Assembly (NCBI GenBank): GCA_029846755.1
Contig: JARWBI010000001.1
Coordinates: forward strand, 186,001-250,000
Direction: 5' to 3'
From: Falsirhodobacter flavus
GTDB lineage: Bacteria > Pseudomonadota > Alphaproteobacteria > Rhodobacterales > Rhodobacteraceae
Length of the DNA: 64,000 bases
Of this stretch, positions 1 through 64,000 are shown piece by piece. The position numbers and the translations under genes were made by a program. The notes below the pieces were generated by a model. The model searched no databases. It saw nothing but the letters and a program-made list of their open reading frames with translations, and was not told the origin of the DNA. Numbering within the stretch: the first letter of the stretch is position 1; every line of letters begins with the position of its first letter.

Positions 1-370
1 CGACATTTACGCCGACCGTATTCGCATGTTCCACGTCAAGGACGCCGAATTCAATCCGACCGGGCGTCAGGGTGTCTATGGCGGGTTTCAGACCTGGGTG
101 GACCGCGCGGGCCGCTTCCGCAGCCTTGGCGACGGGCAGGTGGATTTCGGTGCGGTCTTCTCGAAACTCACGGCGAACGGTTTCAAGGGCTGGGCCGTGG
201 TCGAATGGGAATGCTGCCTCAAGCATCCCGAGGATGGTGCGCGCGAAGGCGCGCAGTTTGTCCGCGACCACATCATCCGCGTGACCGACCGCGCCTTCGA
301 CGATTTTGCCGCCTCGGGCACCGATATGGCCGCGAATCGTCGTATGCTTGGACTGGAGGAGCAGACATGA
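1..370 (+). CDS. Sugar phosphate isomerase/epimerase (TIM barrel), 3' end only
   Basis: The gene enters from the left edge; the frame is open from base 2 and stops at 368-370, giving the last ~122 residues. The segment carries FHVKDAEF and WAVVEWEC, resembling the C-terminal strands of xylose isomerase-like TIM-barrel proteins (AP endonuclease 2 family), where Lys/Asp and Glu residues line the metal site. It overlaps the next gene by four bases (ATGA), so it belongs to the same operon as the dehydrogenase and ABC importer. Family call is from motif and context; substrate is unknown. Inosose/ketosugar epimerases of this type are commonly paired with Gfo/Idh/MocA dehydrogenases. Confidence 0.75.
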   Translation, partial: DIYADRIRMFHVKDAEFNPTGRQGVYGGFQTWVDRAGRFRSLGDGQVDFGAVFSKLTANGFKGWAVVEWECCLKHPEDGAREGAQFVRDHIIRVTDRAFDDFAASGTDMAANRRMLGLEEQT

Positions 371-1479
371 GACCGATCCGGCTTGGAATGGTTGGCGGCG
401 GGGCAGGGGCCTTCATCGGCGGGGTGCATCGCATCGCCGCGCGGATGGACGGGCAGTTCCAGCTTGTCGCCGGGGCGCTCAGCTCCAACCCCGAAACGGC
501 ATGGACCTCGGCAGAGGCGCTGGGCATCCGCGGCTATGACAGCTTTGCCGACATGGCCAAGGCCGAAGCGCGCAAGAAGGACGGGATCGAGGCTGTCGCC
601 ATCGTGACCCCGAACCACATGCATGTCGGACCGGCCAAGGAATTCCTGAAGCGCGGCATCCACGTGATCTGCGACAAGCCGCTGGCGGCGACCGGGGCGG
701 ATGCCAAGGCGCTGGCCCGCGCTGCCGAAAGCTCGGACGCGTTGTTCATCCTGACGCATAACTACACCGGATATCCGATGATCCGTCAGGCGCGGGCGAT
801 GGTCGCGGCGGGCGATCTGGGCAAGGTCCGGCTGGTTCAGGTCGAATACGTGCAGGATTGGCTGACCGAGGCCGTGGACACCAAGGGTGCGAACTGGCGC
901 ACCGACCCCAAACAGGCGGGCGCGGGCGCGATCGGCGATGTCGGCACCCACGCGTGGAACCTTGCCGCCTTCGTCGCGGGGCAGGAGCCGAGCGAGCTTG
1001 CCGCCGATCTGACCAGCTTCGTTCCGGGCCGGGCGGTGGACGACAACGCCCATATCATGACCCGTTACGCGGACGGCGCGAAGGGTATGCTCTGGATCAG
1101 CCAGGTCGCGCCGGGGAACGAGAACAACATCCGCCTGCGCATCTATGGCGACAAGGGCGGCATCGAATGGTCGCAGGACGATTGCAATGTGCTGTGGTTC
1201 ACCCCCTATGGCGAGCCGAAGCGGATGCTGACCCGCAACGGCGCGGGCAGCCATCCCGATGCCGCGCGCGTCAGCCGCGTGCCGGGCGGCCATCCCGAAG
1301 GATATCTGGAAGCCTTCGCCAACATCTATGCCGAGGCCGCGCGCGCCATCCGCGCCCATCAGGCGGGCGAGCAGACCGAGGCGATCTATCCCAGCCTGCG
1401 TGACGGGCTGGCGGGGATGGCGTTCATCGACGCGTGCCTGCGGTCGTCGAAACGCAATGCAGCATGGGTGAAGCTATGA
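367..1479 (+). CDS. Gfo/Idh/MocA family NAD(P)-dependent oxidoreductase
   Basis: A 370-residue protein starting at the ATG that overlaps the preceding stop. The N terminus shows a Rossmann nucleotide-binding loop (GMVGGGAGAFIGG, residues ~7-19), then ICDKPLA (~residue 100) in the place of the family's EKP motif, and GDVGTHAWN (~190) holding the Asp and His expected in the active site. It presumably oxidises a sugar, inositol or related polyol in the cytoplasm. It overlaps the downstream ABC ATPase gene by four bases, implying translational coupling and that its substrate is brought in by that importer. The exact substrate cannot be read from the sequence. Confidence 0.88.
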   Translation: MRPIRLGMVGGGAGAFIGGVHRIAARMDGQFQLVAGALSSNPETAWTSAEALGIRGYDSFADMAKAEARKKDGIEAVAIVTPNHMHVGPAKEFLKRGIHVICDKPLAATGADAKALARAAESSDALFILTHNYTGYPMIRQARAMVAAGDLGKVRLVQVEYVQDWLTEAVDTKGANWRTDPKQAGAGAIGDVGTHAWNLAAFVAGQEPSELAADLTSFVPGRAVDDNAHIMTRYADGAKGMLWISQVAPGNENNIRLRIYGDKGGIEWSQDDCNVLWFTPYGEPKRMLTRNGAGSHPDAARVSRVPGGHPEGYLEAFANIYAEAARAIRAHQAGEQTEAIYPSLRDGLAGMAFIDACLRSSKRNAAWVKL

Positions 1480-2954
1480 TCCGTCTGGCCCTGAAAGGCG
1501 TGCGCCGCAGCTTCGGCCCGGTCGAGGTGCTGCATGGCGTCGATCTGGAACTGCACGAGGGCGAGGTTCACGCCCTGATCGGTGAAAACGGCGCGGGCAA
1601 GTCCACGACCATGAAGATCCTGTCGGGCTATCTGAACCCGACGGTCGGCGAAGTTCTGGTGGACGGCAAGCCCGTGACCTTCGGCGCATCGTCCGAGGCG
1701 GAAGACGCCGGGATCATCATGATCCACCAGGAATTCAACCTCGCCTCGCAGCTGACGGTCGAACAGAACATCTTTCTGGGCCGCGAAAAGCGCAAGGGCA
1801 TGTTCCTCGACCACAAGACGATGCGGGAAGAAACGCTGGCCCTGCTGAAACGCCTGCACTGCAAGGCACGCCCGGATGCCAAGGTGCGCGACATTTCCGT
1901 GCCGGACCGCCAGATGGTGGAAATCGCCAAGGCCCTGTCGCGCAACGCCCGCGTGCTCATCATGGACGAGCCGACGGCGGTTTTGACCGACCGCGAGACG
2001 GAAGTGCTGTTCGAACAGGTCGAACGGTTGAAGGCCGAGGGGGTGGCGATCCTCTATACCTCGCACAAGCTGGGCGAAGTGCGGCGGCTGGCCGACCGCA
2101 TCACCGTGCTGCGCGACGGAACGCAGGTGCATTCTGCGACCCGCGGCATGACCGAGGACCAGATGGCCACCGCCATGGTGGGCCGCGATGTGTCCGATCT
2201 GTATCCGCCGAAGCTGCCCTGCGGCGATCAGGTGGTGCTGGAGGCGGACGTGACCGTTCCGGGCCATGTGAAGCAGGCCAAACTAACGCTGCGCAAGGGC
2301 GAAGTTCTGGGGCTGGCCGGGCTTGTCGGCGCGGGCCGGACCGAGCTGATGGAAGGAATTGCGGGCCTTCGCGACCGCACCGGCACCGTCCGCGTGAATG
2401 GAACCGAGATTCGGGCGAACGATCCCAAGGCCGCGATGGCGGCGGGGCTCGCCTATCTGACCGAGGATCGCAAGGAATGCGGGCTTCTGCTCAACTTCCC
2501 GCTGCGCGAGAACCTGACGCTTCTGGCGCTGGACAAGTTCTCCAAGGGCCTGATCGACGGCAAGGCCGAGGAGGCCGCGTTGACGAAAGCCATCAGCGAG
2601 TTCGACATCCGCGTGCCGCATCGCAAGGTGCGCGCAGGCAACCTGTCGGGCGGTAACCAGCAGAAGCTGCTGCTGGCCAAGACGATGCTGGCGAATCCGA
2701 AGATCGTCGTGATCGACGAGCCGACGCGCGGCATCGACATCGGCACCAAGCAGCAAATCTATCAATTCATCCAGAAACTCGCCGCCGAAGGCCTTAGCGT
2801 CGTCGTGATCTCGTCCGAACTGCCCGAGGTGATCGGGCTGTGCGACCGCGTGATCGTGATGCATGCTGGCCATGTCGCGGGCGAGGTTTCGGGAACTGAC
2901 GTGAACGAACAGACCATCGTGCGCCTCGCCATGGGTCTGGAGGAGGCAGCATGA
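1476..2954 (+). CDS. Sugar ABC transporter ATP-binding protein (RbsA/MglA type)
   Basis: A 492-residue protein with two nucleotide-binding domains in tandem. The first has a full Walker A (GENGAGKST, ~residue 37), and Walker B LIMDEPTAVL; the second has the degenerate GLVGAGRTEL in place of Walker A, an LSGGNQQKLLLAK signature and VVIDEPTRGID. This double-NBD arrangement is characteristic of CUT2-family importers of pentoses, galactose or inositol. The start was set at the ATG overlapping the dehydrogenase stop rather than at an ATG 42 bases upstream inside that gene. It ends in an ATGA overlap with the permease. It energises uptake through that permease. Confidence 0.93.
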   Translation: MIRLALKGVRRSFGPVEVLHGVDLELHEGEVHALIGENGAGKSTTMKILSGYLNPTVGEVLVDGKPVTFGASSEAEDAGIIMIHQEFNLASQLTVEQNIFLGREKRKGMFLDHKTMREETLALLKRLHCKARPDAKVRDISVPDRQMVEIAKALSRNARVLIMDEPTAVLTDRETEVLFEQVERLKAEGVAILYTSHKLGEVRRLADRITVLRDGTQVHSATRGMTEDQMATAMVGRDVSDLYPPKLPCGDQVVLEADVTVPGHVKQAKLTLRKGEVLGLAGLVGAGRTELMEGIAGLRDRTGTVRVNGTEIRANDPKAAMAAGLAYLTEDRKECGLLLNFPLRENLTLLALDKFSKGLIDGKAEEAALTKAISEFDIRVPHRKVRAGNLSGGNQQKLLLAKTMLANPKIVVIDEPTRGIDIGTKQQIYQFIQKLAAEGLSVVVISSELPEVIGLCDRVIVMHAGHVAGEVSGTDVNEQTIVRLAMGLEEAA

Positions 2955-3916
2955 AGAACATCAACCTGCACGCCATCGGCCCCGTTGCCGCATTGGTCGT
3001 GCTGATCCTTGTCGGCGTCGGGCTGAACGAGAATTTCCTGAGCTATGCCAACATCACCAACGTGCTGGCACGGTCGGCCTTCATTGGCATCATCGCCGTG
3101 GGCATGACCTTCGTCATCACGGCGGGCGGGCTGGACCTGTCGGTCGGGTCCATGGCGGCATTCGTGGCCGGGGTCATGATCATCGCGATGAATTATCTGG
3201 TGCCGACGATGGGCGCAGGGATGGGGACCGTTCTGGTCGGCATGCTGGTCGCGCTGGCGACGGGTCTGTTCGGCGGCGCCGTCAACGGGCTTCTGATCAC
3301 CCGTGCGCGGATCGAGGCGTTCATCGTCACGCTGGGCACCATGGGCATCTATCGCAGCCTGATCACCTGGCTGGCGGATGGCGGCACCCTGTCGCTGGAC
3401 AGCGGCGTGCGCGAGGCCTACCGCCCCGTCTATTACGACGGCATCCTCGGCATCACCTGGCCGATCATCGTCTTCGCCGTCGTGGCGATCCTGGGCGAGA
3501 TCGCGATGCGCCACACCGCCTTCGGTCGCCACTGCGCCGCCATCGGCTCGAACGAGCAGGTCGCGCGCTATTCGGCGGTGGACGTGATCCGCGTCAAGAC
3601 GATGACCTATGTTCTTCTGGGCATCCTCGTCGGCGTCGCGACGATCATGTATGTGCCGCGCCTGGGTTCGGCATCCGCGTCCACGGGCGTGCTGTGGGAG
3701 CTGGAGGCGATCGCATCCGTCATCATCGGCGGCACCATGCTGAAGGGCGGCTTCGGCCGGGTCTGGGGCACGGTCGTCGGTGTGCTGATCCTTGGCCTGA
3801 TCGGCAACCTTTTGAACCTGACCGACCTTGTCAGCCCGTATCTGAACGGCGCGATCCAAGGCATCATCATCATTCTTGCCGTCGTGCTGCAGCGCGAAGG
3901 CAAGGCGGAACGCTAA
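2951..3916 (+). CDS. Sugar ABC transporter permease (RbsC type)
   Basis: A 321-residue, strongly hydrophobic protein with about eight to ten membrane segments. It contains TAGGLDLSVGSM (~residue 55), the typical RbsC-family motif, and GGTMLKGGFGRVWGT (~260), the conserved loop contacting the ATPase. Such permeases form homodimers, which fits the single permease gene here. The gene is translationally coupled to the ATPase gene by a four-base overlap and followed after 20 bases by the binding-protein gene. Substrate is inferred only as a sugar or polyol, by operon context. Confidence 0.93.
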   Translation: MKNINLHAIGPVAALVVLILVGVGLNENFLSYANITNVLARSAFIGIIAVGMTFVITAGGLDLSVGSMAAFVAGVMIIAMNYLVPTMGAGMGTVLVGMLVALATGLFGGAVNGLLITRARIEAFIVTLGTMGIYRSLITWLADGGTLSLDSGVREAYRPVYYDGILGITWPIIVFAVVAILGEIAMRHTAFGRHCAAIGSNEQVARYSAVDVIRVKTMTYVLLGILVGVATIMYVPRLGSASASTGVLWELEAIASVIIGGTMLKGGFGRVWGTVVGVLILGLIGNLLNLTDLVSPYLNGAIQGIIIILAVVLQREGKAER

Positions 3917-3936
3917 TTTCTTCTGGGAGGATAATC

Positions 3937-4866
3937 ATGAAGAAGCTTCTGACGGCGACGGCTCTCATCACGCTCTCCACCCCGCTCATGGCGGAAACCA
4001 TCGGGGTGTCCATCCCGGCGGCGACCCATGGCTGGGCTGGCGGTCTGAACTATCACGCGCAGGCGACGGTCGACCGTCTGGCCGAGCAATACCCGGACCT
4101 CGACTTCGTCCTGACCACCGCGTCGGACCCGTCGAAACAGGTGTCCGACATCGAGGACATGGTCGCCACCCGCAACATCGACGCGCTGGTCGTGCTGCCC
4201 TTCGAATCCGAGCCGCTGACCCCGACCGTCAAGCGCGTTGCCGAGGAAGGCAAATGGGTCACCGTCGTGGACCGCGGCCTGACCGAAGAAGGCATCGAGG
4301 ACCTGTATGTCGCCGGTGACAACCCCAGCTTCGGGCGCGTCGCGGGCGAGTATTTCCGCGAAGCGCTGCCGGATGGCGGCAAGATCGTCGTCCTGCGCGG
4401 CATCGCCTCGACCGTCGACAACGAGCGGGTCGAAGCGTTCAACGCCGCGATCGAAGGGTCGAACATCGAAGTGCTGGGCATGGAGCACGGCAACTGGAAC
4501 CGCGACACCTCGTTCACGGTGATGCAGGACTTCCTGTCGAAATTCCCGGAAATCGACGCCGTCTGGGCTGCCGATGACGATATGGCGACCGGCGCGCTGG
4601 AAGCGATCAGCCAGGCTGGCCGCGAAGAAGGCATCTGGGTCGTCGGCGGCGCAGGGATGAAGGAAATGGTCGCCCGTATCCGCGACGAAGACCCGATGGT
4701 GCCGGTGAACGTGACCTATCCGCCCGCGATGATCGCAACCGCGATCGAGCTGACCGCGCTGCGCTTCAGCTCGCCTGCGCCGGTGGCCGGTGAATTCATC
4801 ATCGGATCGGAACTCATCACGCCCGAAAATGCCGAAGACTTCTACTTCGAAGACAGCCCGTTCTGA
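3937..4866 (+). CDS. Periplasmic sugar-binding protein (RbsB type)
   Basis: A 309-residue protein with a clear Sec signal peptide (MKKLLTATALITLSTPLMA, cleavage after ~19). The mature part begins ETIGVSIPAATHGWAGG and follows the periplasmic binding protein type 1 fold seen in RbsB-like receptors, including NIDALVVLP and VDRGL segments near the ligand cleft. The start is fixed by a good ribosome-binding site (GGGAGG at 3925-3930). It is the last gene of the operon, encoded separately enough to be translated in excess, as is usual for binding proteins. A strong hairpin terminator follows within 25 bases. Ligand identity is unknown. Confidence 0.92.
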   Translation: MKKLLTATALITLSTPLMAETIGVSIPAATHGWAGGLNYHAQATVDRLAEQYPDLDFVLTTASDPSKQVSDIEDMVATRNIDALVVLPFESEPLTPTVKRVAEEGKWVTVVDRGLTEEGIEDLYVAGDNPSFGRVAGEYFREALPDGGKIVVLRGIASTVDNERVEAFNAAIEGSNIEVLGMEHGNWNRDTSFTVMQDFLSKFPEIDAVWAADDDMATGALEAISQAGREEGIWVVGGAGMKEMVARIRDEDPMVPVNVTYPPAMIATAIELTALRFSSPAPVAGEFIIGSELITPENAEDFYFEDSPF

Positions 4867-4887
4867 TACGGGCCACCCTGACATGGA

Positions 4888-4914
4888 AAGGCCCCCGGAA
4901 GGGGGCCTTTTTTC
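4888..4914 (+). terminator. Rho-independent terminator of the sugar operon
   Basis: GGCCCCC-GGAA-GGGGGCC forms a seven-pair GC stem with a tetraloop at 4890-4907, followed by six T. On the other strand it also reaches the stop of the convergent hydrolase gene, whose 3' side has no T-run as good, so the plus-strand role is the clearer one. Confidence 0.9.
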
Positions 4915-5677
4915 ACGAGTTGAAGAAGATGCGGACCGTCTCTTCGAACGCGCGCGGATTGTCGGCATGAAGCCAGTGCCCCGCGCCCGGGATCTTGGCA
5001 AAGCGCGCATCGGGGAAAAGACGGCGGATCTTTTCGCGATGCTCTGGCAGCACATATTCCGAATTCGCCCCTGACAGGAACAGCGCGGGGCCGTCCCACC
5101 GCCCTTCCGTTTCGGGCCAGCCGACCAGCTTCGGCATCTCCGCTTCCAGCACGTCGAGGTTCAGCTTCCAGCGCCCCGCCTTCAGGTCCAGCGATTGCAG
5201 GAAGAAGGCGCGCAGGCCCGGATCGTCCAGCGTTGCCGCCAGCCTCCGGTCCGCCTCGCCCCGACTGGTCAGGCCGGTCAGGTCCAGCGCGCGCATCGTC
5301 CGCGCATGGTGGCTCTGGTCATGGCCATAGGCGACCGGCGCGATGTCGGCCACGATCAGGCGGCGGATCAGCCCTCCATCGGTCAGTGCCAGCTGCATCG
5401 CCGCCTTGCCGCCCATCGAATGGCCCAGAAGGTCGACGGTGCCGCCATGGGCGCGGACCACCTCGGCCAGATCGGCGGCCATGTCGGGATAGCTTTGCGT
5501 GGGCAGATGCGGGCTGTCGCCGTGGTTGCGCTGATCCACGGTCAGCACATTGCGCGTCTTGGCCAGCCCCCGCGCGATGGCGCCCCAGTTCCGGGCCGAG
5601 CCGTAGAGCCCGTGCACGATCAGGATCGGCGGAAGATCGGAAGGGGTTTCGGCGGGGAAGGTGGCGGTGTTCAGCAT
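4913..5677 (-). CDS. Alpha/beta-fold hydrolase (YbfF-like esterase)
   Basis: A 254-residue protein read on the minus strand. It shows PILIVHGLYGSARNW (oxyanion-hole HG region, ~residue 16), nucleophile elbow DLLGHSMGGKAA (Ser ~90), and a late GAGHWLHAD with the catalytic His (~233). This is a cytoplasmic alpha/beta hydrolase of the YbfF/menaquinone-type esterase group. I start it at the ATG at 5677 (MLNTATFPAETP) because upstream in-frame residues look like intergenic translation. It stands alone between the sugar-operon terminator and the glyA terminator. Substrate unknown. Confidence 0.85.
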   Translation of the reverse strand: MLNTATFPAETPSDLPPILIVHGLYGSARNWGAIARGLAKTRNVLTVDQRNHGDSPHLPTQSYPDMAADLAEVVRAHGGTVDLLGHSMGGKAAMQLALTDGGLIRRLIVADIAPVAYGHDQSHHARTMRALDLTGLTSRGEADRRLAATLDDPGLRAFFLQSLDLKAGRWKLNLDVLEAEMPKLVGWPETEGRWDGPALFLSGANSEYVLPEHREKIRRLFPDARFAKIPGAGHWLHADNPRAFEETVRIFFNS

Positions 5678-5717
5678 GGCTGGAAGGTGGCCGCTTCGCC
5701 CCCGCTGCGCAAGCCCC

Positions 5718-5743
5718 AAAGAAAAGGGGGCCCGAAGGCCCCC
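5718..5743 (-). terminator. Terminator downstream of glyA
   Basis: On the minus strand, seven bases after the glyA stop codon, GGGGGCC-TTCG-GGCCCCC (5726-5743) is followed by TTTTCTTT. The UUCG tetraloop with a GC stem and T-run is a textbook intrinsic terminator. Confidence 0.9.
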
Positions 5744-5749
5744 GATCCC

Positions 5750-7045
5750 TTACAGCGACGGATAGAGCGGGAACTTCGCGCAGAGCGCCTGAACCTCGGC
5801 ACGGACCTTTGCCTCGACCTCGTCGTTGCCGGCGTCGCCATTGGCAGCAAGGCCGTCCACGACCTCGACGATCCAGCGCGCGATCTGGCGGAACTCCTCC
5901 TCTTTGAAGCCGCGGGTCGTCCCGGCGGGCGCACCCAGACGGATGCCCGAGGTGACGAACGGCTTTTCCGGATCGAACGGCACGCCGTTCTTGTTCGCGG
6001 TGATATGGGCGCGGCCAAGGGCAGCCTCGGCCGCCTTGCCGGTCACCTTTTTCGGGCGCAGGTCGGCAAGGCACAGGTGGTTGTCGGTGCCGCCCGAAAC
6101 GATGTCGATGCCGCCCTTCATCAGCTCGTCCGCCATCGCCGCCGCGTTGGCTTTGACCTGCGCTGCGTATTCCTTGAACTCGGGGCGCAGCGCCTCGCCA
6201 AAGGCAACCGCCTTGGCCGCGATCACATGCATCAGCGGGCCGCCCTGAAGACCGGGGAACACTGCCGAGTTGATCTTCTTCGCGATATCCTCGTCATTGG
6301 TCAGCACCATGCCGCCGCGCGGGCCGCGCAGGGATTTGTGCGTCGTCGTCGTGACCACATGGGCGTGGGGGATGGGCGAGGGGTGAACGCCGCCCGCGAC
6401 CAGACCCGCGATATGGGCCATGTCGACCATCAGATAGGCGCCGACCTCGTCCGCGATCTTGCGGAACTCGGCCCAGTCCCAGACGCGGCTATAGGCCGTG
6501 CCGCCCGCGACGATCAGCTTGGGTTTATGCTTCAGCGCCTTTTCGCGGATGTCTTCCATGTCCAGCAGGTGATCCTGCTGACGCACGCCATAGCTGACCA
6601 CGTTGAACCATTTGCCCGACATGTTCACGGGCGATCCATGCGTCAGGTGTCCGCCCGAATTCAGGTCCAGACCCATGAACGTGTCGCCCGGTTGCAGCAG
6701 CGCCAGGAACACGGCCTGGTTCATCTGGGAGCCGGAGTTCGGCTGCACGTTGGCAAAGCCGCAGTCGAACAGTTGCTTCGCCCGTTCGATCGCCAGCGTT
6801 TCGGTCACGTCCACGAACTGGCAGCCGCCATAGTAACGTTTGCCCGGATAGCCTTCGGCGTATTTGTTCGTCAGCACCGACCCCTGCGCCTGAAGCACGG
6901 CCAGCGAGACGATGTTTTCGGACGCGATCAGCTCGATCTCGTCGCGCTGGCGGCCAAGCTCGTCGCGGATGGAGCCGAACAGTTCGGGATCGCTGTCCGC
7001 GAGGGATTTGGTGAAATAGCCGGCTTCGATATGCGGGGCGGTCAT
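5750..7045 (-). CDS. glyA: Serine hydroxymethyltransferase
   Basis: A 431-residue PLP enzyme interconverting serine plus tetrahydrofolate with glycine plus methylene-THF. Recognisable blocks are [10 protein letters not shown] near the N terminus, [13 protein letters not shown], and the lysine motif [15 protein letters not shown] (Schiff-base Lys ~240). Length matches the family. Two ATGs occur in a row; the second (7045) is preferred because the AGGAG upstream lies six bases before it. It is monocistronic between a leader of about 150 bases and its own terminator. No riboswitch-like structure was recognised in that leader. Confidence 0.97.
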
Positions 7046-7194
7046 CATGCTCTCCTGCGCTTGCGGGTTGCGGTTGTTTATCGCAGCACGCGCGGCGCAG
7101 AAAGGCTGGAAAGCGACGGGAACGGGAATTTCCACGAAGCGCCTTGAGTTCCCCGCCCGCCCCGGCCAAGGATGCGGGGGTCAAGGAGATGCCG

Positions 7195-7950
7195 ATGAAG
7201 ATCAGGTTCACCGCAAGCGCGGCCCCGCCCGCCCTTGAGGCGATGAAGGCACTTGTCGCCGTTCACGGGCAAACCGCACCCGAGGAGGCGGAGGTGATCG
7301 TCGCGCTGGGCGGCGACGGGTTCATGCTGCAAACCCTGCACGAGACGCGCGCACGCAACATCCCCGTCTATGGCATGAACCGCGGAACGGTGGGGTTCAT
7401 GATGAACGCCTTCGCGCTGGAAAACCTGCCCGAACGGCTGGCGCTGGCCGAGGAGGAGGTCATCAACCCCCTTGCCATGCGCGCCGAAACGGTGGGTGGG
7501 CGGGTGCACGAGGCGCTGGCGATCAACGAGGTGAGCCTGCTGCGCGCAGGTCCGCAGGCCGCATGGTTGCGGATCACCGTCGACGGGCGGATGCGGATGG
7601 AGGAGCTGGTCTGCGACGGCGCGCTGGTCGCGACCCCTGCGGGCAGCACGGCCTACAATTACTCGGCGCATGGCCCGATCCTGCCCATCGGCGCGGATGT
7701 GCTGGCGCTGACGGCCATCGCGCCGTTCCGGCCCCGGCGCTGGCGCGGCGCGCTGGTGCCCTCGACGGCGGTGGTGCGGTTCGACGTGCTGGACCCGTCC
7801 AAGCGCCCGGTCATGGCCGATGCCGACGGCCGGTCGGTCCGCGATGTCGCGATGGTGGAGATCCGGTCCGAGCCGAACATCCGCCACCGCATCTTGTTCG
7901 ATCCCGGCCACGGGCTGGAGGAGCGGCTGATCCGCGAACAGTTCGTCTAG
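7195..7950 (+). CDS. nadK: NAD kinase
   Basis: A 251-residue protein phosphorylating NAD to NADP. It contains the family GGDG motif ([12 protein letters not shown], ~residue 38) and the NE-containing segment [10 protein letters not shown] (~107), followed by [18 protein letters not shown], the glycine-rich signature. The ATG at 7195 was chosen because AAGGAG sits six bases upstream; two nearer upstream codons are too close to that site or lack one. The 3' end overlaps the convergent regulator gene by four bases. Confidence 0.95.
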
Positions 7951-9320
7951 GGCTTTGCCCAGGTCTCGCGCTTGCGGTAGATGGTCGAGGGCGAGACGTC
8001 CAGCACCCGCGCCGCCTTGGGGATCGACCCGCCATGCATCGCGATGGTGGCCTCGATCACGATCTGCTCGATCTCGGACAGGGTGCGCCCGATCAGCCCG
8101 TCAAGCTGCGGATCGCCCGAAGGCGGGGTCACTTCGATCGGCTGGTGATACTGCGTGCCACCGTCCGACACCATCTCCGGCAGCATCCCCAGGCTGATCG
8201 TGCCGCCTTCGTGCAGCACGACCACGTTGCGGATCACGTTCAGCAGTTGGCGGACATTGCCCGGCCACGGATGCTGGCGGAACAGCGACTTCACCTCGGG
8301 GGCGAAACCGTCGAAATGGCGCTGCTCTTCGGCGGCAAAGCGCTTCAGCGCGGCCTCGGCAATCTCGATCACATCCTCGCCCCGGTCGCGCAGGGGGGGC
8401 ATGTGGATCGGCACGACGTAAAGGCGGTAATACAGATCCTCGCGGAAGCGGCCGCGGCGCACCTCCTCCAGCGGGTCGCGATTGGTGGCGCACACGATGC
8501 GCACGCTGACCTTGCGCGGACGGACCGCGCCCACAGGCTGCACCATCGAGGTTTGCAGGAACCGCAGCAGCTTGGTCTGAAGCGCGGGGGCCATCTCGCA
8601 GATTTCGTCCAGGAACAGCGTGCCGCCATCTGCGGCCTGTGCGGCGCCCGGCTTGTCGGCGATGGCGCCGGTGAAGCTGCCCTTCACATGGCCGAACACC
8701 TCGGATTCCAGCAGGTCCTGCGGGATCGCGCCGCAGTTCAGCGCAATGAACGGCCCCGAGGCGCGGCCCGACAGATCGTGCACGGCATTGGCGCAAAGCT
8801 CTTTGCCGGTGCCGCTTTCGCCGGTGATGAAGACCGTCGCCATCGACCGCGCAGCCGAGGCGATCTTGGCATGGATGCGCCCCATGGCGGGCGAGGAACC
8901 CAGGAACGGCCCATGCGCGGCAGGATCGGTGCGCTGCGCCCGCGCCGCCGCGTTTTCCACAGCGCCAAGGAAACGCTGTTCGTCGAAGGGTTTGACGAGG
9001 AATTCATGCGCGCCCGCCCGCATCGCCTCGACCGCGCGGGTGATCGATCCGTTCGCGGTGATGACCACCACCCGCACATCGGGCGATAGGCGCAGCATCT
9101 CCTGCATCAGGTCCAGCCCGTCGCCATCGGGCAGCACCAGATCCAGAAGGACGACCATCGGATTGGTGTCGAGGAACCGCGCCAGCCCGTCGGCGAAGGT
9201 CGATGCGGTCACGACCTTGTATCCCGCCGCCGCCAGCACGGAACGATAGACCATCTGCAGCGCAGGCGTGTCCTCGATCAGCAGGATGGGTCCGGGGTCG
9301 ATAGGGGTGTCAGGTGTCAT
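7947..9320 (-). CDS. Sigma-54-dependent response regulator (LuxO/NtrC-like)
   Basis: A 457-residue regulator with three domains. The receiver (1-125) has a phospho-acceptor Asp near 60 in LLDLVLP. The AAA+ domain has Walker A GESGTGKE (~170), a GSFTGA loop (Ser replacing the usual first Ala of GAFTGA), Walker [10 protein letters not shown] and WPGNVRQL. The C terminus carries a Fis-type HTH ([16 protein letters not shown]). GSFTGA is a tolerated variant, so sigma-54 contact is likely retained. It is translationally coupled (four-base overlap) to an upstream HPt gene, recalling the LuxU-LuxO phosphorelay pair. No cognate histidine kinase is adjacent. Confidence 0.9.
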
Positions 9321-9670
9321 GTGGTCCTCTGCGCTCCCAGAAAACCCAAGAGATTGTCGAGCCGGTCAAGAATGCCCGGCAGGTCGCCCGTCCGTCCGGC
9401 ATGCGCCTCGCGGTTCAGCATTTCCGACATGGCCTGCAGCCGGGTTTCGCCCAGGGTGCCGGCAAGGGCGGACAGCACATGGCTGTGTTCGCGAATCGCG
9501 GCGAGGGGAACATCGCCCCCCTCAAGCCCTCTGCGCACCTTGGACAGGTCGCTGATGGCATGATCCAGCAACACCTGACGATGCGCGCCCACAACAGCAA
9601 GCAACTGGCGGAACCTGTCGAGGTCGAAACCGGCCGGGGGCTGGCCGGGGGGAAGGCAGTCTTCACACAT
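9317..9670 (-). CDS. Histidine phosphotransfer (HPt) protein
   Basis: A small, mostly helical protein of 117 residues. The segment SHVLSALAGTLG (His ~64) matches the HPt four-helix-bundle motif where the phospho-His is followed by Leu, a small residue and a terminal Gly. It directly precedes and overlaps the sigma-54 regulator gene, so it is likely the phosphodonor to that receiver. The start is uncertain: an ATG at 9670 and a GTG two codons earlier are both possible, neither with a strong ribosome-binding site, and the DNA here contains a short direct repeat (CGTCACACAT type). Confidence 0.75.
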   Translation of the reverse strand: MCEDCLPPGQPPAGFDLDRFRQLLAVVGAHRQVLLDHAISDLSKVRRGLEGGDVPLAAIREHSHVLSALAGTLGETRLQAMSEMLNREAHAGRTGDLPGILDRLDNLLGFLGAQRTT

Positions 9671-9746
9671 CGTCACACATCGTTGAACACGCGCATGGTT
9701 ATGCCAGCGCGCGCCAATGTCCAGAAGGTTGCGGCGCCTTATCGCA

Positions 9747-12014
9747 TCAACCGTAATGCGCGACCGCAGTTCCCGCGATGGCCGACATGTTCAGAAGGCC
9801 CCGTGCCGTGATCGACGGTGTGACGATATGCGCGCGGTTGCCCATGCCCATCAGGATCGGACCGACCTCCAGCGCGTTCGCCTTGGTCTTGAGGATGTTG
9901 CGCACGCCCGAAGCCGCGTCGGAATGGGCAAAGACCAGCACGTTGGCCGCCCCTTCGAACCGGGCGCCGGGGAAGGCGCGGTCGCGGGTGGACTGGTCCA
10001 GCGCGGTGTCGATATGCATTTCGCCCTCATAGGCGAAGTCGGGCTCGGCCGCGTCCAGCAGCGACAACGCCTCGCGCATCCGGCGCCCCGACGAATTGTC
10101 GAGGTTGCCGAACTGGGACGACGAACACAGCGCGACCTTGGGTGCGATGCCGAAGCGCTTCACATGCCGCGCCGCGCCGCGCACGGTTTCTGCAATTTCC
10201 TCGGGCGTCGGTTCGGAATGGATATGCGTGTCGGCGATGAACAGCGGCCCGTCTTCCAGAATCATCAGGCTGAGAGCGCCGATCGGTCGCAGCCCGTCCC
10301 GCGCCAGAACCTGCCGGACATAGTTCAAGTGCCACAGATACTGGCCATAGGTGCCGCAGATCAGGCTGTCTGCCTCGGCGCGATGGACCATGACCGCGCC
10401 GATGGCGGTGGTGTTCGTGCGCATCACGGCGCGGGCCACCTCTGGCGTGACGCCCTGACGGCCAACCAGCCCCAGATAGGTTTCCCAGTAATCGCGATAC
10501 CGCGCATCGCTTTCGGGGTTCACCAGTTCGAAATCGACATCCGGACGGATCTTCAGCCCTGCACGTTCGCAACGGGCCGCGACGACCTCGGGGCGGCCGA
10601 TCAGGATCGGCTTGTCGTCGGTTTCCTCCAGCATCGCGTTGGCGGCGCGCAGCACGCGTTCGTCCTCGCCCTCGGCAAAGACGATCTTGCGGCTGGACTG
10701 GCTGGACGCCTCGAACACCGGACGCATGATGAGCGACGAGCGGATCATCGAGCTGTCGAGCTGGCGTTTATAGGCGGCCACATCCTCCAGCGGGCGGGTC
10801 GCGACGCCACTTTCCATCGCAGCTTTCGCCACGGCGGTCGCAACGACGCCCATCAGGCGCGGATCGAAGGGTTTGGGGATCAGGTAATTTGCCCCGAAGG
10901 TCAGCTGTTCGCCCTGATAGGCGGCAGCCGCCTCGGCGCTGGTGGTGGCGCGGGCAAGGGCGGCGATGCCTTCGATGCAGGCGATCTTCATCTCGTCGTT
11001 GATCGTGGTCGCGCCGACATCCAGCGCCCCCCGGAAGATGAAGGGGAAGCACAGCACGTTGTTGACCTGGTTCGGATAATCCGAACGGCCCGTCGCGATC
11101 AGTGCGTCCGGCGCGGCGGCGCGCGCGTCTTCGGGGGTGATTTCCGGGTTGGGGTTGGCCAGCGCGAAGATGATCGGACGGTCGGCCATGCGGGCGACCA
11201 TGTCGGGCTTCAGAACGCCCGGGCCGGACAGGCCGAGGAACAGGTCCGCGCCCTCGATCACGTCGGCCAGCGTCCGCAAGTCGGTTGCCTGTGCGAATTC
11301 GGCCTTCTGCGGTGTCATCTCCTCGGTCCGGCCCTGATAGACCAGCCCGGCGATGTCGCAGAGCCAGACATTCTCGCGCTTGACGCCCAATTTCAGTAGC
11401 ATGTTGAGGCAGGCGATCCCCGCAGCCCCGCCGCCGGTGGAGACGACCTTGATATCCTCCCACCGCTTGCCCGCGACATGCAGCGCGTTGGTGGCCGCAG
11501 CGCCGACCACGATGGCGGTGCCGTGCTGATCGTCATGGAAGACGGGAATGTTCATCCGCTCGCGGCAGATCTTTTCGACGATGAAGCAGTCCGGCGCCTT
11601 GATGTCTTCAAGGTTGATCGCGCCAAAGGTCGGCTCCAGGGCGCAGACAAGCTCGGCCAGTTTGACTGGGTCGGCCTCGTTTAGCTCAATATCGAAACAG
11701 TCGATATTGGCGAATTTCTTGAACAGGACGGCCTTGCCCTCCATCACGGGCTTCGACGCCAGCGCGCCGATGTTGCCAAGACCCAGAACGGCGGTCCCGT
11801 TCGACACGACGCCCACGAGGTTGCCGCGCGCGGTATAGCGGCTGGCATCTTTCGGATTGGCCTTGATCTCCATGCAGGCTTCGGCCACGCCGGGGGAATA
11901 GGCCAGCGACAGATCGCGGCCATTGGCCAGCGGCTTCGTCGCGCGGATCTCCAGTTTGCCGGGCTTCGGGAATTCGTGATAATCCAGTGCCGGGTGCCGT
12001 TTGTTCTCGGTCAT
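9747..12014 (-). CDS. maeB: NADP-dependent malic enzyme with C-terminal phosphotransacetylase-like domain
   Basis: A 755-residue two-domain protein. Residues 1 to ~430 are malic enzyme ([37 protein letters not shown] with the NADP loop, [12 protein letters not shown]), converting malate to pyruvate and CO2. Residues ~430-755 resemble phosphate acetyltransferase ([16 protein letters not shown]); in this family that domain is normally regulatory and inactive as an enzyme. The start is at 12014, preceded by GGAGGGCAGC. An 18-base perfect palindrome lies just upstream. The gene is divergent from the cdd-deo-upp operon. Confidence 0.96.
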
Positions 12015-12030
12015 GCTGCCCTCCGCGAGT

Positions 12031-12048
12031 TGGTTTAATATTAAACCA
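12031..12048. promoter_or_regulatory. Perfect 18-bp AT-rich palindrome upstream of maeB
   Basis: TGGTTTAATATTAAACCA is exactly self-complementary and starts 17 bases upstream of the maeB ATG, within the ~107-base maeB/cdd divergent region. In a genome this GC-rich, such an AT-rich perfect dyad is a strong candidate for a dimeric repressor operator. The regulator is not identifiable from this window. Confidence 0.65.
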
Positions 12049-12121
12049 TCTTTGGATTCATACAAGCGGGGTTGCACGTGGCATGCCAGGCACCCACAGT
12101 TGGCAAAATACCGGAGGCCTC

Positions 12122-12526
12122 ATGCAACCCGATCCCATCCTTCTAGTGGCTGCCAGCGACGTGCGCCAGAACGCCTATGTCCCCTATTCGCGTTTCAAGG
12201 TCGGGGCGGCGATCCGCACGGTTTCGGGCAGCGTTTTCAAGGGCTGCAACGTGGAAAACGTCGCCTATCCCGAAGGCACCTGTGCCGAAGCGGGGGCTAT
12301 CGCCGCAATGGTCGCGGCGGGTGAGACGCAGATCGCTGAAATCCTCGTGATCGCCGACAGCCCGGAACCCGTGCCCCCCTGCGGCGGCTGCCGGCAGAAG
12401 ATCGCCGAATTCGCGGGCCAGGGCGTTCCGGTCACGCTTTGCACCACCGACGGCAAGGCGCGGGGCATGACGGTGGCCGAATTGTTGCCGGGGGCCTTTG
12501 CGGCGACGCATATGGATCGGGCCTAG
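12122..12526 (+). CDS. cdd: Cytidine deaminase
   Basis: A 134-residue zinc enzyme deaminating cytidine and deoxycytidine to uridine forms. Both zinc/catalytic motifs are present: TCAEAGAI (Cys 54, catalytic Glu 56) and PPCGGCRQ (Cys 87, Cys 90); YVPYSRFKVGAA is the substrate-side signature. The length is that of homotetrameric CDAs. The start follows GGAGG. Its stop is immediately adjacent to the GTG start of deoA, so it opens a five-gene salvage operon. Confidence 0.97.
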   Translation: MQPDPILLVAASDVRQNAYVPYSRFKVGAAIRTVSGSVFKGCNVENVAYPEGTCAEAGAIAAMVAAGETQIAEILVIADSPEPVPPCGGCRQKIAEFAGQGVPVTLCTTDGKARGMTVAELLPGAFAATHMDRA

Positions 12527-13816
12527 GTGGACATCGCGCGGCTTCTGGCCGATCTGCGGGACGGGCTGCCGATCGACGTCGCGGGTTTTGTGCGCGGGCT
12601 GACGGATGGATCGGTCAGCGACGCGCAGGCCGGAGCCTTTGCGATGGGCGTCTGCTGCCGGGGGGTGGACACCGTTGCGCTGACGCTGGCGATGCGGGAC
12701 AGCGGGACGGTGCTGGACTGGGACCTGCCGGGGCCGGTGCTGGACAAGCATTCGACCGGGGGCGTCGGCGATCCTGTCTCGTTGCTGCTGGCCCCGGCGC
12801 TGGCGGCTTGCGGCGCCTATGTGCCGATGATCTCGGGGCGGGGGCTTGGCCATACTGGCGGTACGCTGGACAAGCTGGAGGCGATCCCCGGGTTCAGGGT
12901 GGAGATGGACGAGACCCGCCTCCGCCGCCAGATCGAACAGGCCCGCTGCGCCATCGTCGCCGCGACGGCCGACATTGCCCCCGCCGACCGCCGCCTTTAT
13001 GCCATTCGCGACCAGACCGGCACGGTGGAAAGCACCGCCCTGATTACGGCGTCGATCCTGTCCAAGAAGCTGGCGGCGGGGCTGCACGGGCTGGTGCTGG
13101 ATGTGAAATGCGGCTCGGGCGCGTTCATGAAGACCCGCGCCGAGGCCGAGTCGCTTGCGCGGTCGCTGGTGGATACCGCCAATGGAGCAGGCTGCCGCAC
13201 GACCGCGCTCATCACCGACATGAGCCAACCGCTGGCCATGGCCATGGGCAACGCGCTGGAGGTGGCCGAGGTGATGGAGACGCTGACCGCGACCTCCATC
13301 AATCCCGGATTGTGGACCGTGACCTGCGCCCTGGGCGGCGAGGCGTTGGCGCTGGGCGGTCTGGCCGAGGATGCCGAGACGGGCGAGGGGATGATCGCCG
13401 ACGCGCTGGAATCGGGCCGCGCCGCCGAATATTTCGCGCGGATGGTCGCAATGCAGGGCGGTCCTGCCGACTTTGTGGACCGCTGGCCGGACCGCCTGCC
13501 TTCCGCCCCCATCGTGGCCGAGGTGCCATCGCCCCGCTCGGGCCATGTCGCGCGGATCGACGGGCAGGCGCTGGGCATGGCCGTGCTGCGCCTTGGCGCG
13601 GGGCGGATGCAGGCGGGTCAACGGGTGAACCCCTCGGTCGGATTGTCCGAGATTGCCGGGATCGGCGCGGATGTTGATATGGGCGATCCCCTCGGCTTCG
13701 TGCATGCCGCGACCGAGGACGATGCCGCCGCCGCCATTCGCGCGGTTCAGGACGCCTATGCCTTTCAGGACCATGAATCGATGCAAGACCCCCTGATCCT
13801 TGGGAGGATCGTATGA
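12527..13816 (+). CDS. deoA: Thymidine phosphorylase
   Basis: A 429-residue protein of the glycosyltransferase family 3 fold, splitting thymidine (or deoxyuridine) with phosphate to base and deoxyribose 1-phosphate. DKHSTGGVGDPVSL (~residue 78) is the phosphate-binding signature and SGRGLGHTGGTLDKLE (~103) the family motif. Translation starts with GTG directly after the cdd TAG, with no gap. It overlaps deoB by four bases (ATGA). C-terminal domain with the GxVxxIDG segment (SGHVARIDGQALG, ~340) is complete. Confidence 0.96.
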   Translation: MDIARLLADLRDGLPIDVAGFVRGLTDGSVSDAQAGAFAMGVCCRGVDTVALTLAMRDSGTVLDWDLPGPVLDKHSTGGVGDPVSLLLAPALAACGAYVPMISGRGLGHTGGTLDKLEAIPGFRVEMDETRLRRQIEQARCAIVAATADIAPADRRLYAIRDQTGTVESTALITASILSKKLAAGLHGLVLDVKCGSGAFMKTRAEAESLARSLVDTANGAGCRTTALITDMSQPLAMAMGNALEVAEVMETLTATSINPGLWTVTCALGGEALALGGLAEDAETGEGMIADALESGRAAEYFARMVAMQGGPADFVDRWPDRLPSAPIVAEVPSPRSGHVARIDGQALGMAVLRLGAGRMQAGQRVNPSVGLSEIAGIGADVDMGDPLGFVHAATEDDAAAAIRAVQDAYAFQDHESMQDPLILGRIV

Positions 13817-14982
13817 CCCGCGCCTTTCTGATCGTGATGGACAGCGTGGGCATCGGCGGTGCGCCCGATGCTTCCGCCTTCGGGGACGAGGGTGCGAACA
13901 CGCTTCTGCACATTGCCGCTGAATGCGCGGCGGGCCGTGCGGATCGCGGGCGGCGGGGGCCGCTGGCAATGCCGGTGCTGGACGGGCTCGGGCTGGGCGC
14001 TGCGGTGACGCTGGCCAGCGGGGCGCAGGTGCCGGGGTTTGCGGCGCCGCCCTCGGGCCTGTGGGGCGCGGCGACGGAAATCTCGCGCGGCAAGGACACG
14101 CCGTCGGGCCATTGGGAGCTGTCGGGCGTGCCGGTGCCATGGGACTGGACCTATTTCCCCGACGCGCCTTTCCCCGATGATCTGGTGGCCGAGGTGTGCC
14201 GTCTGGCAGGGACGGACGGCATCCTTGGCAACTGCCATTCCGGCGGCATCGCCATCATGGACCGGCTGGGCGGGGAACATCTGCGGACGGGCTGGCCGAT
14301 CTGCTATACCTCGGCCGACAGCGTGTTCCAGATCGCCGCGCATGAGGAAAGCTTCGGGCTGGACCGTCTGCTGGCGCTGTGCGAGGCGCTGGCCCCGACT
14401 TTGCATTCGATGCGGGTCGGGCGGGTCATCGCGCGGCCTTTCACCGGGCAGCCGGGGGCGTTCCAGCGCACGTCGAACCGCCGCGACTATGCCATCGCGC
14501 CGCCGGGCGATACGTTGCTGGACCGGGCGCAAAAGGCAGGGCGGATGACCCATGCGGTGGGCAAGATCGGCGACATCTTCTCGCATCGCGGGATCGGCAA
14601 GCTGCACAAGGGCGCGAACGACGCGGCGCTGGCGGAGCATCTGCTGCGGCTGGCGGACGAGGCCGAGGACGGATCGCTGACCTTCGCCAATTTCGTGGAA
14701 TTCGACAGCCTTTACGGCCATCCGCGCGACGTGGCCGGATATGCGCGGCACTTGGAATGGTTCGACGCGGTGGCCGGGCGATTGATTGCGGCGCTGCGGC
14801 CCGGTGACATCGCGGTCTTCACCGCCGATCACGGCAACGATCCGACATGGCGGGGCAGCGATCACACGCGCGAACGGGTGCCGGTTCTGGTTGCGGGCGC
14901 CAGTGGCGAGCTGGGGCTTTGCGCCTTCACCGACGTCGCCGCGCTGGTCTCGGGCCATCTGGGGCTGCCCGATGCGGATTGA
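13813..14982 (+). CDS. deoB: Phosphopentomutase
   Basis: A 389-residue metalloenzyme of the alkaline phosphatase superfamily that converts (deoxy)ribose 1-phosphate to 5-phosphate. Metal motifs are visible: IVMDSVGIGGAPDA at the N terminus, GKDTPSGHWE with the phospho-acceptor Thr (~95), VEFDSLYGHPRD (~300) and FTADHGNDPTWRGSDHTRE (~340). It follows deoA with a four-base overlap and runs 11 bases into the next gene. Functionally it channels the deoA product into central metabolism. Confidence 0.96.
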   Translation: MTRAFLIVMDSVGIGGAPDASAFGDEGANTLLHIAAECAAGRADRGRRGPLAMPVLDGLGLGAAVTLASGAQVPGFAAPPSGLWGAATEISRGKDTPSGHWELSGVPVPWDWTYFPDAPFPDDLVAEVCRLAGTDGILGNCHSGGIAIMDRLGGEHLRTGWPICYTSADSVFQIAAHEESFGLDRLLALCEALAPTLHSMRVGRVIARPFTGQPGAFQRTSNRRDYAIAPPGDTLLDRAQKAGRMTHAVGKIGDIFSHRGIGKLHKGANDAALAEHLLRLADEAEDGSLTFANFVEFDSLYGHPRDVAGYARHLEWFDAVAGRLIAALRPGDIAVFTADHGNDPTWRGSDHTRERVPVLVAGASGELGLCAFTDVAALVSGHLGLPDAD

Positions 14983-15763
14983 ACTGGGGATCGAGTTGCT
15001 GGGCGCAGCCCCGGCCAGTTTCACCCGCGATCTGGCGCGTCGGCGCAGGATCGACCTGTCGGGCCTGTTCGACGGCGACCGTTATGCCCGCACCGATCCA
15101 GAGGCGCGCAAGGCGGCGGCGATCCTGTCCCGCCCCGAGGAGTATGCCGCGCTGGCGGTGATCGCCGTGGGCGCTCGCGATTTCGCCGAACTGCTGCTGA
15201 TCCCGGACGCGGATGCACCCGCCTTTCACGACCGCATTATCGCCATGCGCGAGGCGGTCCCGGCCAGCCTTGTCGCCACGCCCGAGGGTAAACGCCACGC
15301 CGTCGCGGCGGCAGAGGCAGGGCTCAACGGCGTGCTGCTGGACCCGTCGCAGGCAGATTTCGCATGGTGCCTCGATTGCGCGCGCGAGGCGGGGCTGCCG
15401 GTGATCCTGTCGGCGCGGACGGGCCTCGACGCCGCGTTGGCGTTCCAGCCCGCGCGGCTGCATCACGTTCCACCCATCGACGATCCCGCCCTGATGGAGC
15501 GGCTGGCCGAGGCGGGGACGTTCCTGCACCTGTCCCCTGCCACCGAAGGTTGGGACGCGGCCGGCCCGCTGTTTCACCGCGAGGTCCGCATCACCATCGG
15601 CAACGAAGCCCCCGCATGGTTCCCCGCCGATACCGAAGACCGGCTGGCGGATGCCCATGATTGGGACGAAGGTGTTTTCGCCCAGCTGGAACGGAATGCC
15701 ATTGACGCCGCCCTGTGCGATGATACGACCCGCGACCGCCTGAAGGAGAAGTGCAATGCTTGA
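14972..15763 (+). CDS. Adenosine deaminase-like protein lacking the catalytic residues
   Basis: A 263-residue protein in the operon slot where adenosine deaminase usually stands. By eye it follows the ADA layout: [14 protein letters not shown] matches the N-terminal ELHxHLEG...P region, then [30 protein letters not shown] and ITIGNEAP. Each family catalytic motif is altered: HxH is GIE, HAGE is SART, RIGHG is RLHHV, CPxSN is SPATE and SDDP is NEAP. The protein is also ~60-70 residues shorter than ADA, the central part missing. The frame is intact, overlapping deoB by 11 bases and upp by 8, so it is probably expressed. I infer a pseudoenzyme or repurposed protein, not an active deaminase. Confidence 0.7.
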
Positions 15764-16388
15764 TCACCTGACCGTCGTGACCCATCCGCTGGTCCAGCAC
15801 AAGCTGACCATCATGCGTAAGAAAGAGACGTCCACCGGGGGCTTCCGCCGCCTGCTGCGCGAGATTAGCCTGCTGCTGGCATATGAGGTGACGCGGGGGC
15901 TGGACATGACCACAACCCGCATCGAAACGCCGATGGAGGAGATGGACGCCCCGATCCTCGACGGCAAGAAACTGGCGCTGATCTCGATCCTGCGGGCGGG
16001 GAACGGGCTGCTGGACGGGGTGCTGGAACTGGTTCCGGCTGCGCGCGTCGGCTTTGTCGGGCTTTACCGCGACCCGGAAACGCTGCTGCCGGTGCAATAT
16101 TACTGCAAGGTGCCGGACCTGCTGGAAGACCGTCTGGTCATCGCGGTGGACCCGATGCTGGCGACGGGCAACTCCTCGGTCGCGGCGATCGATCTGCTGA
16201 AGGAGAAGGGCGCAAAGAACATTCGCTTCCTGTGCCTGCTGGCATCGCCCGAGGGGATCGCCACGATGAAGGCGGCCCACCCGGACGTCCCGATCATCAC
16301 AGCATCTGTGGATCGCCAGCTTGATGACCATGGATATATTGTCCCGGGGCTAGGGGATGCGGGCGATCGCATGTTCGGCACAAAATAA
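15756..16388 (+). CDS. upp: Uracil phosphoribosyltransferase
   Basis: A 210-residue enzyme making UMP from uracil and PRPP. Features: [22 protein letters not shown] at the N terminus (typical opening), [14 protein letters not shown], and the PRPP loop [18 protein letters not shown] (~residue 128); the C terminus [14 protein letters not shown] matches the uracil-binding flexible loop signature. It is the last gene of the cdd-deo operon, overlapping the preceding gene by eight bases, with a hairpin terminator ~80 bases downstream. Confidence 0.97.
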
Positions 16389-16467
16389 TGGTGGACAGGA
16401 TTCCGCCGCTCGCGCATGATCCCGCCAACTGAATAACAGCGGACCCTCGGGCAGGACAGGAACGTGA

Positions 16468-16501
16468 CGCCCCGGCACCTTATGGTGACCGGGGCGCTTT
16501 C
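16468..16501 (+). terminator. Terminator of the cdd-deo-upp operon
   Basis: CGCCCCGG-CACC pairs with GGTG-ACCGGGGCG around a TTAT loop (16468-16496), followed by a short CTTTC. It sits between convergent genes, its T-run touching the stop codon of the minus-strand gene. Confidence 0.7.
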
Positions 16502-17516
16502 AACTTTGGCAGATGGTGGACAGGCCGATCCAATCCTCGTCGTCAAGGATCGGCGGGGCGGGCTGGCTGGCGAAGGGGTCGCGGTCGATCAGGCCGCGCG
16601 TGGTCTCTCCGCTCGGGTCCAGCGCGCGGGCATAGGGGGTGCTGGGAACCTCTGCCGCGGCAAAGCGGGGCAGCAGGTCGGCATCGGACACATCGGCGGG
16701 CGTCTGGGTGACCAGCGCCTCGGCATAGCCGTCCAGCGCATCCTGCGGTAGCACACCCGTCGTCAGCAGCCGCAGCGTGGCGGCGACCCCGGCATGTTCC
16801 AGAAGCGGGCGCAACGGATCTTCCGCCGCCGCGCGGGCACGTTCGGCAATGGCATATCCGGCCAGCGGGGCGGGGTTGTCCTGCTGTTCGACCAGATTGC
16901 GCGGCACGAGGATCTGGCGGTTCGGCAGGTGGATCGGGCGGGTCAGCCCTTGCGGAACCACAAGGATCTGCACCGGATCGGCGCGGAAGATGCGGGTCGA
17001 AAGGTTCGCCGCCGCGCGCCGCCCGAACGGGTCGGCGCAGGGCGCGCCGGTCAGATGCACCATCTCGGTCAAGGCCATCTCGCCCAACCGCACGCGGGTC
17101 GCCTCGGGGGCGACTGCGATGGCGTGGGACACGAGCGCGCCGGGCATCCAGAAGAACCCGCTGAGGACCAGCGCCGTCGCGCCCGCCAGCACCCAGTGGC
17201 GCAGACGGCCCGGGCGCGGGCGGGCGGCTTCAAGCGCGCCGCGCACGGTGTCCAGCGCGGCCAGCATGTATGCGTCCTCGATCTCCAGCGTTTCGGGATC
17301 GTCGAGGCCGGGAGAGAAAGTGGCGGGCGTCCTGCCGGGATTGACCCGTTCCACCGCCGGAAGCGACCAGTGCGACAGCGCGAATTCGGTCGAAGGGTCC
17401 GAGAGGATCAGCGACGCCTCTCGGAAGGACACGATCACCTCGCGCCCCTCGGTCTCCGGCGTCTCGCGCCAGATGCCCGGACATTCCAGCCTCTGATACT
17501 TTTTCAGCGCTGTCAT
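16500..17516 (-). CDS. Membrane protein with degenerate M48 peptidase-like domain
   Basis: A 338-residue protein. Residues 1-105 are soluble and cytoplasmic-looking; a hydrophobic stretch at ~107-137 forms one or two membrane segments; the rest resembles an M48 (Ste24/HtpX-type) peptidase core: LPNRQILVPRNLVEQ (~197-211) like the strand before the active helix, then PAPLAGYAIAERARAA and EDPLRPLLEHAG. Where M48 enzymes have HExxH, this protein has IAERA (223-227), so zinc binding is not expected. It starts at the ATG at 17516; a TTG 27 bases upstream is less likely. No operon partner. The function is unknown; the peptidase relation is my inference from sequence pattern. Confidence 0.6.
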   Translation of the reverse strand: MTALKKYQRLECPGIWRETPETEGREVIVSFREASLILSDPSTEFALSHWSLPAVERVNPGRTPATFSPGLDDPETLEIEDAYMLAALDTVRGALEAARPRPGRLRHWVLAGATALVLSGFFWMPGALVSHAIAVAPEATRVRLGEMALTEMVHLTGAPCADPFGRRAAANLSTRIFRADPVQILVVPQGLTRPIHLPNRQILVPRNLVEQQDNPAPLAGYAIAERARAAAEDPLRPLLEHAGVAATLRLLTTGVLPQDALDGYAEALVTQTPADVSDADLLPRFAAAEVPSTPYARALDPSGETTRGLIDRDPFASQPAPPILDDEDWIGLSTICQS

Positions 17517-17546
17517 GACCTGCCGCGCGTTCCTGTGACCCAAGGC

Positions 17547-18143
17547 TTAGCGGCTGGCGGGGGCGGGCGCAATCGGATCGCCGACCGCAACGCGCCAATG
17601 TCGGCGGCAAAGCGAGACATAGGTCTCGTTTCCGCCGATCTGGACCTGTGCACCTTCGCGCATCGGTTGATCGTCCGGGCCAAGGCGCACGACCATGGTC
17701 GCCTTCTTGCCGCAATGGCAGATGGTGCGGATCTCGCGCATCTCGTCCGCCAGCGCCAGAAGCGCGGCCGATCCGGGGAACAGCCCGCCGCGAAAATCGA
17801 CGCGCAGGCCGTAACACATGACCGGCAGGCGCAGATCGTCCACCACGCGGGCCAGTTGCCAGACCTGAGCTTCGGTCAGGAACTGCGCCTCGTCGATGAA
17901 GATGCAGGCGGGGGGCGGGGAGGCTGCGATGCGGGCGAACAGATCGTCGGCGCTGGTGAAGGTTTCGGCGCGTTCGGAAATGCCGATGCGGCTGGCGATG
18001 ACGCCCATGCCGGATCGGTCGTCCAGCGCGGCGGTGATCAGCATGACCTCCATCCCGCGTTCGCGGTAATTGTGCGCCGCCTGCAACAGCAGCGTCGATT
18101 TGCCCGCGTTCATGGTGGAGTAGTGGAAATAAAGCTTCGCCAT
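17547..18143 (-). CDS. tdk: Thymidine kinase (type II)
   Basis: A 198-residue enzyme phosphorylating thymidine. The P-loop is MNAGKSTLLLQ near residue 15, Walker B-like FIDEAQFL (~90, catalytic Glu), and the zinc lasso appears as CHCGKKA (~150) and CRRHW (~185). Start at 18143 (MAKLYFHYSTMNAGKS), matching the family. It lies 30 bases upstream of the M48-like gene. Function fits the neighbouring nucleoside salvage operon, though it is on the opposite strand. Confidence 0.95.
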   Translation of the reverse strand: MAKLYFHYSTMNAGKSTLLLQAAHNYRERGMEVMLITAALDDRSGMGVIASRIGISERAETFTSADDLFARIAASPPPACIFIDEAQFLTEAQVWQLARVVDDLRLPVMCYGLRVDFRGGLFPGSAALLALADEMREIRTICHCGKKATMVVRLGPDDQPMREGAQVQIGGNETYVSLCRRHWRVAVGDPIAPAPASR

Positions 18144-18170
18144 GCCCCCCGGATAGCCGAAGGCGCGCCG

Positions 18171-18209
18171 CAAAGAAAGTGGCCCGCCGCGGAGGCTGCG
18201 CGGCGGGCC
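18171..18209 (-). terminator. Terminator downstream of rhlE
   Basis: On the minus strand, GGCCCGCCGCG pairs perfectly with CGCGGCGGGCC around a seven-base loop (18181-18209), then ACTTTCTTTG. It lies about 50 bases past the helicase stop and ahead of tdk, separating the two. Confidence 0.8.
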
Positions 18210-18261
18210 ATAACTCGTCATCCACGGCGCTGATCTTACGCCGATTCTTCCTGACGGACGG

Positions 18262-19578
18262 TTAATTCGCCCGTTGGCGGCGGGGGGCACCTGCACCGCC
18301 CTGCGGACGTGCGGCGGGCTTGCCCTGCGGTTTGCGCGCCTGCGGCTTGCCGCCCTGGGGTTTCGCGCCCTGCGGCTTGGCGCCGGGACGCGGGCCACGT
18401 TGCTGGCGGTTCGCACCGGGTTTGGGCGCAGCGGCGACGATGTCCGCGGCCCAGGGGGCGCCGCCGATGATCTCGATCGGCTTTTTCAGCAGCTTCTCGA
18501 TATCCTTGAACTCGCCCATCTCTGCCGGGGCGCAGAAGGCAATGGCGCGGCCCTCGGTGCCGGCGCGTGCCGTCCGACCGATGCGGTGGACATAGTTTTC
18601 GGCCACGTTCGGCATGTCGTAGTTATAGACATGCTTCACGCCCGGAATGTCGATCCCGCGCGCGGCGACGTCGGTTGCAACCAGCACTTCGACCGTGCCG
18701 TCGCGGAAGTCCTGAAGCGTGCGCTCGCGCTGGTTCTGGGATTTGTTGCCGTGGATCGACCCGGCAGCAAAGCCCCAGCTGACCAGCAGCTTCATCAGCT
18801 TTTCCGATCCGTGCTTGGTGCGACCGAAGACGATCGACCGCTCGCCCGGGTGTTCCTTCAGGTATCCTTCCAGCAGCTTGGCCTTGTCGCCCTGCGGGAT
18901 GAAGTGGACGCCTTGCGTCACCTTGTCGGCCGGTTTGTTCGGCGGGGACACCTGCACCTTCACCGGGTTGCGCAGATAGGTGCCTGCCAGCTCCTCGATG
19001 TCCTTGGGCATGGTGGCCGAGAACAGCAACGTCTGGCGCTTCACCGGGATGAACTTGGCGATCTTGCGCAGGGAATGGATGAAGCCCATGTCCAGCATGT
19101 GGTCGGCCTCGTCCAGCACCAGATATCCGCACTGGTCCAGTTTGACATCGCCGCGCTCCAGCAGGTCGATCAGGCGGCCGGGGGTGGCGACCAGCACGTC
19201 GGTGCCGCGCGCCAGACGTTCGGACTGCTTGTTGATCGACGCGCCGCCGACGACGGTGGTGACCTTGGTGGGCGTGCCTTTGGTGAATGTCAGCAGGTTT
19301 TCGGAGATCTGCGACACCAGTTCCCGCGTCGGCGCAAGGATCAGCGCGCGGACGTTGCGCGGTCCGGCGGGGTGGTGGATTTCCAGCAGACGGTGCAGCA
19401 GGGGCAGGCCGAAGGCTGCGGTCTTGCCGGTGCCGGTCTGCGCCAGACCCATCAGGTCGGCGCCCTTCATGATATGCGGGATCGCCTGCGCCTGGATCGG
19501 CGTCGGCGTGGTCAGTTTGGTGTTGGCAAGGGCCTTCAGCAGTCGGTCGCTGAGGCCGAGTTCGGCGAATGTCGTCAT
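18262..19578 (-). CDS. rhlE: DEAD-box ATP-dependent RNA helicase
   Basis: A 438-residue helicase with all core motifs in order: Q motif region TPTPIQAQAIP, motif I AQTGTGKTAAF (~47), PTRELVSQI, TPGRLIDLL, motif II LDEADHMLDMGF (~155), SAT, and VATDVAARGIDIPGV with HRIGRTARAG in domain 2. The C-terminal ~65 residues are a basic, low-complexity tail rich in Lys, Pro, Gln and Gly (KPQG-type repeats), which probably binds RNA non-specifically. Member of the RhlE group used in ribosome assembly and RNA turnover. Single gene with its own terminator. Confidence 0.92.
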   Translation of the reverse strand: MTTFAELGLSDRLLKALANTKLTTPTPIQAQAIPHIMKGADLMGLAQTGTGKTAAFGLPLLHRLLEIHHPAGPRNVRALILAPTRELVSQISENLLTFTKGTPTKVTTVVGGASINKQSERLARGTDVLVATPGRLIDLLERGDVKLDQCGYLVLDEADHMLDMGFIHSLRKIAKFIPVKRQTLLFSATMPKDIEELAGTYLRNPVKVQVSPPNKPADKVTQGVHFIPQGDKAKLLEGYLKEHPGERSIVFGRTKHGSEKLMKLLVSWGFAAGSIHGNKSQNQRERTLQDFRDGTVEVLVATDVAARGIDIPGVKHVYNYDMPNVAENYVHRIGRTARAGTEGRAIAFCAPAEMGEFKDIEKLLKKPIEIIGGAPWAADIVAAAPKPGANRQQRGPRPGAKPQGAKPQGGKPQARKPQGKPAARPQGGAGAPRRQRAN

Positions 19579-19821
19579 GTGAAACTTTCAAATCGGTTCG
19601 GGCCGCAGATGCGGCTGGTTGCAGGCGGAGCGACCCGTATGGTCGCGGTGCCCCTGCGTGATCGTGGGAACCTGTTGACCGGCCCTATGGCTGCTCACGC
19701 GGCAGCGGGCGTATCGGTTGACCGTCACATGCGCGTTCGGGCCTGCAAAGTCAAGCGTTGCCTCTGGCTTCGCGCGTTCGATTGGAGTAATCGGGGCGCA
19801 GATTCCCAGCCGGAGCCCGCC

Positions 19822-20487
19822 ATGAAAGCCGCCGTCATCACCTTTCCCGGTTCCAACTGCGACCGCGACCTTGCCGTCGCGTTCGAAGCCGTGGGGGCCG
19901 AGGTGGTCCATGTCTGGCACAAGGATACCGATCTGCCGAAGGTGGATGTGGTCGGCATTCCGGGCGGCTTTTCCTTTGGCGACTATCTTCGCTGCGGGGC
20001 CATCGCGGCCCGATCGCCCATCGCACCTGCATTGGCGGCCCATGTGGAACGGGGCGGTTATGCGCTTGGCATCTGCAACGGGTTCCAGATTCTGACGGAA
20101 ACGGGGTTGCTGCCGGGCGCGCTGATGCGGAACACGGGCCTGAAATACATCTGCAAGCAGGTGAAGCTGCGGGTCGAAACCTCGGACAGCGTGTTCACCT
20201 CGGGCTATGGCAAGGGGTCGGTCGTGACGGTTCCGATCGCGCATCACGACGGCAACTACACCGCCGATGCCGAAACGCTGGCCGCGCTGCGCGATCAGGA
20301 TCGGATCGCCTTCACCTATGCCGAAAATCCCAACGGCGCGATGGAAGATATCGCGGGCATCCTGTCGGCCAACCGCCGGGTGCTGGGCATGATGCCCCAC
20401 CCGGAACGCGCGATGGATCCGGTTCTGGGCAGCGGCGACGGGCGGGTGATGTTCGAAGGCCTGCTTGGCAGGATGGCGCTTGCCTGA
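19822..20487 (+). CDS. purQ: Phosphoribosylformylglycinamidine synthase, glutaminase subunit
   Basis: A 221-residue class I glutamine amidotransferase supplying ammonia to PurL in the fourth step of purine synthesis. The nucleophile is Cys 85 in GICNGFQ; the His-Glu pair is in MPHPERAMDP near the C terminus; GSNCDRD and IPGGFSFGDYLRCGA match PurQ. The start at 19822 was taken rather than upstream in-frame codons, which translate the ~240-base rhlE-purQ divergent region into non-protein-like sequence. purS, often just upstream of purQ, is not adjacent here. Confidence 0.95.
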   Translation: MKAAVITFPGSNCDRDLAVAFEAVGAEVVHVWHKDTDLPKVDVVGIPGGFSFGDYLRCGAIAARSPIAPALAAHVERGGYALGICNGFQILTETGLLPGALMRNTGLKYICKQVKLRVETSDSVFTSGYGKGSVVTVPIAHHDGNYTADAETLAALRDQDRIAFTYAENPNGAMEDIAGILSANRRVLGMMPHPERAMDPVLGSGDGRVMFEGLLGRMALA

Positions 20488-20533
20488 TCCCGGCAAGGTT
20501 GAGAGCGCCCCGGCGCCCGACTATCCTGCCGCC

Positions 20534-22294
20534 ATGACAGCGCAGGGCCAGACCGATGACGAGGAGAAGAAGCCGGGGATATCCTGGCGGCTCCGGCTCA
20601 TCATCGGGGGGCTTTTGCTGGTCGCCATCGCGACGGTGCTGGTGACCAACCGCTGGATGTCCGAACGCTTCACCGACACGACCCGCAGCCGGGCCGAGGT
20701 GCGGCTGGCGCTTTATTCCGGCAACATGCTTTCCGAGCTTCAGCGCAATTCGGTCGTGCCCTTGCTGCTGTCGCGGGATGCCTCGCTGATCGGGGCGCTG
20801 GCCTCGGACGATTTTTCGGCGACGTCGCAGCGGTTGATCTCGTTCCAGACCGAAATCGGGGCGGCGTCGCTGTCGCTGCTGGACATCGACGGGCGTGTCG
20901 TGGGTGCCACGAACCGCAACATCCTTGGCACCACCTATCGGACCGAGCCGTTCTTCGTCGATGCGATGCGCGACAACGAAACCGTCTTCACCGCCACGCA
21001 GCGCGAGGGGGGCGGTTACGATTTCACCTATTCCCGCGCGGTGATGCAGGACAACCGGATCATCGGCGTCGTCGCCGTGGCGGTGGATCTGATGAAATAC
21101 GAGCGCGCCTGGGCGGGTTTGCAGGACGCGGTCCTGGTCACCGACAGCGACGGCGTCGTGATCCTCGCGACCGAGCCGCGCTGGCGGGGGCTGGAGCTTT
21201 CGCAGGCGCTGGCAGTGCAGGACCCGCCCTCTGCCATCCGCCGCGCGTTCCAGTTCACCGCCGACTGGGCGCAGGACCCGCCCGACGCCTATCTGGGCGG
21301 CGAAGGCGTATTGCGCACCGATGCGCGGGTTCCCTTCCGCGGCTGGCGGCTCGTGACCTTCACGGCCTATGATTCGGTGCGCGAACGGGTGAACACCGTC
21401 CTTGCAATGGAGATCATGGGTTTCGCGATCCTTCTGGCGGCGACCTTCTATCTGCTGTCGCGCCGCGCATGGTCGCAGAGCATGTCGTTTCAGCGGGAAT
21501 CCGCCGAGCTTCGGATGCTCAACCAGCGATTGCGCCGCGAGATTGCCGAGCGCGAAAAGGTGCAGAAAGATCTGGCCGTCGCGGAGACCACGCTGGCGCA
21601 ATCGTCCAAGCTGGCCGCGCTGGGCGAGATGTCGGCCGCCGTCAGCCACGAGTTGAACCAGCCGCTGGCCGCAATGAAGACCTATCTGGCCGGAGCGCGT
21701 CTTTTGCTGCAACGCAAACGCGCCGAGGAGGCGATGTCGTCCTTTCAGCGGATCGACGATCTGATCGAACGAATGGGCGCGATCACCCGGCAGCTCAAAT
21801 CCTATGCCCGTAAGGGCGGAGAGGCATTCGAGCCTGTGGACATGCGCCATTGCGTATCCGCCGCCCTGTCGATGATGGAGCCGCAGCTGAAGGTCCGGGT
21901 GGTGCGGATCAACCGCAGCCTGCCCAAGTCGCCCGTGATGGTTCTTGCCGACCGGCTGCGGCTGGAACAGGTCATCATCAACCTTCTGCGCAACGCGCTG
22001 GACGCAACCAAGGCGGTTGCGGACCCCCAGATCGACATCGGCGTTTCGGTGGGCAGCAATGCCAGCCTGACGGTGCATGACAACGGCACCGGCATCGCCG
22101 ATCTGGAAAACCTGTTCGAGCCGTTCTACACCACCAAGAAGCCCGGAGAGGGCGTGGGCCTCGGGCTCGCCATCTCGTCCGGGATCGTCAAGGACCTTGG
22201 CGGCAGGCTCACCGCACGAAATGCTGATGGCGGGGGGGCTGTTTTCGAGGTTCAGTTGCCCCTACTTGGCAGCAAGATCGAAGCAGCAGAATGA
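20534..22294 (+). CDS. DctB-like sensor histidine kinase
   Basis: A 586-residue inner-membrane kinase. Membrane segments at ~19-39 and ~290-310 flank a periplasmic double-PAS/Cache-type sensor; a coiled-coil linker follows (LNQRLRREIAEREKVQK). The kinase core has the H box SHELNQPLAAMKTYL (phospho-His ~371), N-box NLLRNALDA, and G-boxes DNGTGI and VGLGLAIS. This layout and the ELNQPL H box match DctB, sensor of C4-dicarboxylates. The downstream regulator follows after seven bases. No TRAP or DctA transporter is in the window, so the ligand is unconfirmed. Confidence 0.85.
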   Translation: MTAQGQTDDEEKKPGISWRLRLIIGGLLLVAIATVLVTNRWMSERFTDTTRSRAEVRLALYSGNMLSELQRNSVVPLLLSRDASLIGALASDDFSATSQRLISFQTEIGAASLSLLDIDGRVVGATNRNILGTTYRTEPFFVDAMRDNETVFTATQREGGGYDFTYSRAVMQDNRIIGVVAVAVDLMKYERAWAGLQDAVLVTDSDGVVILATEPRWRGLELSQALAVQDPPSAIRRAFQFTADWAQDPPDAYLGGEGVLRTDARVPFRGWRLVTFTAYDSVRERVNTVLAMEIMGFAILLAATFYLLSRRAWSQSMSFQRESAELRMLNQRLRREIAEREKVQKDLAVAETTLAQSSKLAALGEMSAAVSHELNQPLAAMKTYLAGARLLLQRKRAEEAMSSFQRIDDLIERMGAITRQLKSYARKGGEAFEPVDMRHCVSAALSMMEPQLKVRVVRINRSLPKSPVMVLADRLRLEQVIINLLRNALDATKAVADPQIDIGVSVGSNASLTVHDNGTGIADLENLFEPFYTTKKPGEGVGLGLAISSGIVKDLGGRLTARNADGGGAVFEVQLPLLGSKIEAAE

Positions 22295-22301
22295 GGAATG
22301 A

Positions 22302-23630
22302 ATGGCGCGCGCGATGAAGGTGGCTATCGTCGATGACGAAGCCGACATGCGGCAATCCATCAGCCAATGGCTGGCGCTGTCCGGGTTCGACACCGAAAGC
22401 TACGCTTCCGCCGAGGAGGCGTTGAAGGCCATCGGCGCGGATTTCCCCGGCGTGGTGGTCAGCGACATCCGCATGCCCGGCATGGACGGGATGGCGATGC
22501 TGAAACGGTTGATGAGCGTGGATAGCGGCCTGCCGGTCATCCTGATCACCGGGCATGGCGATGTGCCGATGGCGGTCGAGGCGATGCGGATCGGTGCGTT
22601 CGACTTTCTGGAAAAGCCGTTCAACCCGGACCGGATGACGGAACTGGCGAAAAAGGCGACGCAGGCGCGGCGGCTGACACTGGACAACCGCGCGCTGCGG
22701 CGCGAGCTGTCGGATGGCAGCGTCATCATGAAGAAGCTGATCGGATCGTCCCCGGCGATGGAACGGCTGCGCGAGGATATCCTCGATCTGGGGCAGGCCG
22801 ACAGCCACGTGCTGATCGATGGCGAAACGGGAACGGGCAAGACGCTGGTGGCGCACGCACTGCACGCGGTGGGTCCGCGCGCGGGCAAGAAGTTCGTCAC
22901 CATCTCCTGCGCGGCATGGACCGAGGATCAGCTTCAGGCCAAGCTGTTCGGCCCGGTGGAAGAAGGCGGCCTGCCGCTGGTGGACGAGGCGCGGGGCGGG
23001 ACCCTGTGCCTCGAGGATATTGAATCGCTGTCACATCCGTTGCAATCGCGGCTGCTGACGATGATTAACGATCAAGCGGTCCCGCCGGAAACGCGGATCA
23101 TCGCGATCTGCAACCAGCACGCCCCCGACAAGACGCTGGAAGACGTGCTGCGGCCCGACCTGTTCTATCGCCTTGGCGCGATGACCATCGTGCTGCCGCC
23201 GCTGCGGACGCGGGGCGAGGATATCCTGACGCTGTTCACCAACATGTCCGAACAGTTCGCCGAGGAATATGGCTGCGACGCGCCGCAGGTGACGGCACAA
23301 GAGGCGGCGCAGCTGCTTCAGGCCCCGTGGCCGGGCAACGTGCGCCAGCTGGTGAACATCGCCGAACGGGCCGTTCTGCAGAACCGCCGCGGATCTGGGT
23401 CGATCGCATCGCTGCTGATGGCCGACAACGAAGCATCCGGCCCCGCGCTGACGACCGAGGGCAAGCCGCTGAAGGATTATGTCGAGGCGTTCGAGCGGAT
23501 GCTGATCGACAATACGATGCGCCGCCACAAAGGGTCGATCGTCGCGGTGATGGAGGAGCTTTGTCTGCCGCGCCGGACCTTGAACGAAAAGATGGCGAAA
23601 TACAGCTTGCAGCGCGCCGATTATGTCTGA
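22302..23630 (+). CDS. DctD/NtrC-family response regulator without GAFTGA motif
   Basis: A 442-residue regulator: receiver with phospho-Asp 55 (SDIRMPGMDG) and KPF at ~107; AAA+ domain with intact Walker A (GETGTGKT, ~173); WPGNVRQLV; and a C-terminal Fis-type HTH (HKGSIVAVMEELCLPRRTL). Between LFG and the Walker B strand the usual GAFTGA loop is absent, replaced by the short PVEEGGLPLVDEA, and Walker B reads LCLEDIE where the family has LFLDEIG, swapping Asp and Glu order. Sigma-54 activation therefore looks unlikely; NtrC of Rhodobacter capsulatus is the known precedent for a GAFTGA-less member acting with sigma-70. Paired with the upstream DctB-like kinase. Confidence 0.85.
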   Translation: MARAMKVAIVDDEADMRQSISQWLALSGFDTESYASAEEALKAIGADFPGVVVSDIRMPGMDGMAMLKRLMSVDSGLPVILITGHGDVPMAVEAMRIGAFDFLEKPFNPDRMTELAKKATQARRLTLDNRALRRELSDGSVIMKKLIGSSPAMERLREDILDLGQADSHVLIDGETGTGKTLVAHALHAVGPRAGKKFVTISCAAWTEDQLQAKLFGPVEEGGLPLVDEARGGTLCLEDIESLSHPLQSRLLTMINDQAVPPETRIIAICNQHAPDKTLEDVLRPDLFYRLGAMTIVLPPLRTRGEDILTLFTNMSEQFAEEYGCDAPQVTAQEAAQLLQAPWPGNVRQLVNIAERAVLQNRRGSGSIASLLMADNEASGPALTTEGKPLKDYVEAFERMLIDNTMRRHKGSIVAVMEELCLPRRTLNEKMAKYSLQRADYV

Positions 23631-23636
23631 CGGATG

Positions 23637-23660
23637 CGGCGGGGATTTCCCCGCCGTTTT
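23637..23660 (+). terminator. Terminator of the dctB/dctD-like operon
   Basis: CGGCGGGG-ATTT-CCCCGCCG followed by TTTT, seven bases after the response-regulator stop codon. Confidence 0.88.
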
Positions 23661-23739
23661 CATTTTCGCGATGCCGTCATCGCCGGGGCATCCGGTAAGC
23701 CTGTGGAAAACAGCCATTGTGTTTTCCCCATGCCTGCCC

Positions 23740-23767
23740 TTATTGTCGCAGGACGCGGGTCTATTAT
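23740..23767 (+). promoter_or_regulatory. Candidate sigma-70 promoter of rne
   Basis: TTATTG at 23740-23745 and TATTAT at 23762-23767 with a 16-base spacer, the best -35/-10 pair in the terminator-to-rne gap. Transcription from here would give a leader of about 318 bases. Prediction by pattern only. Confidence 0.4.
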
Positions 23768-24091
23768 CCCCGCGCCGACAGTTTCGCAGCCCCGCGCGGG
23801 CCGAAGGGGAAGCCCGGAGGCCGCATCACGGGGCGCAAAAGACAGGCCGCAAGGCCCCACCATTGCCCGCATGTCGCAGTCGACACGGGCTTTTCAACGG
23901 GACGCCAAAAGGTGTCCGGGATAGAACCGCGATGGGCGCAGGATTGATGGAAAGACGCGAGAGGTGCCGCATCGGCGCACCCGCGTTCCACAACGCGCGC
24001 CCCACCGCCCGTACAAGCCGCCACACGCAGACCGAACCCACTCGCGGGCATGCCCGCGCCAGGCCCGTCTGCCTGGGCGCATTGGAAGACA
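23768..24091 (+). other. Long 5' leader of rne
   Basis: The 460 bases between the response-regulator terminator and rne hold no convincing gene; short open frames on both strands lack ribosome-binding sites and protein-like composition. RNase E genes commonly have long leaders used for autoregulated mRNA decay (361 nt in E. coli); the length here fits, but no shared stem-loop with the enterobacterial element was recognised. Confidence 0.4.
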
Positions 24092-26515
24092 ATGGCCAAG
24101 AAAATGCTTATCGATGCCACCCACCCGGAGGAAACCCGGGTCGTGGTGGTGGACGGAAACAAGGTCGAGGAATTCGACTTTGAAACCGTCAACAAACGCC
24201 AGATTGCCGGCAACATCTATCTTGCCAAGGTAACGCGGGTCGAGCCGTCGCTTCAGGCGGCCTTCGTGGATTACGGCGGAAACCGTCACGGCTTCCTCGC
24301 ATTTGCGGAAATCCACCCGGATTATTACCAGATCCCGGTAGAGGACCGTAAGGCCCTGCTGGAGGAGGAACGCGCCTTCGCCCGCGCCGAGGACGAGGAC
24401 GAAAAGCCCCGCAAGCGCCGTCCGCGCCCCGAAGCCGTTCAGGACGCGGTGAAGTCCGACGCGATGGACGTGGTCGATTTGGGCGAGGACGAAGCCGAGG
24501 ACCAGCTTTTCGACGAAAGCGCCCCTGCCGAGGATGACGAGATCGAATCCGTCGCCGAGGAGGACGTGGCCGAGGAAATCCGCGCGCCGCGCAAGCCCCG
24601 CGCGCGCCGCTACAAGATCCAGGAAGTGGTCAAGGTCCGGCAGATCATGCTGGTGCAGGTCGTCAAGGAAGAACGCGGCAACAAGGGTGCTGCGCTGACG
24701 ACCTATCTGTCCCTGGCGGGCCGGTATTGCGTGCTGATGCCGAATACGGCACGTGGCGGCGGGATTTCCCGCAAGATCACGCAGGTCGCCGACCGCAAGA
24801 AGCTGAAGGAAATCGCGTCGGAGCTCGAGGTTCCGGAAGGCGCGGGCCTCATCATCCGCACGGCGGGTGCCAAGCGGACGAAACAGGAAATCCGCCGCGA
24901 TTACGAATACCTGATGCGCCTGTGGGAACAGGTGCGCGAGCTGACGCTGAAATCCATCGCGCCCGCCCCGATCTATGAGGAGGGCGATCTGATCAAGCGA
25001 TCCATTCGCGATCTGTTCAACCGCGAGATCGAGGAAGTGCTGGTCGAGGGCGAGGCGGGCTTCCGCACCGCCAAGGAATTCATGCGGATGATCATGCCCG
25101 CCCATGCGCGGCAGGTGCAGCGTTACAACGATTCCATGCCGCTTTTCGCGCGGTATCAGGTGGAAAGCTACCTCGGCGGGATGTTCAACCCGGTCGTGCA
25201 GCTGAAATCGGGCGGCTACATCGTTATCGGCGTGACCGAGGCGCTGGTCGCCATCGACGTCAACTCGGGCCGTGCGACCAAGGAAGGCTCTATCGAGGAA
25301 ACCGCGCTCAAGACCAACCTGGAGGCGGCGGAAGAAGTCGCGCGCCAGCTGCGTCTGCGCGACCTTGCGGGCCTGATCGTCATCGACTTCATCGATATGG
25401 AGGAGCGTCGCAACAACGCCGCCGTCGAGAAGCGCCTGAAGGAAAAGCTGAAGACCGACCGCGCGCGCATTCAGGTCGGCCGCATCTCGGGCTTCGGCCT
25501 CTTGGAGATGTCGCGTCAGCGTCTGCGCCCGGGGATGCTGGAATCCACCACGCAGCCCTGCGCGCATTGCCACGGCACCGGCCTGATCCGTTCGGATGAC
25601 AGCCTTGCGCTGCAAGTCCTGCGCCAGCTGGAAGAAGAAGGCACACGCAAGCGGTCGAAAGAGGTTCTGCTGAAGGCTCCGGTCGCGGTTGTGAACTTCC
25701 TGATGAACAACAAGCGCGAACATATCGCGCTGATCGAAGCGCGCTATGGCATGGCCGTGCGGATCGAGGCGGACCCGCATCTCGTCTCGCCCGACTATTC
25801 GATCGAGAAGTTCAAGACGGCGACCCGCGTGGTTCCGGACGCACCGCTGGTCGTGTCGGGCGATGCCTCGCTGATGGGCGACTTCGTCGAGGAGGACGAG
25901 GACGTCCCGTTCGAGGAGGAGATCGAGGAAGCCGAAGTCGTCGAGACGGCAGAGGTGGCCGAGGTCGAGACCGAAGCCGCCGAGGGCGACTCGCCCCGCA
26001 AGAAGCGCCGTCGTCGGCGCCGCCGGCGCGGCAACGGCAATGGCGAAGGCGCCGCTGTCGAAGGGGCGGATGACGCGTCGGGCGACGAGGATGTCGCAGG
26101 CGATGAAGGCGTGGCGGAGGAAGTGGCCGAGGCGCCTGCGCCCGAGCCCGAGCCGGTCGCCGAGCCTGTCGTGGTAAGCGAGCCGGAGCCGGTTGTCGAA
26201 GAAGCGCCCGCACCGAAGAAGCGCGTGACACGGACCCGCAAGAAGGCCGAGCCGGTCGAACCCGCGGCCCCGGTCGAAGAAACGCCCGCACCCAAGCGCC
26301 GCACCCGCAAGAAGGCGGAACCCGTGGTCGAGGCCGCTCCGGTGGTCGAGGAGGCGCCCAAGAAGCCGCGCCGCACCCGCGCCAAACCGGTCCCGGCCGA
26401 GGTTGTCGAAGTTGCGGCCCCGGCGGCCGAACCTGCGCTGCAAGAAGCCCCGTCGCCCGAGGTGGAGCCTGCCGACGATAGCAAACCGCGCCGTCGCGGC
26501 TGGTGGGCCAGATAA
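24092..26515 (+). CDS. rne: Ribonuclease E
   Basis: An 807-residue endoribonuclease, organiser of the RNA degradosome. The N-terminal S1 domain (~35-230) is interrupted by an acidic/basic insertion (~92-175), a feature of alphaproteobacterial enzymes. Catalytic Asp residues are in VAIDVNSGRAT (~389) and VIDFIDMEE (~431); the zinc link is CAHC (Cys ~489 and ~492), where most members have CPxC. The C-terminal ~230 residues are disordered: an acidic run, an Arg/Lys cluster (KKRRRRRRRR), and three imperfect TRKKAEPV-type repeats. The ATG at 24092 follows GGAAGACA. A terminator lies just downstream. Confidence 0.94.
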   Translation: MAKKMLIDATHPEETRVVVVDGNKVEEFDFETVNKRQIAGNIYLAKVTRVEPSLQAAFVDYGGNRHGFLAFAEIHPDYYQIPVEDRKALLEEERAFARAEDEDEKPRKRRPRPEAVQDAVKSDAMDVVDLGEDEAEDQLFDESAPAEDDEIESVAEEDVAEEIRAPRKPRARRYKIQEVVKVRQIMLVQVVKEERGNKGAALTTYLSLAGRYCVLMPNTARGGGISRKITQVADRKKLKEIASELEVPEGAGLIIRTAGAKRTKQEIRRDYEYLMRLWEQVRELTLKSIAPAPIYEEGDLIKRSIRDLFNREIEEVLVEGEAGFRTAKEFMRMIMPAHARQVQRYNDSMPLFARYQVESYLGGMFNPVVQLKSGGYIVIGVTEALVAIDVNSGRATKEGSIEETALKTNLEAAEEVARQLRLRDLAGLIVIDFIDMEERRNNAAVEKRLKEKLKTDRARIQVGRISGFGLLEMSRQRLRPGMLESTTQPCAHCHGTGLIRSDDSLALQVLRQLEEEGTRKRSKEVLLKAPVAVVNFLMNNKREHIALIEARYGMAVRIEADPHLVSPDYSIEKFKTATRVVPDAPLVVSGDASLMGDFVEEDEDVPFEEEIEEAEVVETAEVAEVETEAAEGDSPRKKRRRRRRRRGNGNGEGAAVEGADDASGDEDVAGDEGVAEEVAEAPAPEPEPVAEPVVVSEPEPVVEEAPAPKKRVTRTRKKAEPVEPAAPVEETPAPKRRTRKKAEPVVEAAPVVEEAPKKPRRTRAKPVPAEVVEVAAPAAEPALQEAPSPEVEPADDSKPRRRGWWAR

Positions 26516-26518
26516 CAG

Positions 26519-26546
26519 GAAAGGGCGCTGGAAACGGCGCCCTTTT
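26519..26546 (+). terminator. Terminator of rne
   Basis: GGGCGC-loop-GCGCCC (26523-26542) flanked by AA and TTTT, a few bases after the rne stop and abutting the convergent tusA-like stop. Confidence 0.8.
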
Positions 26547-26764
26547 CATTTGCGGCGGATGGTGAATTCCGTTACCCGCCCATCGTCGCGCGACCCGATC
26601 AGTTCGTGCCCCGCCTCGGCGCAGAAATGCGGCAGGTCGATCCGCGCCATTGGGTCGGTGGTCCGCACCCGAAGCACCGCGCCGGGGGGCAGCCCCATCA
26701 GCACCTTGCGGGCGCGCAGCACGGGCAGGGGGCAAAGCAGGTTCTCGCAATCCAGAATGTCCAT
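26546..26764 (-). CDS. TusA-family sulfurtransferase
   Basis: A 72-residue protein with MDILDCENLLCPLPVLRARK, the TusA/SirA signature in which the Cys of the CPxP motif (residue 11) carries a persulfide, followed by DPMARIDLPHFC and the terminal FTIRRK strand. It probably relays sulfur for tRNA thiolation or cofactor synthesis. The family often has DxxGLxCP; here ENLLCP. It is encoded alone, divergent from ccdA by 100 bases, and no tusBCDE genes are near. Relatives in this size class sometimes have other redox roles. Confidence 0.82.
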   Translation of the reverse strand: MDILDCENLLCPLPVLRARKVLMGLPPGAVLRVRTTDPMARIDLPHFCAEAGHELIGSRDDGRVTEFTIRRK

Positions 26765-26863
26765 GTCCTTGCCTAGCGCATGGCGGAATCCACGGCAATG
26801 TGACGCCCCGCTTGCGTGACCTTTGCGATGGGTGTGATATGCCTGTCGCGCAAGGAGAAGCGA

Positions 26864-27610
26864 ATGGCCGGTTTTGACCTTCTGGATGCGGGGCTCGTCT
26901 CGGCGATGATGATTGCGCTGGCGGCGGGGGTGCTCAGCTTCCTCAGCCCCTGCGTGCTGCCCATCGTGCCGCCCTATCTCGCCTATATGGGCGGGATCAG
27001 CATGAAGGACATGCAAGGCAGTGCGCGCCGCCGCATCCTGCTTCCGGCGCTGTTCTTCGTGCTGGGGCTTTCGACGGTGTTCCTGTTCCTTGGCTTTGCC
27101 GCCTCGGCCATGGGGACGATGCTGTTGCAGTATCAGGGCGTGATGACCAAGGTGTCGGGCGCGGTGGTGCTGATCTTCGGGCTGCATTTCATCGGGCTGT
27201 TCCGCATCGGCATCCTTGACCGCGAGGCGCGGATGGATGCGGGCGACAAGGGCGGGTCGGCCTTTGGTGCCTATGTTCTGGGGCTGGCCTTCGCCTTTGG
27301 CTGGACGCCCTGCATCGGCCCGCAGCTTGGCGCGATCCTTTCGCTGGCCGCGTCCGAGGCGAGCCTGGCGCGCGGCACGACCCTGCTTGGGGTCTATGCC
27401 ATCGGGCTGGGGCTGCCCTTCCTTCTGGCGGCGCTGTTCATCAACCGGGCCATTGGGGTGATGAATCGACTGAAGCCATGGATGCGGGTGATCGAACGGG
27501 CGATGGGGGCGCTGCTGATCCTCGTGGGTCTGGCGCTCATCACCGGGGCGTTCACGGCATTCTCGTTCTTCCTGCTGGAGAATGTGCCCTTCCTTGGAAC
27601 GCTTGGCTGA
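26864..27610 (+). CDS. ccdA: CcdA-type cytochrome c biogenesis thiol:disulfide transporter
   Basis: A 248-residue membrane protein with six predicted helices. The two conserved Cys motifs are present: FLSPCVLPIVPPY in helix 1 (Cys ~27) and GWTPCIGPQLGAIL in helix 4 (Cys ~150). CcdA carries electrons from cytoplasmic thioredoxin across the membrane to keep apocytochrome and periplasmic thiols reduced. AAGGAG precedes the ATG at 26864. Its TGA overlaps the ATG of the following gene by one base, so the three genes ccdA, hydrolase-like and P450 form one translationally coupled unit. Confidence 0.92.
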   Translation: MAGFDLLDAGLVSAMMIALAAGVLSFLSPCVLPIVPPYLAYMGGISMKDMQGSARRRILLPALFFVLGLSTVFLFLGFAASAMGTMLLQYQGVMTKVSGAVVLIFGLHFIGLFRIGILDREARMDAGDKGGSAFGAYVLGLAFAFGWTPCIGPQLGAILSLAASEASLARGTTLLGVYAIGLGLPFLLAALFINRAIGVMNRLKPWMRVIERAMGALLILVGLALITGAFTAFSFFLLENVPFLGTLG

Positions 27611-28731
27611 TGGCGTTCCGTCGGCGGGTCTTCTACATCCCCGGCTTCGATCCTTTTCCGCCGCGCAAGTATCGCGAGATCTATCGCCGCGAGGGGGCGG
27701 CGCAGGCGCGCATCTCGGGCTACGATCTGTCGATGAAACCGTCGAAGGGCGGCTGGACGGTCAAAAGCGGCGATGTCGAAACGCAGGTGGAGGTGCTGGT
27801 CTGGACCGACATCGTGCAAGCCTCGATGCAGACCGGGATCGCTGCGACCTATCTGCAACTGGTGCGGACGGCGTGGACTTATATCGCGTCGGGGGCGCTG
27901 TTCCGGCTGGCGCGGCTGCGCAAGGGTCCGGTGATCGCGGCGCTGTATCCGGTGGTGGCGTTGCTCTTGCAGCTTGCTGTGGCGCTGCTGGCGGGGTGGC
28001 TGGTGGCGCAGGTGCCCTGGGGGTGGCTGGCATCGCTGCCGGTGGCGTGGCTGGTGCTGCGCTGGTTCCGGCGGCATGATCGCATTCTTGCGTGGTATCT
28101 GATGCATGACTACGCGTTCTCCGCCCGCTATCGCGGCGCGAACCCCCCGGCGCTGGAGGCGCGGATGGAGGCGTTCCGCCAGCGCGTGGCAGAGGCGGTG
28201 GCGAGCGAGGTGGACGAGGTGCTGGTCGTTGGCCATTCCTCGGGGGCGTATATCGGCGTTTCGGTCGTGGCGGATGTGCTGCGGGGCGGGGCGGAGGGGC
28301 CGCTTGCGCTTCTGACGCTGGGGCAGGTGGTGCCGATGGTGTCCTTCCTGCCTGAGGCGAAGCGCCTGCGGGCGGATCTGCACGATTTGGCGACGGCGGA
28401 TGTGCCTTGGGTGGACGTGACCGCACCGGGCGACGGCTGCGCCTTTGCGCTGTGCGATCCGGTCGCGGTCAGCGGCGTCGCGCCCGAGGGGAAGCGCTGG
28501 CCGCTGGTCGTGTCGGCGGCATTCAGCCAGACCCTATCGCCGGAACGCTGGCGTGCGCTGCGGTGGAAGTTCTGGACGCTGCATTTCCAGTATCTGCATG
28601 CCTTCGACCGGGGCAATTACGATTACTTTGCGATCACTGCGGGGCCGATGACTTTGCGCGAGCGTTACGCGGGGCGCGCACCGTCGAAATCGCGGATCGA
28701 GACGCCGCTTTCGGGCTTTACCGACCGATGA
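27610..28731 (+). CDS. Membrane-associated alpha/beta-hydrolase-like protein of unknown function
   Basis: A 373-residue protein. The N terminus RRVFYIPGFDPFPPRKYREIY recalls the oxyanion-side strand of alpha/beta hydrolases; two hydrophobic helices follow at ~115-160; then VLVVGHSSGAYIGVSVV (~205-221) is a GxSxG nucleophile elbow, and LHFQYLHAFDRGNYDYFAI lies near the C terminus. It is therefore likely a membrane-anchored serine esterase or lipase-like protein facing the cytoplasm. It is locked between ccdA (one-base overlap) and the P450 gene (four-base overlap). No named family was recognised. Confidence 0.7.
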   Translation: MAFRRRVFYIPGFDPFPPRKYREIYRREGAAQARISGYDLSMKPSKGGWTVKSGDVETQVEVLVWTDIVQASMQTGIAATYLQLVRTAWTYIASGALFRLARLRKGPVIAALYPVVALLLQLAVALLAGWLVAQVPWGWLASLPVAWLVLRWFRRHDRILAWYLMHDYAFSARYRGANPPALEARMEAFRQRVAEAVASEVDEVLVVGHSSGAYIGVSVVADVLRGGAEGPLALLTLGQVVPMVSFLPEAKRLRADLHDLATADVPWVDVTAPGDGCAFALCDPVAVSGVAPEGKRWPLVVSAAFSQTLSPERWRALRWKFWTLHFQYLHAFDRGNYDYFAITAGPMTLRERYAGRAPSKSRIETPLSGFTDR

Positions 28732-30050
28732 GGCCGCCAAAACCGCCCTCGCGTCCCGATCGCGTGTCGCTGCTGCACCATGCGCGGCTGTTCCGGCGCG
28801 ACATCCTCTCGGCCCAGCCCGCGCGGCTGTATCGGGCGTGGATGGCCGAATTCCGCACGCCGTTCTTCCGCAGCTATCTGTGCAACGATCCGGCGCTGGT
28901 GCGGCGGGTGCTGGAGGAACGGCCTGACGATTTCCCGAAATCGGACCGCATTCGCGCGGGGTTGGCGCCGCTGCTGGGAAATTCGGTCTTCGTGACCAAT
29001 GGCGAAGTCTGGAAGCGCCAGCGCCGCATTATCGACCCGGCCTTTGCGGGCGGGCGTCTGCGCGAGATATTCCCGGCCATCTGGGCTGCGGGAGAGGCTG
29101 CTGTGGCTCGGCAGCTTATCGGCGTGACAGAGATCGAGGCAGCGACCAGCCACGCCGCCGCCGACGTGATCTTCCGCACGCTGTTCTCGATCCCGATCGA
29201 GCATGAGGTGGCGAGTGCAGTCTTCCACCGCTTTCGCGATTACCAGCGGACGCAGCCGATCCTCAACTTGGCGGCATTCATCCCGTGGCTGCCCAGATTT
29301 CACGGCCGCAAGACGCGCGCGGCGGCTCGGGACATCCGCGCGCTGATCGCCCGACTGACCGAGGAGCGGGCGGCGCTTATCGCGGCGGGACATGCGCCGG
29401 ACGATCTGGCGACCAAGATCATGACCACGCCCGACCCCCTGACGGGTGCGGTCTTCGACACCGATGAGATGGTCGATCAGGTGGCGATCTTCTTTCTGGC
29501 GGGGCATGAGACCTCGGCCTCGGCGCTGGCATGGGCGCTGTATCTGCTGGCCGCCAACCCCGAGGCGCAGGAGCGCGTGGCGGCGGAGGCGCAAGCGTTG
29601 GAGCCGGATTTCGGCACCGTCCGCCGTCTGCCCTTCACCCGCGACGTGTTCCGCGAGACGCTGCGTCTTTATCCCCCCGTTCCGATGATGGTGCGCGAGA
29701 CGACGGCGACCGAGGATCTGCGCGGCCGCAAGGCCCCGAAGGGCGCGCAGATCGTGCTGTCGCCGTGGCATATCCAGCGGCACGAGCGCATCTGGGACCG
29801 CCCCGACGATTTCGACCCGGACCGTTGGCAGACGGATGCGGCCAAGGCCAGCGCACGGGACGCCTATATGCCGTTTTCCTCCGGCCCGCGCGTCTGCACG
29901 GGGGCGGGGTTCGCGATGATGGAGGGGGTGTTGCTGCTGGCGATGCTGGTGCGGGCCTTCCGGTTCGAGGTGGTGGAGACCCCGGTGCCTGTCGCGCATC
30001 TGACGGTGCGGGCCAAGGATGGCATCCGGTTGCGCGTTCAGCCGCGATAG
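28728..30050 (+). CDS. Cytochrome P450
   Basis: A 440-residue soluble P450 with every diagnostic element: I-helix FFLAGHETSASAL (~254, oxygen-activation Glu-Thr pair in place of the usual Asp/Glu-Thr), ExxR FRETLRLYPP (~308), and the haem loop PFSSGPRVCTGAGFAMME (Cys ~389). No N-terminal membrane anchor or fused reductase is seen, so external redox partners are needed. The start overlaps the preceding stop (ATGA). Substrate unknown; its neighbour being a membrane hydrolase suggests a lipid or ester substrate, which is inference. Its 3' end overlaps a convergent small gene by 13 bases. Confidence 0.93.
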   Translation: MRPPKPPSRPDRVSLLHHARLFRRDILSAQPARLYRAWMAEFRTPFFRSYLCNDPALVRRVLEERPDDFPKSDRIRAGLAPLLGNSVFVTNGEVWKRQRRIIDPAFAGGRLREIFPAIWAAGEAAVARQLIGVTEIEAATSHAAADVIFRTLFSIPIEHEVASAVFHRFRDYQRTQPILNLAAFIPWLPRFHGRKTRAAARDIRALIARLTEERAALIAAGHAPDDLATKIMTTPDPLTGAVFDTDEMVDQVAIFFLAGHETSASALAWALYLLAANPEAQERVAAEAQALEPDFGTVRRLPFTRDVFRETLRLYPPVPMMVRETTATEDLRGRKAPKGAQIVLSPWHIQRHERIWDRPDDFDPDRWQTDAAKASARDAYMPFSSGPRVCTGAGFAMMEGVLLLAMLVRAFRFEVVETPVPVAHLTVRAKDGIRLRVQPR

Positions 30051-30244
30051 CGGTTCAGCACGAAGACGCGGATTGCGGAGGCGAGGTTGCCCGTGCGCCC
30101 CTCGTCGATTTCCGCCGCAAGGGCGTTGATCGCGATGCCGCGCTCGACGGCGATGTCGCGGAAGGCGCGCCAAAACTCCGGCTCCAGCGTGACCGAGGTG
30201 CGGTGGCCGCGCAGGGTGAGCGAATGTTTCTCAAGTCCGCTCAT
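30038..30244 (-). CDS. Ribbon-helix-helix domain protein
   Basis: A 68-residue protein: KHSLTLRGHRTSVTLEPEFWRAFRDIAVERGIAINALAAEID, a beta-strand followed by two helices typical of the RHH_4 family found after fumarase genes in alphaproteobacteria. It may bind DNA or be an aryl-sulfate-related small protein; its role is not established. It overlaps the upstream DUF4169 gene by 14 bases and the convergent P450 by 13, and is the last gene of the fumC unit. Confidence 0.8.
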   Translation of the reverse strand: MSGLEKHSLTLRGHRTSVTLEPEFWRAFRDIAVERGIAINALAAEIDEGRTGNLASAIRVFVLNRYRG

Positions 30245-30401
30245 GGCCGTCCAGATCGCGCCTGGCCTTTTCGGCCTCGGCCTTCTGGCGCAGTCGTTCG
30301 GCCTTGGTCAGGCCGAACTTTGCCGCATTGGCGTCGCCCTGCGCGCGTTTCGCATCGCGTTCCCGCGATTTGCGAACCTCGCGCAGGTTGACCACCTTCA
30401 T
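30231..30401 (-). CDS. DUF4169 family small basic protein
   Basis: A 56-residue protein, [20 protein letters not shown] at the start, then [20 protein letters not shown] and a charged helical end. The pattern NLRxxRKxxxR...A..N...FGxTKAE matches DUF4169, a short alphaproteobacterial family of unknown function. The start ATG overlaps the fumC stop by four bases and its stop overlaps the RHH gene, so the three genes are read together. The protein is highly charged and likely helical. Confidence 0.8.
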
Positions 30402-31789
30402 TTCGGGCCGATCATGTCTTCGGGACGAACCACGCGGTCGAAGGTCTCGCCATCGACGAAGCCGAGCGCGATGGCTTCCTCGCGCAGCGTGGTGCCGTTC
30501 TTGTGCGCGGTCTTGGCCACCTTGGTCGCATTGTCGTAACCGATGGTCGGGGCCAGCGCCGTGACCAGCATCAGCGATTCCTTCATCAGCTTGTCGATCC
30601 GCGCGGTGTTCGCCTGGGTGCCGACGACCATGTTGTCGGTGAAGCTGCCCGCCGCATCGCCCAGAAGCTGCATCGATTGCAGCACGTTGTAGGACATCAT
30701 CGGGTTGTAGACGTTCAGCTCGAAATGGCCCTGCGATCCGGCGAAGCCGACAGCCGCGTCGTTGCCCATGACATGGGCGCAGACCATGGTCAGCGCCTCG
30801 GCTTGGGTCGGGTTGACCTTACCCGGCATGATCGATGATCCCGGCTCGTTCTCGGGCAGGATCAGCTCGCCCAGACCCGAACGGGGGCCGGAGCCCAGAA
30901 GGCGCAGGTCGTTCGCGATCTTGAACAGCGATGCCGCAACCGTCTTCAGCGCGCCCGAGAACATGACCATCGCGTCATGCGCTGCCAGTGCTTCGAACTT
31001 GTTGGGGGCGGTGACGAAGGGCAGGTTGGTGATGCTGGCGATCTCCGCCGCGACGCGGGTGTCCCAGCCGACCTTGGTGTTCAGGCCGGTGCCGACAGCG
31101 GTGCCGCCTTGGGCCAGTTCATAGATGTCGGGCAGGCAGGCCTTCACCCGCTCGATTCCCTTTTCGACCTGCTTGGCATAGCCGCCGAATTCCTGACCCA
31201 GCGTCAGCGGTGTCGCATCCTGCGTATGGGTGCGGCCGATCTTGATGATGTCCTTGAATTCCTCGGACTTCGCCACCAGCGCCTTGTGCAGCTTTTCCAG
31301 ACCGGGGATCAGCGTGTCGCGGGCCATCATGCCGATCGCGACATGCATCGCGGTCGGGAAGGTGTCGTTCGACGACTGCCCCATGTTGCAGTGATCGTTC
31401 GGGTGGACGGGCTTTTTCGAGCCCATCGTGCCGCCCAGCATCTCGATCGCGCGGTTCGAGATGACCTCGTTCGCGTTCATGTTGGACTGGGTGCCCGAAC
31501 CCGTCTGCCACACGACCAGCGGGAAGTTGTCATCGAAGCGGCCCTCGATCACCTCGGCCGCGGCCGCTGCGATGGCATCGGCGATCTGGGCGTCCATGTC
31601 GCCCTGCGCCTTGTTCACCAGCGCGCAGGCCTTCTTGATGACGCCAAGGGCACGGATGATCGCGACCGGCTGGCGTTCCCAACCGATGGGGAAGTTCTGG
31701 ATCGACCGTTGGGTCTGCGCACCCCAGTATTTGTCGGCAGGAACTTCAAGCGGGCCGAAGCTGTCGGTTTCGGTGCGGGTCGCGGTCAT
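30398..31789 (-). CDS. fumC: Fumarate hydratase class II
   Basis: A 463-residue iron-independent fumarase of the TCA cycle. Recognised segments: [20 protein letters not shown] at the N terminus, [31 protein letters not shown], and the superfamily signature [13 protein letters not shown] (~316). Start at 31789 (MTATRTET) preceded by GGAGGATGCCCC. It is the first gene of a unit with DUF4169 and RHH genes. Confidence 0.97.
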
Positions 31790-31841
31790 GGGGCATCCTC
31801 CGTGAGTGTCGCGGGTTTGATGGCCCATAACCCCGGCGAAA

Positions 31842-32392
31842 TCAATCGCGGTGGTAATGCCAGACGCGGGCAGGGGGCAGGTTCGCCCAGACCTTTTCGC
31901 CCTTCGTCGCCTTCAGGCCAAGTTCCGCAGCCACGCCCTGCGCGACCGGGGTGCGGTTGGAGTAGGTGAACTGCGTAAAGGCGGCGCCCGGGCCAGCATG
32001 CGGAACGCGCCGCCCACGATGGCCATCTGCGTCAGCGCCTGCATCGACAGAAGCGGCAGCCCCGAGATGACCGCCCCGATGCCCGGATCGACCGTTCCCG
32101 CCGCCGTCTCTGCCCCGGCACAGTGAACGGTGATGCCGGGAAAACGCGCCCGCAGGCAGTCGCAAAAATCGGGGTTGGTTTCGAACACGGTCAGATCGCG
32201 GGGGGCGATGCCGCGGGCCAGGATCGCGCGGGTCAGCTTGCCCGTGCCGGCGCCCAGTTCGACCACCCGGCCCGTATCCGGCGTCAGATGCGCTGCCATC
32301 GCCCGTGCCAGATCGTCCGAGGACGGGGCAAGGGCCACCACGTGATGCGGGCGGCGGATCAGCTGTTTCATGAACAGGCCGAGGTCGGACAT
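31842..32392 (-). pseudogene. PmtA-like SAM methyltransferase gene split by a -1 frameshift
   Basis: Reading from the ATG at 32392, the frame encodes MSDLGLFMKQLIRRPHHVVA, the SAM motif VVELGAGTGKLTRAIL and VISGLPLLSMQ up to AFRMLA (~31994). The expected continuation, PGAAFTQFTYSNRTPVAQG to a stop at 31842, is in another frame. One C inserted in the CCC of GCCCGGGCG (31987-31994) would restore MLAPGAAFTQFTYS. The whole resembles phospholipid N-methyltransferase/rRNA-dimethylase-like proteins (~180 residues) that methylate phosphatidylethanolamine. Either a true single-base deletion or a sequencing error in a G/C run; the conserved sequence on both sides argues for a recent or artefactual event. 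Confidence 0.8.
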
Positions 32393-32450
32393 TTGGCGCT
32401 CCTGCAAAGGCTCGCCAACGTGCTATCCGGTGCTGGTAACGGCTTTGCGA

Positions 32451-32903
32451 CTACTTGCGGAACTTGTCGAGGCTGACGATCTCGGCATCGCGCTGCGGGC
32501 GGTCTTCCGCCTCCTCCTCGGCGTCCTCCTCGTCGTCTTCGTCCTCGGCCTCATGCGTTTCGAAGCGAAGGCCGAATTCGACCGAAGGGTCGACGAAAGT
32601 GCGGACGCTGTCGAAGGGGATCACGAGCGGTTCCGGCTGGTTGCCGAAATTCAGCGTGATCGAGAACCCCTCATCCGTGACGACAAGGTTTTCGAACCAG
32701 TGCTGGATGACGACGGTCATTTCCTCGGGATAGCGGGCGCGAAGCCAGTCCGCGATGGCCACATCCTCGTGCCGCGTGTCGAAGGTGATGAAGAAGTGGT
32801 GCGCCCCCGGAAGCCCGTTCTTCGACACATCGGTCAGCACGTTCTGGATGAGACCGCGCATCGCGCGGTGCATCAGGTTGCCGTAATCGATGGTTTGGGA
32901 CAT
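32451..32903 (-). CDS. sspB: SspB-family ClpXP adaptor
   Basis: A 150-residue protein: an N-terminal substrate-binding fold (IDYGNLMHRAMRGLIQNVL, GLPGAHHFFITFDT, YPEEMTVVIQHWFENL), a long acidic linker (~112-138) and a C-terminal IVSLDKFRK resembling the XB peptide that docks on the ClpX zinc domain. Alphaproteobacterial SspB tethers ssrA-tagged proteins to ClpXP. AAGGAG six bases upstream supports the start at 32903. The tmRNA gene lies about 2.2 kb upstream on the same strand. Confidence 0.88.
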   Translation of the reverse strand: MSQTIDYGNLMHRAMRGLIQNVLTDVSKNGLPGAHHFFITFDTRHEDVAIADWLRARYPEEMTVVIQHWFENLVVTDEGFSITLNFGNQPEPLVIPFDSVRTFVDPSVEFGLRFETHEAEDEDDEEDAEEEAEDRPQRDAEIVSLDKFRK

Positions 32904-33004
32904 TCGCATCTCCTTGATCCGAATGCAGCATAGGCGATTTGGAGGCGAAGGAAAGAGGCGTTGAACGGGGCGGGGGCGGCAAGGTCCGCAAGGCGCAACT
33001 TGCG

Positions 33005-33043
33005 GAAAGGCACAGGCGCGGCAGGAACCGCCACGCCTGTGCC
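33005..33043 (-). terminator. Terminator of the minCDE operon
   Basis: On the minus strand, GGCACAGGCG pairs with CGCCTGTGCC (33009-33043) around a 15-base loop, then TTTCC, beginning five bases after the minE stop codon. Confidence 0.75.
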
Positions 33044-33047
33044 GGTG

Positions 33048-33326
33048 TCAGCCGGCCTTTGGGGCAGGCGTCTTGGGCAGTTCGATGTTGATCTCGAGGC
33101 TCGACATCTGATCGCCGCGCTCCATGCGGACTTCGACATCCTTGTCGCCGATCGCAACGTATTTGCGGATCGCGGCGACGATATCGGCCTGCAGCATCGG
33201 CAGGTAGTCGGCTTCGGGGCCGCCCTCGCGGCTGCGCTCGTGGGCCAGCAGGATCTGCAGCCGGTCCTTCGCGGTCTGGGCCGACTTCGGCTGGCGGGGT
33301 TTGCGGATGAAATCGAACAGGCTCAT
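33048..33326 (-). CDS. minE: Cell division topological specificity factor MinE
   Basis: A 92-residue protein. The N-terminal MSLFDFIRKP is the membrane-targeting amphipathic stretch; AKDRLQILLAHER (~19-31) is the MinD-contacting helix; the remainder with YVAIGDKDVEVRMERGD forms the topological specificity domain. MinE drives pole-to-pole oscillation of MinCD. It overlaps minD by four bases and ends the min operon. Confidence 0.96.
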   Translation of the reverse strand: MSLFDFIRKPRQPKSAQTAKDRLQILLAHERSREGGPEADYLPMLQADIVAAIRKYVAIGDKDVEVRMERGDQMSSLEINIELPKTPAPKAG

Positions 33327-34171
33327 GCCGTGCGTCCGAACAGCCGCTGGAACAAGCCGGGCTTGCGCTCGCCCACGATGCGCATTTCCACCGTCGTGCC
33401 GGTGAGGCGGGTCACGGCATCCTCATAAGCCTCGGCGGCGGCAGAGGGGCCGTCCAGCACGACGGGCGTGCCGACGTTCGACGCGCGCAGGATCGCCTTG
33501 CTTTCCGGAATCACGCCCAGAAGCGGCACGGCCAGGATTTCCAGAACGTCGTCGACGGTCATCATCTCGCCGATCTCGACCCGTTCCTGGTCATAGCGGG
33601 TGATGAGCACCTGCGCCTTGATCGGATCGGCCCCTTCGGTTTCGGCGCGTTTGGTCTGGCTGCTCAGCAGGCCCAGAACGCGGTCGCTGTCGCGCACCGA
33701 CGACACTTCGGGGTTGGTCACGACAACGGCCTCGTCGGCGAAATACATCGCCAGCTGCGCGCCGCGTTCGATCCCGGCGGGGCTGTCGCAGACGATGTAG
33801 TCGAACTCGGTCTTCAGCTCGTTCAGGATCTGCTCGACCCCGTCCTTGGTCAGCGCATCCTTGTCGCGCGTCTGCGAGGTCGGCAGGATCGACAGCGTAT
33901 CGAGTCGCTTGTCCTTGATCAGCGCCTGCTTCAGCTTGGCATCGCCCTGGATGACGTTGATGAAGTCGAACACCACCCGGCGTTCGCACCCCATGATCAT
34001 GTCGAGGTTGCGAAGACCCACGTCGAAATCGATCACGACGGTGCGGAAGCCCTTTTTCGCCAGCCCCGCCGAAATCGCCGCCGAGGAGGTCGTCTTGCCG
34101 ACGCCGCCCTTGCCGGACGTGATCACGATGACCCGCCCAAGCGGCGGATTGTTCTTGGCTTCGGTCGTCAT
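33323..34171 (-). CDS. minD: Septum site-determining ATPase MinD
   Basis: A 282-residue ParA/MinD ATPase with the deviant Walker A SGKGGVGKTT (~19-28), VIDFDVGLRNLD, and VCDSPAGIERGAQ. The C terminus KPGLFQRLFGR is the amphipathic membrane-targeting sequence. It recruits MinC to the membrane and is cleared by MinE. Four-base overlaps on both sides tie it to minC and minE. Confidence 0.97.
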   Translation of the reverse strand: MTTEAKNNPPLGRVIVITSGKGGVGKTTSSAAISAGLAKKGFRTVVIDFDVGLRNLDMIMGCERRVVFDFINVIQGDAKLKQALIKDKRLDTLSILPTSQTRDKDALTKDGVEQILNELKTEFDYIVCDSPAGIERGAQLAMYFADEAVVVTNPEVSSVRDSDRVLGLLSSQTKRAETEGADPIKAQVLITRYDQERVEIGEMMTVDDVLEILAVPLLGVIPESKAILRASNVGTPVVLDGPSAAAEAYEDAVTRLTGTTVEMRIVGERKPGLFQRLFGRTA

Positions 34172-34908
34172 GCGATCACCTCCATGCGAAGTCTCTCGTC
34201 CTCTAGGTAAATATGCGTCGAGCGCTGGCGGATGGCGTCCTCCAGCATCTCGCTCGTGTGATAGATGCCCGCGATGGCGACCAGTTCGGCATCGAGGCTC
34301 TGGCAGAAGATATGCGCATCCTCGTTCCCGTGGCAGCCTGCCATGGCGCGGCCGCGCAGGGGGCCATAGACGTGGATATTGCCCGCCGCGACCAGTTCGG
34401 CGCCCGAGGCGACCGAGCCGATGATCGTCAGATCGCCGTGTTCAGCCACCACCATCTGCCCCGACCTGATGGTCGAACGGATGACGGTGTTCTGCGCCGG
34501 GGCGGCAGGCGCCTCTGTGGCGGGGGCAGGGCTTGCCTCGCGCGGGGGCGGGGCGTCGCGTCCGGGGGGCAGGGCGATCAGGCCCAGCGTCTGAAGCGCC
34601 GCGGTATCGACGCCTGCCGCGTTCTGCACCGCAAAGACGCGCATGTCGCGGCGGCGAAGCTGCGCCACCAGTTCGCGCAGTCGGTCCGGCTGGCCAAGAT
34701 CCGGCGCATTGGCGAAATCCAGCACCACGGGGCCCCCCAGCAGAAGCTGCGGCGCCTTGCGAAGCTGGTCGTCAAGCTGGGCATAGAAACGACCGTCCGC
34801 GCCCTCCGTTTCGATCCGAAGCGCCAGCGCGGTCAGGAATCGCCCGCGGACCTGAAACGCGGATGCCGTGGCCGGGCCGGCGTCGGTCCGGGCGTATCGA
34901 TCTGACAC
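34168..34908 (-). CDS. minC: Septum site-determining protein MinC
   Basis: A 246-residue FtsZ inhibitor. The N-terminal domain (FQVRGRFLTALALRIET...) binds FtsZ; after a Pro/Ala-rich linker (~110-135), the C-terminal beta-helix domain contains RSGQMVVAEHGDLTIIGSV and GNIHVYGPLRGRAMAG, the MinC_C signature that contacts MinD. It starts with GTG (34906-34908), with AGGAG about ten bases upstream. First gene of minCDE; the 150 bases upstream to the tmRNA end should hold its promoter, which I could not define. Confidence 0.95.
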   Translation of the reverse strand: MSDRYARTDAGPATASAFQVRGRFLTALALRIETEGADGRFYAQLDDQLRKAPQLLLGGPVVLDFANAPDLGQPDRLRELVAQLRRRDMRVFAVQNAAGVDTAALQTLGLIALPPGRDAPPPREASPAPATEAPAAPAQNTVIRSTIRSGQMVVAEHGDLTIIGSVASGAELVAAGNIHVYGPLRGRAMAGCHGNEDAHIFCQSLDAELVAIAGIYHTSEMLEDAIRQRSTHIYLEDERLRMEVIA

Positions 34909-35057
34909 GGTGAAACTGCTCCTGCTTTGTGGCGGATCGCGGCATCGGCCGCCCGCTTCTCATTGAAAGGCCCATCGCACGATCGGGCAACCGCGCGAAA
35001 GAAGCCGTCCGCGTGTTCAGCAGGAACCCGCCAACTTGTAAAGACCGCATCGTGTGG

Positions 35058-35388
35058 AAAAAGGGCGGGGAAAGGTGCAGGATTCTGTTGCCAGGCTCCT
35101 GCGGGCCCCGCCTTACGCGGCTAAGCGCAAGGACTTAAGTTTCGATGTCATTACTGCTTACGCAGCAACAGCCATCGGAGCACGGTTGTCGTTTGCAACT
35201 GTACATTTCGGACCGATAACGGTGGTACCTCACCGAGCGAAAGCTGGCCCCTTTAGACGTTCGTCGATCCTGTTTCGACCCCATCCGCCCCAAACGAGGG
35301 AGTATTGGTGGAGTCGCCGGGTACCGCCCCCGGGTCCGATCCGCTTATTACGGGTGCGTTTATCGCCATAGTCCCGGCAAGCCGGAAC
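35058..35388 (-). ncRNA. ssrA: tmRNA, circularly permuted two-piece type
   Basis: Minus strand. The acceptor piece runs from ~35388 to 35306 and ends CGACTCCACCA (35316-35306). A 23-base intervening segment (35305-35283) follows, then the coding piece starts GGGGTCG (35282-35276) and continues GAAACAGGATCGACGAACG. GGGGTCG pairs fully with CGACTCC as a seven-pair acceptor stem, with one G-U. The tag frame at 35196-35161 encodes ANDNRAPMAVAA and ends in TAA (35160-35158). GGCGGGG...CCCCGCC followed by CTTTTT near 35058 looks like the transcript end. This order is the alphaproteobacterial permuted arrangement; the exact mature ends are estimates. Confidence 0.93.
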
Positions 35389-35394
35389 ACCCCT

Positions 35395-35423
35395 GATATA
35401 GGCCGGCGCGCGCCGCCTCGCAA
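35395..35423 (-). promoter_or_regulatory. Sigma-70 promoter of ssrA
   Basis: Minus-strand TTGCGA (35423-35418) and TATATC (35400-35395) separated by 17 bases; the predicted start is around 35388, just ahead of the acceptor piece. The remaining stretch to 35473 is the 5' region of the divergent DUF3140 gene. Confidence 0.65.
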
Positions 35424-35473
35424 GGGCGGAACCTTGGCGCTTCCTTCCGGTTGCATCCCCGAAGGAGGACCTC

Positions 35474-35803
35474 ATGAAACCGCATGACGAAATCTGGAAC
35501 GAATGGAAGGATCTGGTCAACATGACCCCGTCCGCATTGAAGAAATGGCTGGAGACGGAGGAAAGCCGGAAGGTCGGTGACACGCGCGGCAATGGCGAGA
35601 GCACGGGCCACAAGTCGGGCCATCGCATCATCGGCATCAAGGAAAAGCGCAAGGCCGACCTGAGCGAGGACGACTGGGCGCATATGGCCAAGGTCGTCGG
35701 CTATATCAAACGCCACAAGGCGCAGGGCGGGCCGGGCAAGGACATGGAGCACAGCGACTGGAGGTATTCGCTGATGAACTGGGGTCACGATCCGAAATCG
35801 TGA
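35474..35803 (+). CDS. DUF3140 family protein
   Basis: A 109-residue hydrophilic protein: EIWNEWKDLVNMTPSALKKW, then ETEESRKVGDTRGNGESTGH and ERKADLSEDDWAHMAKVVGY, closing with SDWRYSLMNWGHDP. The VNMTPxxLxxWLxTxxSxxVG pattern and the tryptophan-rich end match DUF3140, small bacterial proteins of unknown function often annotated as DNA-binding or stress-associated. GAAGGAGG upstream gives a strong start. It stands alone, divergent from ssrA. Confidence 0.8.
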   Translation: MKPHDEIWNEWKDLVNMTPSALKKWLETEESRKVGDTRGNGESTGHKSGHRIIGIKEKRKADLSEDDWAHMAKVVGYIKRHKAQGGPGKDMEHSDWRYSLMNWGHDPKS

Positions 35804-35807
35804 CCCC
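35781..35807. terminator. Bidirectional hairpin between DUF3140 and binding-protein genes
   Basis: GGGGTCACGAT-CCGAA-ATCGTGACCCC is an 11-pair perfect stem with a five-base loop that includes the DUF3140 stop codon (35801-35803). It has no T-run on either strand, so terminator activity is likely but not certain; it separates two convergent genes. Confidence 0.55.
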
Positions 35808-35815
35808 GGCAGGGA

Positions 35816-36862
35816 TCAGAAGCCCGCCTTGATCTGCTCGAACGTCTCGACCATGCGGTCGCGCATCCGGGTGTCGATGGGCGTCTGGGCCAGTAGCGTG
35901 CCGTCCACCGCGCTCAGATGCGCATTCTCGACATCCTCGGGGGCGATCATTGCCATGCCTGCGTCGTTGGTGTGGGCATAGCCGATATTGTCGACCAGCA
36001 CCTGCGCCGATTCCGGGGCCAGCCAGGCATTCATGAAGTCATAGGCCTTGTCTTCCGACCCCGGACCGTTCTTGAAGTTGACATAGCCGCAGAAGAAGGA
36101 CGACGCGCCCTCGGCCGCCTCGCGGTTGAAGGCGACCGGGTAGCCGTCGTTCTGCATCAGCGCGACGCCGTCGTTCCACGACCACGCCACCTGCACCTGA
36201 CCGCCCGCCATAAGCTGCGTCAGCTCGGAAGGGTCGGCCCAATAGGCGACGACGTTCGGGTGCACCTCGCGCAGCCAGTTGGCGGCAGCTTCGAACTGCT
36301 CCTCGGTCGCGTTGGTCCAGTCGGTCACGCCCGTCGCCAGATAGGCCAGCGCCCAGATGTCGTCCGTATTGTCGGGCAGCGAGATGCGGCCCGCGTATTT
36401 CGGGTTGGCGAAGACCTGAACGCTGGCCACATCCTCTGCCGGGACGGTGTCGGGATTATAGGCGATGGCGGTATAGGCGTAATCGGTCGGGATGAACCAC
36501 ACGCCTTCGGCATCATGGAAGATTTCCGATTCCTTGAAGCGGTCGGAGATGGCGGCATAGGCGGGAATGCGGCTGACGTCCCACGGCTCGATCAGCCCCG
36601 CGTCGCGGTATTTCGACACCATCTGCGAACAGGGATGGCCGATATCGGCGCGGAAGCCCGATGCCACCTTCTGGAAGGCCTCGTCATCGTCGCCGAACAA
36701 CGACCATGTCGGCGCGTCGCCATGGGCATCGACATAGCCTTGCACCAGTTCCGGGATCTCGAACCCCGCCCAGTCCAGCACGATCAGGTCGGGATCGGCG
36801 GCGAATGCGGGGGCGGCAATGGTCAATGCGGCGACAGAGCCGAGAAGGGATTGGAGGCGCAT
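35816..36862 (-). CDS. PotD-like polyamine ABC transporter substrate-binding protein
   Basis: A 348-residue periplasmic protein with a signal peptide (cleavage after ~21, APAFA-AD). The mature part follows the type 2 periplasmic binding fold of PotD/PotF: LDWAGFEIPELVQGY, HPCSQMVSKYRDAGL, VWFIPTDYAYTAIAYNPD, QVQVAWSWNDGVALM and YDFMNAWLAPE. Polyamine-type ligands are probable. It is an orphan: no permease or ATPase gene adjoins. A GTP/ATP-powered partner elsewhere is presumed. Confidence 0.85.
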   Translation of the reverse strand: MRLQSLLGSVAALTIAAPAFAADPDLIVLDWAGFEIPELVQGYVDAHGDAPTWSLFGDDDEAFQKVASGFRADIGHPCSQMVSKYRDAGLIEPWDVSRIPAYAAISDRFKESEIFHDAEGVWFIPTDYAYTAIAYNPDTVPAEDVASVQVFANPKYAGRISLPDNTDDIWALAYLATGVTDWTNATEEQFEAAANWLREVHPNVVAYWADPSELTQLMAGGQVQVAWSWNDGVALMQNDGYPVAFNREAAEGASSFFCGYVNFKNGPGSEDKAYDFMNAWLAPESAQVLVDNIGYAHTNDAGMAMIAPEDVENAHLSAVDGTLLAQTPIDTRMRDRMVETFEQIKAGF

Positions 36863-37029
36863 GGGCGGTCCTTTGAAAAGGTGATCGGCGGTAGCTAACC
36901 AACCGGGCGGCGCGCAAGCAAGATGCGATGTCGCCGCAAGGCGCGGTTTTCGGGCGGATGCGTAAAACGCAGGCGGTGGACGCTGCCTGCCGGGCTGCTA
37001 GTTTCGAGGCCGAACAGCCGGAGGATGAG

Positions 37030-38379
37030 ATGGCACCCCACACCCAAGCGCCGTTGATCCTGTGGTTCCGACGCGATCTGCGCATCGCCGACAACCCGAT
37101 GCTGACATGGGCAGTGCGGACGGGCCGCCCGCTGATCCCCGTTTTCGTGCATGAGGGCGGGCTGGGCACGGCGCCTGAATGGCGGCTGGGGCTGGCGTTG
37201 GAAAGTTTCACGCGAAGGCTGGAGGGGGTCGGTAGCCGCCTGATCCTGCGCCGGGGCGATCCGGCCAAGGTTCTGGCGCAGATCGCGTCGGAAACGGGGG
37301 GCGAGGTGCATTACACCCGCCTGCACGCCTTCCCCGATCCCGGCGTGGCGGGAGAGGCGCATCCCGGCCATCTGCTGCGCGACCCGGAGGCCGTCGCAAC
37401 GAAGACCGGCGGGTTCTACAAGGTTTTCACCCCGTTTTGGAACACGCTGCGCGAAATGGGGGCGCCTGCGCCGATGCCGACCCATCGCAAGCTGGCAGCG
37501 CCGGATCGCTGGCCCGAAAGCGAAACCCTTGCCGATCTGCGCATGGGCGCGGGGATGCGGCGCGGGGCTGCGGTCGTTGCGGAACATGTGACCGTGGGGG
37601 AACTGGCGGCAGCGCAACGTCTGCGCGATTTTCTGGATGGCGGGCTGGTCGATTACGAGGCGGGGCGCGACCGTCTGGACATGCGCGCGACCTCGGGTCT
37701 GTCGGAAAACCTTACCTATGGCGAGATCGGGCCGCGCACCGTCTGGCACGCGGCGCTGCATCACGAACGCGGGTTGCCGTTCATCCGGGAACTGGCGTGG
37801 CGCGAATTCGCCCACCATCTGATGCACCACACGCCGCACCTGGCCAACCGCCACTGGCGTGACGGCTGGGAGGGTTTCCCATGGCGCGGCGACAATGCCG
37901 ATGCCGAAGCATGGCGTCGCGGCATGACCGGAGAGCCGGTGGTCGATGCCGCCATGCGCGAATTGTTCGTGACCGGCACGATGCACAATCGCGCACGGAT
38001 GATCGTGGCCAGCTATTTAACCAAGCACCTGCTGACCGATTGGCGCGTGGGGCAGAAGTGGTTCGAGGAGACGCTGATCGACTGGGATCCGGCCTCGAAC
38101 GCGCTGAACTGGCAATGGGTGGCGGGTTCGGGGCCCGATGCCTCGCCCTATTTCCGCATCTTCAACCCCGCCTCGCAGGCCGAGAAGTTCGACCCGAAGC
38201 GCGCCTATCGGGACCGTTGGCTGGCCGAGGGGCAGCGCAACCCGGGAAAGGATGCGCTGGCCTTCTTCGACGCGGTGCCCGTTTCGTGGGACCTTTCGCC
38301 CGATCAGATGCCGCCCGCGCCGCTGATCGGCCTGGCCGAAGGACGAATGCGCGCGCTGGACGCCTATCAACGCAAGTAA
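37030..38379 (+). CDS. phrB: Deoxyribodipyrimidine photolyase (class I)
   Basis: A 449-residue flavoprotein repairing UV-induced pyrimidine dimers. LILWFRRDLRIADNPMLTWA at the N terminus opens the antenna-binding domain; the FAD domain has GLSENLTYGEIGPR, REFAHHL, WRRGMTGEPVVDAAMREL, and WQWVAGSGPDASPYFRIFNP. The ATG at 37030 with GGAGGATGAG upstream is preferred to a start 102 bases earlier. Cfa follows after 49 bases on the same strand, possibly co-transcribed. Confidence 0.95.
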   Translation: MAPHTQAPLILWFRRDLRIADNPMLTWAVRTGRPLIPVFVHEGGLGTAPEWRLGLALESFTRRLEGVGSRLILRRGDPAKVLAQIASETGGEVHYTRLHAFPDPGVAGEAHPGHLLRDPEAVATKTGGFYKVFTPFWNTLREMGAPAPMPTHRKLAAPDRWPESETLADLRMGAGMRRGAAVVAEHVTVGELAAAQRLRDFLDGGLVDYEAGRDRLDMRATSGLSENLTYGEIGPRTVWHAALHHERGLPFIRELAWREFAHHLMHHTPHLANRHWRDGWEGFPWRGDNADAEAWRRGMTGEPVVDAAMRELFVTGTMHNRARMIVASYLTKHLLTDWRVGQKWFEETLIDWDPASNALNWQWVAGSGPDASPYFRIFNPASQAEKFDPKRAYRDRWLAEGQRNPGKDALAFFDAVPVSWDLSPDQMPPAPLIGLAEGRMRALDAYQRK

Positions 38380-38428
38380 CGCTTGCCAGCGACATCTTCC
38401 GCGCCAGACTTTAACGCGGAGGATTGCC

Positions 38429-39637
38429 ATGGTTCTGACAACGACAGACGGGCAAGCGGACTTGCCGCGTTACTTCACCGCCGTGTTCGACGTGGCGCGG
38501 TCCATACGCAGGGGGCGGCTGGATTTCGTGCTGCCGGACGGGCGCAGGTTCCGGGCCGAAGGCGCAGCCCCCGGTCCGGCCGCCGAGATCGAGGTCCACG
38601 ATCCAGACATCTTCGCCCGCCTGATCCGCGAGGGGGATCTGGGCTTTTCCGAAGCCTACCTTGAGGGCGGCTGGTCCACGCCCGACCTTCAGGCCTTCAT
38701 GGACCTGATGAATGCCGGGAACGACGATATCTATGACGGGTTTCCCGGCCTTGGGATGCTGCGGGCGTGGGAACGGGCGCGGCACTGGCTGCGGTCGAAC
38801 AGCCGCGCGCAGGCAAGGCGCAACATCGCGCATCACTATGACCTCGGCAACGACTTCTATCGAGTTTGGCTGGACGAGACGATGACCTATTCCTCGGCCC
38901 TGTTCCTGACGGGGCAGGAGTCGCTGGAACAGGCGCAGCGGCAGAAATACGCGGCGCTGGTGGACCGCATGGACGTCTTGCCCGGCGATCATGTGCTGGA
39001 GATCGGCTGCGGTTGGGGCGGATTTGCGGAATATGCCGCGGCGGAACGGGGGCTGCGCGTGACCGGGCTGACCATCAGCCGCGCCCAGCACGATTACGCC
39101 GCCGCCCGCATCGCCCGTGCAGGGCTGTCGGATCGGGTGGACCTGCGCCTTCAGGATTACCGCGACGAGACGGGCCGCTATGACGGCATCGCCTCGATCG
39201 AGATGTTCGAGGCGGTGGGCGAGCGGTATTGGCCCGCCTATTTCGCGACCTTGCGGGGGGCGCTGAACCCCGGCCGCAGCGCCGCGCTTCAGATCATCAC
39301 CATTCAGGACCGCCGGTTCGAGCTTTACCGGCAGGGCGTCGATTTCATCCAGAAATACATCTTCCCCGGCGGGATGCTTCCCTCGCCCAGCGCCCTGCGG
39401 GCCGAGATTGCGCGGGCGGGGCTGGTGCTGACCGAAAGCGTGGAATTCGGCGAAAGCTACTCTCAGACCCTGCGGCGGTGGCACGAGACGTTCAATGCCC
39501 GCTGGGACCGCATCGCCGGGATGGGTTTCGACGAGCGCTTCCGGCGGATGTGGAACTTTTATCTGACCGCCTGCGCCGGATCGTTCCGGTCGGGGAATAC
39601 CGACGTGACGCAGATCACGGTGCAGCGCCCCGCTTGA
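38429..39637 (+). CDS. cfa: Cyclopropane-fatty-acyl-phospholipid synthase family protein
   Basis: A 402-residue SAM-dependent enzyme methylenating unsaturated acyl chains of membrane lipids. NIAHHYDLGNDFYRVWLDETMTYS is the family block, VLEIGCGWGGFAEYAA (~191) the SAM motif, and FDxIxSIEMFEAVGERYW-type segment (ASIEMFEAVGERYW) the catalytic helix; QKYIFPGGMLPS is near the end. RBS GGAGGATTGCC precedes the ATG. Photolyase upstream and cfa together suggest a stress set in this stretch. Confidence 0.93.
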   Translation: MVLTTTDGQADLPRYFTAVFDVARSIRRGRLDFVLPDGRRFRAEGAAPGPAAEIEVHDPDIFARLIREGDLGFSEAYLEGGWSTPDLQAFMDLMNAGNDDIYDGFPGLGMLRAWERARHWLRSNSRAQARRNIAHHYDLGNDFYRVWLDETMTYSSALFLTGQESLEQAQRQKYAALVDRMDVLPGDHVLEIGCGWGGFAEYAAAERGLRVTGLTISRAQHDYAAARIARAGLSDRVDLRLQDYRDETGRYDGIASIEMFEAVGERYWPAYFATLRGALNPGRSAALQIITIQDRRFELYRQGVDFIQKYIFPGGMLPSPSALRAEIARAGLVLTESVEFGESYSQTLRRWHETFNARWDRIAGMGFDERFRRMWNFYLTACAGSFRSGNTDVTQITVQRPA

Positions 39638-39688
39638 ACCTTCTGCCGCAATGCAGCAACCATTCGCCTCAAAGCGACGGAGGCGGAC

Positions 39689-40492
39689 ATGGACGACATC
39701 ATCGGCAGCGATCCCGAACGGCGCGCCTTTTTCGAGGCGGCGGGCGGAGATGCGGAACTGGCCGCCGACATCATGGCGCTTTACGGCCAGCGCGATCCTG
39801 CGGAAATCCGCGCGCGGCTGGAACAGATGCGCGTCGCCGCCAGCAGCCGCGCCCGCGCCGTGCCCGCCCCGACCGCTCTGCGCCACCATGCCTCGCCTTC
39901 GGAGGTGGAGGTTCTGCGCCACCGCCAGCCTTATGCCCATTTCTTTGCAGTCGAAGAATACGATCTTCATTTCCGCCGCTTCGACGGCACGCAAAGCGAT
40001 GCGATCAACCGCGCGGTCTTCGTGTCGGGGGATGCGGTGACGGTGCTGCCCTATGATCCGGTGCGCGACCGGGTGCTGCTGGTCGAACAGTTCCGCGCGG
40101 GCCCGTTCGGGCGCGGCGACGCCCAGCCTTGGCAGCTGGAGGCCATCGCGGGCCGCATCGACGCGGACGAGACGCCCGAACAGGCGGCGCGGCGCGAGGC
40201 GGTCGAGGAGGCGGGGCTGACTCTTGGCGATCTGCTGCATGTCTCCAGCTATTACCCCTCGCCGGGGGCGAAGACGGAGTTCATCTATTCCTATGTCGCG
40301 CTGACCGATCTGCCGGATGGCGCGGCGGGGGTGTTCGGCGTCGAGGGCGAGGCCGAGGACATCCGCGGCCATCTGGTGCCGTTCGACGGGATGATGGATC
40401 TGGTGGCAAGCGGAGAGATCCAGAACTCCCCCCTGATCGTGACGGCGCTTTGGTTGCAGCGCGAACGGGCGCGGATCAGAGCATCCGGCTGA
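39689..40492 (+). CDS. Nudix hydrolase (ADP-ribose pyrophosphatase type) with N-terminal extension
   Basis: A 267-residue protein. The Nudix box GRIDADETPEQAARREAVEEAGL (~residues 155-177) has the complete GX5EX7REUXEEXGU pattern. The C-terminal ~200 residues align in layout with AdpP/YffH-type nucleoside diphosphate sugar hydrolases (VFVSGDAVTVLPYDPVRD, FIYSYVALTD). Roughly 60 extra residues precede it (ADIMALYGQRDPAEIRARLE). Start at the ATG after GGAGGCGGAC. Its 3' end overlaps the convergent cytochrome gene by 17 bases. Confidence 0.88.
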   Translation: MDDIIGSDPERRAFFEAAGGDAELAADIMALYGQRDPAEIRARLEQMRVAASSRARAVPAPTALRHHASPSEVEVLRHRQPYAHFFAVEEYDLHFRRFDGTQSDAINRAVFVSGDAVTVLPYDPVRDRVLLVEQFRAGPFGRGDAQPWQLEAIAGRIDADETPEQAARREAVEEAGLTLGDLLHVSSYYPSPGAKTEFIYSYVALTDLPDGAAGVFGVEGEAEDIRGHLVPFDGMMDLVASGEIQNSPLIVTALWLQRERARIRASG

Positions 40493-40973
40493 ACACCCCA
40501 TCCCGCCGCAGCGCATGGCGCAAGGCGGCCGCGACGTGCAGCGCAACCAACCCGATCACGGCGTAATGCGCGGCCCAGTGGACGCGCTTGGCAATCTCTG
40601 CCACCGCTTCGTTCTTGGCGGGGCGGGGCAGGCCGATGGCGTCCAGCATCTCCAGCGGAAAGCCCCCGGTCGTGACGCGGACATATCCCGAAACGGCCAT
40701 CACCAAAAGCGCGGCATAGAGCAGCCAATGCGTTGCCTTCGCCACCCCGGCCAGCGGGATGTTCAAGGGCGGGGGCGGGTGCCGCCAGCGATAGGCCAGC
40801 CGCGCCAGCACCAAGGCCAGCACGACGACGCCCATGTTTTTGTGAAAGATAAACAGCGCATCGCCGAAGGGTGCATCCTTCTGCACCATCACCAGCCCTG
40901 CGGGGATCATCGCGAGCACGATCGCGGCGGTGATCCAGTGCAATATACGTGCGGGTCTGCGGTAGCGTTGCAT
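40476..40973 (-). CDS. Cytochrome b561
   Basis: A 165-residue, four-helix membrane cytochrome. Haem-ligand histidines are visible: ARILHWITAAIV in helix 1 (~11), FHKNMGVVVL (~47), HWLLYAALLV, and HWAAHYAVIGLVALHVAAAL in helix 4. It likely passes electrons between quinol and a periplasmic acceptor. MQRYRRPARILHW at 40973 is the preferred start. It overlaps the Nudix gene at the convergent 3' ends. Confidence 0.9.
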   Translation of the reverse strand: MQRYRRPARILHWITAAIVLAMIPAGLVMVQKDAPFGDALFIFHKNMGVVVLALVLARLAYRWRHPPPPLNIPLAGVAKATHWLLYAALLVMAVSGYVRVTTGGFPLEMLDAIGLPRPAKNEAVAEIAKRVHWAAHYAVIGLVALHVAAALRHALRRDGVFSRML

Positions 40974-41015
40974 GGCTGCCTCCCGCGCCGATGATGGCAC
41001 GGAAGGCAGGAGAAG

Positions 41016-42956
41016 TCAGGCCGGGATCTTGGCGTCCGACGAAAGGCTGACCACGATGTCGTCCAGCGTGGCGGCTTCGGTACGGGTCTCGCCCAGACGG
41101 CGGACGGAAACGGTGCGGGCGGCAACTTCCTGCATCCCGACGGCAAGGATGACGGGAACCTTGCCCACCGAATGTTCACGGACCTTGTAGTTGATCTTTT
41201 CGTTCCGCAGATCGGTCTCGGCCCGCACGCCAACGGCCTTCAGCGCCGCCGCCACTTCTTTCGCGTATTCGTCGGCGTCCGAGACGATGGCCGCGACGAC
41301 GACCTGACGCGGGGCCAGCCAGAAGGGCAGCTTGCCGGCATAGTTCTCCAGCAGGATGCCGATGAACCGCTCGAAACTGCCGAGGATCGCGCGGTGCAGC
41401 ATGTAGGGACGGTGCTTGGCGCCGTCTTCGCCGATGAACTGCGCGTCAAGGCGTTCGGGCAGGTTCGGATCAACCTGGAAAGTTCCGCACTGCCATTCGC
41501 GGCCGATGGCATCGGTCAGCTTGAAGTCCAGCTTCGGGCCATAGAACGCGCCGTCGCCCTCGTTGATCTCATAGGGCAGGCCCAGCTTTTCGATCGCGCC
41601 TTTCAGCGCGCCTTCGACCTTGTCCCACTGTTCGTCCGTGCCGATGCGGACATCGGGGCGGGTGGACAGTTTGATGTCGAACTTCTCGAACCCCAGATCG
41701 CGGTAGACTTCGGACAAAAGCGCGATGAAGGCGGCGCATTCGTCTTCGATCTGATCCTCGGTGCAGAAGATGTGGGCGTCGTCCTGCACGAAGCCGCGCA
41801 CGCGCATCAGCCCGTGCATGGACCCCGACGATTCGTAACGGTGGCACGAGCCGAACTCGGCCAGCCGCAGCGGCAGGTCGCGATAGGATTTCAGCCCTTG
41901 GTTATAGACTTGGACGTGGCAGGGGCAGTTCATCGGTTTCAGCGCGTTGATGCGCTTTTCCTTGGCACCTTCCTCGTCGACCTCCACGATGAACATGTTC
42001 TCGCGGTAGGCTTCCCAGTGGCCCGATTTCTCCCACAGCACACGGTCCACGACCTGCGGGGTGCGGATCTCGCGGTAGCCGCCCTTGCGCTGCTTGCCGC
42101 GCATATAGTCTTCCAGCGTGCGATAGACCTGCCAGCCGTTCGGGTGCCAGAACACCATGCCGGGGGCTTCTTCCTGGATGTGGAACAGCTCCATCTCGCG
42201 GCCCAGCTTGCGGTGGTCGCGTTTCGCGGCCTCCTCCAGCATGGTCATATGGGCCTTCAGATCCTCGCGGTTCTTGAAGGCGACGCCGTAGATGCGTTGC
42301 AGCATGGGGCGGGTGGAATCGCCCAGCCAGTAAGCACCGGCCACCGTGGTCAGCTTGAACGCGTCGGCGGGAAGCTGGCCGGTCGATTGCAGGTGCGGAC
42401 CGCGGCAGAGGTCCATCCACGGCCCGTGCCAATACATGCGGATCGGCTCGTCGCCCGGAATGCGGTCCAGCAGTTCGACCTTGAACGGCTCGCCCGCCGC
42501 CTCGTAATGCGCGCGGACGCGGGGGCGGTCCCAGACCTCGGTCCTCACCGGCTCGCGGGCGTTGATGATTTGCTTCATCTTCGCCTCGATCTGGCCGAGG
42601 TCTTCGGGCGTGAACGGTTCCGCCCGGTCGAAGTCATAGAACCAGCCCTGATCGCGGACCGGGCCGATGGTGACCTTCACGTCCGGCCACAGCTCCTGCA
42701 CGGCGCGGGCCATGACATGGGCGAAGTCGTGGCGGATCAGCTCCAGCGCCGCCGCGTCGTCCTGCATGGTGTTGATGGCGATGGTCGCGTCGGCGTCGAT
42801 CGGCCATTGCAGATCGTAATGCTTGCCATCCACCGATGCCGAGATAGCCTTCTTGCCAAGACTGGTGGAGATGGACGACGCCACTTCGCCGGGGGTTACG
42901 CCCGCCGGGAATTCACGCTTGTTGCCATCGGGAAAGGTCAGGGAAATCTGGGCCAT
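41016..42956 (-). CDS. thrS: Threonyl-tRNA synthetase
   Basis: A 646-residue class II synthetase. Domains in order: TGS ([19 protein letters not shown]), SAD editing domain ([20 protein letters not shown] with the HxxxH site and later [10 protein letters not shown]), the catalytic core ([50 protein letters not shown]) and an anticodon-binding C terminus. Start at 42956 matches the family, with GAGGAGAGCC upstream. No T-box or other leader element was seen in the ~145-base upstream region. Confidence 0.97.
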
Positions 42957-43102
42957 GCGTTGGCTCTCCTCGTCGGTTTGGCGCCCACGGAACGCCCGGT
43001 TGCGGGTTATGTCGGGGCCGTTTTGCGCCGCGTGCGTGCAGAAGTCAACCACTGGCGGGACGCGGCGCGCCTTGCTATGCAATTGCAGAAAAAGGAGCCG
43101 CC

Positions 43103-43837
43103 ATGACCGAATTCCTGACGACGCCCGAAAGCCGCCGCATCGCCTATCGCCTGACCTTGGGCGCGGGTGTGCCCGTGGTCTTCTGCGGCGGGCTACGGTC
43201 GGACATGGAAGGCACCAAGGCGCTGGCGCTTCAGGACTGGGCGGAGCGCGAGGGACGGACATTCCTGCGCTTCGACTATTCCGGGCATGGGCAGTCGTCG
43301 GGGACGTTCACCGAAGGCGCGATCGGCGACTGGTTCGAGGATGCCCGCGCCGCCCTGTCGCTGGTGCCGGGGCCGGTGGTGCTGGTCGGGTCCAGCATGG
43401 GCGGCTGGGTGTCGCTGCTGCTGGCCCGCGCGATGCCCGAGCGGATCGCGGGGTTGGTGGGGATCGCCGCCGCGCCGGATTTCACCGAAGACCTGATGTG
43501 GGCGGGCTTCGACGAAGCCCAGCGGGCCGAGCTGATGGCCGGCGCGCTGGCACTGCCGTCTGACTATGGCGATCCGATGGTGATCTCGCGCCGTCTGATC
43601 GAGGAGGGGCGCGACCGGCTGGTTCTGCGCACGCCCCTGCCGCTGCCGTTCCCGGTCCGCCTTTTGCAAGGCACGGCGGATGCCGACGTGCCGCAGGATG
43701 TGGCGCTGCGCCTTCTGGCGCATGCCGAAGGGGATGACATCGCCCTGACGCTGGTCAAGGGCGCGGATCACCGCTTTTCTGATCCCCGATGCCTGTCGAT
43801 GATGATCGCCGCCGTGGAGGATGTTCTGGATGCGTAG
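43103..43837 (+). CDS. Alpha/beta hydrolase
   Basis: A 244-residue protein with [31 protein letters not shown], nucleophile elbow [14 protein letters not shown] (Ser ~97), an Asp in GTADADVP and the His in [11 protein letters not shown] (~228). It matches the peptidase S9-like/carboxylesterase hydrolases. AAAGGAG precedes the start. It overlaps the next hydrolase gene by eight bases, so the two are co-translated. Substrates unknown. Confidence 0.85.
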
Positions 43838-44798
43838 CCTGCTGTGGCTGTGCCTGGTCGCCGGTGTTCTGGCGCTTGCGTGGTTCCTCGCGCCAAGGGA
43901 AGCGGTGGACCGCACCATCAGTTTTGATCCGGCGACGATCCCGAACGACATCGACGGCTGGCTGGCCGGGCGCGAAGGGGCGGTGTCCGACCTGCGCCCG
44001 GACGATGCCAAGCAGATCGTCTGGTCCGGCACGACGGGGCAGAAGACCCGCTTTTCCATCGTCTATCTGCACGGCTTTTCCGCCAGCAAGTGGGAGATCC
44101 GCCCCGTGCCGGAACAGATGGCGCAGGGGCTGAAGGCCAACCTCTATTTCCCGCGCCTGTCGGGGCATGGGCGGTCGGGGGCGGCGATGGCCGAACCCGC
44201 CGCGGGCGACTGGGTCGAAGATCTGGCCGAAGCCATCGCCATCGGGCGGCGACTGGGGGATCGGGTGATCCTTGTCGGCACATCCACGGGGGCAACGCTG
44301 GCCGCGCTGGCGGCAACCGATCCGAAACTGTCCGAGGGGCTGGCGGGGGTGGTGCTCGTCTCGCCCAACTTCGCGCTGAACAACCGGATGGCGTGGCTGC
44401 TGGAGCTTCCCTATGCCCGCCGCTGGCTGCCGATGATCGCAGGGGCCGAACGGTCGTTCCAGCCGGTGAACGAGGATCACGCGAACCACTGGACGATGCG
44501 CTATCCCACCGTTTCGGTCATTCCGATGGTCACGCTGATGGACCATGTCCGCCGGATCGATCTGGGCACGGCGCATGTGCCCGCACTGTTCATCTGGTCG
44601 CCCGAGGATCGCGTGATCGATCCCCGCGCGGTCGAGGCGGCGGCCGCCGAATGGGGCGGTCCGGTGGTGCTGGATCAGGTGACGCTGGAGGATGGCGACG
44701 ATCCGATGCGCCATGTGATCGCGGGACGCATCCTGTCGCCAGCGCGCACGGAAGGCGTTGCTGATACGATCTTGAACTGGGCCAGACAGCTTCCGTGA
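43830..44798 (+). CDS. Membrane-anchored alpha/beta hydrolase
   Basis: A 322-residue protein starting [20 protein letters not shown], a non-cleaved anchor or signal, placing the hydrolase in the periplasm or at the membrane. The core has VYLHGFSASKWE, RLSGHGRSG, the elbow VGTSTGATLAAL (Ser ~155), and HVPALFIWSPEDRVIDPRAV. The start is taken at 43830, nine bases past GGAGG; the ATG at 43821 directly abuts that site. Overlaps the preceding hydrolase by eight bases. The 230 bases after it up to rimO contain no convincing gene. Confidence 0.82.
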   Translation: MRSLLWLCLVAGVLALAWFLAPREAVDRTISFDPATIPNDIDGWLAGREGAVSDLRPDDAKQIVWSGTTGQKTRFSIVYLHGFSASKWEIRPVPEQMAQGLKANLYFPRLSGHGRSGAAMAEPAAGDWVEDLAEAIAIGRRLGDRVILVGTSTGATLAALAATDPKLSEGLAGVVLVSPNFALNNRMAWLLELPYARRWLPMIAGAERSFQPVNEDHANHWTMRYPTVSVIPMVTLMDHVRRIDLGTAHVPALFIWSPEDRVIDPRAVEAAAAEWGGPVVLDQVTLEDGDDPMRHVIAGRILSPARTEGVADTILNWARQLP

Positions 44799-45030
44799 AA
44801 TGGATCGCACCGTGACGCGGCGGCGCTACTGCGCGGGCGATCCGTGACCGATTTTTTGCACCGCCTGCGTAATGCCGCCGGTGGGCTGCCCGAGAAGGCC
44901 GAGAGGAAGGCCTTGGCGGTCGCGGCCAGATCCAAAGCCAGCGCGGTGCCAGGGCTTCGCTGCGTGACGTCATCATCGGCCGATGCGGAAACGGCGCAGA
45001 GCATCCCCGCTGCCGCACGCCGTCTATAGT

Positions 45031-46413
45031 TCAGACCAGACGGCCCCAGAGGTCGTATTCGCCGGATTCCTCAACCTCGACCGTGACCATGTCGCCGGGT
45101 TTCAGATGTTCGAAGCCCTCGTCGATGAACAGGTTGCCGTCGATTTCGGGCGCATCGGCCTTGGTGCGGCAGGTGGCGCCGTCTTCATCGACCTCGTCCA
45201 CGATGACCTGCTGGACAGTGCCGATCTTGGCGGCCAACTTGGCTTCGGAAATCGCCTGTGATTTCTCCATGAAGCGTTCCCAGCGGTCCTGCTTCACATC
45301 GTCCGGCACATGGTCCGGCAGATCGTTCGACCGGGCGCCATCGACGTTTTCGTATTGGAAGCAGCCCACGCGATCCAGTTGCGCCTCGTCCAGCCAGTCG
45401 AGCAGGGTCTGGAACTCGGCCTCCGTTTCGCCGGGATAGCCGACGATGAAGGTCGAGCGCAGCGTGATGTCGGGACAGGCGGCGCGCCAAGCGGCAATCT
45501 CGTCCAGCGTCCTGGCCGCAGCGGCGGGGCGGGCCATGCGTTTCAGAACGTCCGGATGCGCGTGCTGGAACGGGATGTCGAGATAGGGCAGCACCAGCCC
45601 CTCGGCCATCAGCGGGATCAGGTTGCGAACGTGGGGGTAGGGGTAGACGTAATGCAGCCGCACCCAAGCGCCCAGACGCCCTAGTTCGCGCGACAGGTCG
45701 GTGATATGGGCACGAACCTCGTCACCCTTCCACGCGCCGAAATCGTGCTTGCGGTCTACGCCATAGGCCGAAGTGTCCTGCGAGATGACGAGCAGCTCGC
45801 GCACGCCCGCATCGACCAGCTTCTCAGCCTCGCGCAGAACCGCGTGGACGGGGCGGGACACCAGTTTGCCGCGCATGTCGGGGATGATGCAGAACTTGCA
45901 CTTGTGGTTACAGCCCTCGGAGATCTTGAGGTAGCTGTAATGGCGCGGCGTCAGCGACACGCTTTGCGCGGGCAGCAGGTCCACAAAAGGATCGGGCGAG
46001 GGCGGCACGGCCTTGTGAACCGCGTCCAGCACCGCCTCGTATTGATGCGGGCCGGTCACGGCCATGACCTTGGGATGCGCGCCGGTGATGTATTGCGGGT
46101 CCGCGCCCAGACAGCCGGTGACCAGCACCTTGCCATTCTCGCGCAGCGCCTCGCCGATGGCGTCCAGCGATTCCGCCTTGGCCGAATCGAGGAAACCGCA
46201 GGTGTTCACGATGACCGCATCCGCGCCTTTGTAATCGGGCGAGATCGCATACCCCTCGGCCCGCAGGCGGGTCAGGATGCGCTCGCTGTCCACCAGCGCC
46301 TTGGGGCAGCCAAGGCTGACCATGCCGATGGTCGGCTGCCCCTCGCGGCGCGGGGCATCGAGCACCATCTTGGGTGCCAGGTCGGGGCGGAGGTTCGGCG
46401 GGTTCTGGGTCAT
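45031..46413 (-). CDS. rimO: Ribosomal protein S12 methylthiotransferase
   Basis: A 460-residue radical SAM enzyme modifying Asp of ribosomal protein S12. N-terminal MTTase domain: [17 protein letters not shown] and [11 protein letters not shown]; radical SAM cluster CNHKCKFC (~155-162); a C-terminal TRAM domain ending DLWGRLV. The three N-terminal Cys for the second cluster are present. The start at 46413 (MTQNPPN) is one choice; the ATG three codons upstream is also possible. It runs on the same strand as idi2, 39 bases apart. Confidence 0.95.
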
Positions 46414-46452
46414 CGCGCGCATATAGAGGCGAATCGCCTTGCGCGGAAGGGG

Positions 46453-47460
46453 CTATGGCAGCAGGGCCGCCTTGCGCAGCGCGGCAAGGTCGGGGCTGGC
46501 GGTGCAGAAACAGGCGGTGCGAAGCTGATCGGCGAAGGTGCCGAACACCTCGGCTACCGCTTCGGGGCTTTGGGTGGCGGCGGGCAGGATGGCAGCGGCG
46601 AAGCCGACCATATCCGCGCCCAGCCGGATCGCCCGCGCCGCGTCCAGCCCGTCACGCACACCGCCCGAGCCGATCACCGTCGCGTCGGGGCAGGCGGCAC
46701 GCACCTCGGCAATCGCATCGGCGGTGGGGATGCCCCAATCTGCGAAGGCCATCGCCACGGCGCGCTGGCGGGGCGTTGCCGCACGCTCGCCTTCGACCAT
46801 TGCCCAGCTGGTGCCCCCCGCGCCCGCAACGTCGATGGCCACGACCCCCCGATCCGCAAGCGCCCGCGCCACGTCGCCGGAAATGCCCGCGCCGACCTCT
46901 TTCACGATTACCGGCACGTCACGGGCCAGTTCGCCGATCCGATCCAGCAGCCCTCGCCAGTCGCGGTCGCCCTCGGGCTGAAGTGCCTCTTGCAGCGGGT
47001 TCAGATGGACGATCACCGCATCCGCGCCGATCTGATCCATCGCGCGGCGGGCATGGTCCGTGCCGTAACCATGCGCAAGCTGCGCCGCGCCGAAATTGGC
47101 AAGGATCGGCACCGAAGGCGCCAGCGCGCGCAGACCGGCATCCAGACCGCCCGCCTCGCCCCCTTCCAGCGCCACGCGCTGCGATCCGACGGCCAGCGGG
47201 ATCTTCAGCGCCTCGCAGGCCAGCGAGAGGTTGCGGTTGATCGTCGCGGCTTGCCCCGTCCCTCCGGTCATCGAACTGACCAGAAAGGGCAGGGCGATCC
47301 TGCGGCCAAGAAAGGTCGCGCCAAGGTTGATGGCATCCCAGTCCAGCTCCGGCAGGGCGACATGGCGGAAGCGGACCGCGTCCAGCCCCGTCCGCCCGTC
47401 GCCAGCCCCTCGCCCCTCCAGCACGATGTTCAGATGCTGGGCCTTGCGCGTGCTTATCAT
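46453..47460 (-). CDS. fni: Isopentenyl-diphosphate delta-isomerase, type 2 (FMN)
   Basis: A 335-residue FMN enzyme interconverting IPP and [45 protein letters not shown] and [16 protein letters not shown] are type-2 IDI blocks; [14 protein letters not shown] is the FMN/substrate loop. Start at 47460, with GGAAGCCAC upstream. It is divergent from crtE by 84 bases and provides the DMAPP needed by it, so it functions with the carotenoid cluster. Confidence 0.92.
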
Positions 47461-47544
47461 GTGGCTTCCGGGATTTGACTTGGGCGGCGTTCCTCCCAGA
47501 TAGTCGAAAAGACCCCCACGGCAAACGGAAGCGATCGCTACCCG

Positions 47545-48477
47545 ATGAACATGACGCCGGAACTTCGCCCGCCGCAGGACCATACGCAGCGTTTCAAGAC
47601 CTTCCGCGCCGTGCTGGAGGAACGGATGCGTTTGCATCTGGACGCGCCGGGTGCGCCCGCGCGGCTGATGGCGGCATCGCAGGATGCGATGCGTTCGGGC
47701 AAGCGGATGCGGCCCTTTCTGCTGCATCTGGTGGCGGGGGATGCGCGCGATGCGGTGCTGGACGCCGGCTGCGCGGTGGAAATGGTGCATGCGGCCTCGC
47801 TGATCCTGGACGATCTGCCCTGCATGGACGATGCTGGGCTGCGCCGGGGGCGGCCTGCGACGCATGTGGCCTTCGGACAGGCGACGGCTATACTCGGATC
47901 GGTCGGGCTGCTCAATCAGGCCTTCGCGGTGGTGGGATCGTTGCCCGCGACGGATGCGCAGCGGATCGAACTGGTGGCTGCCCTGTCGCGCGCCGTCGGT
48001 TGGGGCGGGCTGGTCGCGGGGCAGGAGCTTGACGTGAACGGGTTCGACCCCGCCGACCGCCCAGCGAACCGCTGCGACAGCGCGATCCGCCGCATCGATC
48101 AGGTGAACCGGATGAAGACGGGGGTGCTGCTGGTCGCCTCGGTCGAGATGGGGGCGATCCTTGCCGGGCTGTCCAATGCCCGCCGCGCCGCCCTGCGCCG
48201 CTTTGCCGAGGATCTGGGGCAGGCGTTCCAGATCGCCGACGATCTGCTGGACGTGACCAAGACCGCCGAGGAGGCGGGCAAGGACACCGGCAAGGATGCG
48301 GGCAAGACGACCTTCGTGGCCGAACTGGGCGCGGCGCGGGCGCAGAAACGCTGCCTCGATCTGCTGCTGCGGGCGGGCCATGCGCTGGACGCCTCGGGGA
48401 TCGAGGCGGCACCGTTCCAGTGGATGATCGCGCAGGTCTTCGATCCGGCGGTGCTGGCGGCAAGGGCGGCCCGATGA
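47545..48477 (+). CDS. crtE: Geranylgeranyl diphosphate synthase
   Basis: A 310-residue trans-prenyltransferase. RAVLEERM, GKRMRPFLLHL, the first Asp-rich motif LILDDLPCMDDAGLRRG (~92-106) and the second, QAFQIADDLLDVTK (~230), are all present. Product length GGPP is inferred from crt context. Two starts, 47545 and 47551, are close; the first is used. It ends four bases into crtZ. Confidence 0.92.
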   Translation: MNMTPELRPPQDHTQRFKTFRAVLEERMRLHLDAPGAPARLMAASQDAMRSGKRMRPFLLHLVAGDARDAVLDAGCAVEMVHAASLILDDLPCMDDAGLRRGRPATHVAFGQATAILGSVGLLNQAFAVVGSLPATDAQRIELVAALSRAVGWGGLVAGQELDVNGFDPADRPANRCDSAIRRIDQVNRMKTGVLLVASVEMGAILAGLSNARRAALRRFAEDLGQAFQIADDLLDVTKTAEEAGKDTGKDAGKTTFVAELGAARAQKRCLDLLLRAGHALDASGIEAAPFQWMIAQVFDPAVLAARAAR

Positions 48478-48971
48478 TCGCGGTGCTGGTCGTGCTGGCC
48501 ACGGTTGCCTTCATGGAATGGGTCGCATGGGCGGCGCATAAATACATCATGCACGGCTGGGGCTGGGGCTGGCACAAGTCGCATCACGAGGAACGCCACG
48601 GCGCCTTCGAGATGAACGACCTTTATGCCGTCGTCTTCGCCGTCATCGCCATCGGGATGTTCGCGGCGGGCGAATGGTGGTGGCGACCGGCGACATGGGT
48701 GGCCATCGGCGTGACCCTTTACGGCGTTCTGTATTTCGTGGCCCATGACGGGCTGGTGCATAAGCGCTGGCCGTTCACCTATATCCCGCGCAAGGGCTAT
48801 GCCAAACGGCTGTATCAGGCCCACCGCCTGCACCACGCGGTCGAGGGGAAGGAGGGCTGCGTCTCCTTCGGCTTCATCTATGCCAAACCCGTGAAGGATC
48901 TGGTGAAGGAACTGGACCACAACCGCAAGATCGACCGCGCCGCGCTGGACGAGGTTCAGGACGGGCGCTGA
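48474..48971 (+). CDS. crtZ: Beta-carotene hydroxylase
   Basis: A 165-residue di-iron membrane enzyme converting beta-carotene to zeaxanthin. The histidine boxes are HKYIMHG, HKSHHEERH, HDGLVH and HRLHHAVEG. Length and order fit the bacterial CrtZ family. Start overlaps the crtE stop. Its last 16 bases overlap the convergent crtB gene. Confidence 0.95.
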   Translation: MIAVLVVLATVAFMEWVAWAAHKYIMHGWGWGWHKSHHEERHGAFEMNDLYAVVFAVIAIGMFAAGEWWWRPATWVAIGVTLYGVLYFVAHDGLVHKRWPFTYIPRKGYAKRLYQAHRLHHAVEGKEGCVSFGFIYAKPVKDLVKELDHNRKIDRAALDEVQDGR

Positions 48972-49840
48972 TACAGCCCCGTGCGGGGAATGTTCGGCTT
49001 CGGCTTTGCGACGTCCCATGCGGCGGCCGCGAACAGCAGCGCCTTTTCGGGTTTCGTGGTGGAGACGCGGGTGGCCCACTGGTCCGGCCCCTTGCGCAGC
49101 TTGACCCCGATGGCGCGGTAAACCCGCCGCGCCGCCGCGATGGCCAATGCCGACCGGGGCGGCAGGGCGGCCATGCCGACCATCGCGCTGTCATAATAGG
49201 TGTCGGCCATGTCCAGCAGTTCCAGCGCGATCCGGTGCAGTTCGGGCCACTGGTCGCGCTGGCCCGTGACCTGCATCGTGGTGGGCAGATAGACGCGGCC
49301 CGCCTGCGCATCCTCGATCACGTCGCGGGATATGTTGGTCAGTTGCATCGCGATGCCAAGGTCCGAAGCGCGGTCCAGAATGCGCGGATCGCGGACGCCC
49401 ATGATCTGTGCCATCATCACGCCGACGACCCCCGCGACGTGGTAGCAGTAGTCCAGAAGATCGTCGGTGGTGCGATACTGCCGTTCCTCGACATCCATCG
49501 CGAACCCGTCCAGAAGTTGGTGCGGATAGATCGCGGGGATGCCCCGTCTGGCGCAGACGCGGGCCAGCGCCTCGAACACCGGGCCTTCGGGGTTGCCCGA
49601 CAGCGCCGCATCGGTCTGGCGGCGCAGTTCGGCCAGGCGCTGGACCTGACCCGTCCGGAAGCCTTCGGCCTGTTCGCGCCCGCCCTCCTGCCCGTCGATC
49701 ACATCGTCGCAATGGCGGCACCAGGCATAAAGCATCACGCAATCGTCCCGCGTTTCGCGGTCGAAGATGCGGGCGGCGGCGGCGAAGCTTTTGGAGCCCT
49801 TGGCGATGGACTCCTCGGACCTTGCAACAACCTCATCCAT
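48956..49840 (-). CDS. crtB: Phytoene synthase
   Basis: A 294-residue squalene/phytoene synthase. The first substrate-Mg motif is LYAWCRHCDDVIDG (Asp ~44 and ~48), and the second, LGIAMQLTNISRDVIEDAQAG (~160). Condenses two GGPP. The start overlaps the crtI stop by eight bases (ATGGATGA), coupling the two. The 3' end overlaps crtZ. Confidence 0.95.
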   Translation of the reverse strand: MDEVVARSEESIAKGSKSFAAAARIFDRETRDDCVMLYAWCRHCDDVIDGQEGGREQAEGFRTGQVQRLAELRRQTDAALSGNPEGPVFEALARVCARRGIPAIYPHQLLDGFAMDVEERQYRTTDDLLDYCYHVAGVVGVMMAQIMGVRDPRILDRASDLGIAMQLTNISRDVIEDAQAGRVYLPTTMQVTGQRDQWPELHRIALELLDMADTYYDSAMVGMAALPPRSALAIAAARRVYRAIGVKLRKGPDQWATRVSTTKPEKALLFAAAAWDVAKPKPNIPRTGLYQRPS

Positions 49841-51293
49841 GGATCATCAGCCCCGCCGTTGCCTCGGCGCTGCCCACGACGCCGGGGATGCCTGCGCCCG
49901 GATGAGTGCCCGCGCCGACGATATACATGTTGGAAATCCGGTCGTCGCGGTTATGCGGACGGAACCACGCGCTTTGGGTCAGGATCGGCTCGATGGAGAA
50001 TGCCGATCCGTGATGGGCATTCAACTGGTCGCGGAAGTCGAAGGGGGTGAAGTGCCGCACCGTCGCCAGATCGCGGCGCAGGTTCGGGATATAACGCGCC
50101 TCCAGATAGTCGAGGATCCGGTCGCGATAGGCGGGTCCGGCCACGTCCCAGTCGATATCGGCGGTCCCCAGATGCGGCACTGGCGACAAGACGTAATAGG
50201 CGCTGTCGCCCTCGGGCGCGAGGCTGTCATCCGTGACCGAAGGCGCGTGCAGGTAAAGCGAGAAGTCGTCCGCCAGCCCGTCCGCCTTGAAGATGTCGCG
50301 GATCAACTCTCGATACCTCGGGCCGAACAGGACCATGTGGTGCTTCAGATCGGGGCGTTTGCCGCGCAGCCCGAAATAGATCACGAACAGCGACATCGAA
50401 TGGCGTTTGGCGGCCAGCGTCCTGCCCTTGGGATCGCCCAGGAGCTTGTCATAGGTATGGACCACATCGGCGTTCGATGCGACCATGTCGTAAGGCACAG
50501 TCCGCCCACCTGCGGTGATGCCGGTGGCGCGGTTGCCTGAGGTTTCGATCCGGTCCACGGGGGTATCGGCAATGACCTTGCCGCCCAGATCCTCCAGCAG
50601 CCGCACCATACCCGCAACCAGCGCGCCGGTGCCGCCCTTCGCGAACCAGACGCCGCCCTGCCGTTCCAGCGCGTGGATCAGGGCATAGATCGACGACGTC
50701 TCGAACGGGTTGCCGCCGACCAGCAGGGTGTGGAAGCTGAACGCCTGTCGCAGTTGGTCGTCCTTGATGAACTTCGCCACCATCGAATAGACGCTGCGCC
50801 AGCTTTGCAGCCGCGCAAGCTGCGGCGCGGCCTTTATCATCGACCGGAAATTCAGGAAGGGGACGGTGCCCAGCTTCTCATACCCCTCGCGGTAGACATC
50901 GCGGGAATAGGCAAGGAAGCGGCGGTAGCCTTCGACGTCCTCGGGCGATTTCGCGGCGATCTGGCGGTCGATGGCATTCTGATCGTCGGCATAGTCGAAG
51001 CGGAAGCCATCCTCCCAGCACAGCTGATAGAAGGGCGCGACGGGCAGGAGGGTGACATAATCCTCCATCCGCCGCCCGGACAAGCGCCACAGTTTCTTCA
51101 GGCATTCGGGATCTGTGATGACCGTCGGCCCCGCGTCGAAGGTGAAGCCGTCGTCGTGATAGACATAGGCCCGGCCGCCCGGCTTGTCGCGCTTTTCATA
51201 GACGGTGGTGGCGATGCCTGCGCTTTGCAGACGAATGGCAAGGGCAAGACCGCCAAGGCCAGCGCCGATCACGGCGGCGGTGCGTTCAGGCAT
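49833..51293 (-). CDS. crtI: Phytoene desaturase
   Basis: A 486-residue FAD enzyme making lycopene by four desaturations. FAD loop VIGAGLGGLALAIRLQSAG at the N terminus, DKPGGRAYVYHDDGFTFDAGPTV, and the C-terminal CrtI signature HPGAGIPGVVGSAEATAGL (FAD). Eight-base overlaps link it to crtY upstream and crtB downstream. Confidence 0.96.
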   Translation of the reverse strand: MPERTAAVIGAGLGGLALAIRLQSAGIATTVYEKRDKPGGRAYVYHDDGFTFDAGPTVITDPECLKKLWRLSGRRMEDYVTLLPVAPFYQLCWEDGFRFDYADDQNAIDRQIAAKSPEDVEGYRRFLAYSRDVYREGYEKLGTVPFLNFRSMIKAAPQLARLQSWRSVYSMVAKFIKDDQLRQAFSFHTLLVGGNPFETSSIYALIHALERQGGVWFAKGGTGALVAGMVRLLEDLGGKVIADTPVDRIETSGNRATGITAGGRTVPYDMVASNADVVHTYDKLLGDPKGRTLAAKRHSMSLFVIYFGLRGKRPDLKHHMVLFGPRYRELIRDIFKADGLADDFSLYLHAPSVTDDSLAPEGDSAYYVLSPVPHLGTADIDWDVAGPAYRDRILDYLEARYIPNLRRDLATVRHFTPFDFRDQLNAHHGSAFSIEPILTQSAWFRPHNRDDRISNMYIVGAGTHPGAGIPGVVGSAEATAGLMIHG

Positions 51294-52377
51294 TCTGTCT
51301 CCGTTCGGGAAGGGCGCGGATCGCGCGAAGGATGGGCACGGGCGGTTTGCCGATCAGGATGCGGGCCATGTCGGCCTGTGTCGTGTTCCCGGCATAGAAG
51401 CGTTCGATCAGCGGCTCGGGCAGGCGATAGAACCGTTCGAGCACGCGCCAGCGGTCGGTGGGATCTGCGGCGCGGAACAGCATCCGTGTCAGCAGGCGAT
51501 AGAAGGGGCGGTCGCGGGCGATGGCATCTTCGCGCAGGGCGGCGCCAAGATTGCCCTGCCAGTGCTTTGCAATGACGTTCGCGCTGCGCACGGCGTCCGG
51601 CAGGGAATAGCCGGTGACGGGATGGAAGCGCGCCGCTCGCATCCCGATGGGCGGCACCGTGGCATCGCGCCAGAAGGCTGCCGCATCGAAGGACAGCGCG
51701 ATGGGCAGCGCGCCCGTCTCCTCGCGCAGCACCGCGCGAATTTGCCAGCCCTGCGCGGCAGCATAGGCGGCAACGCCCTCGCGCAGCCCCTCCAGCCCCG
51801 GCGTGTCGGCGTATCGCGTATCCTCGATCAGCAGGCGGGTCGGAGAAAAGGGCAGGAGATAGACGAAACGGTATCCCCCCTCCTGCGGCACGGTCGCGTC
51901 CATGATGACGGGAAGGGTCAGGCCGTGGGGGGCGGCAAGCTCCACCTCTTGCCCAAGGAACTTCTGGAACCCGATCTCCAGCGCCGGGTGGGGGGAAAAG
52001 CCGCGGGCATCGATCACACATTGCGCGTCGATCCGATGGCCCGCGATGACGTGGTCCGGGGCGATATGTGTGACGGTTTCGCGCAGTAGGTTCGTCGCGG
52101 GCAGGCTGGTCGGAGTGATGGTCGCGTATCCCGCGCGAAGGGTGCGGCTATGGCCCGGAAAGCGGACGTCTTGTCCCGGCCATTCATGCGCGATGGCGGG
52201 GGACAGCCAGCGGCGATCCTGCGGTGTGATGTCATGTTCGTGGAACGACCATGTATGGTTCTGCGGTGGGGATGGATCGACCATCAACACCCGTGGCGGT
52301 TTCGGCAATGCAGCAAGGCGCAGCGCCGCGATGCGCGCCGCCAGTCCAGCCCCCACGAAAACGATATCCGCCTGCAT
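51286..52377 (-). CDS. crtY: Lycopene beta-cyclase
   Basis: A 363-residue FAD-dependent cyclase making beta-carotene. Opens FVGAGLAARIAALRL, then DPSPPQNHTWSFHEHD, a CrtY hallmark, VIDARGF, PVIMDATVPQEGGYRFVYLLP and VTGYSLPDAVR. The first gene of crtYIB; 26 bases beyond its start lies the end of the ramB-like gene, read on the same strand. The promoter must lie in or upstream of that regulator. Confidence 0.94.
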   Translation of the reverse strand: MQADIVFVGAGLAARIAALRLAALPKPPRVLMVDPSPPQNHTWSFHEHDITPQDRRWLSPAIAHEWPGQDVRFPGHSRTLRAGYATITPTSLPATNLLRETVTHIAPDHVIAGHRIDAQCVIDARGFSPHPALEIGFQKFLGQEVELAAPHGLTLPVIMDATVPQEGGYRFVYLLPFSPTRLLIEDTRYADTPGLEGLREGVAAYAAAQGWQIRAVLREETGALPIALSFDAAAFWRDATVPPIGMRAARFHPVTGYSLPDAVRSANVIAKHWQGNLGAALREDAIARDRPFYRLLTRMLFRAADPTDRWRVLERFYRLPEPLIERFYAGNTTQADMARILIGKPPVPILRAIRALPERRQNA

Positions 52378-52402
52378 GGGGCAGGACTTAGGCGGCGGCG
52401 GA

Positions 52403-53830
52403 TCAAAGGCGAGAGCCTTCGCCCTCGAATCGGAAGATTGCGAGGCTGCGTTCCTCCTCGTCCACGATCAGGCGGCGGTTGATCGGTGCCTGCGCCCGCG
52501 ACGCACAGTTTGGCCGCTCGCACAGATAGCAATTCAGGCCGATCTCGGTCGGTTGGGCGCGGTCCATGTTCAACTGGTCGGCATAGACCAGCCGGGGGGC
52601 ATAGGCGATGTCGCAGCCAAGGCCGATGGCCAGCTTCTGCGCTGGGCTGCCATGGGTGCCGCCCATCCGCTGGATCGCCCGCGCGACAGAGATGTAGCTG
52701 GCCCCGTCCGGCATTCGGATCACCTGCGTGCGGATCTGGTCGGGCGTTTCGAACGCCGCGTGGATGTTCCAGAGCGGGCAAGTGCCCCCGAACTTCGAAA
52801 ACGGAAACCGCCCCGCGCTGAAGCGTTTGGACACGTTTCCTGCCCGGTCCACCCGCACGAAGAAGAACGGCACCCCCCGCGCATCGGGGCGTTGCAGTGT
52901 GGTCATCCGGTGCGCGATCTGTTCGAGGCTGCATCCGAAACGGTGGCCCAGAAGCTCGATGTCATACCTCGCGCTTTCGCAGGCGGCGAGGAAGCGGCGA
53001 TAGGGCATCAGAAGGGCGGCGGCGAAGTAATTGGCAAGGCTGGTGCGGACCAGCGCCGCCGCTGCGCCTTCAAGCCCCGATCCGGCCATGACGGCGGCGA
53101 TGGTGTCGTGCTGTTCCAGCCGCGCCAGCAGTACCGCGATCTGGAACCGGCGGCTGGATTGGCCCAGCAGTTCCGACAACAGCAGTTCGCGCCGATGTGG
53201 GACATAGCGGCGAAGCTGGCCCGCCAGAACCTCGGCCGGAAGGATACGGGCGCGGATGCCATGGGCGCGCAGCCGCTCGGTCAGCGCAACATGCGGCTCG
53301 CCCCGGTGAAGGGCCATGTCCTCGGCCATCGTCTCGGCGGCGCGGTCCAGCGCGTCGATGTAGTTGCTGCGGTCGTAATACCAGCTTCGGACGGCCTCGA
53401 CCGGGCGCTGGCCTTGCTCCAGCACCTCCACCCGGTCGCGGTCGGGCAGGGCGCTTTCGCTGCGCAGGGCAAGGTCGCGGTAACGGTCGTGCAGGCGCAC
53501 CAGCGCGGCGGCGACGTTCGGTGCGGCATGAAGGGCCTGTTCGATCTCGGCCCGGCCCACGCTTGCCTCCAACGCCGGGTCCTTCAGCGCGGCGGCAAGG
53601 TCGGTTGCAAGCTGCGCATCGCTGCCGGGGGCCAGTTCCGACACGTTCAGGTCATAGACGGCGGCCAGCCGCATCAGAAGCCGCGCGCTGGCCGGACGCT
53701 GGTTCGCCTCGATCAACGTGATGTAGCTGGCCGAGACGTCCAGTTCCGCCGCCATCTGCGCCTGTGTCAGCCCCAACGACTGGCGCAGAGACCGCAGGCG
53801 CGGGCCGATGATGAGCTTCTCCTCTCGCAT
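52403..53830 (-). CDS. XRE-family RamB/ScfR-like regulator of acetate/glyoxylate metabolism
   Basis: A 475-residue regulator. The HTH (residues ~8-62) reads RLRSLRQSLGLTQAQMAAEL and ASYITLIEANQRP; ImmA/IrrE-like and DUF2083 regions follow (FLAACESARYDIELLGHRFG, QIAHRMTTLQRPDARGVPFFFV); a Cys cluster LNCYLCERPNC is near the C terminus. This layout is that of RamB/ScfR, short-chain acyl-CoA- or acetate-responsive repressors, and it is divergent from aceB-aceA, which it probably controls. Start at 53830 (MREEKLIIGPRL); the upstream ATG in-frame codes through intergenic DNA. Confidence 0.86.
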   Translation of the reverse strand: MREEKLIIGPRLRSLRQSLGLTQAQMAAELDVSASYITLIEANQRPASARLLMRLAAVYDLNVSELAPGSDAQLATDLAAALKDPALEASVGRAEIEQALHAAPNVAAALVRLHDRYRDLALRSESALPDRDRVEVLEQGQRPVEAVRSWYYDRSNYIDALDRAAETMAEDMALHRGEPHVALTERLRAHGIRARILPAEVLAGQLRRYVPHRRELLLSELLGQSSRRFQIAVLLARLEQHDTIAAVMAGSGLEGAAAALVRTSLANYFAAALLMPYRRFLAACESARYDIELLGHRFGCSLEQIAHRMTTLQRPDARGVPFFFVRVDRAGNVSKRFSAGRFPFSKFGGTCPLWNIHAAFETPDQIRTQVIRMPDGASYISVARAIQRMGGTHGSPAQKLAIGLGCDIAYAPRLVYADQLNMDRAQPTEIGLNCYLCERPNCASRAQAPINRRLIVDEEERSLAIFRFEGEGSRL

Positions 53831-53834
53831 GACA

Positions 53835-53933
53835 AACCTTACGGAACTCCCCCGATCCCGTGACAAGCGTGACAGGATGACCCTTTCTGTCAAGGAATTT
53901 CTCGCTCGTGCAGCATGACGTTACTAACCTTAC
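53835..53933. promoter_or_regulatory. Direct AACCTTAC repeats in the ramB-aceB intergenic region
   Basis: AACCTTAC occurs at 53835-53842, beside the regulator start, and again at 53926-53933, 25 bases before the aceB ATG. Each is preceded by a purine/pyrimidine context (ACAAACC and CTAACC). Between them are GTGACAAGCGTGACAGG and CTGTCAAGG segments. They are candidate operators for the divergent regulator; similarity to the published RamB box could not be scored. Confidence 0.45.
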
Positions 53934-53957
53934 ATCATGAGGAAGGAGGACCTTGCG

Positions 53958-55430
53958 ATGTCCCTAGATTTCATTCCGATCGCGACCGCCCAGCGTCTTG
54001 TCGTACTGCGCCAGGTGCCGGGGCAGGACCGCGTTCTGACCCCCGCCGCGCTGGGGTTCCTGACCGAGCTTCAGGCCCGTTTCGGTCACAAGCTGCACGC
54101 GCTGATGGTCGCCCGCGACCGGCGGCAGGAACGCTTCGACCGGGGCGAGATGCCGGATTACCTTGCCGAAACCACGGACACCCGCAAGGGCATCTGGTCC
54201 GCAGCGCCGATGCCGCCCGTGCTTCTGGACCGCCGCGCCGAAATCGTCGGCCCGCTGGCCCGCGATGCGATGCAGACGGCGCTGGGGTCCGGTGCGCGGG
54301 TCTTCGTCGCGGATCAGGAGGATCGCACCTCGCACAGCTTCACCGCCGTGATCGCGGGCCATGCGAACCTGCTGGACCATCGCGACGGCCCGCTGGATCA
54401 GGTGGGGCCAGAACCCGCGCTGCTGATCCTGCGCCCCCGCGCACTGCATGGGACCGAGGCGAATGTGATGATCGGCGGCCACGGCATGTCGGCGGCGCTG
54501 TTCGATTTCGGGCTCGACATCTTCCACAACGGGCGGGCGTTGGCGGCGACGGGGCGGGGGCCTTTCTATGAACTCGCCAAGCTCGAAAGTCACCGCGAGG
54601 CGCGGTTCTGGAACGAGGTGTTCCTGTTCGCCGAGGATCGCGTCGGCCTTGCCCATGGCACCATCAAGGCGACCGTGTGCATCGAGAGCCTGAACGCCGC
54701 CTATGAGATGGACGAGATCGTGTGGGAACTGCGTGACCACATCGCCGCCATGTCGCTGAACCGCGCGAATTACACCGTCAGTTTCATCCGCGCGATGCGG
54801 CGCCACGCGGACCGCACCCTGCCGGGGGACACGCCGCATGACCGCGCTTTCCTTGCCACCTGCGCCGCGCGTCTGGTCAAGGTATGCCACCGCCGCGGCA
54901 TCCTCGCCATCGGCGAGGGTGAGCCGGAGCACGAGGTCCGCATCGGCTTCGACGGCAGCCGGGGCGATCCGGCCGAGACGATGGCGGTCTTCGCCGAGGA
55001 GATGATCGGCCCCAACCAGATGCGCGTGCCGCGTCAGGGCTGGCGGATCGAGCCGGAGATGCTGATCCAGCCCCACAAGGGCGAGGCCACGCAGGCCATG
55101 CTGGAGGCCGAGATCCGCACGGCCATAGCCGAGGTTGCAGCATGGCTATCGGGTCGCCCCGCGCGGATGGATCTGGCCGACCTTGCCCGGATGCGCATCT
55201 GGCAATGGCGCCAGCACGGGGCCGAGGTGGACGGAATGCGTCTGACCTCCGACCGGCTGGCCGAGGCGATCCAGGCCGAGGTGGTGGAGTTGCTGGCCAC
55301 GCATGGCGCACATGGCTTCCATCGCGGCCATTTCGCGCCCGCCGCCCGGCTTTTCCACGAAGCGGTCATGGGCGCCGCCCCCGAACCCGCCGCCATTCCC
55401 GCCTATCCCGTTCTGAACGCAGTCGATTGA
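53958..55430 (+). CDS. aceB: Malate synthase A-like protein with altered signature
   Basis: A 490-residue protein whose N-terminal half follows malate synthase A: RVLTPAALGFLTELQARFGH, PVLLDRRAEIVGP, FHNGRALAATGRGPFYELAKLESHREARFWNEVF and GTIKATVCIESLNAAYEMDEI, keeping the Arg of RPR and the Glu of CIES. The PROSITE-type signature HxxGLNxGxWDY[LIVM]F is replaced by HIAAMSLNRANYTVSF, so the Mg-ligand Asp appears as Asn, and the C-terminal EDAAT... with catalytic Asp reads RMDLADLARMRIWQW. It either tolerates these changes or has a related activity. GGAGG sets the start at 53958. Ten bases before aceA. Confidence 0.82.
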   Translation: MSLDFIPIATAQRLVVLRQVPGQDRVLTPAALGFLTELQARFGHKLHALMVARDRRQERFDRGEMPDYLAETTDTRKGIWSAAPMPPVLLDRRAEIVGPLARDAMQTALGSGARVFVADQEDRTSHSFTAVIAGHANLLDHRDGPLDQVGPEPALLILRPRALHGTEANVMIGGHGMSAALFDFGLDIFHNGRALAATGRGPFYELAKLESHREARFWNEVFLFAEDRVGLAHGTIKATVCIESLNAAYEMDEIVWELRDHIAAMSLNRANYTVSFIRAMRRHADRTLPGDTPHDRAFLATCAARLVKVCHRRGILAIGEGEPEHEVRIGFDGSRGDPAETMAVFAEEMIGPNQMRVPRQGWRIEPEMLIQPHKGEATQAMLEAEIRTAIAEVAAWLSGRPARMDLADLARMRIWQWRQHGAEVDGMRLTSDRLAEAIQAEVVELLATHGAHGFHRGHFAPAARLFHEAVMGAAPEPAAIPAYPVLNAVD

Positions 55431-55439
55431 GAGGACAGC

Positions 55440-57017
55440 ATGAGCTATTCGCAAACCCGCGCCGAAGTGACCGCCCGTTATCCGAACGGCGCACCGGGGG
55501 GCGTTTCGGTGGACGATATCGTCCAGGTGAAGATGCAGAACACCTACAGCACCCATCTGGACATCGCCCGTGCGATGGCAAAGGTGATGCGCGCCGACAT
55601 GGCCGCCTATGACGCCGATCCTTCGCAGTTCACGCAATCGCTTGGCTGCTGGTCGGGGTTCCATGCCCAGCAGATGATCAAGTCGGTCAAACGTCTGCGT
55701 GGCACGACAAAGGGGGCCTATGTCTATCTGTCCGGCTGGATGGTGGCGGGACTTCGCAACCGCTGGGGCCATCTGCCCGACCAGTCGATGCACGAGAAGA
55801 CGGCGGTCGTCGAGCTGGTGCAGGAAATCTACACCTCGCTTCGGCAGGCGGACGAGGTGGCGCTGAACGATCTGTTCCGCGCGCTGGCTTCGGCGCAGGA
55901 CGATGTGGCGCGCGGCAAGGCGATAGCCGCCATCGACGGGTTCGAGAGCCATGTCGTGCCGATCATCGCCGACATCGACGCGGGCTTCGGCAACGAACAC
56001 GCGACCTATCTGCTGGCGAAGGAGCTTATCAAGGCCGGGGCCTGCTGCCTCCAGATCGAAAATCAGGTGTCCGACGCGAAGCAATGCGGGCATCAGGACG
56101 GCAAGGTCACCGTCCCGCGCGAGGATTTCATCGAAAAGCTGCGAGCCTGCCGTCTGGCCTTCGAGGAGTTGGGTGTGGATGATGGCGTGATCGTCGCGCG
56201 GACCGACAGCCTTGGCGCGGGGCTGACGCAGAAGCTGCCGGTCAGCGCAGAACCAGGCGACCACGCCGCCGAATATCTTAAGTGGGTGGAGACCGAGGAG
56301 GGCGAGTTTGCCGAGGGCGAGGTGGCGATCATGCGCGACGGGCGGCTTCAGCGCCCGATCCGGCTGGCGAACGGGCTGTTCCGCTTCAAGGAAGGCTCCG
56401 GCCGTGCGCGGGTGATCGAAGATTGCATCGCCAGCTTGCGCGACGGCGGCGCGGATATGGTCTGGATCGAAACGGACACCCCCAACGTGGCCGAGATCGC
56501 GTCGATGGTGAAGGAGATCCGCGAAGTGGTGCCGAAAGCGAAGCTGACCTATAACAACTCGCCGTCGTTCAACTGGACGCTGAACCTGCGCAATCAGGTG
56601 CGGGCGGAATGGCTGGCCGAGGGGCGGATTTCCGACGCCGACTACCCCGGGTCGTTGATGTCCGCGGAATACGACGCGACCGATCTGGGGCGGGAGGCGG
56701 ATGCGCGGCTGGCGCGGTTCCAGACCGACATCTCGGCCCGGGCGGGGGTGTTCCACAACCTCATCACTCTGCCGACCTTCCATTTGACCGCCAAATCAGT
56801 GGACGAGTTGTCGCGCGGATACTTCGGCGACGACAAGATGCTGGCCTATGTCGCCACCGTCCAGCGCGAGGAGATCCGGCGCGGGATCGCGGCGGTGAAG
56901 CACCAGCACGAGGTCGGATCGGACCTTGGCGATACGTTCAAGGAAATGGTCGGGGGCGAGCGGGCGCTGAAGGCCGGGGGCCATGCGAACACGATGAACC
57001 AGTTCGCCGCCGAATAA
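55440..57017 (+). CDS. aceA: Isocitrate lyase
   Basis: A 525-residue lyase splitting isocitrate to glyoxylate and succinate. Segments: SGFHAQQMIKSVKRL, IADIDAGFGNEHATYLL, IENQVSDAKQCGHQDGKV with the catalytic Cys (~215) in KQCGH where most members have KKCGH, and VARTDSLGAG. Its length corresponds to the longer ICL class. Downstream of aceB, with a terminator directly after. Confidence 0.95.
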   Translation: MSYSQTRAEVTARYPNGAPGGVSVDDIVQVKMQNTYSTHLDIARAMAKVMRADMAAYDADPSQFTQSLGCWSGFHAQQMIKSVKRLRGTTKGAYVYLSGWMVAGLRNRWGHLPDQSMHEKTAVVELVQEIYTSLRQADEVALNDLFRALASAQDDVARGKAIAAIDGFESHVVPIIADIDAGFGNEHATYLLAKELIKAGACCLQIENQVSDAKQCGHQDGKVTVPREDFIEKLRACRLAFEELGVDDGVIVARTDSLGAGLTQKLPVSAEPGDHAAEYLKWVETEEGEFAEGEVAIMRDGRLQRPIRLANGLFRFKEGSGRARVIEDCIASLRDGGADMVWIETDTPNVAEIASMVKEIREVVPKAKLTYNNSPSFNWTLNLRNQVRAEWLAEGRISDADYPGSLMSAEYDATDLGREADARLARFQTDISARAGVFHNLITLPTFHLTAKSVDELSRGYFGDDKMLAYVATVQREEIRRGIAAVKHQHEVGSDLGDTFKEMVGGERALKAGGHANTMNQFAAE

Positions 57018-57020
57018 GAC

Positions 57021-57047
57021 AAAAGCCGCCCCGAGGGGCGGCTTTTT
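57021..57047 (+). terminator. Terminator of aceBA
   Basis: AAAAGCCGCCCC-GA-GGGGCGGCTTTTT, an eight-pair GC stem flanked by A and T runs, directly after the aceA stop and before the tRNA genes. Confidence 0.92.
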
Positions 57048-57056
57048 GGTCTGGTC

Positions 57057-57131
57057 TGGCAGCCCGTAGGGGAGTCGAACCCCTCTTTTCAGGTTGAAAA
57101 CCTGACGTCCTAACCGATAGACGAACGGGCC
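57057..57131 (-). tRNA. tRNA-Glu (TTC), copy 2
   Basis: Minus-strand gene with acceptor GGCCCGT pairing with ACGGGCT (G-U closing), anticodon loop TTTTCAA giving anticodon TTC, T-arm GAGGGGTTCGACTCCCC, and CCA encoded (57059-57057). Identical to the neighbour 15 bases away. Confidence 0.97.
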
Positions 57132-57146
57132 ATTCCAGACCCAAAG

Positions 57147-57221
57147 TGGCAGCCCGTAGGGGAGTCGAACCCCTCTTTTCAGGTTGAAAACCTGACGTCC
57201 TAACCGATAGACGAACGGGCC
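57147..57221 (-). tRNA. tRNA-Glu (TTC), copy 1
   Basis: Same 75-base sequence as the copy at 57057-57131, on the minus strand, separated by a 15-base spacer; probably read from one promoter upstream. CCA encoded. Confidence 0.97.
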
Positions 57222-57276
57222 ACGTTTGGGTAGGGCGGCTTCTAATCGGGCCGCCCGTCACGCGCAAGAGGGAAAA

Positions 57277-59025
57277 TCAGGTTTCCTCGGCAATATCTTC
57301 AAGGCGCATCTGAACCTTGGTCCGCCCACCCCAGCTGTTCAGCTCCAGCTTGCCCGCAAGGTGGAAGCGCCGCACGCCGGGATCGCTCAGCAGCGGGCCG
57401 ATGGGGCCGTCATAGGCACCGAAGGCGATGGCCTCCAGTTTCGGGCCGTCGAAGCCGCCGAAGTTCAGCCGCAGATGCGATTCGCCGATGCGGCGCGCCT
57501 GCACCGCCTGCGCCTGAAACGCGAAACGCGGGGCGGGCGACGATGCGCCGAAGGGGCCGGCATTCTCGATCTGCTCGAGCAAGGCAGGGGTCGCGGCAGA
57601 GGGCATCAGCAGCCCTTCGATCCGTAGATCGGACGGACCGCCCGTGCCCGCGCCCTGTTTTGCCAGCAGTTCGGCCAGACGTTCCATCGCGGCGGGGATT
57701 TTCGATTCTTCGACTGTCAAACCGGCGGCCATCTTGTGTCCGCCTCCCTTCAGCAGCAACCCTTCGGCGGCGACGCGGTGGATCGCGGCGCCAAGGTCCA
57801 CGCCGGGGATCGACCTCCCCGAGCCTTTGCCGATCCCGTTCTCGATCCCGATGACGATGCTGGGGCGGTTCGTCGCCTCTTTCATGCGGGCGGCACAGAT
57901 GCCGACGACGCCGGGATGCCAGCCGTCCCCCGCCGCCCAGACCAGCGGGCCGTCCAGCCCCCGCGCCTCGGCCTGTGCCATTGCCTCGGCGCGCACACGC
58001 GCTTCGATGTCGCGGCGTTCGGTGTTCAACTCGTCCAGACGGGCGGCCAGCGCCGCCGCCTCGCGCGGGTCGTCCGTCGCCAGCAGCCGCGCGCCAAGGT
58101 CGGCCTGTCCGATCCGGCCCCCGGCATTGACGCGCGGTCCCAGCAAAAATCCCAGCGCATAGGCGGTCGGTGCCTCAGTCATCCGCGCCACATCGCCCAA
58201 TGCCACCAGACCGGGGCGCTGGCGGCGGGCCATGACCTTCAGCCCCTGCCGCACCAGCGCGCGGTTGACGCCGATCAGCGGCGCGACATCGGCCACCGTT
58301 GCCAGCGCCACCAGATCCAGCATGGCGATCAGGTCCGGCCCCTGAACGCCATCCGCCCGCAGACGGCGGTTCATCTCGACCAGCACCAGAAACACCACCG
58401 ACGCGGCGCAAAGATGGGCGAGGCTGCCATCCTCGTCCTGACGGTTGGGGTTCACGACGGCAAGGGCAGGGGGCAGCGTTTCCGCGCCAAGGTGGTGGTC
58501 CAGCACGACCACATCCGCGCCCTTGGCGGCGGCGATGGGCTCGTGGCTCAGTGTGCCGCAATCGACGCAGATGATGAGGTCGTGACGGCTGGCCAGTTCC
58601 TGCATCGCGGGGACGTTCGGACCGTAGCCTTCGTCGATCCGGTCGGGGATATACAGCGTCGCATCCCGGCCCATCTGGCGCAGCCAGACGATCAGCAGCG
58701 CCGCCGACGATCCGCCATCCACGTCGTAATCGGCAAAGATCGCGATGCGTTCGCCCCGCTGCGTCGCCGCCAGAATGCGCGCGGCCGCCGGTCCCATGTC
58801 CTTCAGCACCATCGGATCGGGCAGCAGATCGCGCATGGCCGGGGCAAGATAGGCCTCGGCCTCCAAGGGCGAGATGCCGCGCCGGACCAGCGTGCGGCAC
58901 AGGGCCAGCGGCAGCCGGGTCTGCTGCGCCATCGCCTCGGCCAGCCGATCCTCGTCATCCGAGGGGCCGATCCAGCGGCGTCCGGTGGCAGAGCGTTCGA
59001 CGTTCAGAAATGCGCGGGGGTTCAT
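57277..59025 (-). CDS. recJ: Single-stranded-DNA-specific exonuclease RecJ
   Basis: A 582-residue 5'-3' exonuclease with DHH/DHHA1 domains. Motif I IFADYDVDGGSSAALLIV (~102), motif II IICVDCGTLS, and motif III VVLDHHLGAET; GPRVNAGGRIGQADLGARLL and GGGHKMAAGLTV are the later DHHA1 and OB-side signatures. Used in recombination, repair and mismatch excision. 36 bases downstream of glpX on the same strand, consistent with a hom-glpX-recJ operon. Confidence 0.95.
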   Translation of the reverse strand: MNPRAFLNVERSATGRRWIGPSDDEDRLAEAMAQQTRLPLALCRTLVRRGISPLEAEAYLAPAMRDLLPDPMVLKDMGPAAARILAATQRGERIAIFADYDVDGGSSAALLIVWLRQMGRDATLYIPDRIDEGYGPNVPAMQELASRHDLIICVDCGTLSHEPIAAAKGADVVVLDHHLGAETLPPALAVVNPNRQDEDGSLAHLCAASVVFLVLVEMNRRLRADGVQGPDLIAMLDLVALATVADVAPLIGVNRALVRQGLKVMARRQRPGLVALGDVARMTEAPTAYALGFLLGPRVNAGGRIGQADLGARLLATDDPREAAALAARLDELNTERRDIEARVRAEAMAQAEARGLDGPLVWAAGDGWHPGVVGICAARMKEATNRPSIVIGIENGIGKGSGRSIPGVDLGAAIHRVAAEGLLLKGGGHKMAAGLTVEESKIPAAMERLAELLAKQGAGTGGPSDLRIEGLLMPSAATPALLEQIENAGPFGASSPAPRFAFQAQAVQARRIGESHLRLNFGGFDGPKLEAIAFGAYDGPIGPLLSDPGVRRFHLAGKLELNSWGGRTKVQMRLEDIAEET

Positions 59026-59061
59026 CGCGACGTTCTAACGCCCCCCGCGCGGATTGTTAAG

Positions 59062-60030
59062 TCAGTTCGACTTGATCGGGTTGCGGTAGGTCATGCGCCG
59101 CACCGACCCGGTCTTGGAGCGCATCAGGATCGTCTCCATCGTGATCCAGCCGACTTCGCGCTGGATACCGGCCACGAGGTTGCCATCCGTCACGCCCGTT
59201 GCGGCGAAGATCACGTCGGCGGTCACCAGCTCGTCGCGGGAATAGATGCGATCCAGATCCTCGATCCCGGCCTTGCGGGCGCGGCCGATCTCGTCATCGT
59301 TGCGGAATCGCAGCTTGCCGAAGAACTCGCCGCCCATGCATTTCAGCGCCGATGCGGCCAGAACGCCCTCGGGTGCGCCGCCGGACCCCATGTAAAGGTC
59401 AATGCCGGTGCCGGGGGTGGCGCAGTGGATCACGCCCGCCACGTCGCCGTCGGTGATAAGGCGGATCGCTGCCCCGGTCGAGCGCACTTCGGCGATCAGA
59501 TCCGCATGACGGTCGCGTTCAAGGATGCAGACGGTGACGTCCGACGCCTCGCCGCCCTTGGCGCGGGCGACGGCGCGGACGCGTTCGGCGGGCGACATCG
59601 CCATCGTGACCGTGCCGGGGGCATAGCCGGGGCCGATCGCCAGCTTTTCCATATAGACATCAGGCGCGTGCAGCAGCGTGCCGCGCGGGGCCATCGCGAT
59701 GACGGTCAACGCGTTGGGCATGTCCTTGGCGGTCAGCGTGGTGCCTTCCAGCGGATCAAGCGCGATGTCCACGGCAGGGCCTTTGCCGGTGCCGACCTCT
59801 TCGCCGATGAACAGCATCGGGGCTTCGTCCCGCTCGCCTTCGCCGATGACGACGACGCCGGCGATGTCCAGCAGGTTCAGCTGGTCGCGCATGGCGTTGA
59901 CGGCGGCCTGGTCGGCGGCTTTTTCATCGCCCCGGCCGATCAGCTTGGCCGAAGCCAGCGCGGCGGCTTCGGACACACGGGCAAGGCCCAGCGACAGCAT
60001 GCGGTCCTGGAATTGTTCGGCGTTGGCCAT
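59062..60030 (-). CDS. glpX: Fructose-1,6-bisphosphatase class II
   Basis: A 322-residue Mn/Mg phosphatase. RVSEAAALASAKLIGRGDEKAADQAAV opens it; IGEGERDEAPMLFIGE and DIALDPLEGTT hold the metal ligands; MGSGGAPEGVLAASALKCMGGE is the substrate loop. Gluconeogenic role (needed on acetate, in keeping with the aceBA genes nearby). Between hom and recJ with gaps of 78 and 36 bases. Confidence 0.96.
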   Translation of the reverse strand: MANAEQFQDRMLSLGLARVSEAAALASAKLIGRGDEKAADQAAVNAMRDQLNLLDIAGVVVIGEGERDEAPMLFIGEEVGTGKGPAVDIALDPLEGTTLTAKDMPNALTVIAMAPRGTLLHAPDVYMEKLAIGPGYAPGTVTMAMSPAERVRAVARAKGGEASDVTVCILERDRHADLIAEVRSTGAAIRLITDGDVAGVIHCATPGTGIDLYMGSGGAPEGVLAASALKCMGGEFFGKLRFRNDDEIGRARKAGIEDLDRIYSRDELVTADVIFAATGVTDGNLVAGIQREVGWITMETILMRSKTGSVRRMTYRNPIKSN

Positions 60031-60108
60031 GAAAGCCCCTCTTGCATTGAATTTCCCAAGTCGTAGCGCGGGATAGGCAAGAGGGGCAAGGATGGTCGCG
60101 CTAACGGA

Positions 60109-61395
60109 TCAGACTTCCTCGATCCGGATCGCCACGGGGTTGCCGACAAGCACGCCCGTTGCCGCGAAAGAGGCGATGGCATGCATCATGTCGTCCCGCG
60201 TCGCCTTGTGCGTCACGATCAGGACCGGGGCGTCGCCGCCCGGATGACCGTATTGGCGCATCCGGTTGATCGACACGCCCGCCTCGCCCAAGGCGGTGGC
60301 GATCTTGGCCAGCGCGCCGGGCTTGTCCTGAAGCGTCATGCGCAGATACCACGCGGCGGGCGCGGCAGAGCGTGCCGCCACCGGCGTTGCCAGCGTGGCC
60401 GCGGGCTGTCCAAAGGTCGGCAGACGCAGGCCGCGCGCGATGTCGATCACGTCGCCCATGACGGCGCTGGCGGTCGGACCTTCGCCCGCGCCGGGGCCGC
60501 GCAGGACGATCTGGCCGACAGCATCGCCTTCCAGCACGACCATGTTGGTGCCGCCCTGAAGCTGGCCCAGCGGGCTGTCCGAGGGCACGAGGCAGGGCGT
60601 CATGCGCTGTTCAAGGCCACGCCCGGTCATCTGCGCGACGCCCAGCAGCTTGATGCGGTATCCCATGTCGCCCGCGCGGCGGATGTCGTCGATGGACACA
60701 TCGCCAATGCCTTCCAGTTCGACCGCGTCGAAGCTGACTTTGGTGCCGAAGGCGATGGAGGACAGCAACGACAGCTTGTGCCCCGCGTCGATCCCGCCCA
60801 CATCAAGCTGCGGGTCGGCTTCGAGGTAACCCAGCTGGCGCGCCTCCTCGAACACATGGTCATAGGGCAGGCCCGAGCTTTCCATCCGGGTCAGGATGTA
60901 GTTGCAGGTGCCGTTCATCACGCCCATCACGCGGCGCATCCCGTTCCCGGCCAAACCTTCGGTCAGCGCCTTGATGACGGGGATGCCGCCCGCGACGGCA
61001 GCCTCGAACCGGATGACGCGGCCAAGGGATTCGGCGGTTTCCGCCAATTCCTGTCCGGAATGGGCCAGCAGCGCCTTGTTGGCGGTGACGACATCCTTTC
61101 CGGCGGTCAGCGCCGCTTCGGTCGCGGCCTTGGCGGCGCCTTCGTGGCCGCCCATCACCTCGACGAACAGGTCCACATCGTCGCGCATCGCCAGTGCCAC
61201 CGGATCGCTTTCCCAAGCATAACCCGACAGGTCCACCCCCCGGTCCCTGGACCGGTTGCGGGCGGACACGGCTGTAATGATAATCGGACGCCCCGCACGC
61301 ATTTCGATCATCGCGGCGTGCTGCTGGATGATCTTGATGACGCCGACGCCGACCGTTCCGAGGCCGGCAAGTCCAAGACGCAGGGGGGCGGGCAT
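60109..61395 (-). CDS. hom: Homoserine dehydrogenase
   Basis: A 428-residue enzyme of the aspartate-family pathway. NAD(P) loop GLAGLGTVGVGVIKII at the N terminus, VTANKALLAHSGQELAE, AAVAGGIPVIKAL, GVMNGTCNYILTRMES and HKLSLLSSIAFGT as the catalytic block, and a C-terminal ACT domain (RMTLQDKPGALAKIATAL, ~350-425) that senses threonine. The start has GGAGGTTTC upstream. No SAM riboswitch was recognised in the 59-base gap before it. Confidence 0.97.
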   Translation of the reverse strand: MPAPLRLGLAGLGTVGVGVIKIIQQHAAMIEMRAGRPIIITAVSARNRSRDRGVDLSGYAWESDPVALAMRDDVDLFVEVMGGHEGAAKAATEAALTAGKDVVTANKALLAHSGQELAETAESLGRVIRFEAAVAGGIPVIKALTEGLAGNGMRRVMGVMNGTCNYILTRMESSGLPYDHVFEEARQLGYLEADPQLDVGGIDAGHKLSLLSSIAFGTKVSFDAVELEGIGDVSIDDIRRAGDMGYRIKLLGVAQMTGRGLEQRMTPCLVPSDSPLGQLQGGTNMVVLEGDAVGQIVLRGPGAGEGPTASAVMGDVIDIARGLRLPTFGQPAATLATPVAARSAAPAAWYLRMTLQDKPGALAKIATALGEAGVSINRMRQYGHPGGDAPVLIVTHKATRDDMMHAIASFAATGVLVGNPVAIRIEEV

Positions 61396-61454
61396 GAAAC
61401 CTCCGATTATGCTACCGAAGGTCTGTTAGCCTGTTGCGGGTGGCCTGACCAGCC

Positions 61455-61664
61455 CTAGCGCAGCGCAGCGGCCCTTGCGCGCAGGGCTGCGGCCCGCGCG
61501 TCCAGCGTCTGGGCGGTTTCGGGGCCGGAAATCGCGCTGCCCGCCTGTGCGTTCAGATGGTCCAGCGGCAGCAGCACCGGATCGGGGCCGGAGCCGTCGA
61601 CCGGGCCGATATCGGGCGGCGCGTCGCATCCGGCCAGAAGCAGGATGAGGGCAATGCGCTTCAT
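61455..61664 (-). CDS. Small lipoprotein
   Basis: A 69-residue protein beginning MKRIALILLLAGCDAPPDIG: a short signal with lipobox LLAGC (Cys 13), and Asp at +2 is a possible inner-membrane retention signal. The remainder is Ala/Pro rich and ends LDARAAALRARAAALR, a helical repeat. No family recognised. Its ATG overlaps the end of the SDR gene by four bases. Confidence 0.75.
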   Translation of the reverse strand: MKRIALILLLAGCDAPPDIGPVDGSGPDPVLLPLDHLNAQAGSAISGPETAQTLDARAAALRARAAALR

Positions 61665-62302
61665 GCGGCTTCGGCCAGAATGCGGACGGCTTCGCCGCGC
61701 GGATCGGCCAGCGGGCTGCGATCCTCGCCAGGGTGGAAGCGGGCGCGGGTGGCTGTGGGCATCGGCTTTGGCTGCGCAATCAGCACGCGCGGGCCGGTGC
61801 GGACGGTTTCCGCCTGCCAACTGCGGGCCAGCGCGATCTGCGCCGCCTTGGTCGCGCCGTAGGCCGCGTGATACTGCGCGCCGCCCTTGGGATCGTCCAG
61901 AAACAGCGCCGTGCCGTTCCCGGCGCGCAGCAAGGGTTCGACCAGCGGGATCAGCATTCCAGTGGTGCGGACGTTAACAGCCACCGATTTGTCCCAGTCC
62001 TTCATGTCCAGATGCGCGGCAGGGGACAGCGGGGCAGCATGGATCGCGGCATGGACCCAGAAGCCGATCCCGCCCCAGCGGTCATGGATCGACCGGCACA
62101 GGTGCTTCATCGCGCCTTCGTCGGTCACGTCCATCGGAGCCAGCGTGGCGCTGCCGCCCGCCGCCTTTATGCGGTCGTCCAGCTCTTCAAGGCCGCCGAC
62201 GGTGCGGGCGACGGCCATGACGTGCCAGCCCTGCACCGCCAGTTCCTCGGCCAGCGCGGCGCCAAGCCCGCGCGAGGCGCCCGTGACCAGCGCGACCTTC
62301 AC
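61661..62302 (-). CDS. Short-chain dehydrogenase/reductase
   Basis: A 213-residue Rossmann protein: VALVTGASRGLGAALAEEL (TGxxxGxG), then AVNVRTTG and YHAAYGATKAA with the catalytic Tyr and Lys (YxxxK). The Ser of the triad is not obvious (ALFLDDPKGG). It starts with GTG at 62300-62302, overlapping the purF stop (GTGA), so it is translated with purF. Its role beside purF is unknown but the pairing is common in related genomes by my recollection. Confidence 0.87.
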   Translation of the reverse strand: MKVALVTGASRGLGAALAEELAVQGWHVMAVARTVGGLEELDDRIKAAGGSATLAPMDVTDEGAMKHLCRSIHDRWGGIGFWVHAAIHAAPLSPAAHLDMKDWDKSVAVNVRTTGMLIPLVEPLLRAGNGTALFLDDPKGGAQYHAAYGATKAAQIALARSWQAETVRTGPRVLIAQPKPMPTATRARFHPGEDRSPLADPRGEAVRILAEAA

Positions 62303-63762
62303 TCGGCGGCCTGCTGCATCTCGAACCCTTCGGCCAGCTTGTCGGCCGGCGCGATGGGGTATTGGCCCGAGAAGCAGGCGTCGCAATATTGCGGCGACTT
62401 CGGGTTGCGGCCCGCAGCCTCGCCCGCGGCGCGGTAAAGACCGTCCAGCGAGATGAACCGCAACGAATCGACGCCGATCCAATCGCGCATCTCGTCCTCG
62501 GACATGTTCGCGGCCAGCAGTTTCGAGCGTTCCGGCGTATCCACGCCATAGAAGCACGGCCAAGCGGTCGGCGGGGATGCGATGCGGAAGTGCACCTCTG
62601 CCGCGCCCGCGTCGAGGATCATGTCCTTGATCTTGCGGCTGGTCGTGCCGCGCACCACCGAATCGTCCACCAGGATGATCCGCTTACCCTTGATGAGCGC
62701 GCGGTTCACGTTCAGCTTCAGTCGGACGCCCATGTTGCGGATCTGCTCGGTCGGTTCGATGAAGGTCCGACCCATGTATTGGTTGCGGATGATCCCCATC
62801 GCATAGGGGATGCCCGATTCCTGAGAAAAGCCGATCGCCGCCGGGGTGCCGCTGTCGGGGACGGGGCAGACGAGGTCTGCTTCGACCGGAGCCTCGCGTG
62901 CCAGTTCCACGCCGATCTGGCGCCGCGTCTCATAGACCGAACGCCCGCCGAGGATCGAGTCGGGGCGGGAGAAGTAGACATGTTCGAAGATGCAAAAGCG
63001 CGACGTCGCCGGGGCGAAGGGGCGCGACGAGGTGATGCGGCCTTCCTCGATCACGATCATCTCGCCGGGTTCGACCTCGCGCACGAATTCCGCACCGATG
63101 ATGTCCAGACCGCAGGTTTCCGACGACAGGGCGAAGCCTTCGCCGATGCGGCCCAGTACCAGCGGGCGCACGCCCAAGGGGTCGCGCACGCCGATCAGCT
63201 TGGTCCGCGTCATGGCGATGACCGAGAACGCGCCTTCGACACGGCGTAGCGCATCCTTCATCCGTTCAGGCACGGTGCGCTGGATCGACCGGGCCATCAG
63301 GTGGATGATGCATTCAGAATCCGACGAGGACTGGAAGATCGACCCACGCTCGATCAGTTCGCGGCGCAGCTGACCGGCATTGGTCAGGTTGCCGTTATGC
63401 GCGATGGCCGCGCCTCCCATCGAAAATTCGCCGAAGAAGGGCTGCACGTCGCGGATTGCGGTCGCGCCTTTGTGCCCGGCGGTGGAATAGCGCACATGGC
63501 CGATGGCCAGAGGGCCGGGCAACGTGTCCATCACCGACTGGTTGGTGAAGTTGTCACGCACATAGCCGAAACGGCGAGCCGAGTTGAACCCGTGCTCGGG
63601 GTGGTGGGAAACGATTCCGCCTGCCTCCTGGCCACGATGCTGCAAGGCGTGAAGGCCGAGCGCTACGAAATTCGCCGCATCGGCCACGCCGATCACGCCG
63701 AAAACGCCGCACTCCTCCTTCAGCTTGTCATCGTCGAAGGGGTGGGAAAGGAATGGCCGCAT
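62299..63762 (-). CDS. purF: Amidophosphoribosyltransferase
   Basis: A 487-residue first enzyme of purine synthesis. The N-terminal nucleophile Cys 18 (EECGVFGVIG) follows a 17-residue propeptide; glutaminase motifs HVRYSTAGHKG and AHNGNLTNAG; the PRPP loop IILVDDSVVRGTTSRKI (~355); a C-terminal YCDACFSGQYPI. A 6-bp inverted repeat (GTGGGG...CCCCAC, 63781-63800) lies between its start and the upstream gene. Confidence 0.97.
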   Translation of the reverse strand: MRPFLSHPFDDDKLKEECGVFGVIGVADAANFVALGLHALQHRGQEAGGIVSHHPEHGFNSARRFGYVRDNFTNQSVMDTLPGPLAIGHVRYSTAGHKGATAIRDVQPFFGEFSMGGAAIAHNGNLTNAGQLRRELIERGSIFQSSSDSECIIHLMARSIQRTVPERMKDALRRVEGAFSVIAMTRTKLIGVRDPLGVRPLVLGRIGEGFALSSETCGLDIIGAEFVREVEPGEMIVIEEGRITSSRPFAPATSRFCIFEHVYFSRPDSILGGRSVYETRRQIGVELAREAPVEADLVCPVPDSGTPAAIGFSQESGIPYAMGIIRNQYMGRTFIEPTEQIRNMGVRLKLNVNRALIKGKRIILVDDSVVRGTTSRKIKDMILDAGAAEVHFRIASPPTAWPCFYGVDTPERSKLLAANMSEDEMRDWIGVDSLRFISLDGLYRAAGEAAGRNPKSPQYCDACFSGQYPIAPADKLAEGFEMQQAAE

Positions 63763-63847
63763 ATACGCGCTCCGAATCCGGTGGGGAGATTGCCCCCCAC
63801 ATAGTCGCTTGGGCGCGCGCTGTCACCCCGCCTTCATGAATTCCCGA

Positions 63848-64000
63848 TCAGTTCTGCGGCACCGGGGCCACGGGCGTGGCAGGAGCAGCGCAGACGCCGA
63901 CCAGCTGCTCATAACGCCCGACGATCCAGCCCGGCGCATCTTCGGGCACCTGATTGTCGATATTGCCCTGAAAGCTGGCGAAAACCTTGGCCGTGCGGGA
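63848..64000 (-). CDS. Probable CvpA-like protein, 3' end only
   Basis: A partial gene leaving the right edge; the last 50 residues on the minus strand read ...KVFASFQGNIDNQVPEDAPG and GWIVGRYEQLVGVCAAPATP before TGA at 63850-63848. Position directly upstream of purF and the DAPGW...RYEQL-type ending suggest CvpA, whose gene commonly precedes purF; only a fragment is visible, so this is a context call. Confidence 0.5.
   Translation of the reverse strand, partial: SRTAKVFASFQGNIDNQVPEDAPGWIVGRYEQLVGVCAAPATPVAPVPQN

Follow-up and report, generated by a model that had tools for sequence, protein, structure and literature searches.

Locus and gene neighbourhood

The window, a stretch of 64,000 nucleotides from the genome (approximately 4.0 Mb) of Falsirhodobacter flavus, carries genes in the order cdd-deoA-deoB-X-upp (Table 1). 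The names cdd and deoA are putative, as are those of deoB and upp, which follow the initial annotation. The frame of X shares 11 bases with deoB and 8 with upp, which bears out the initial annotation, where an intact frame locked to both neighbours was described. The motif AAGGAG, likely the ribosome-binding site of upp, lies inside the end of X, so that this end is under constraint at the DNA level.

Table 1. Position of gene X, of features within it, of its neighbours and of two comparison loci
Feature	Position	Strand	Basis or remark
cdd (cytidine deaminase)	12122..12526	+	start codon inferred
deoA (pyrimidine-nucleoside phosphorylase)	12527..13816	+	
deoB (phosphopentomutase)	13813..14982	+	
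Gene X, putative pseudo-adenosine deaminase, 263 aa	14972..15763	+	open frame, ATG 14972, TGA 15761-15763
X residues 6-8 (GIE), opposite the HxH zinc ligands of active relatives	14987..14995	+	alignment columns, position from frame start 14972
X residues 147-150 (SART), opposite HAGE of active relatives	15410..15421	+	alignments; they place the gap following SA differently
X residues 211-214 (NEAP), opposite TDDP of active relatives	15602..15613	+	alignment columns
X residues 219-263, C-terminal helices, best shared part between the two subclades	15626..15760	+	alignments, position classes
AAGGAG, likely upp ribosome-binding site, within the final X codons	15743..15748	+	read from sequence, function inferred
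upp (uracil phosphoribosyltransferase)	15756..16388	+	
ADA locus of QY30	L036 5001-5951 (same genome as L007, G280)		sequence
ADA locus of AG16	L037 5001-5948		sequence

Descent from adenosine deaminase and predicted fold

Judged by profile similarity, X is a descendant of adenosine deaminase (ADA) along its entire length. An hhalign comparison of the short forms, i.e. X and its same-length relatives, with 12 active ADAs gave a probability of 100% and an E-value of 7.6e-43 over 261 columns (2-262 vs 2-320). The window protein scored 25.2 bits against the Pfam ADA model PF00962 (cut-off 27) and 80.8 bits against the ADA model NF006848 (cut-off 426), whereas the copy of F. xinxiangensis passes the Pfam cut-off (28.4 vs 27 bits). 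NF006848 matches all five short forms, and PF00962, at E up to 1, three of the five proteins. ADA models were the sole Pfam and NCBIfam matches of the window protein, so that membership in another protein family is out and the resemblance to ADA originally proposed is upheld; one of the five short forms gave a stray weak Pfam match to NIR_SIR_ferr (E 0.0063).

For the window protein AlphaFold2 predicts eight strands in barrel order (pLDDT 87.6, pTM 0.84), and a subclade B protein (that of Falsirhodobacter sp. 20TX0035) was modelled with a pLDDT of 93.2 and seven strands of at least three residues. Compared with solved ADAs, the window model is a (beta/alpha)8 barrel, and X is thus predicted to fold as a trimmed yet complete ADA barrel; both models were built on alignments containing active ADAs, by which the predicted fold was partly led. 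In a Foldseek search with the window model the top PDB match was the plant N6-methyl-AMP deaminase 6ijm (E 3.2e-8), followed by the CRISPR-associated deaminase Cad1; the TM-scores by query of the top matches 6ijm and 6iv5 were 0.77 and 0.74.

Loss of catalytic and metal-binding residues

Seven metal or catalytic positions were scored (H15, H17, H214, E217, H238, D295 and D296, in a numbering that we take to be that of mammalian ADA). In active relatives these positions spell HHHEHDD; the window protein has GES-HEA, F. xinxiangensis GDS-HEA, and F. deserti and 20TX0035 TDD-RGF; in the alignment of a further genome, G003, which lies outside the seven-position count, the losses are the same as in F. 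deserti. Six of the seven positions are thus replaced or gapped in the window protein. The zinc ligands H, H, H and D read G, E, S and E. HLH has become G-I-E, the E of LEG is L, S-A-R-T faces HAGE with the E position falling in a gap, S-P-A-T-E faces CPGSN, and G-N-E-A-P faces STDDP, the second Asp of which is Ala. The initial annotation, in which every motif had been replaced, holds for HxH, HAGE, CPxSN and SDDP; in subclade A, however, one His falls opposite the catalytic His of RIGHG (RIGHGV vs RL-HHV), an assignment that hinges on the placement of a one-residue gap, and no His occupies this position in the second subclade. None of the five short forms has a His in the first-strand motif. 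Approximately 60 residues are gone, but they are spread over several loops and all eight strands are kept in the model, in place of the single deletion of the middle that the same annotation described. From these residues we infer that X would be without deaminase activity.

Among 78 rows (the window plus those 77 of 80 loci that yielded at least 255 aa), 72 read HHHEHDD, the other six being the window, F. xinxiangensis, F. deserti, 20TX0035 and the Rhodobacteraceae bacteria QY30 and AG16. The same string was found in 87 of 88 loci from other genera (the best 88 of 209 genomes matching X, a set partly overlapping the first), QY30 being the exception; further dead ADA copies are possible among the weaker matches. 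Three Haematobacter loci (L066, L074 and L075) encode otherwise intact ADAs with CPGAN for CPGSN, a change also present in AG16.

Distribution

The closest copy of X, 92% identical, belongs to Rhodobacter (now Falsirhodobacter) xinxiangensis (G006). X occurs in five of seven Falsirhodobacter genomes, always short, dead and between deoB and upp; the remaining carriers are G003, F. deserti (G002) and 20TX0035 (G005), which form subclade B, while the window and F. xinxiangensis form subclade A. The same-length Falsirhodobacter relatives, in which the initial annotation allowed for metal residues kept in shifted positions, have lost these residues too. No match to X was found in G001 and G004, so that X is dispensable. 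The deoB and upp genes of G004 are joined by a short spacer that has an AAGGAG of its own. In G001 (L134-L135) upp lies away from cdd-deoA-deoB. In F. deserti (L131, 4853-4868) cdd and deoB are 14 bases apart and no deoA was found between them, unlike in the rest of the genus.

A search of the seven genus genomes with PF00962 revealed no intact ADA elsewhere; the window genome and G006 gave X as their sole match, and in this genome search G002, G003 and G005 gave no match at E up to 1. X therefore misleads annotation both ways, by a copy above the Pfam cut-off in F. xinxiangensis and by unmatched copies in those three genomes. Members of PF02578 (YfiH/LACC1 family) and of PF01048 (nucleoside phosphorylase family) were each present in eight of eight genomes searched.

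In the wider family X matched in 211 of 295 genomes. Of the 84 genomes without a match, 80 were searched for upp, which turned up in 75; 73 upstream regions, all from other genera (L137-L209), were examined. In 54 of these, no more than 250 bases and no ADA separate deoB from upp; two hold an ADA missed by the X search, 16 have no deoB in the stretch examined, and one shows a gap of 380 bases with no ADA match. This survey speaks to the absence of ADA from this place, not from the genome. Among the matches listed, a dead but retained ADA occurs only in Falsirhodobacter and in QY30/AG16. Related bacteria thus have, at one place in the operon, an active ADA, a full-length ADA depleted of its residues, a trimmed dead ADA or no ADA.

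Selection on X

Maximum-likelihood omega values (dN/dS) were obtained with a purpose-written codon model. Between the window and F. xinxiangensis omega was 0.108 for X, 0.063 for deoA, 0.060 for deoB and 0.030 for upp; within subclade B it was 0.114 (G002/G003), 0.137 (G002/G005) and 0.105 (G003/G005) for X. Omega = 1 was rejected in all four within-subclade pairs, with a 2dlnL of 80.9 for the window pair and of 121.5, 114.0 and 130.5 for the others, in line with the initial annotation of a gene that is selected and not drifting. For the window pair omega was 0.095 after five codons had been dropped at each end. In the same pair 53 of 78 differences fall on codon position 3, and selection on another frame is disfavoured, as the changes lie mostly at third positions of X codons. 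NG86 gave 0.144, 0.214, 0.250 and 0.282 for X in the four pairs, and YN00 0.169, 0.096 and 0.157 in three of them. By these estimates X is somewhat less constrained than working ADA, since five pairs of active ADAs gave NG86 values of only 0.033-0.142, most of them below those of X.

Between the subclades, the omega of X was 0.302 at 2.7 changes per codon, i.e. near saturation, vs 0.077 for deoB, and identity to the window protein was 37-39% for X vs 77-79% for DeoB. Compared with the figures within subclades, this means that X changed greatly between the subclades and was conserved within each. Purifying selection is keeping the X protein after the loss of its catalytic residues.

Position classes were taken from the predicted secondary structure, with gapped positions excluded. 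In two comparisons of subclade A with subclade B, the barrel mouth was identical at 10/35 and 11/35 positions, and the C-terminal helices at 26/45 and 25/45; the difference between the mouth and the helices plus C-terminus did not reach significance (Fisher p 0.08 and 0.12). Residues 21-40, together with the C-terminal helices, are where positions shared across subclades are concentrated. Inside subclade B conservation of the mouth equals that of the other classes, with 27/31 strand, 28/35 mouth, 62/82 helix and 31/45 C-terminal positions conserved between 20TX0035 and F. deserti. The contrast between mouth and helices is suggestive only, and may point away from a common nucleoside pocket.

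Number of losses

QY30 and AG16 also carry an ADA between deoB and upp, in which HHHEHDD has been altered at four or five positions (HHDQHGH in QY30, NHDEQAF in AG16); omega between the two was 0.187. As in X, H214 is lost (to D) and so are both aspartates of STDDP. Unlike X, these proteins are of full length and keep some motifs (HxH and RIGHG in QY30), and their hosts branch elsewhere on the tree of neighbouring genes. In this tree, which was built from the 73 of 84 records having cdd, deoB and upp, Falsirhodobacter stands with Cereibacter, and QY30/AG16 stand with Defluviimonas and part of Frigidibacter. A single clade uniting all nine rows of the two groups, a grouping named after the trees had been seen, was rejected by the neighbouring-gene tree (AU p 3.7e-6), which makes it probable that catalysis disappeared two or more times, Falsirhodobacter and QY30/AG16 being separate cases.

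In the tree of X itself the short forms adjoin QY30/AG16, but their branches are very long (approximately 4 changes per column) and the grouping was discounted, because long-branch attraction is likely. A single origin of all dead forms, for which this grouping would speak, was rejected on the same grounds together with the neighbouring-gene tree. The X gene of QY30/AG16 is compatible with the Defluviimonas group (p 0.39), and a horizontal transfer of X alone is possible. The two short subclades lost partly different loop segments, and trimming, or even death, may therefore have been separate in each.

Interpretation

X is probably, though with considerable room for doubt, a pseudoenzyme from a well-known family that is kept for non-catalytic binding or regulation of a putative partner. 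The role suggested in the initial annotation, nucleoside binding or control of the salvage enzymes, is a candidate. In the Falsirhodobacter lineage, an ordinary ADA between deoB and upp would have shed its zinc site together with its catalytic residues, with its loops trimmed and the barrel fold kept. The protein would still be made in the cell and, because its amino-acid sequence is still under selection, most likely acts by binding, either of a partner protein through the outer and C-terminal helices or of a ligand in the remodelled barrel mouth. We favour the protein partner over the remodelled pocket. The neighbouring salvage enzymes DeoB and Upp would be the first candidates, a guess guided by gene order. 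That the omega of X is about twice the values of deoB and deoA counts against a pseudoenzyme, as do the strong divergence between subclades, the NG86 values above those of most active-ADA pairs and the absence of X from two genus genomes.

Four other explanations were weighed. The mouth of the barrel might have been remodelled to form another active site that holds no metal, which would make X a new enzyme; the predicted barrel is kept, and strands and mouth are well conserved within subclade B, yet the mouth differs so much between the subclades that one common new reaction is unlikely, and the idea as a whole seems improbable to us. We hold it to be distinctly unlikely that the frame is a relic kept open for the DNA only, its amino acids irrelevant, with translation through X coupling deoB to upp and the sequence carrying the upp ribosome-binding site. 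The two overlaps, the AAGGAG inside X before upp, the quick divergence between subclades and the absence of X from two of the seven genomes would all agree with such a relic, but it predicts an omega near 1, and omega stays near 0.1 even without the five codons at each end. Moreover, the short spacer of G004 has its own AAGGAG, which makes X unneeded as a spacer, and deoB adjoins upp without an ADA in most of the upstream regions surveyed in other genera.

A recent loss of function, by which X would be caught in passing on its way to gene death and its low omega would date from before the loss, fits the two genus genomes without the gene. All five genus copies are dead, however, in both subclades, between which even deoB has diverged, and the low omega was measured between species inside each dead subclade; we regard a recent loss as very improbable, two separate early deaths, one per subclade, being possible. 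It is barely credible that X continues to deaminate adenosine or AMP by means of a metal site whose ligands have moved. The fold, the operon place and, for subclade A, the His opposite the catalytic one of RIGHG would speak for it, whereas the window protein and its same-length relatives have other residues at the equivalents of H15, H17, H214 and D295 and the first strand is devoid of His in every short form; a functional ADA with shifted ligands was rejected on account of those replaced equivalents.

Adenosine could still be used by way of a PF02578 protein and PF01048 enzymes. In vitro, two bacterial members of the PF02578 family converted adenosine to inosine and to adenine, according to PMC6978800. 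Such alternative handling would account for the catalysis being dispensable, but not for the retention of the protein. A tentative and rather doubtful extension is that an ADA encoded here in the operon holds, or readily acquires, another role without catalysis, in the control of nucleoside salvage. It would explain why two lineages lost deaminase residues yet kept the protein between deoB and upp, where many relatives have no ADA at all, and, if true, the active ADAs of related bacteria would be two-job proteins.

Comparison with known systems

A literature search for bacterial or catalytically inactive ADA, covering the beginnings of abstracts, returned nothing relevant. X resembles bacterial Add of the Paracoccaceae type (NF006848; PF00962) in its descent, its place between deoB and upp, the predicted barrel and the C-terminal DWDE...CD..TR region. 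It differs from Add in that the zinc ligands and most catalytic residues are replaced and that it is shorter in its loops. Pseudoenzymes are known in many enzyme families, and the selection measurable on X, as well as the parallel case offered by a second lineage, sets this one apart. Operon-encoded pseudoenzyme regulators such as HisZ are dead enzyme relatives kept beside the genes of a pathway. X shares this arrangement, and its own regulatory role is putative; if X regulates a neighbour, it would offer a small, testable case of the passage from enzyme to regulator.
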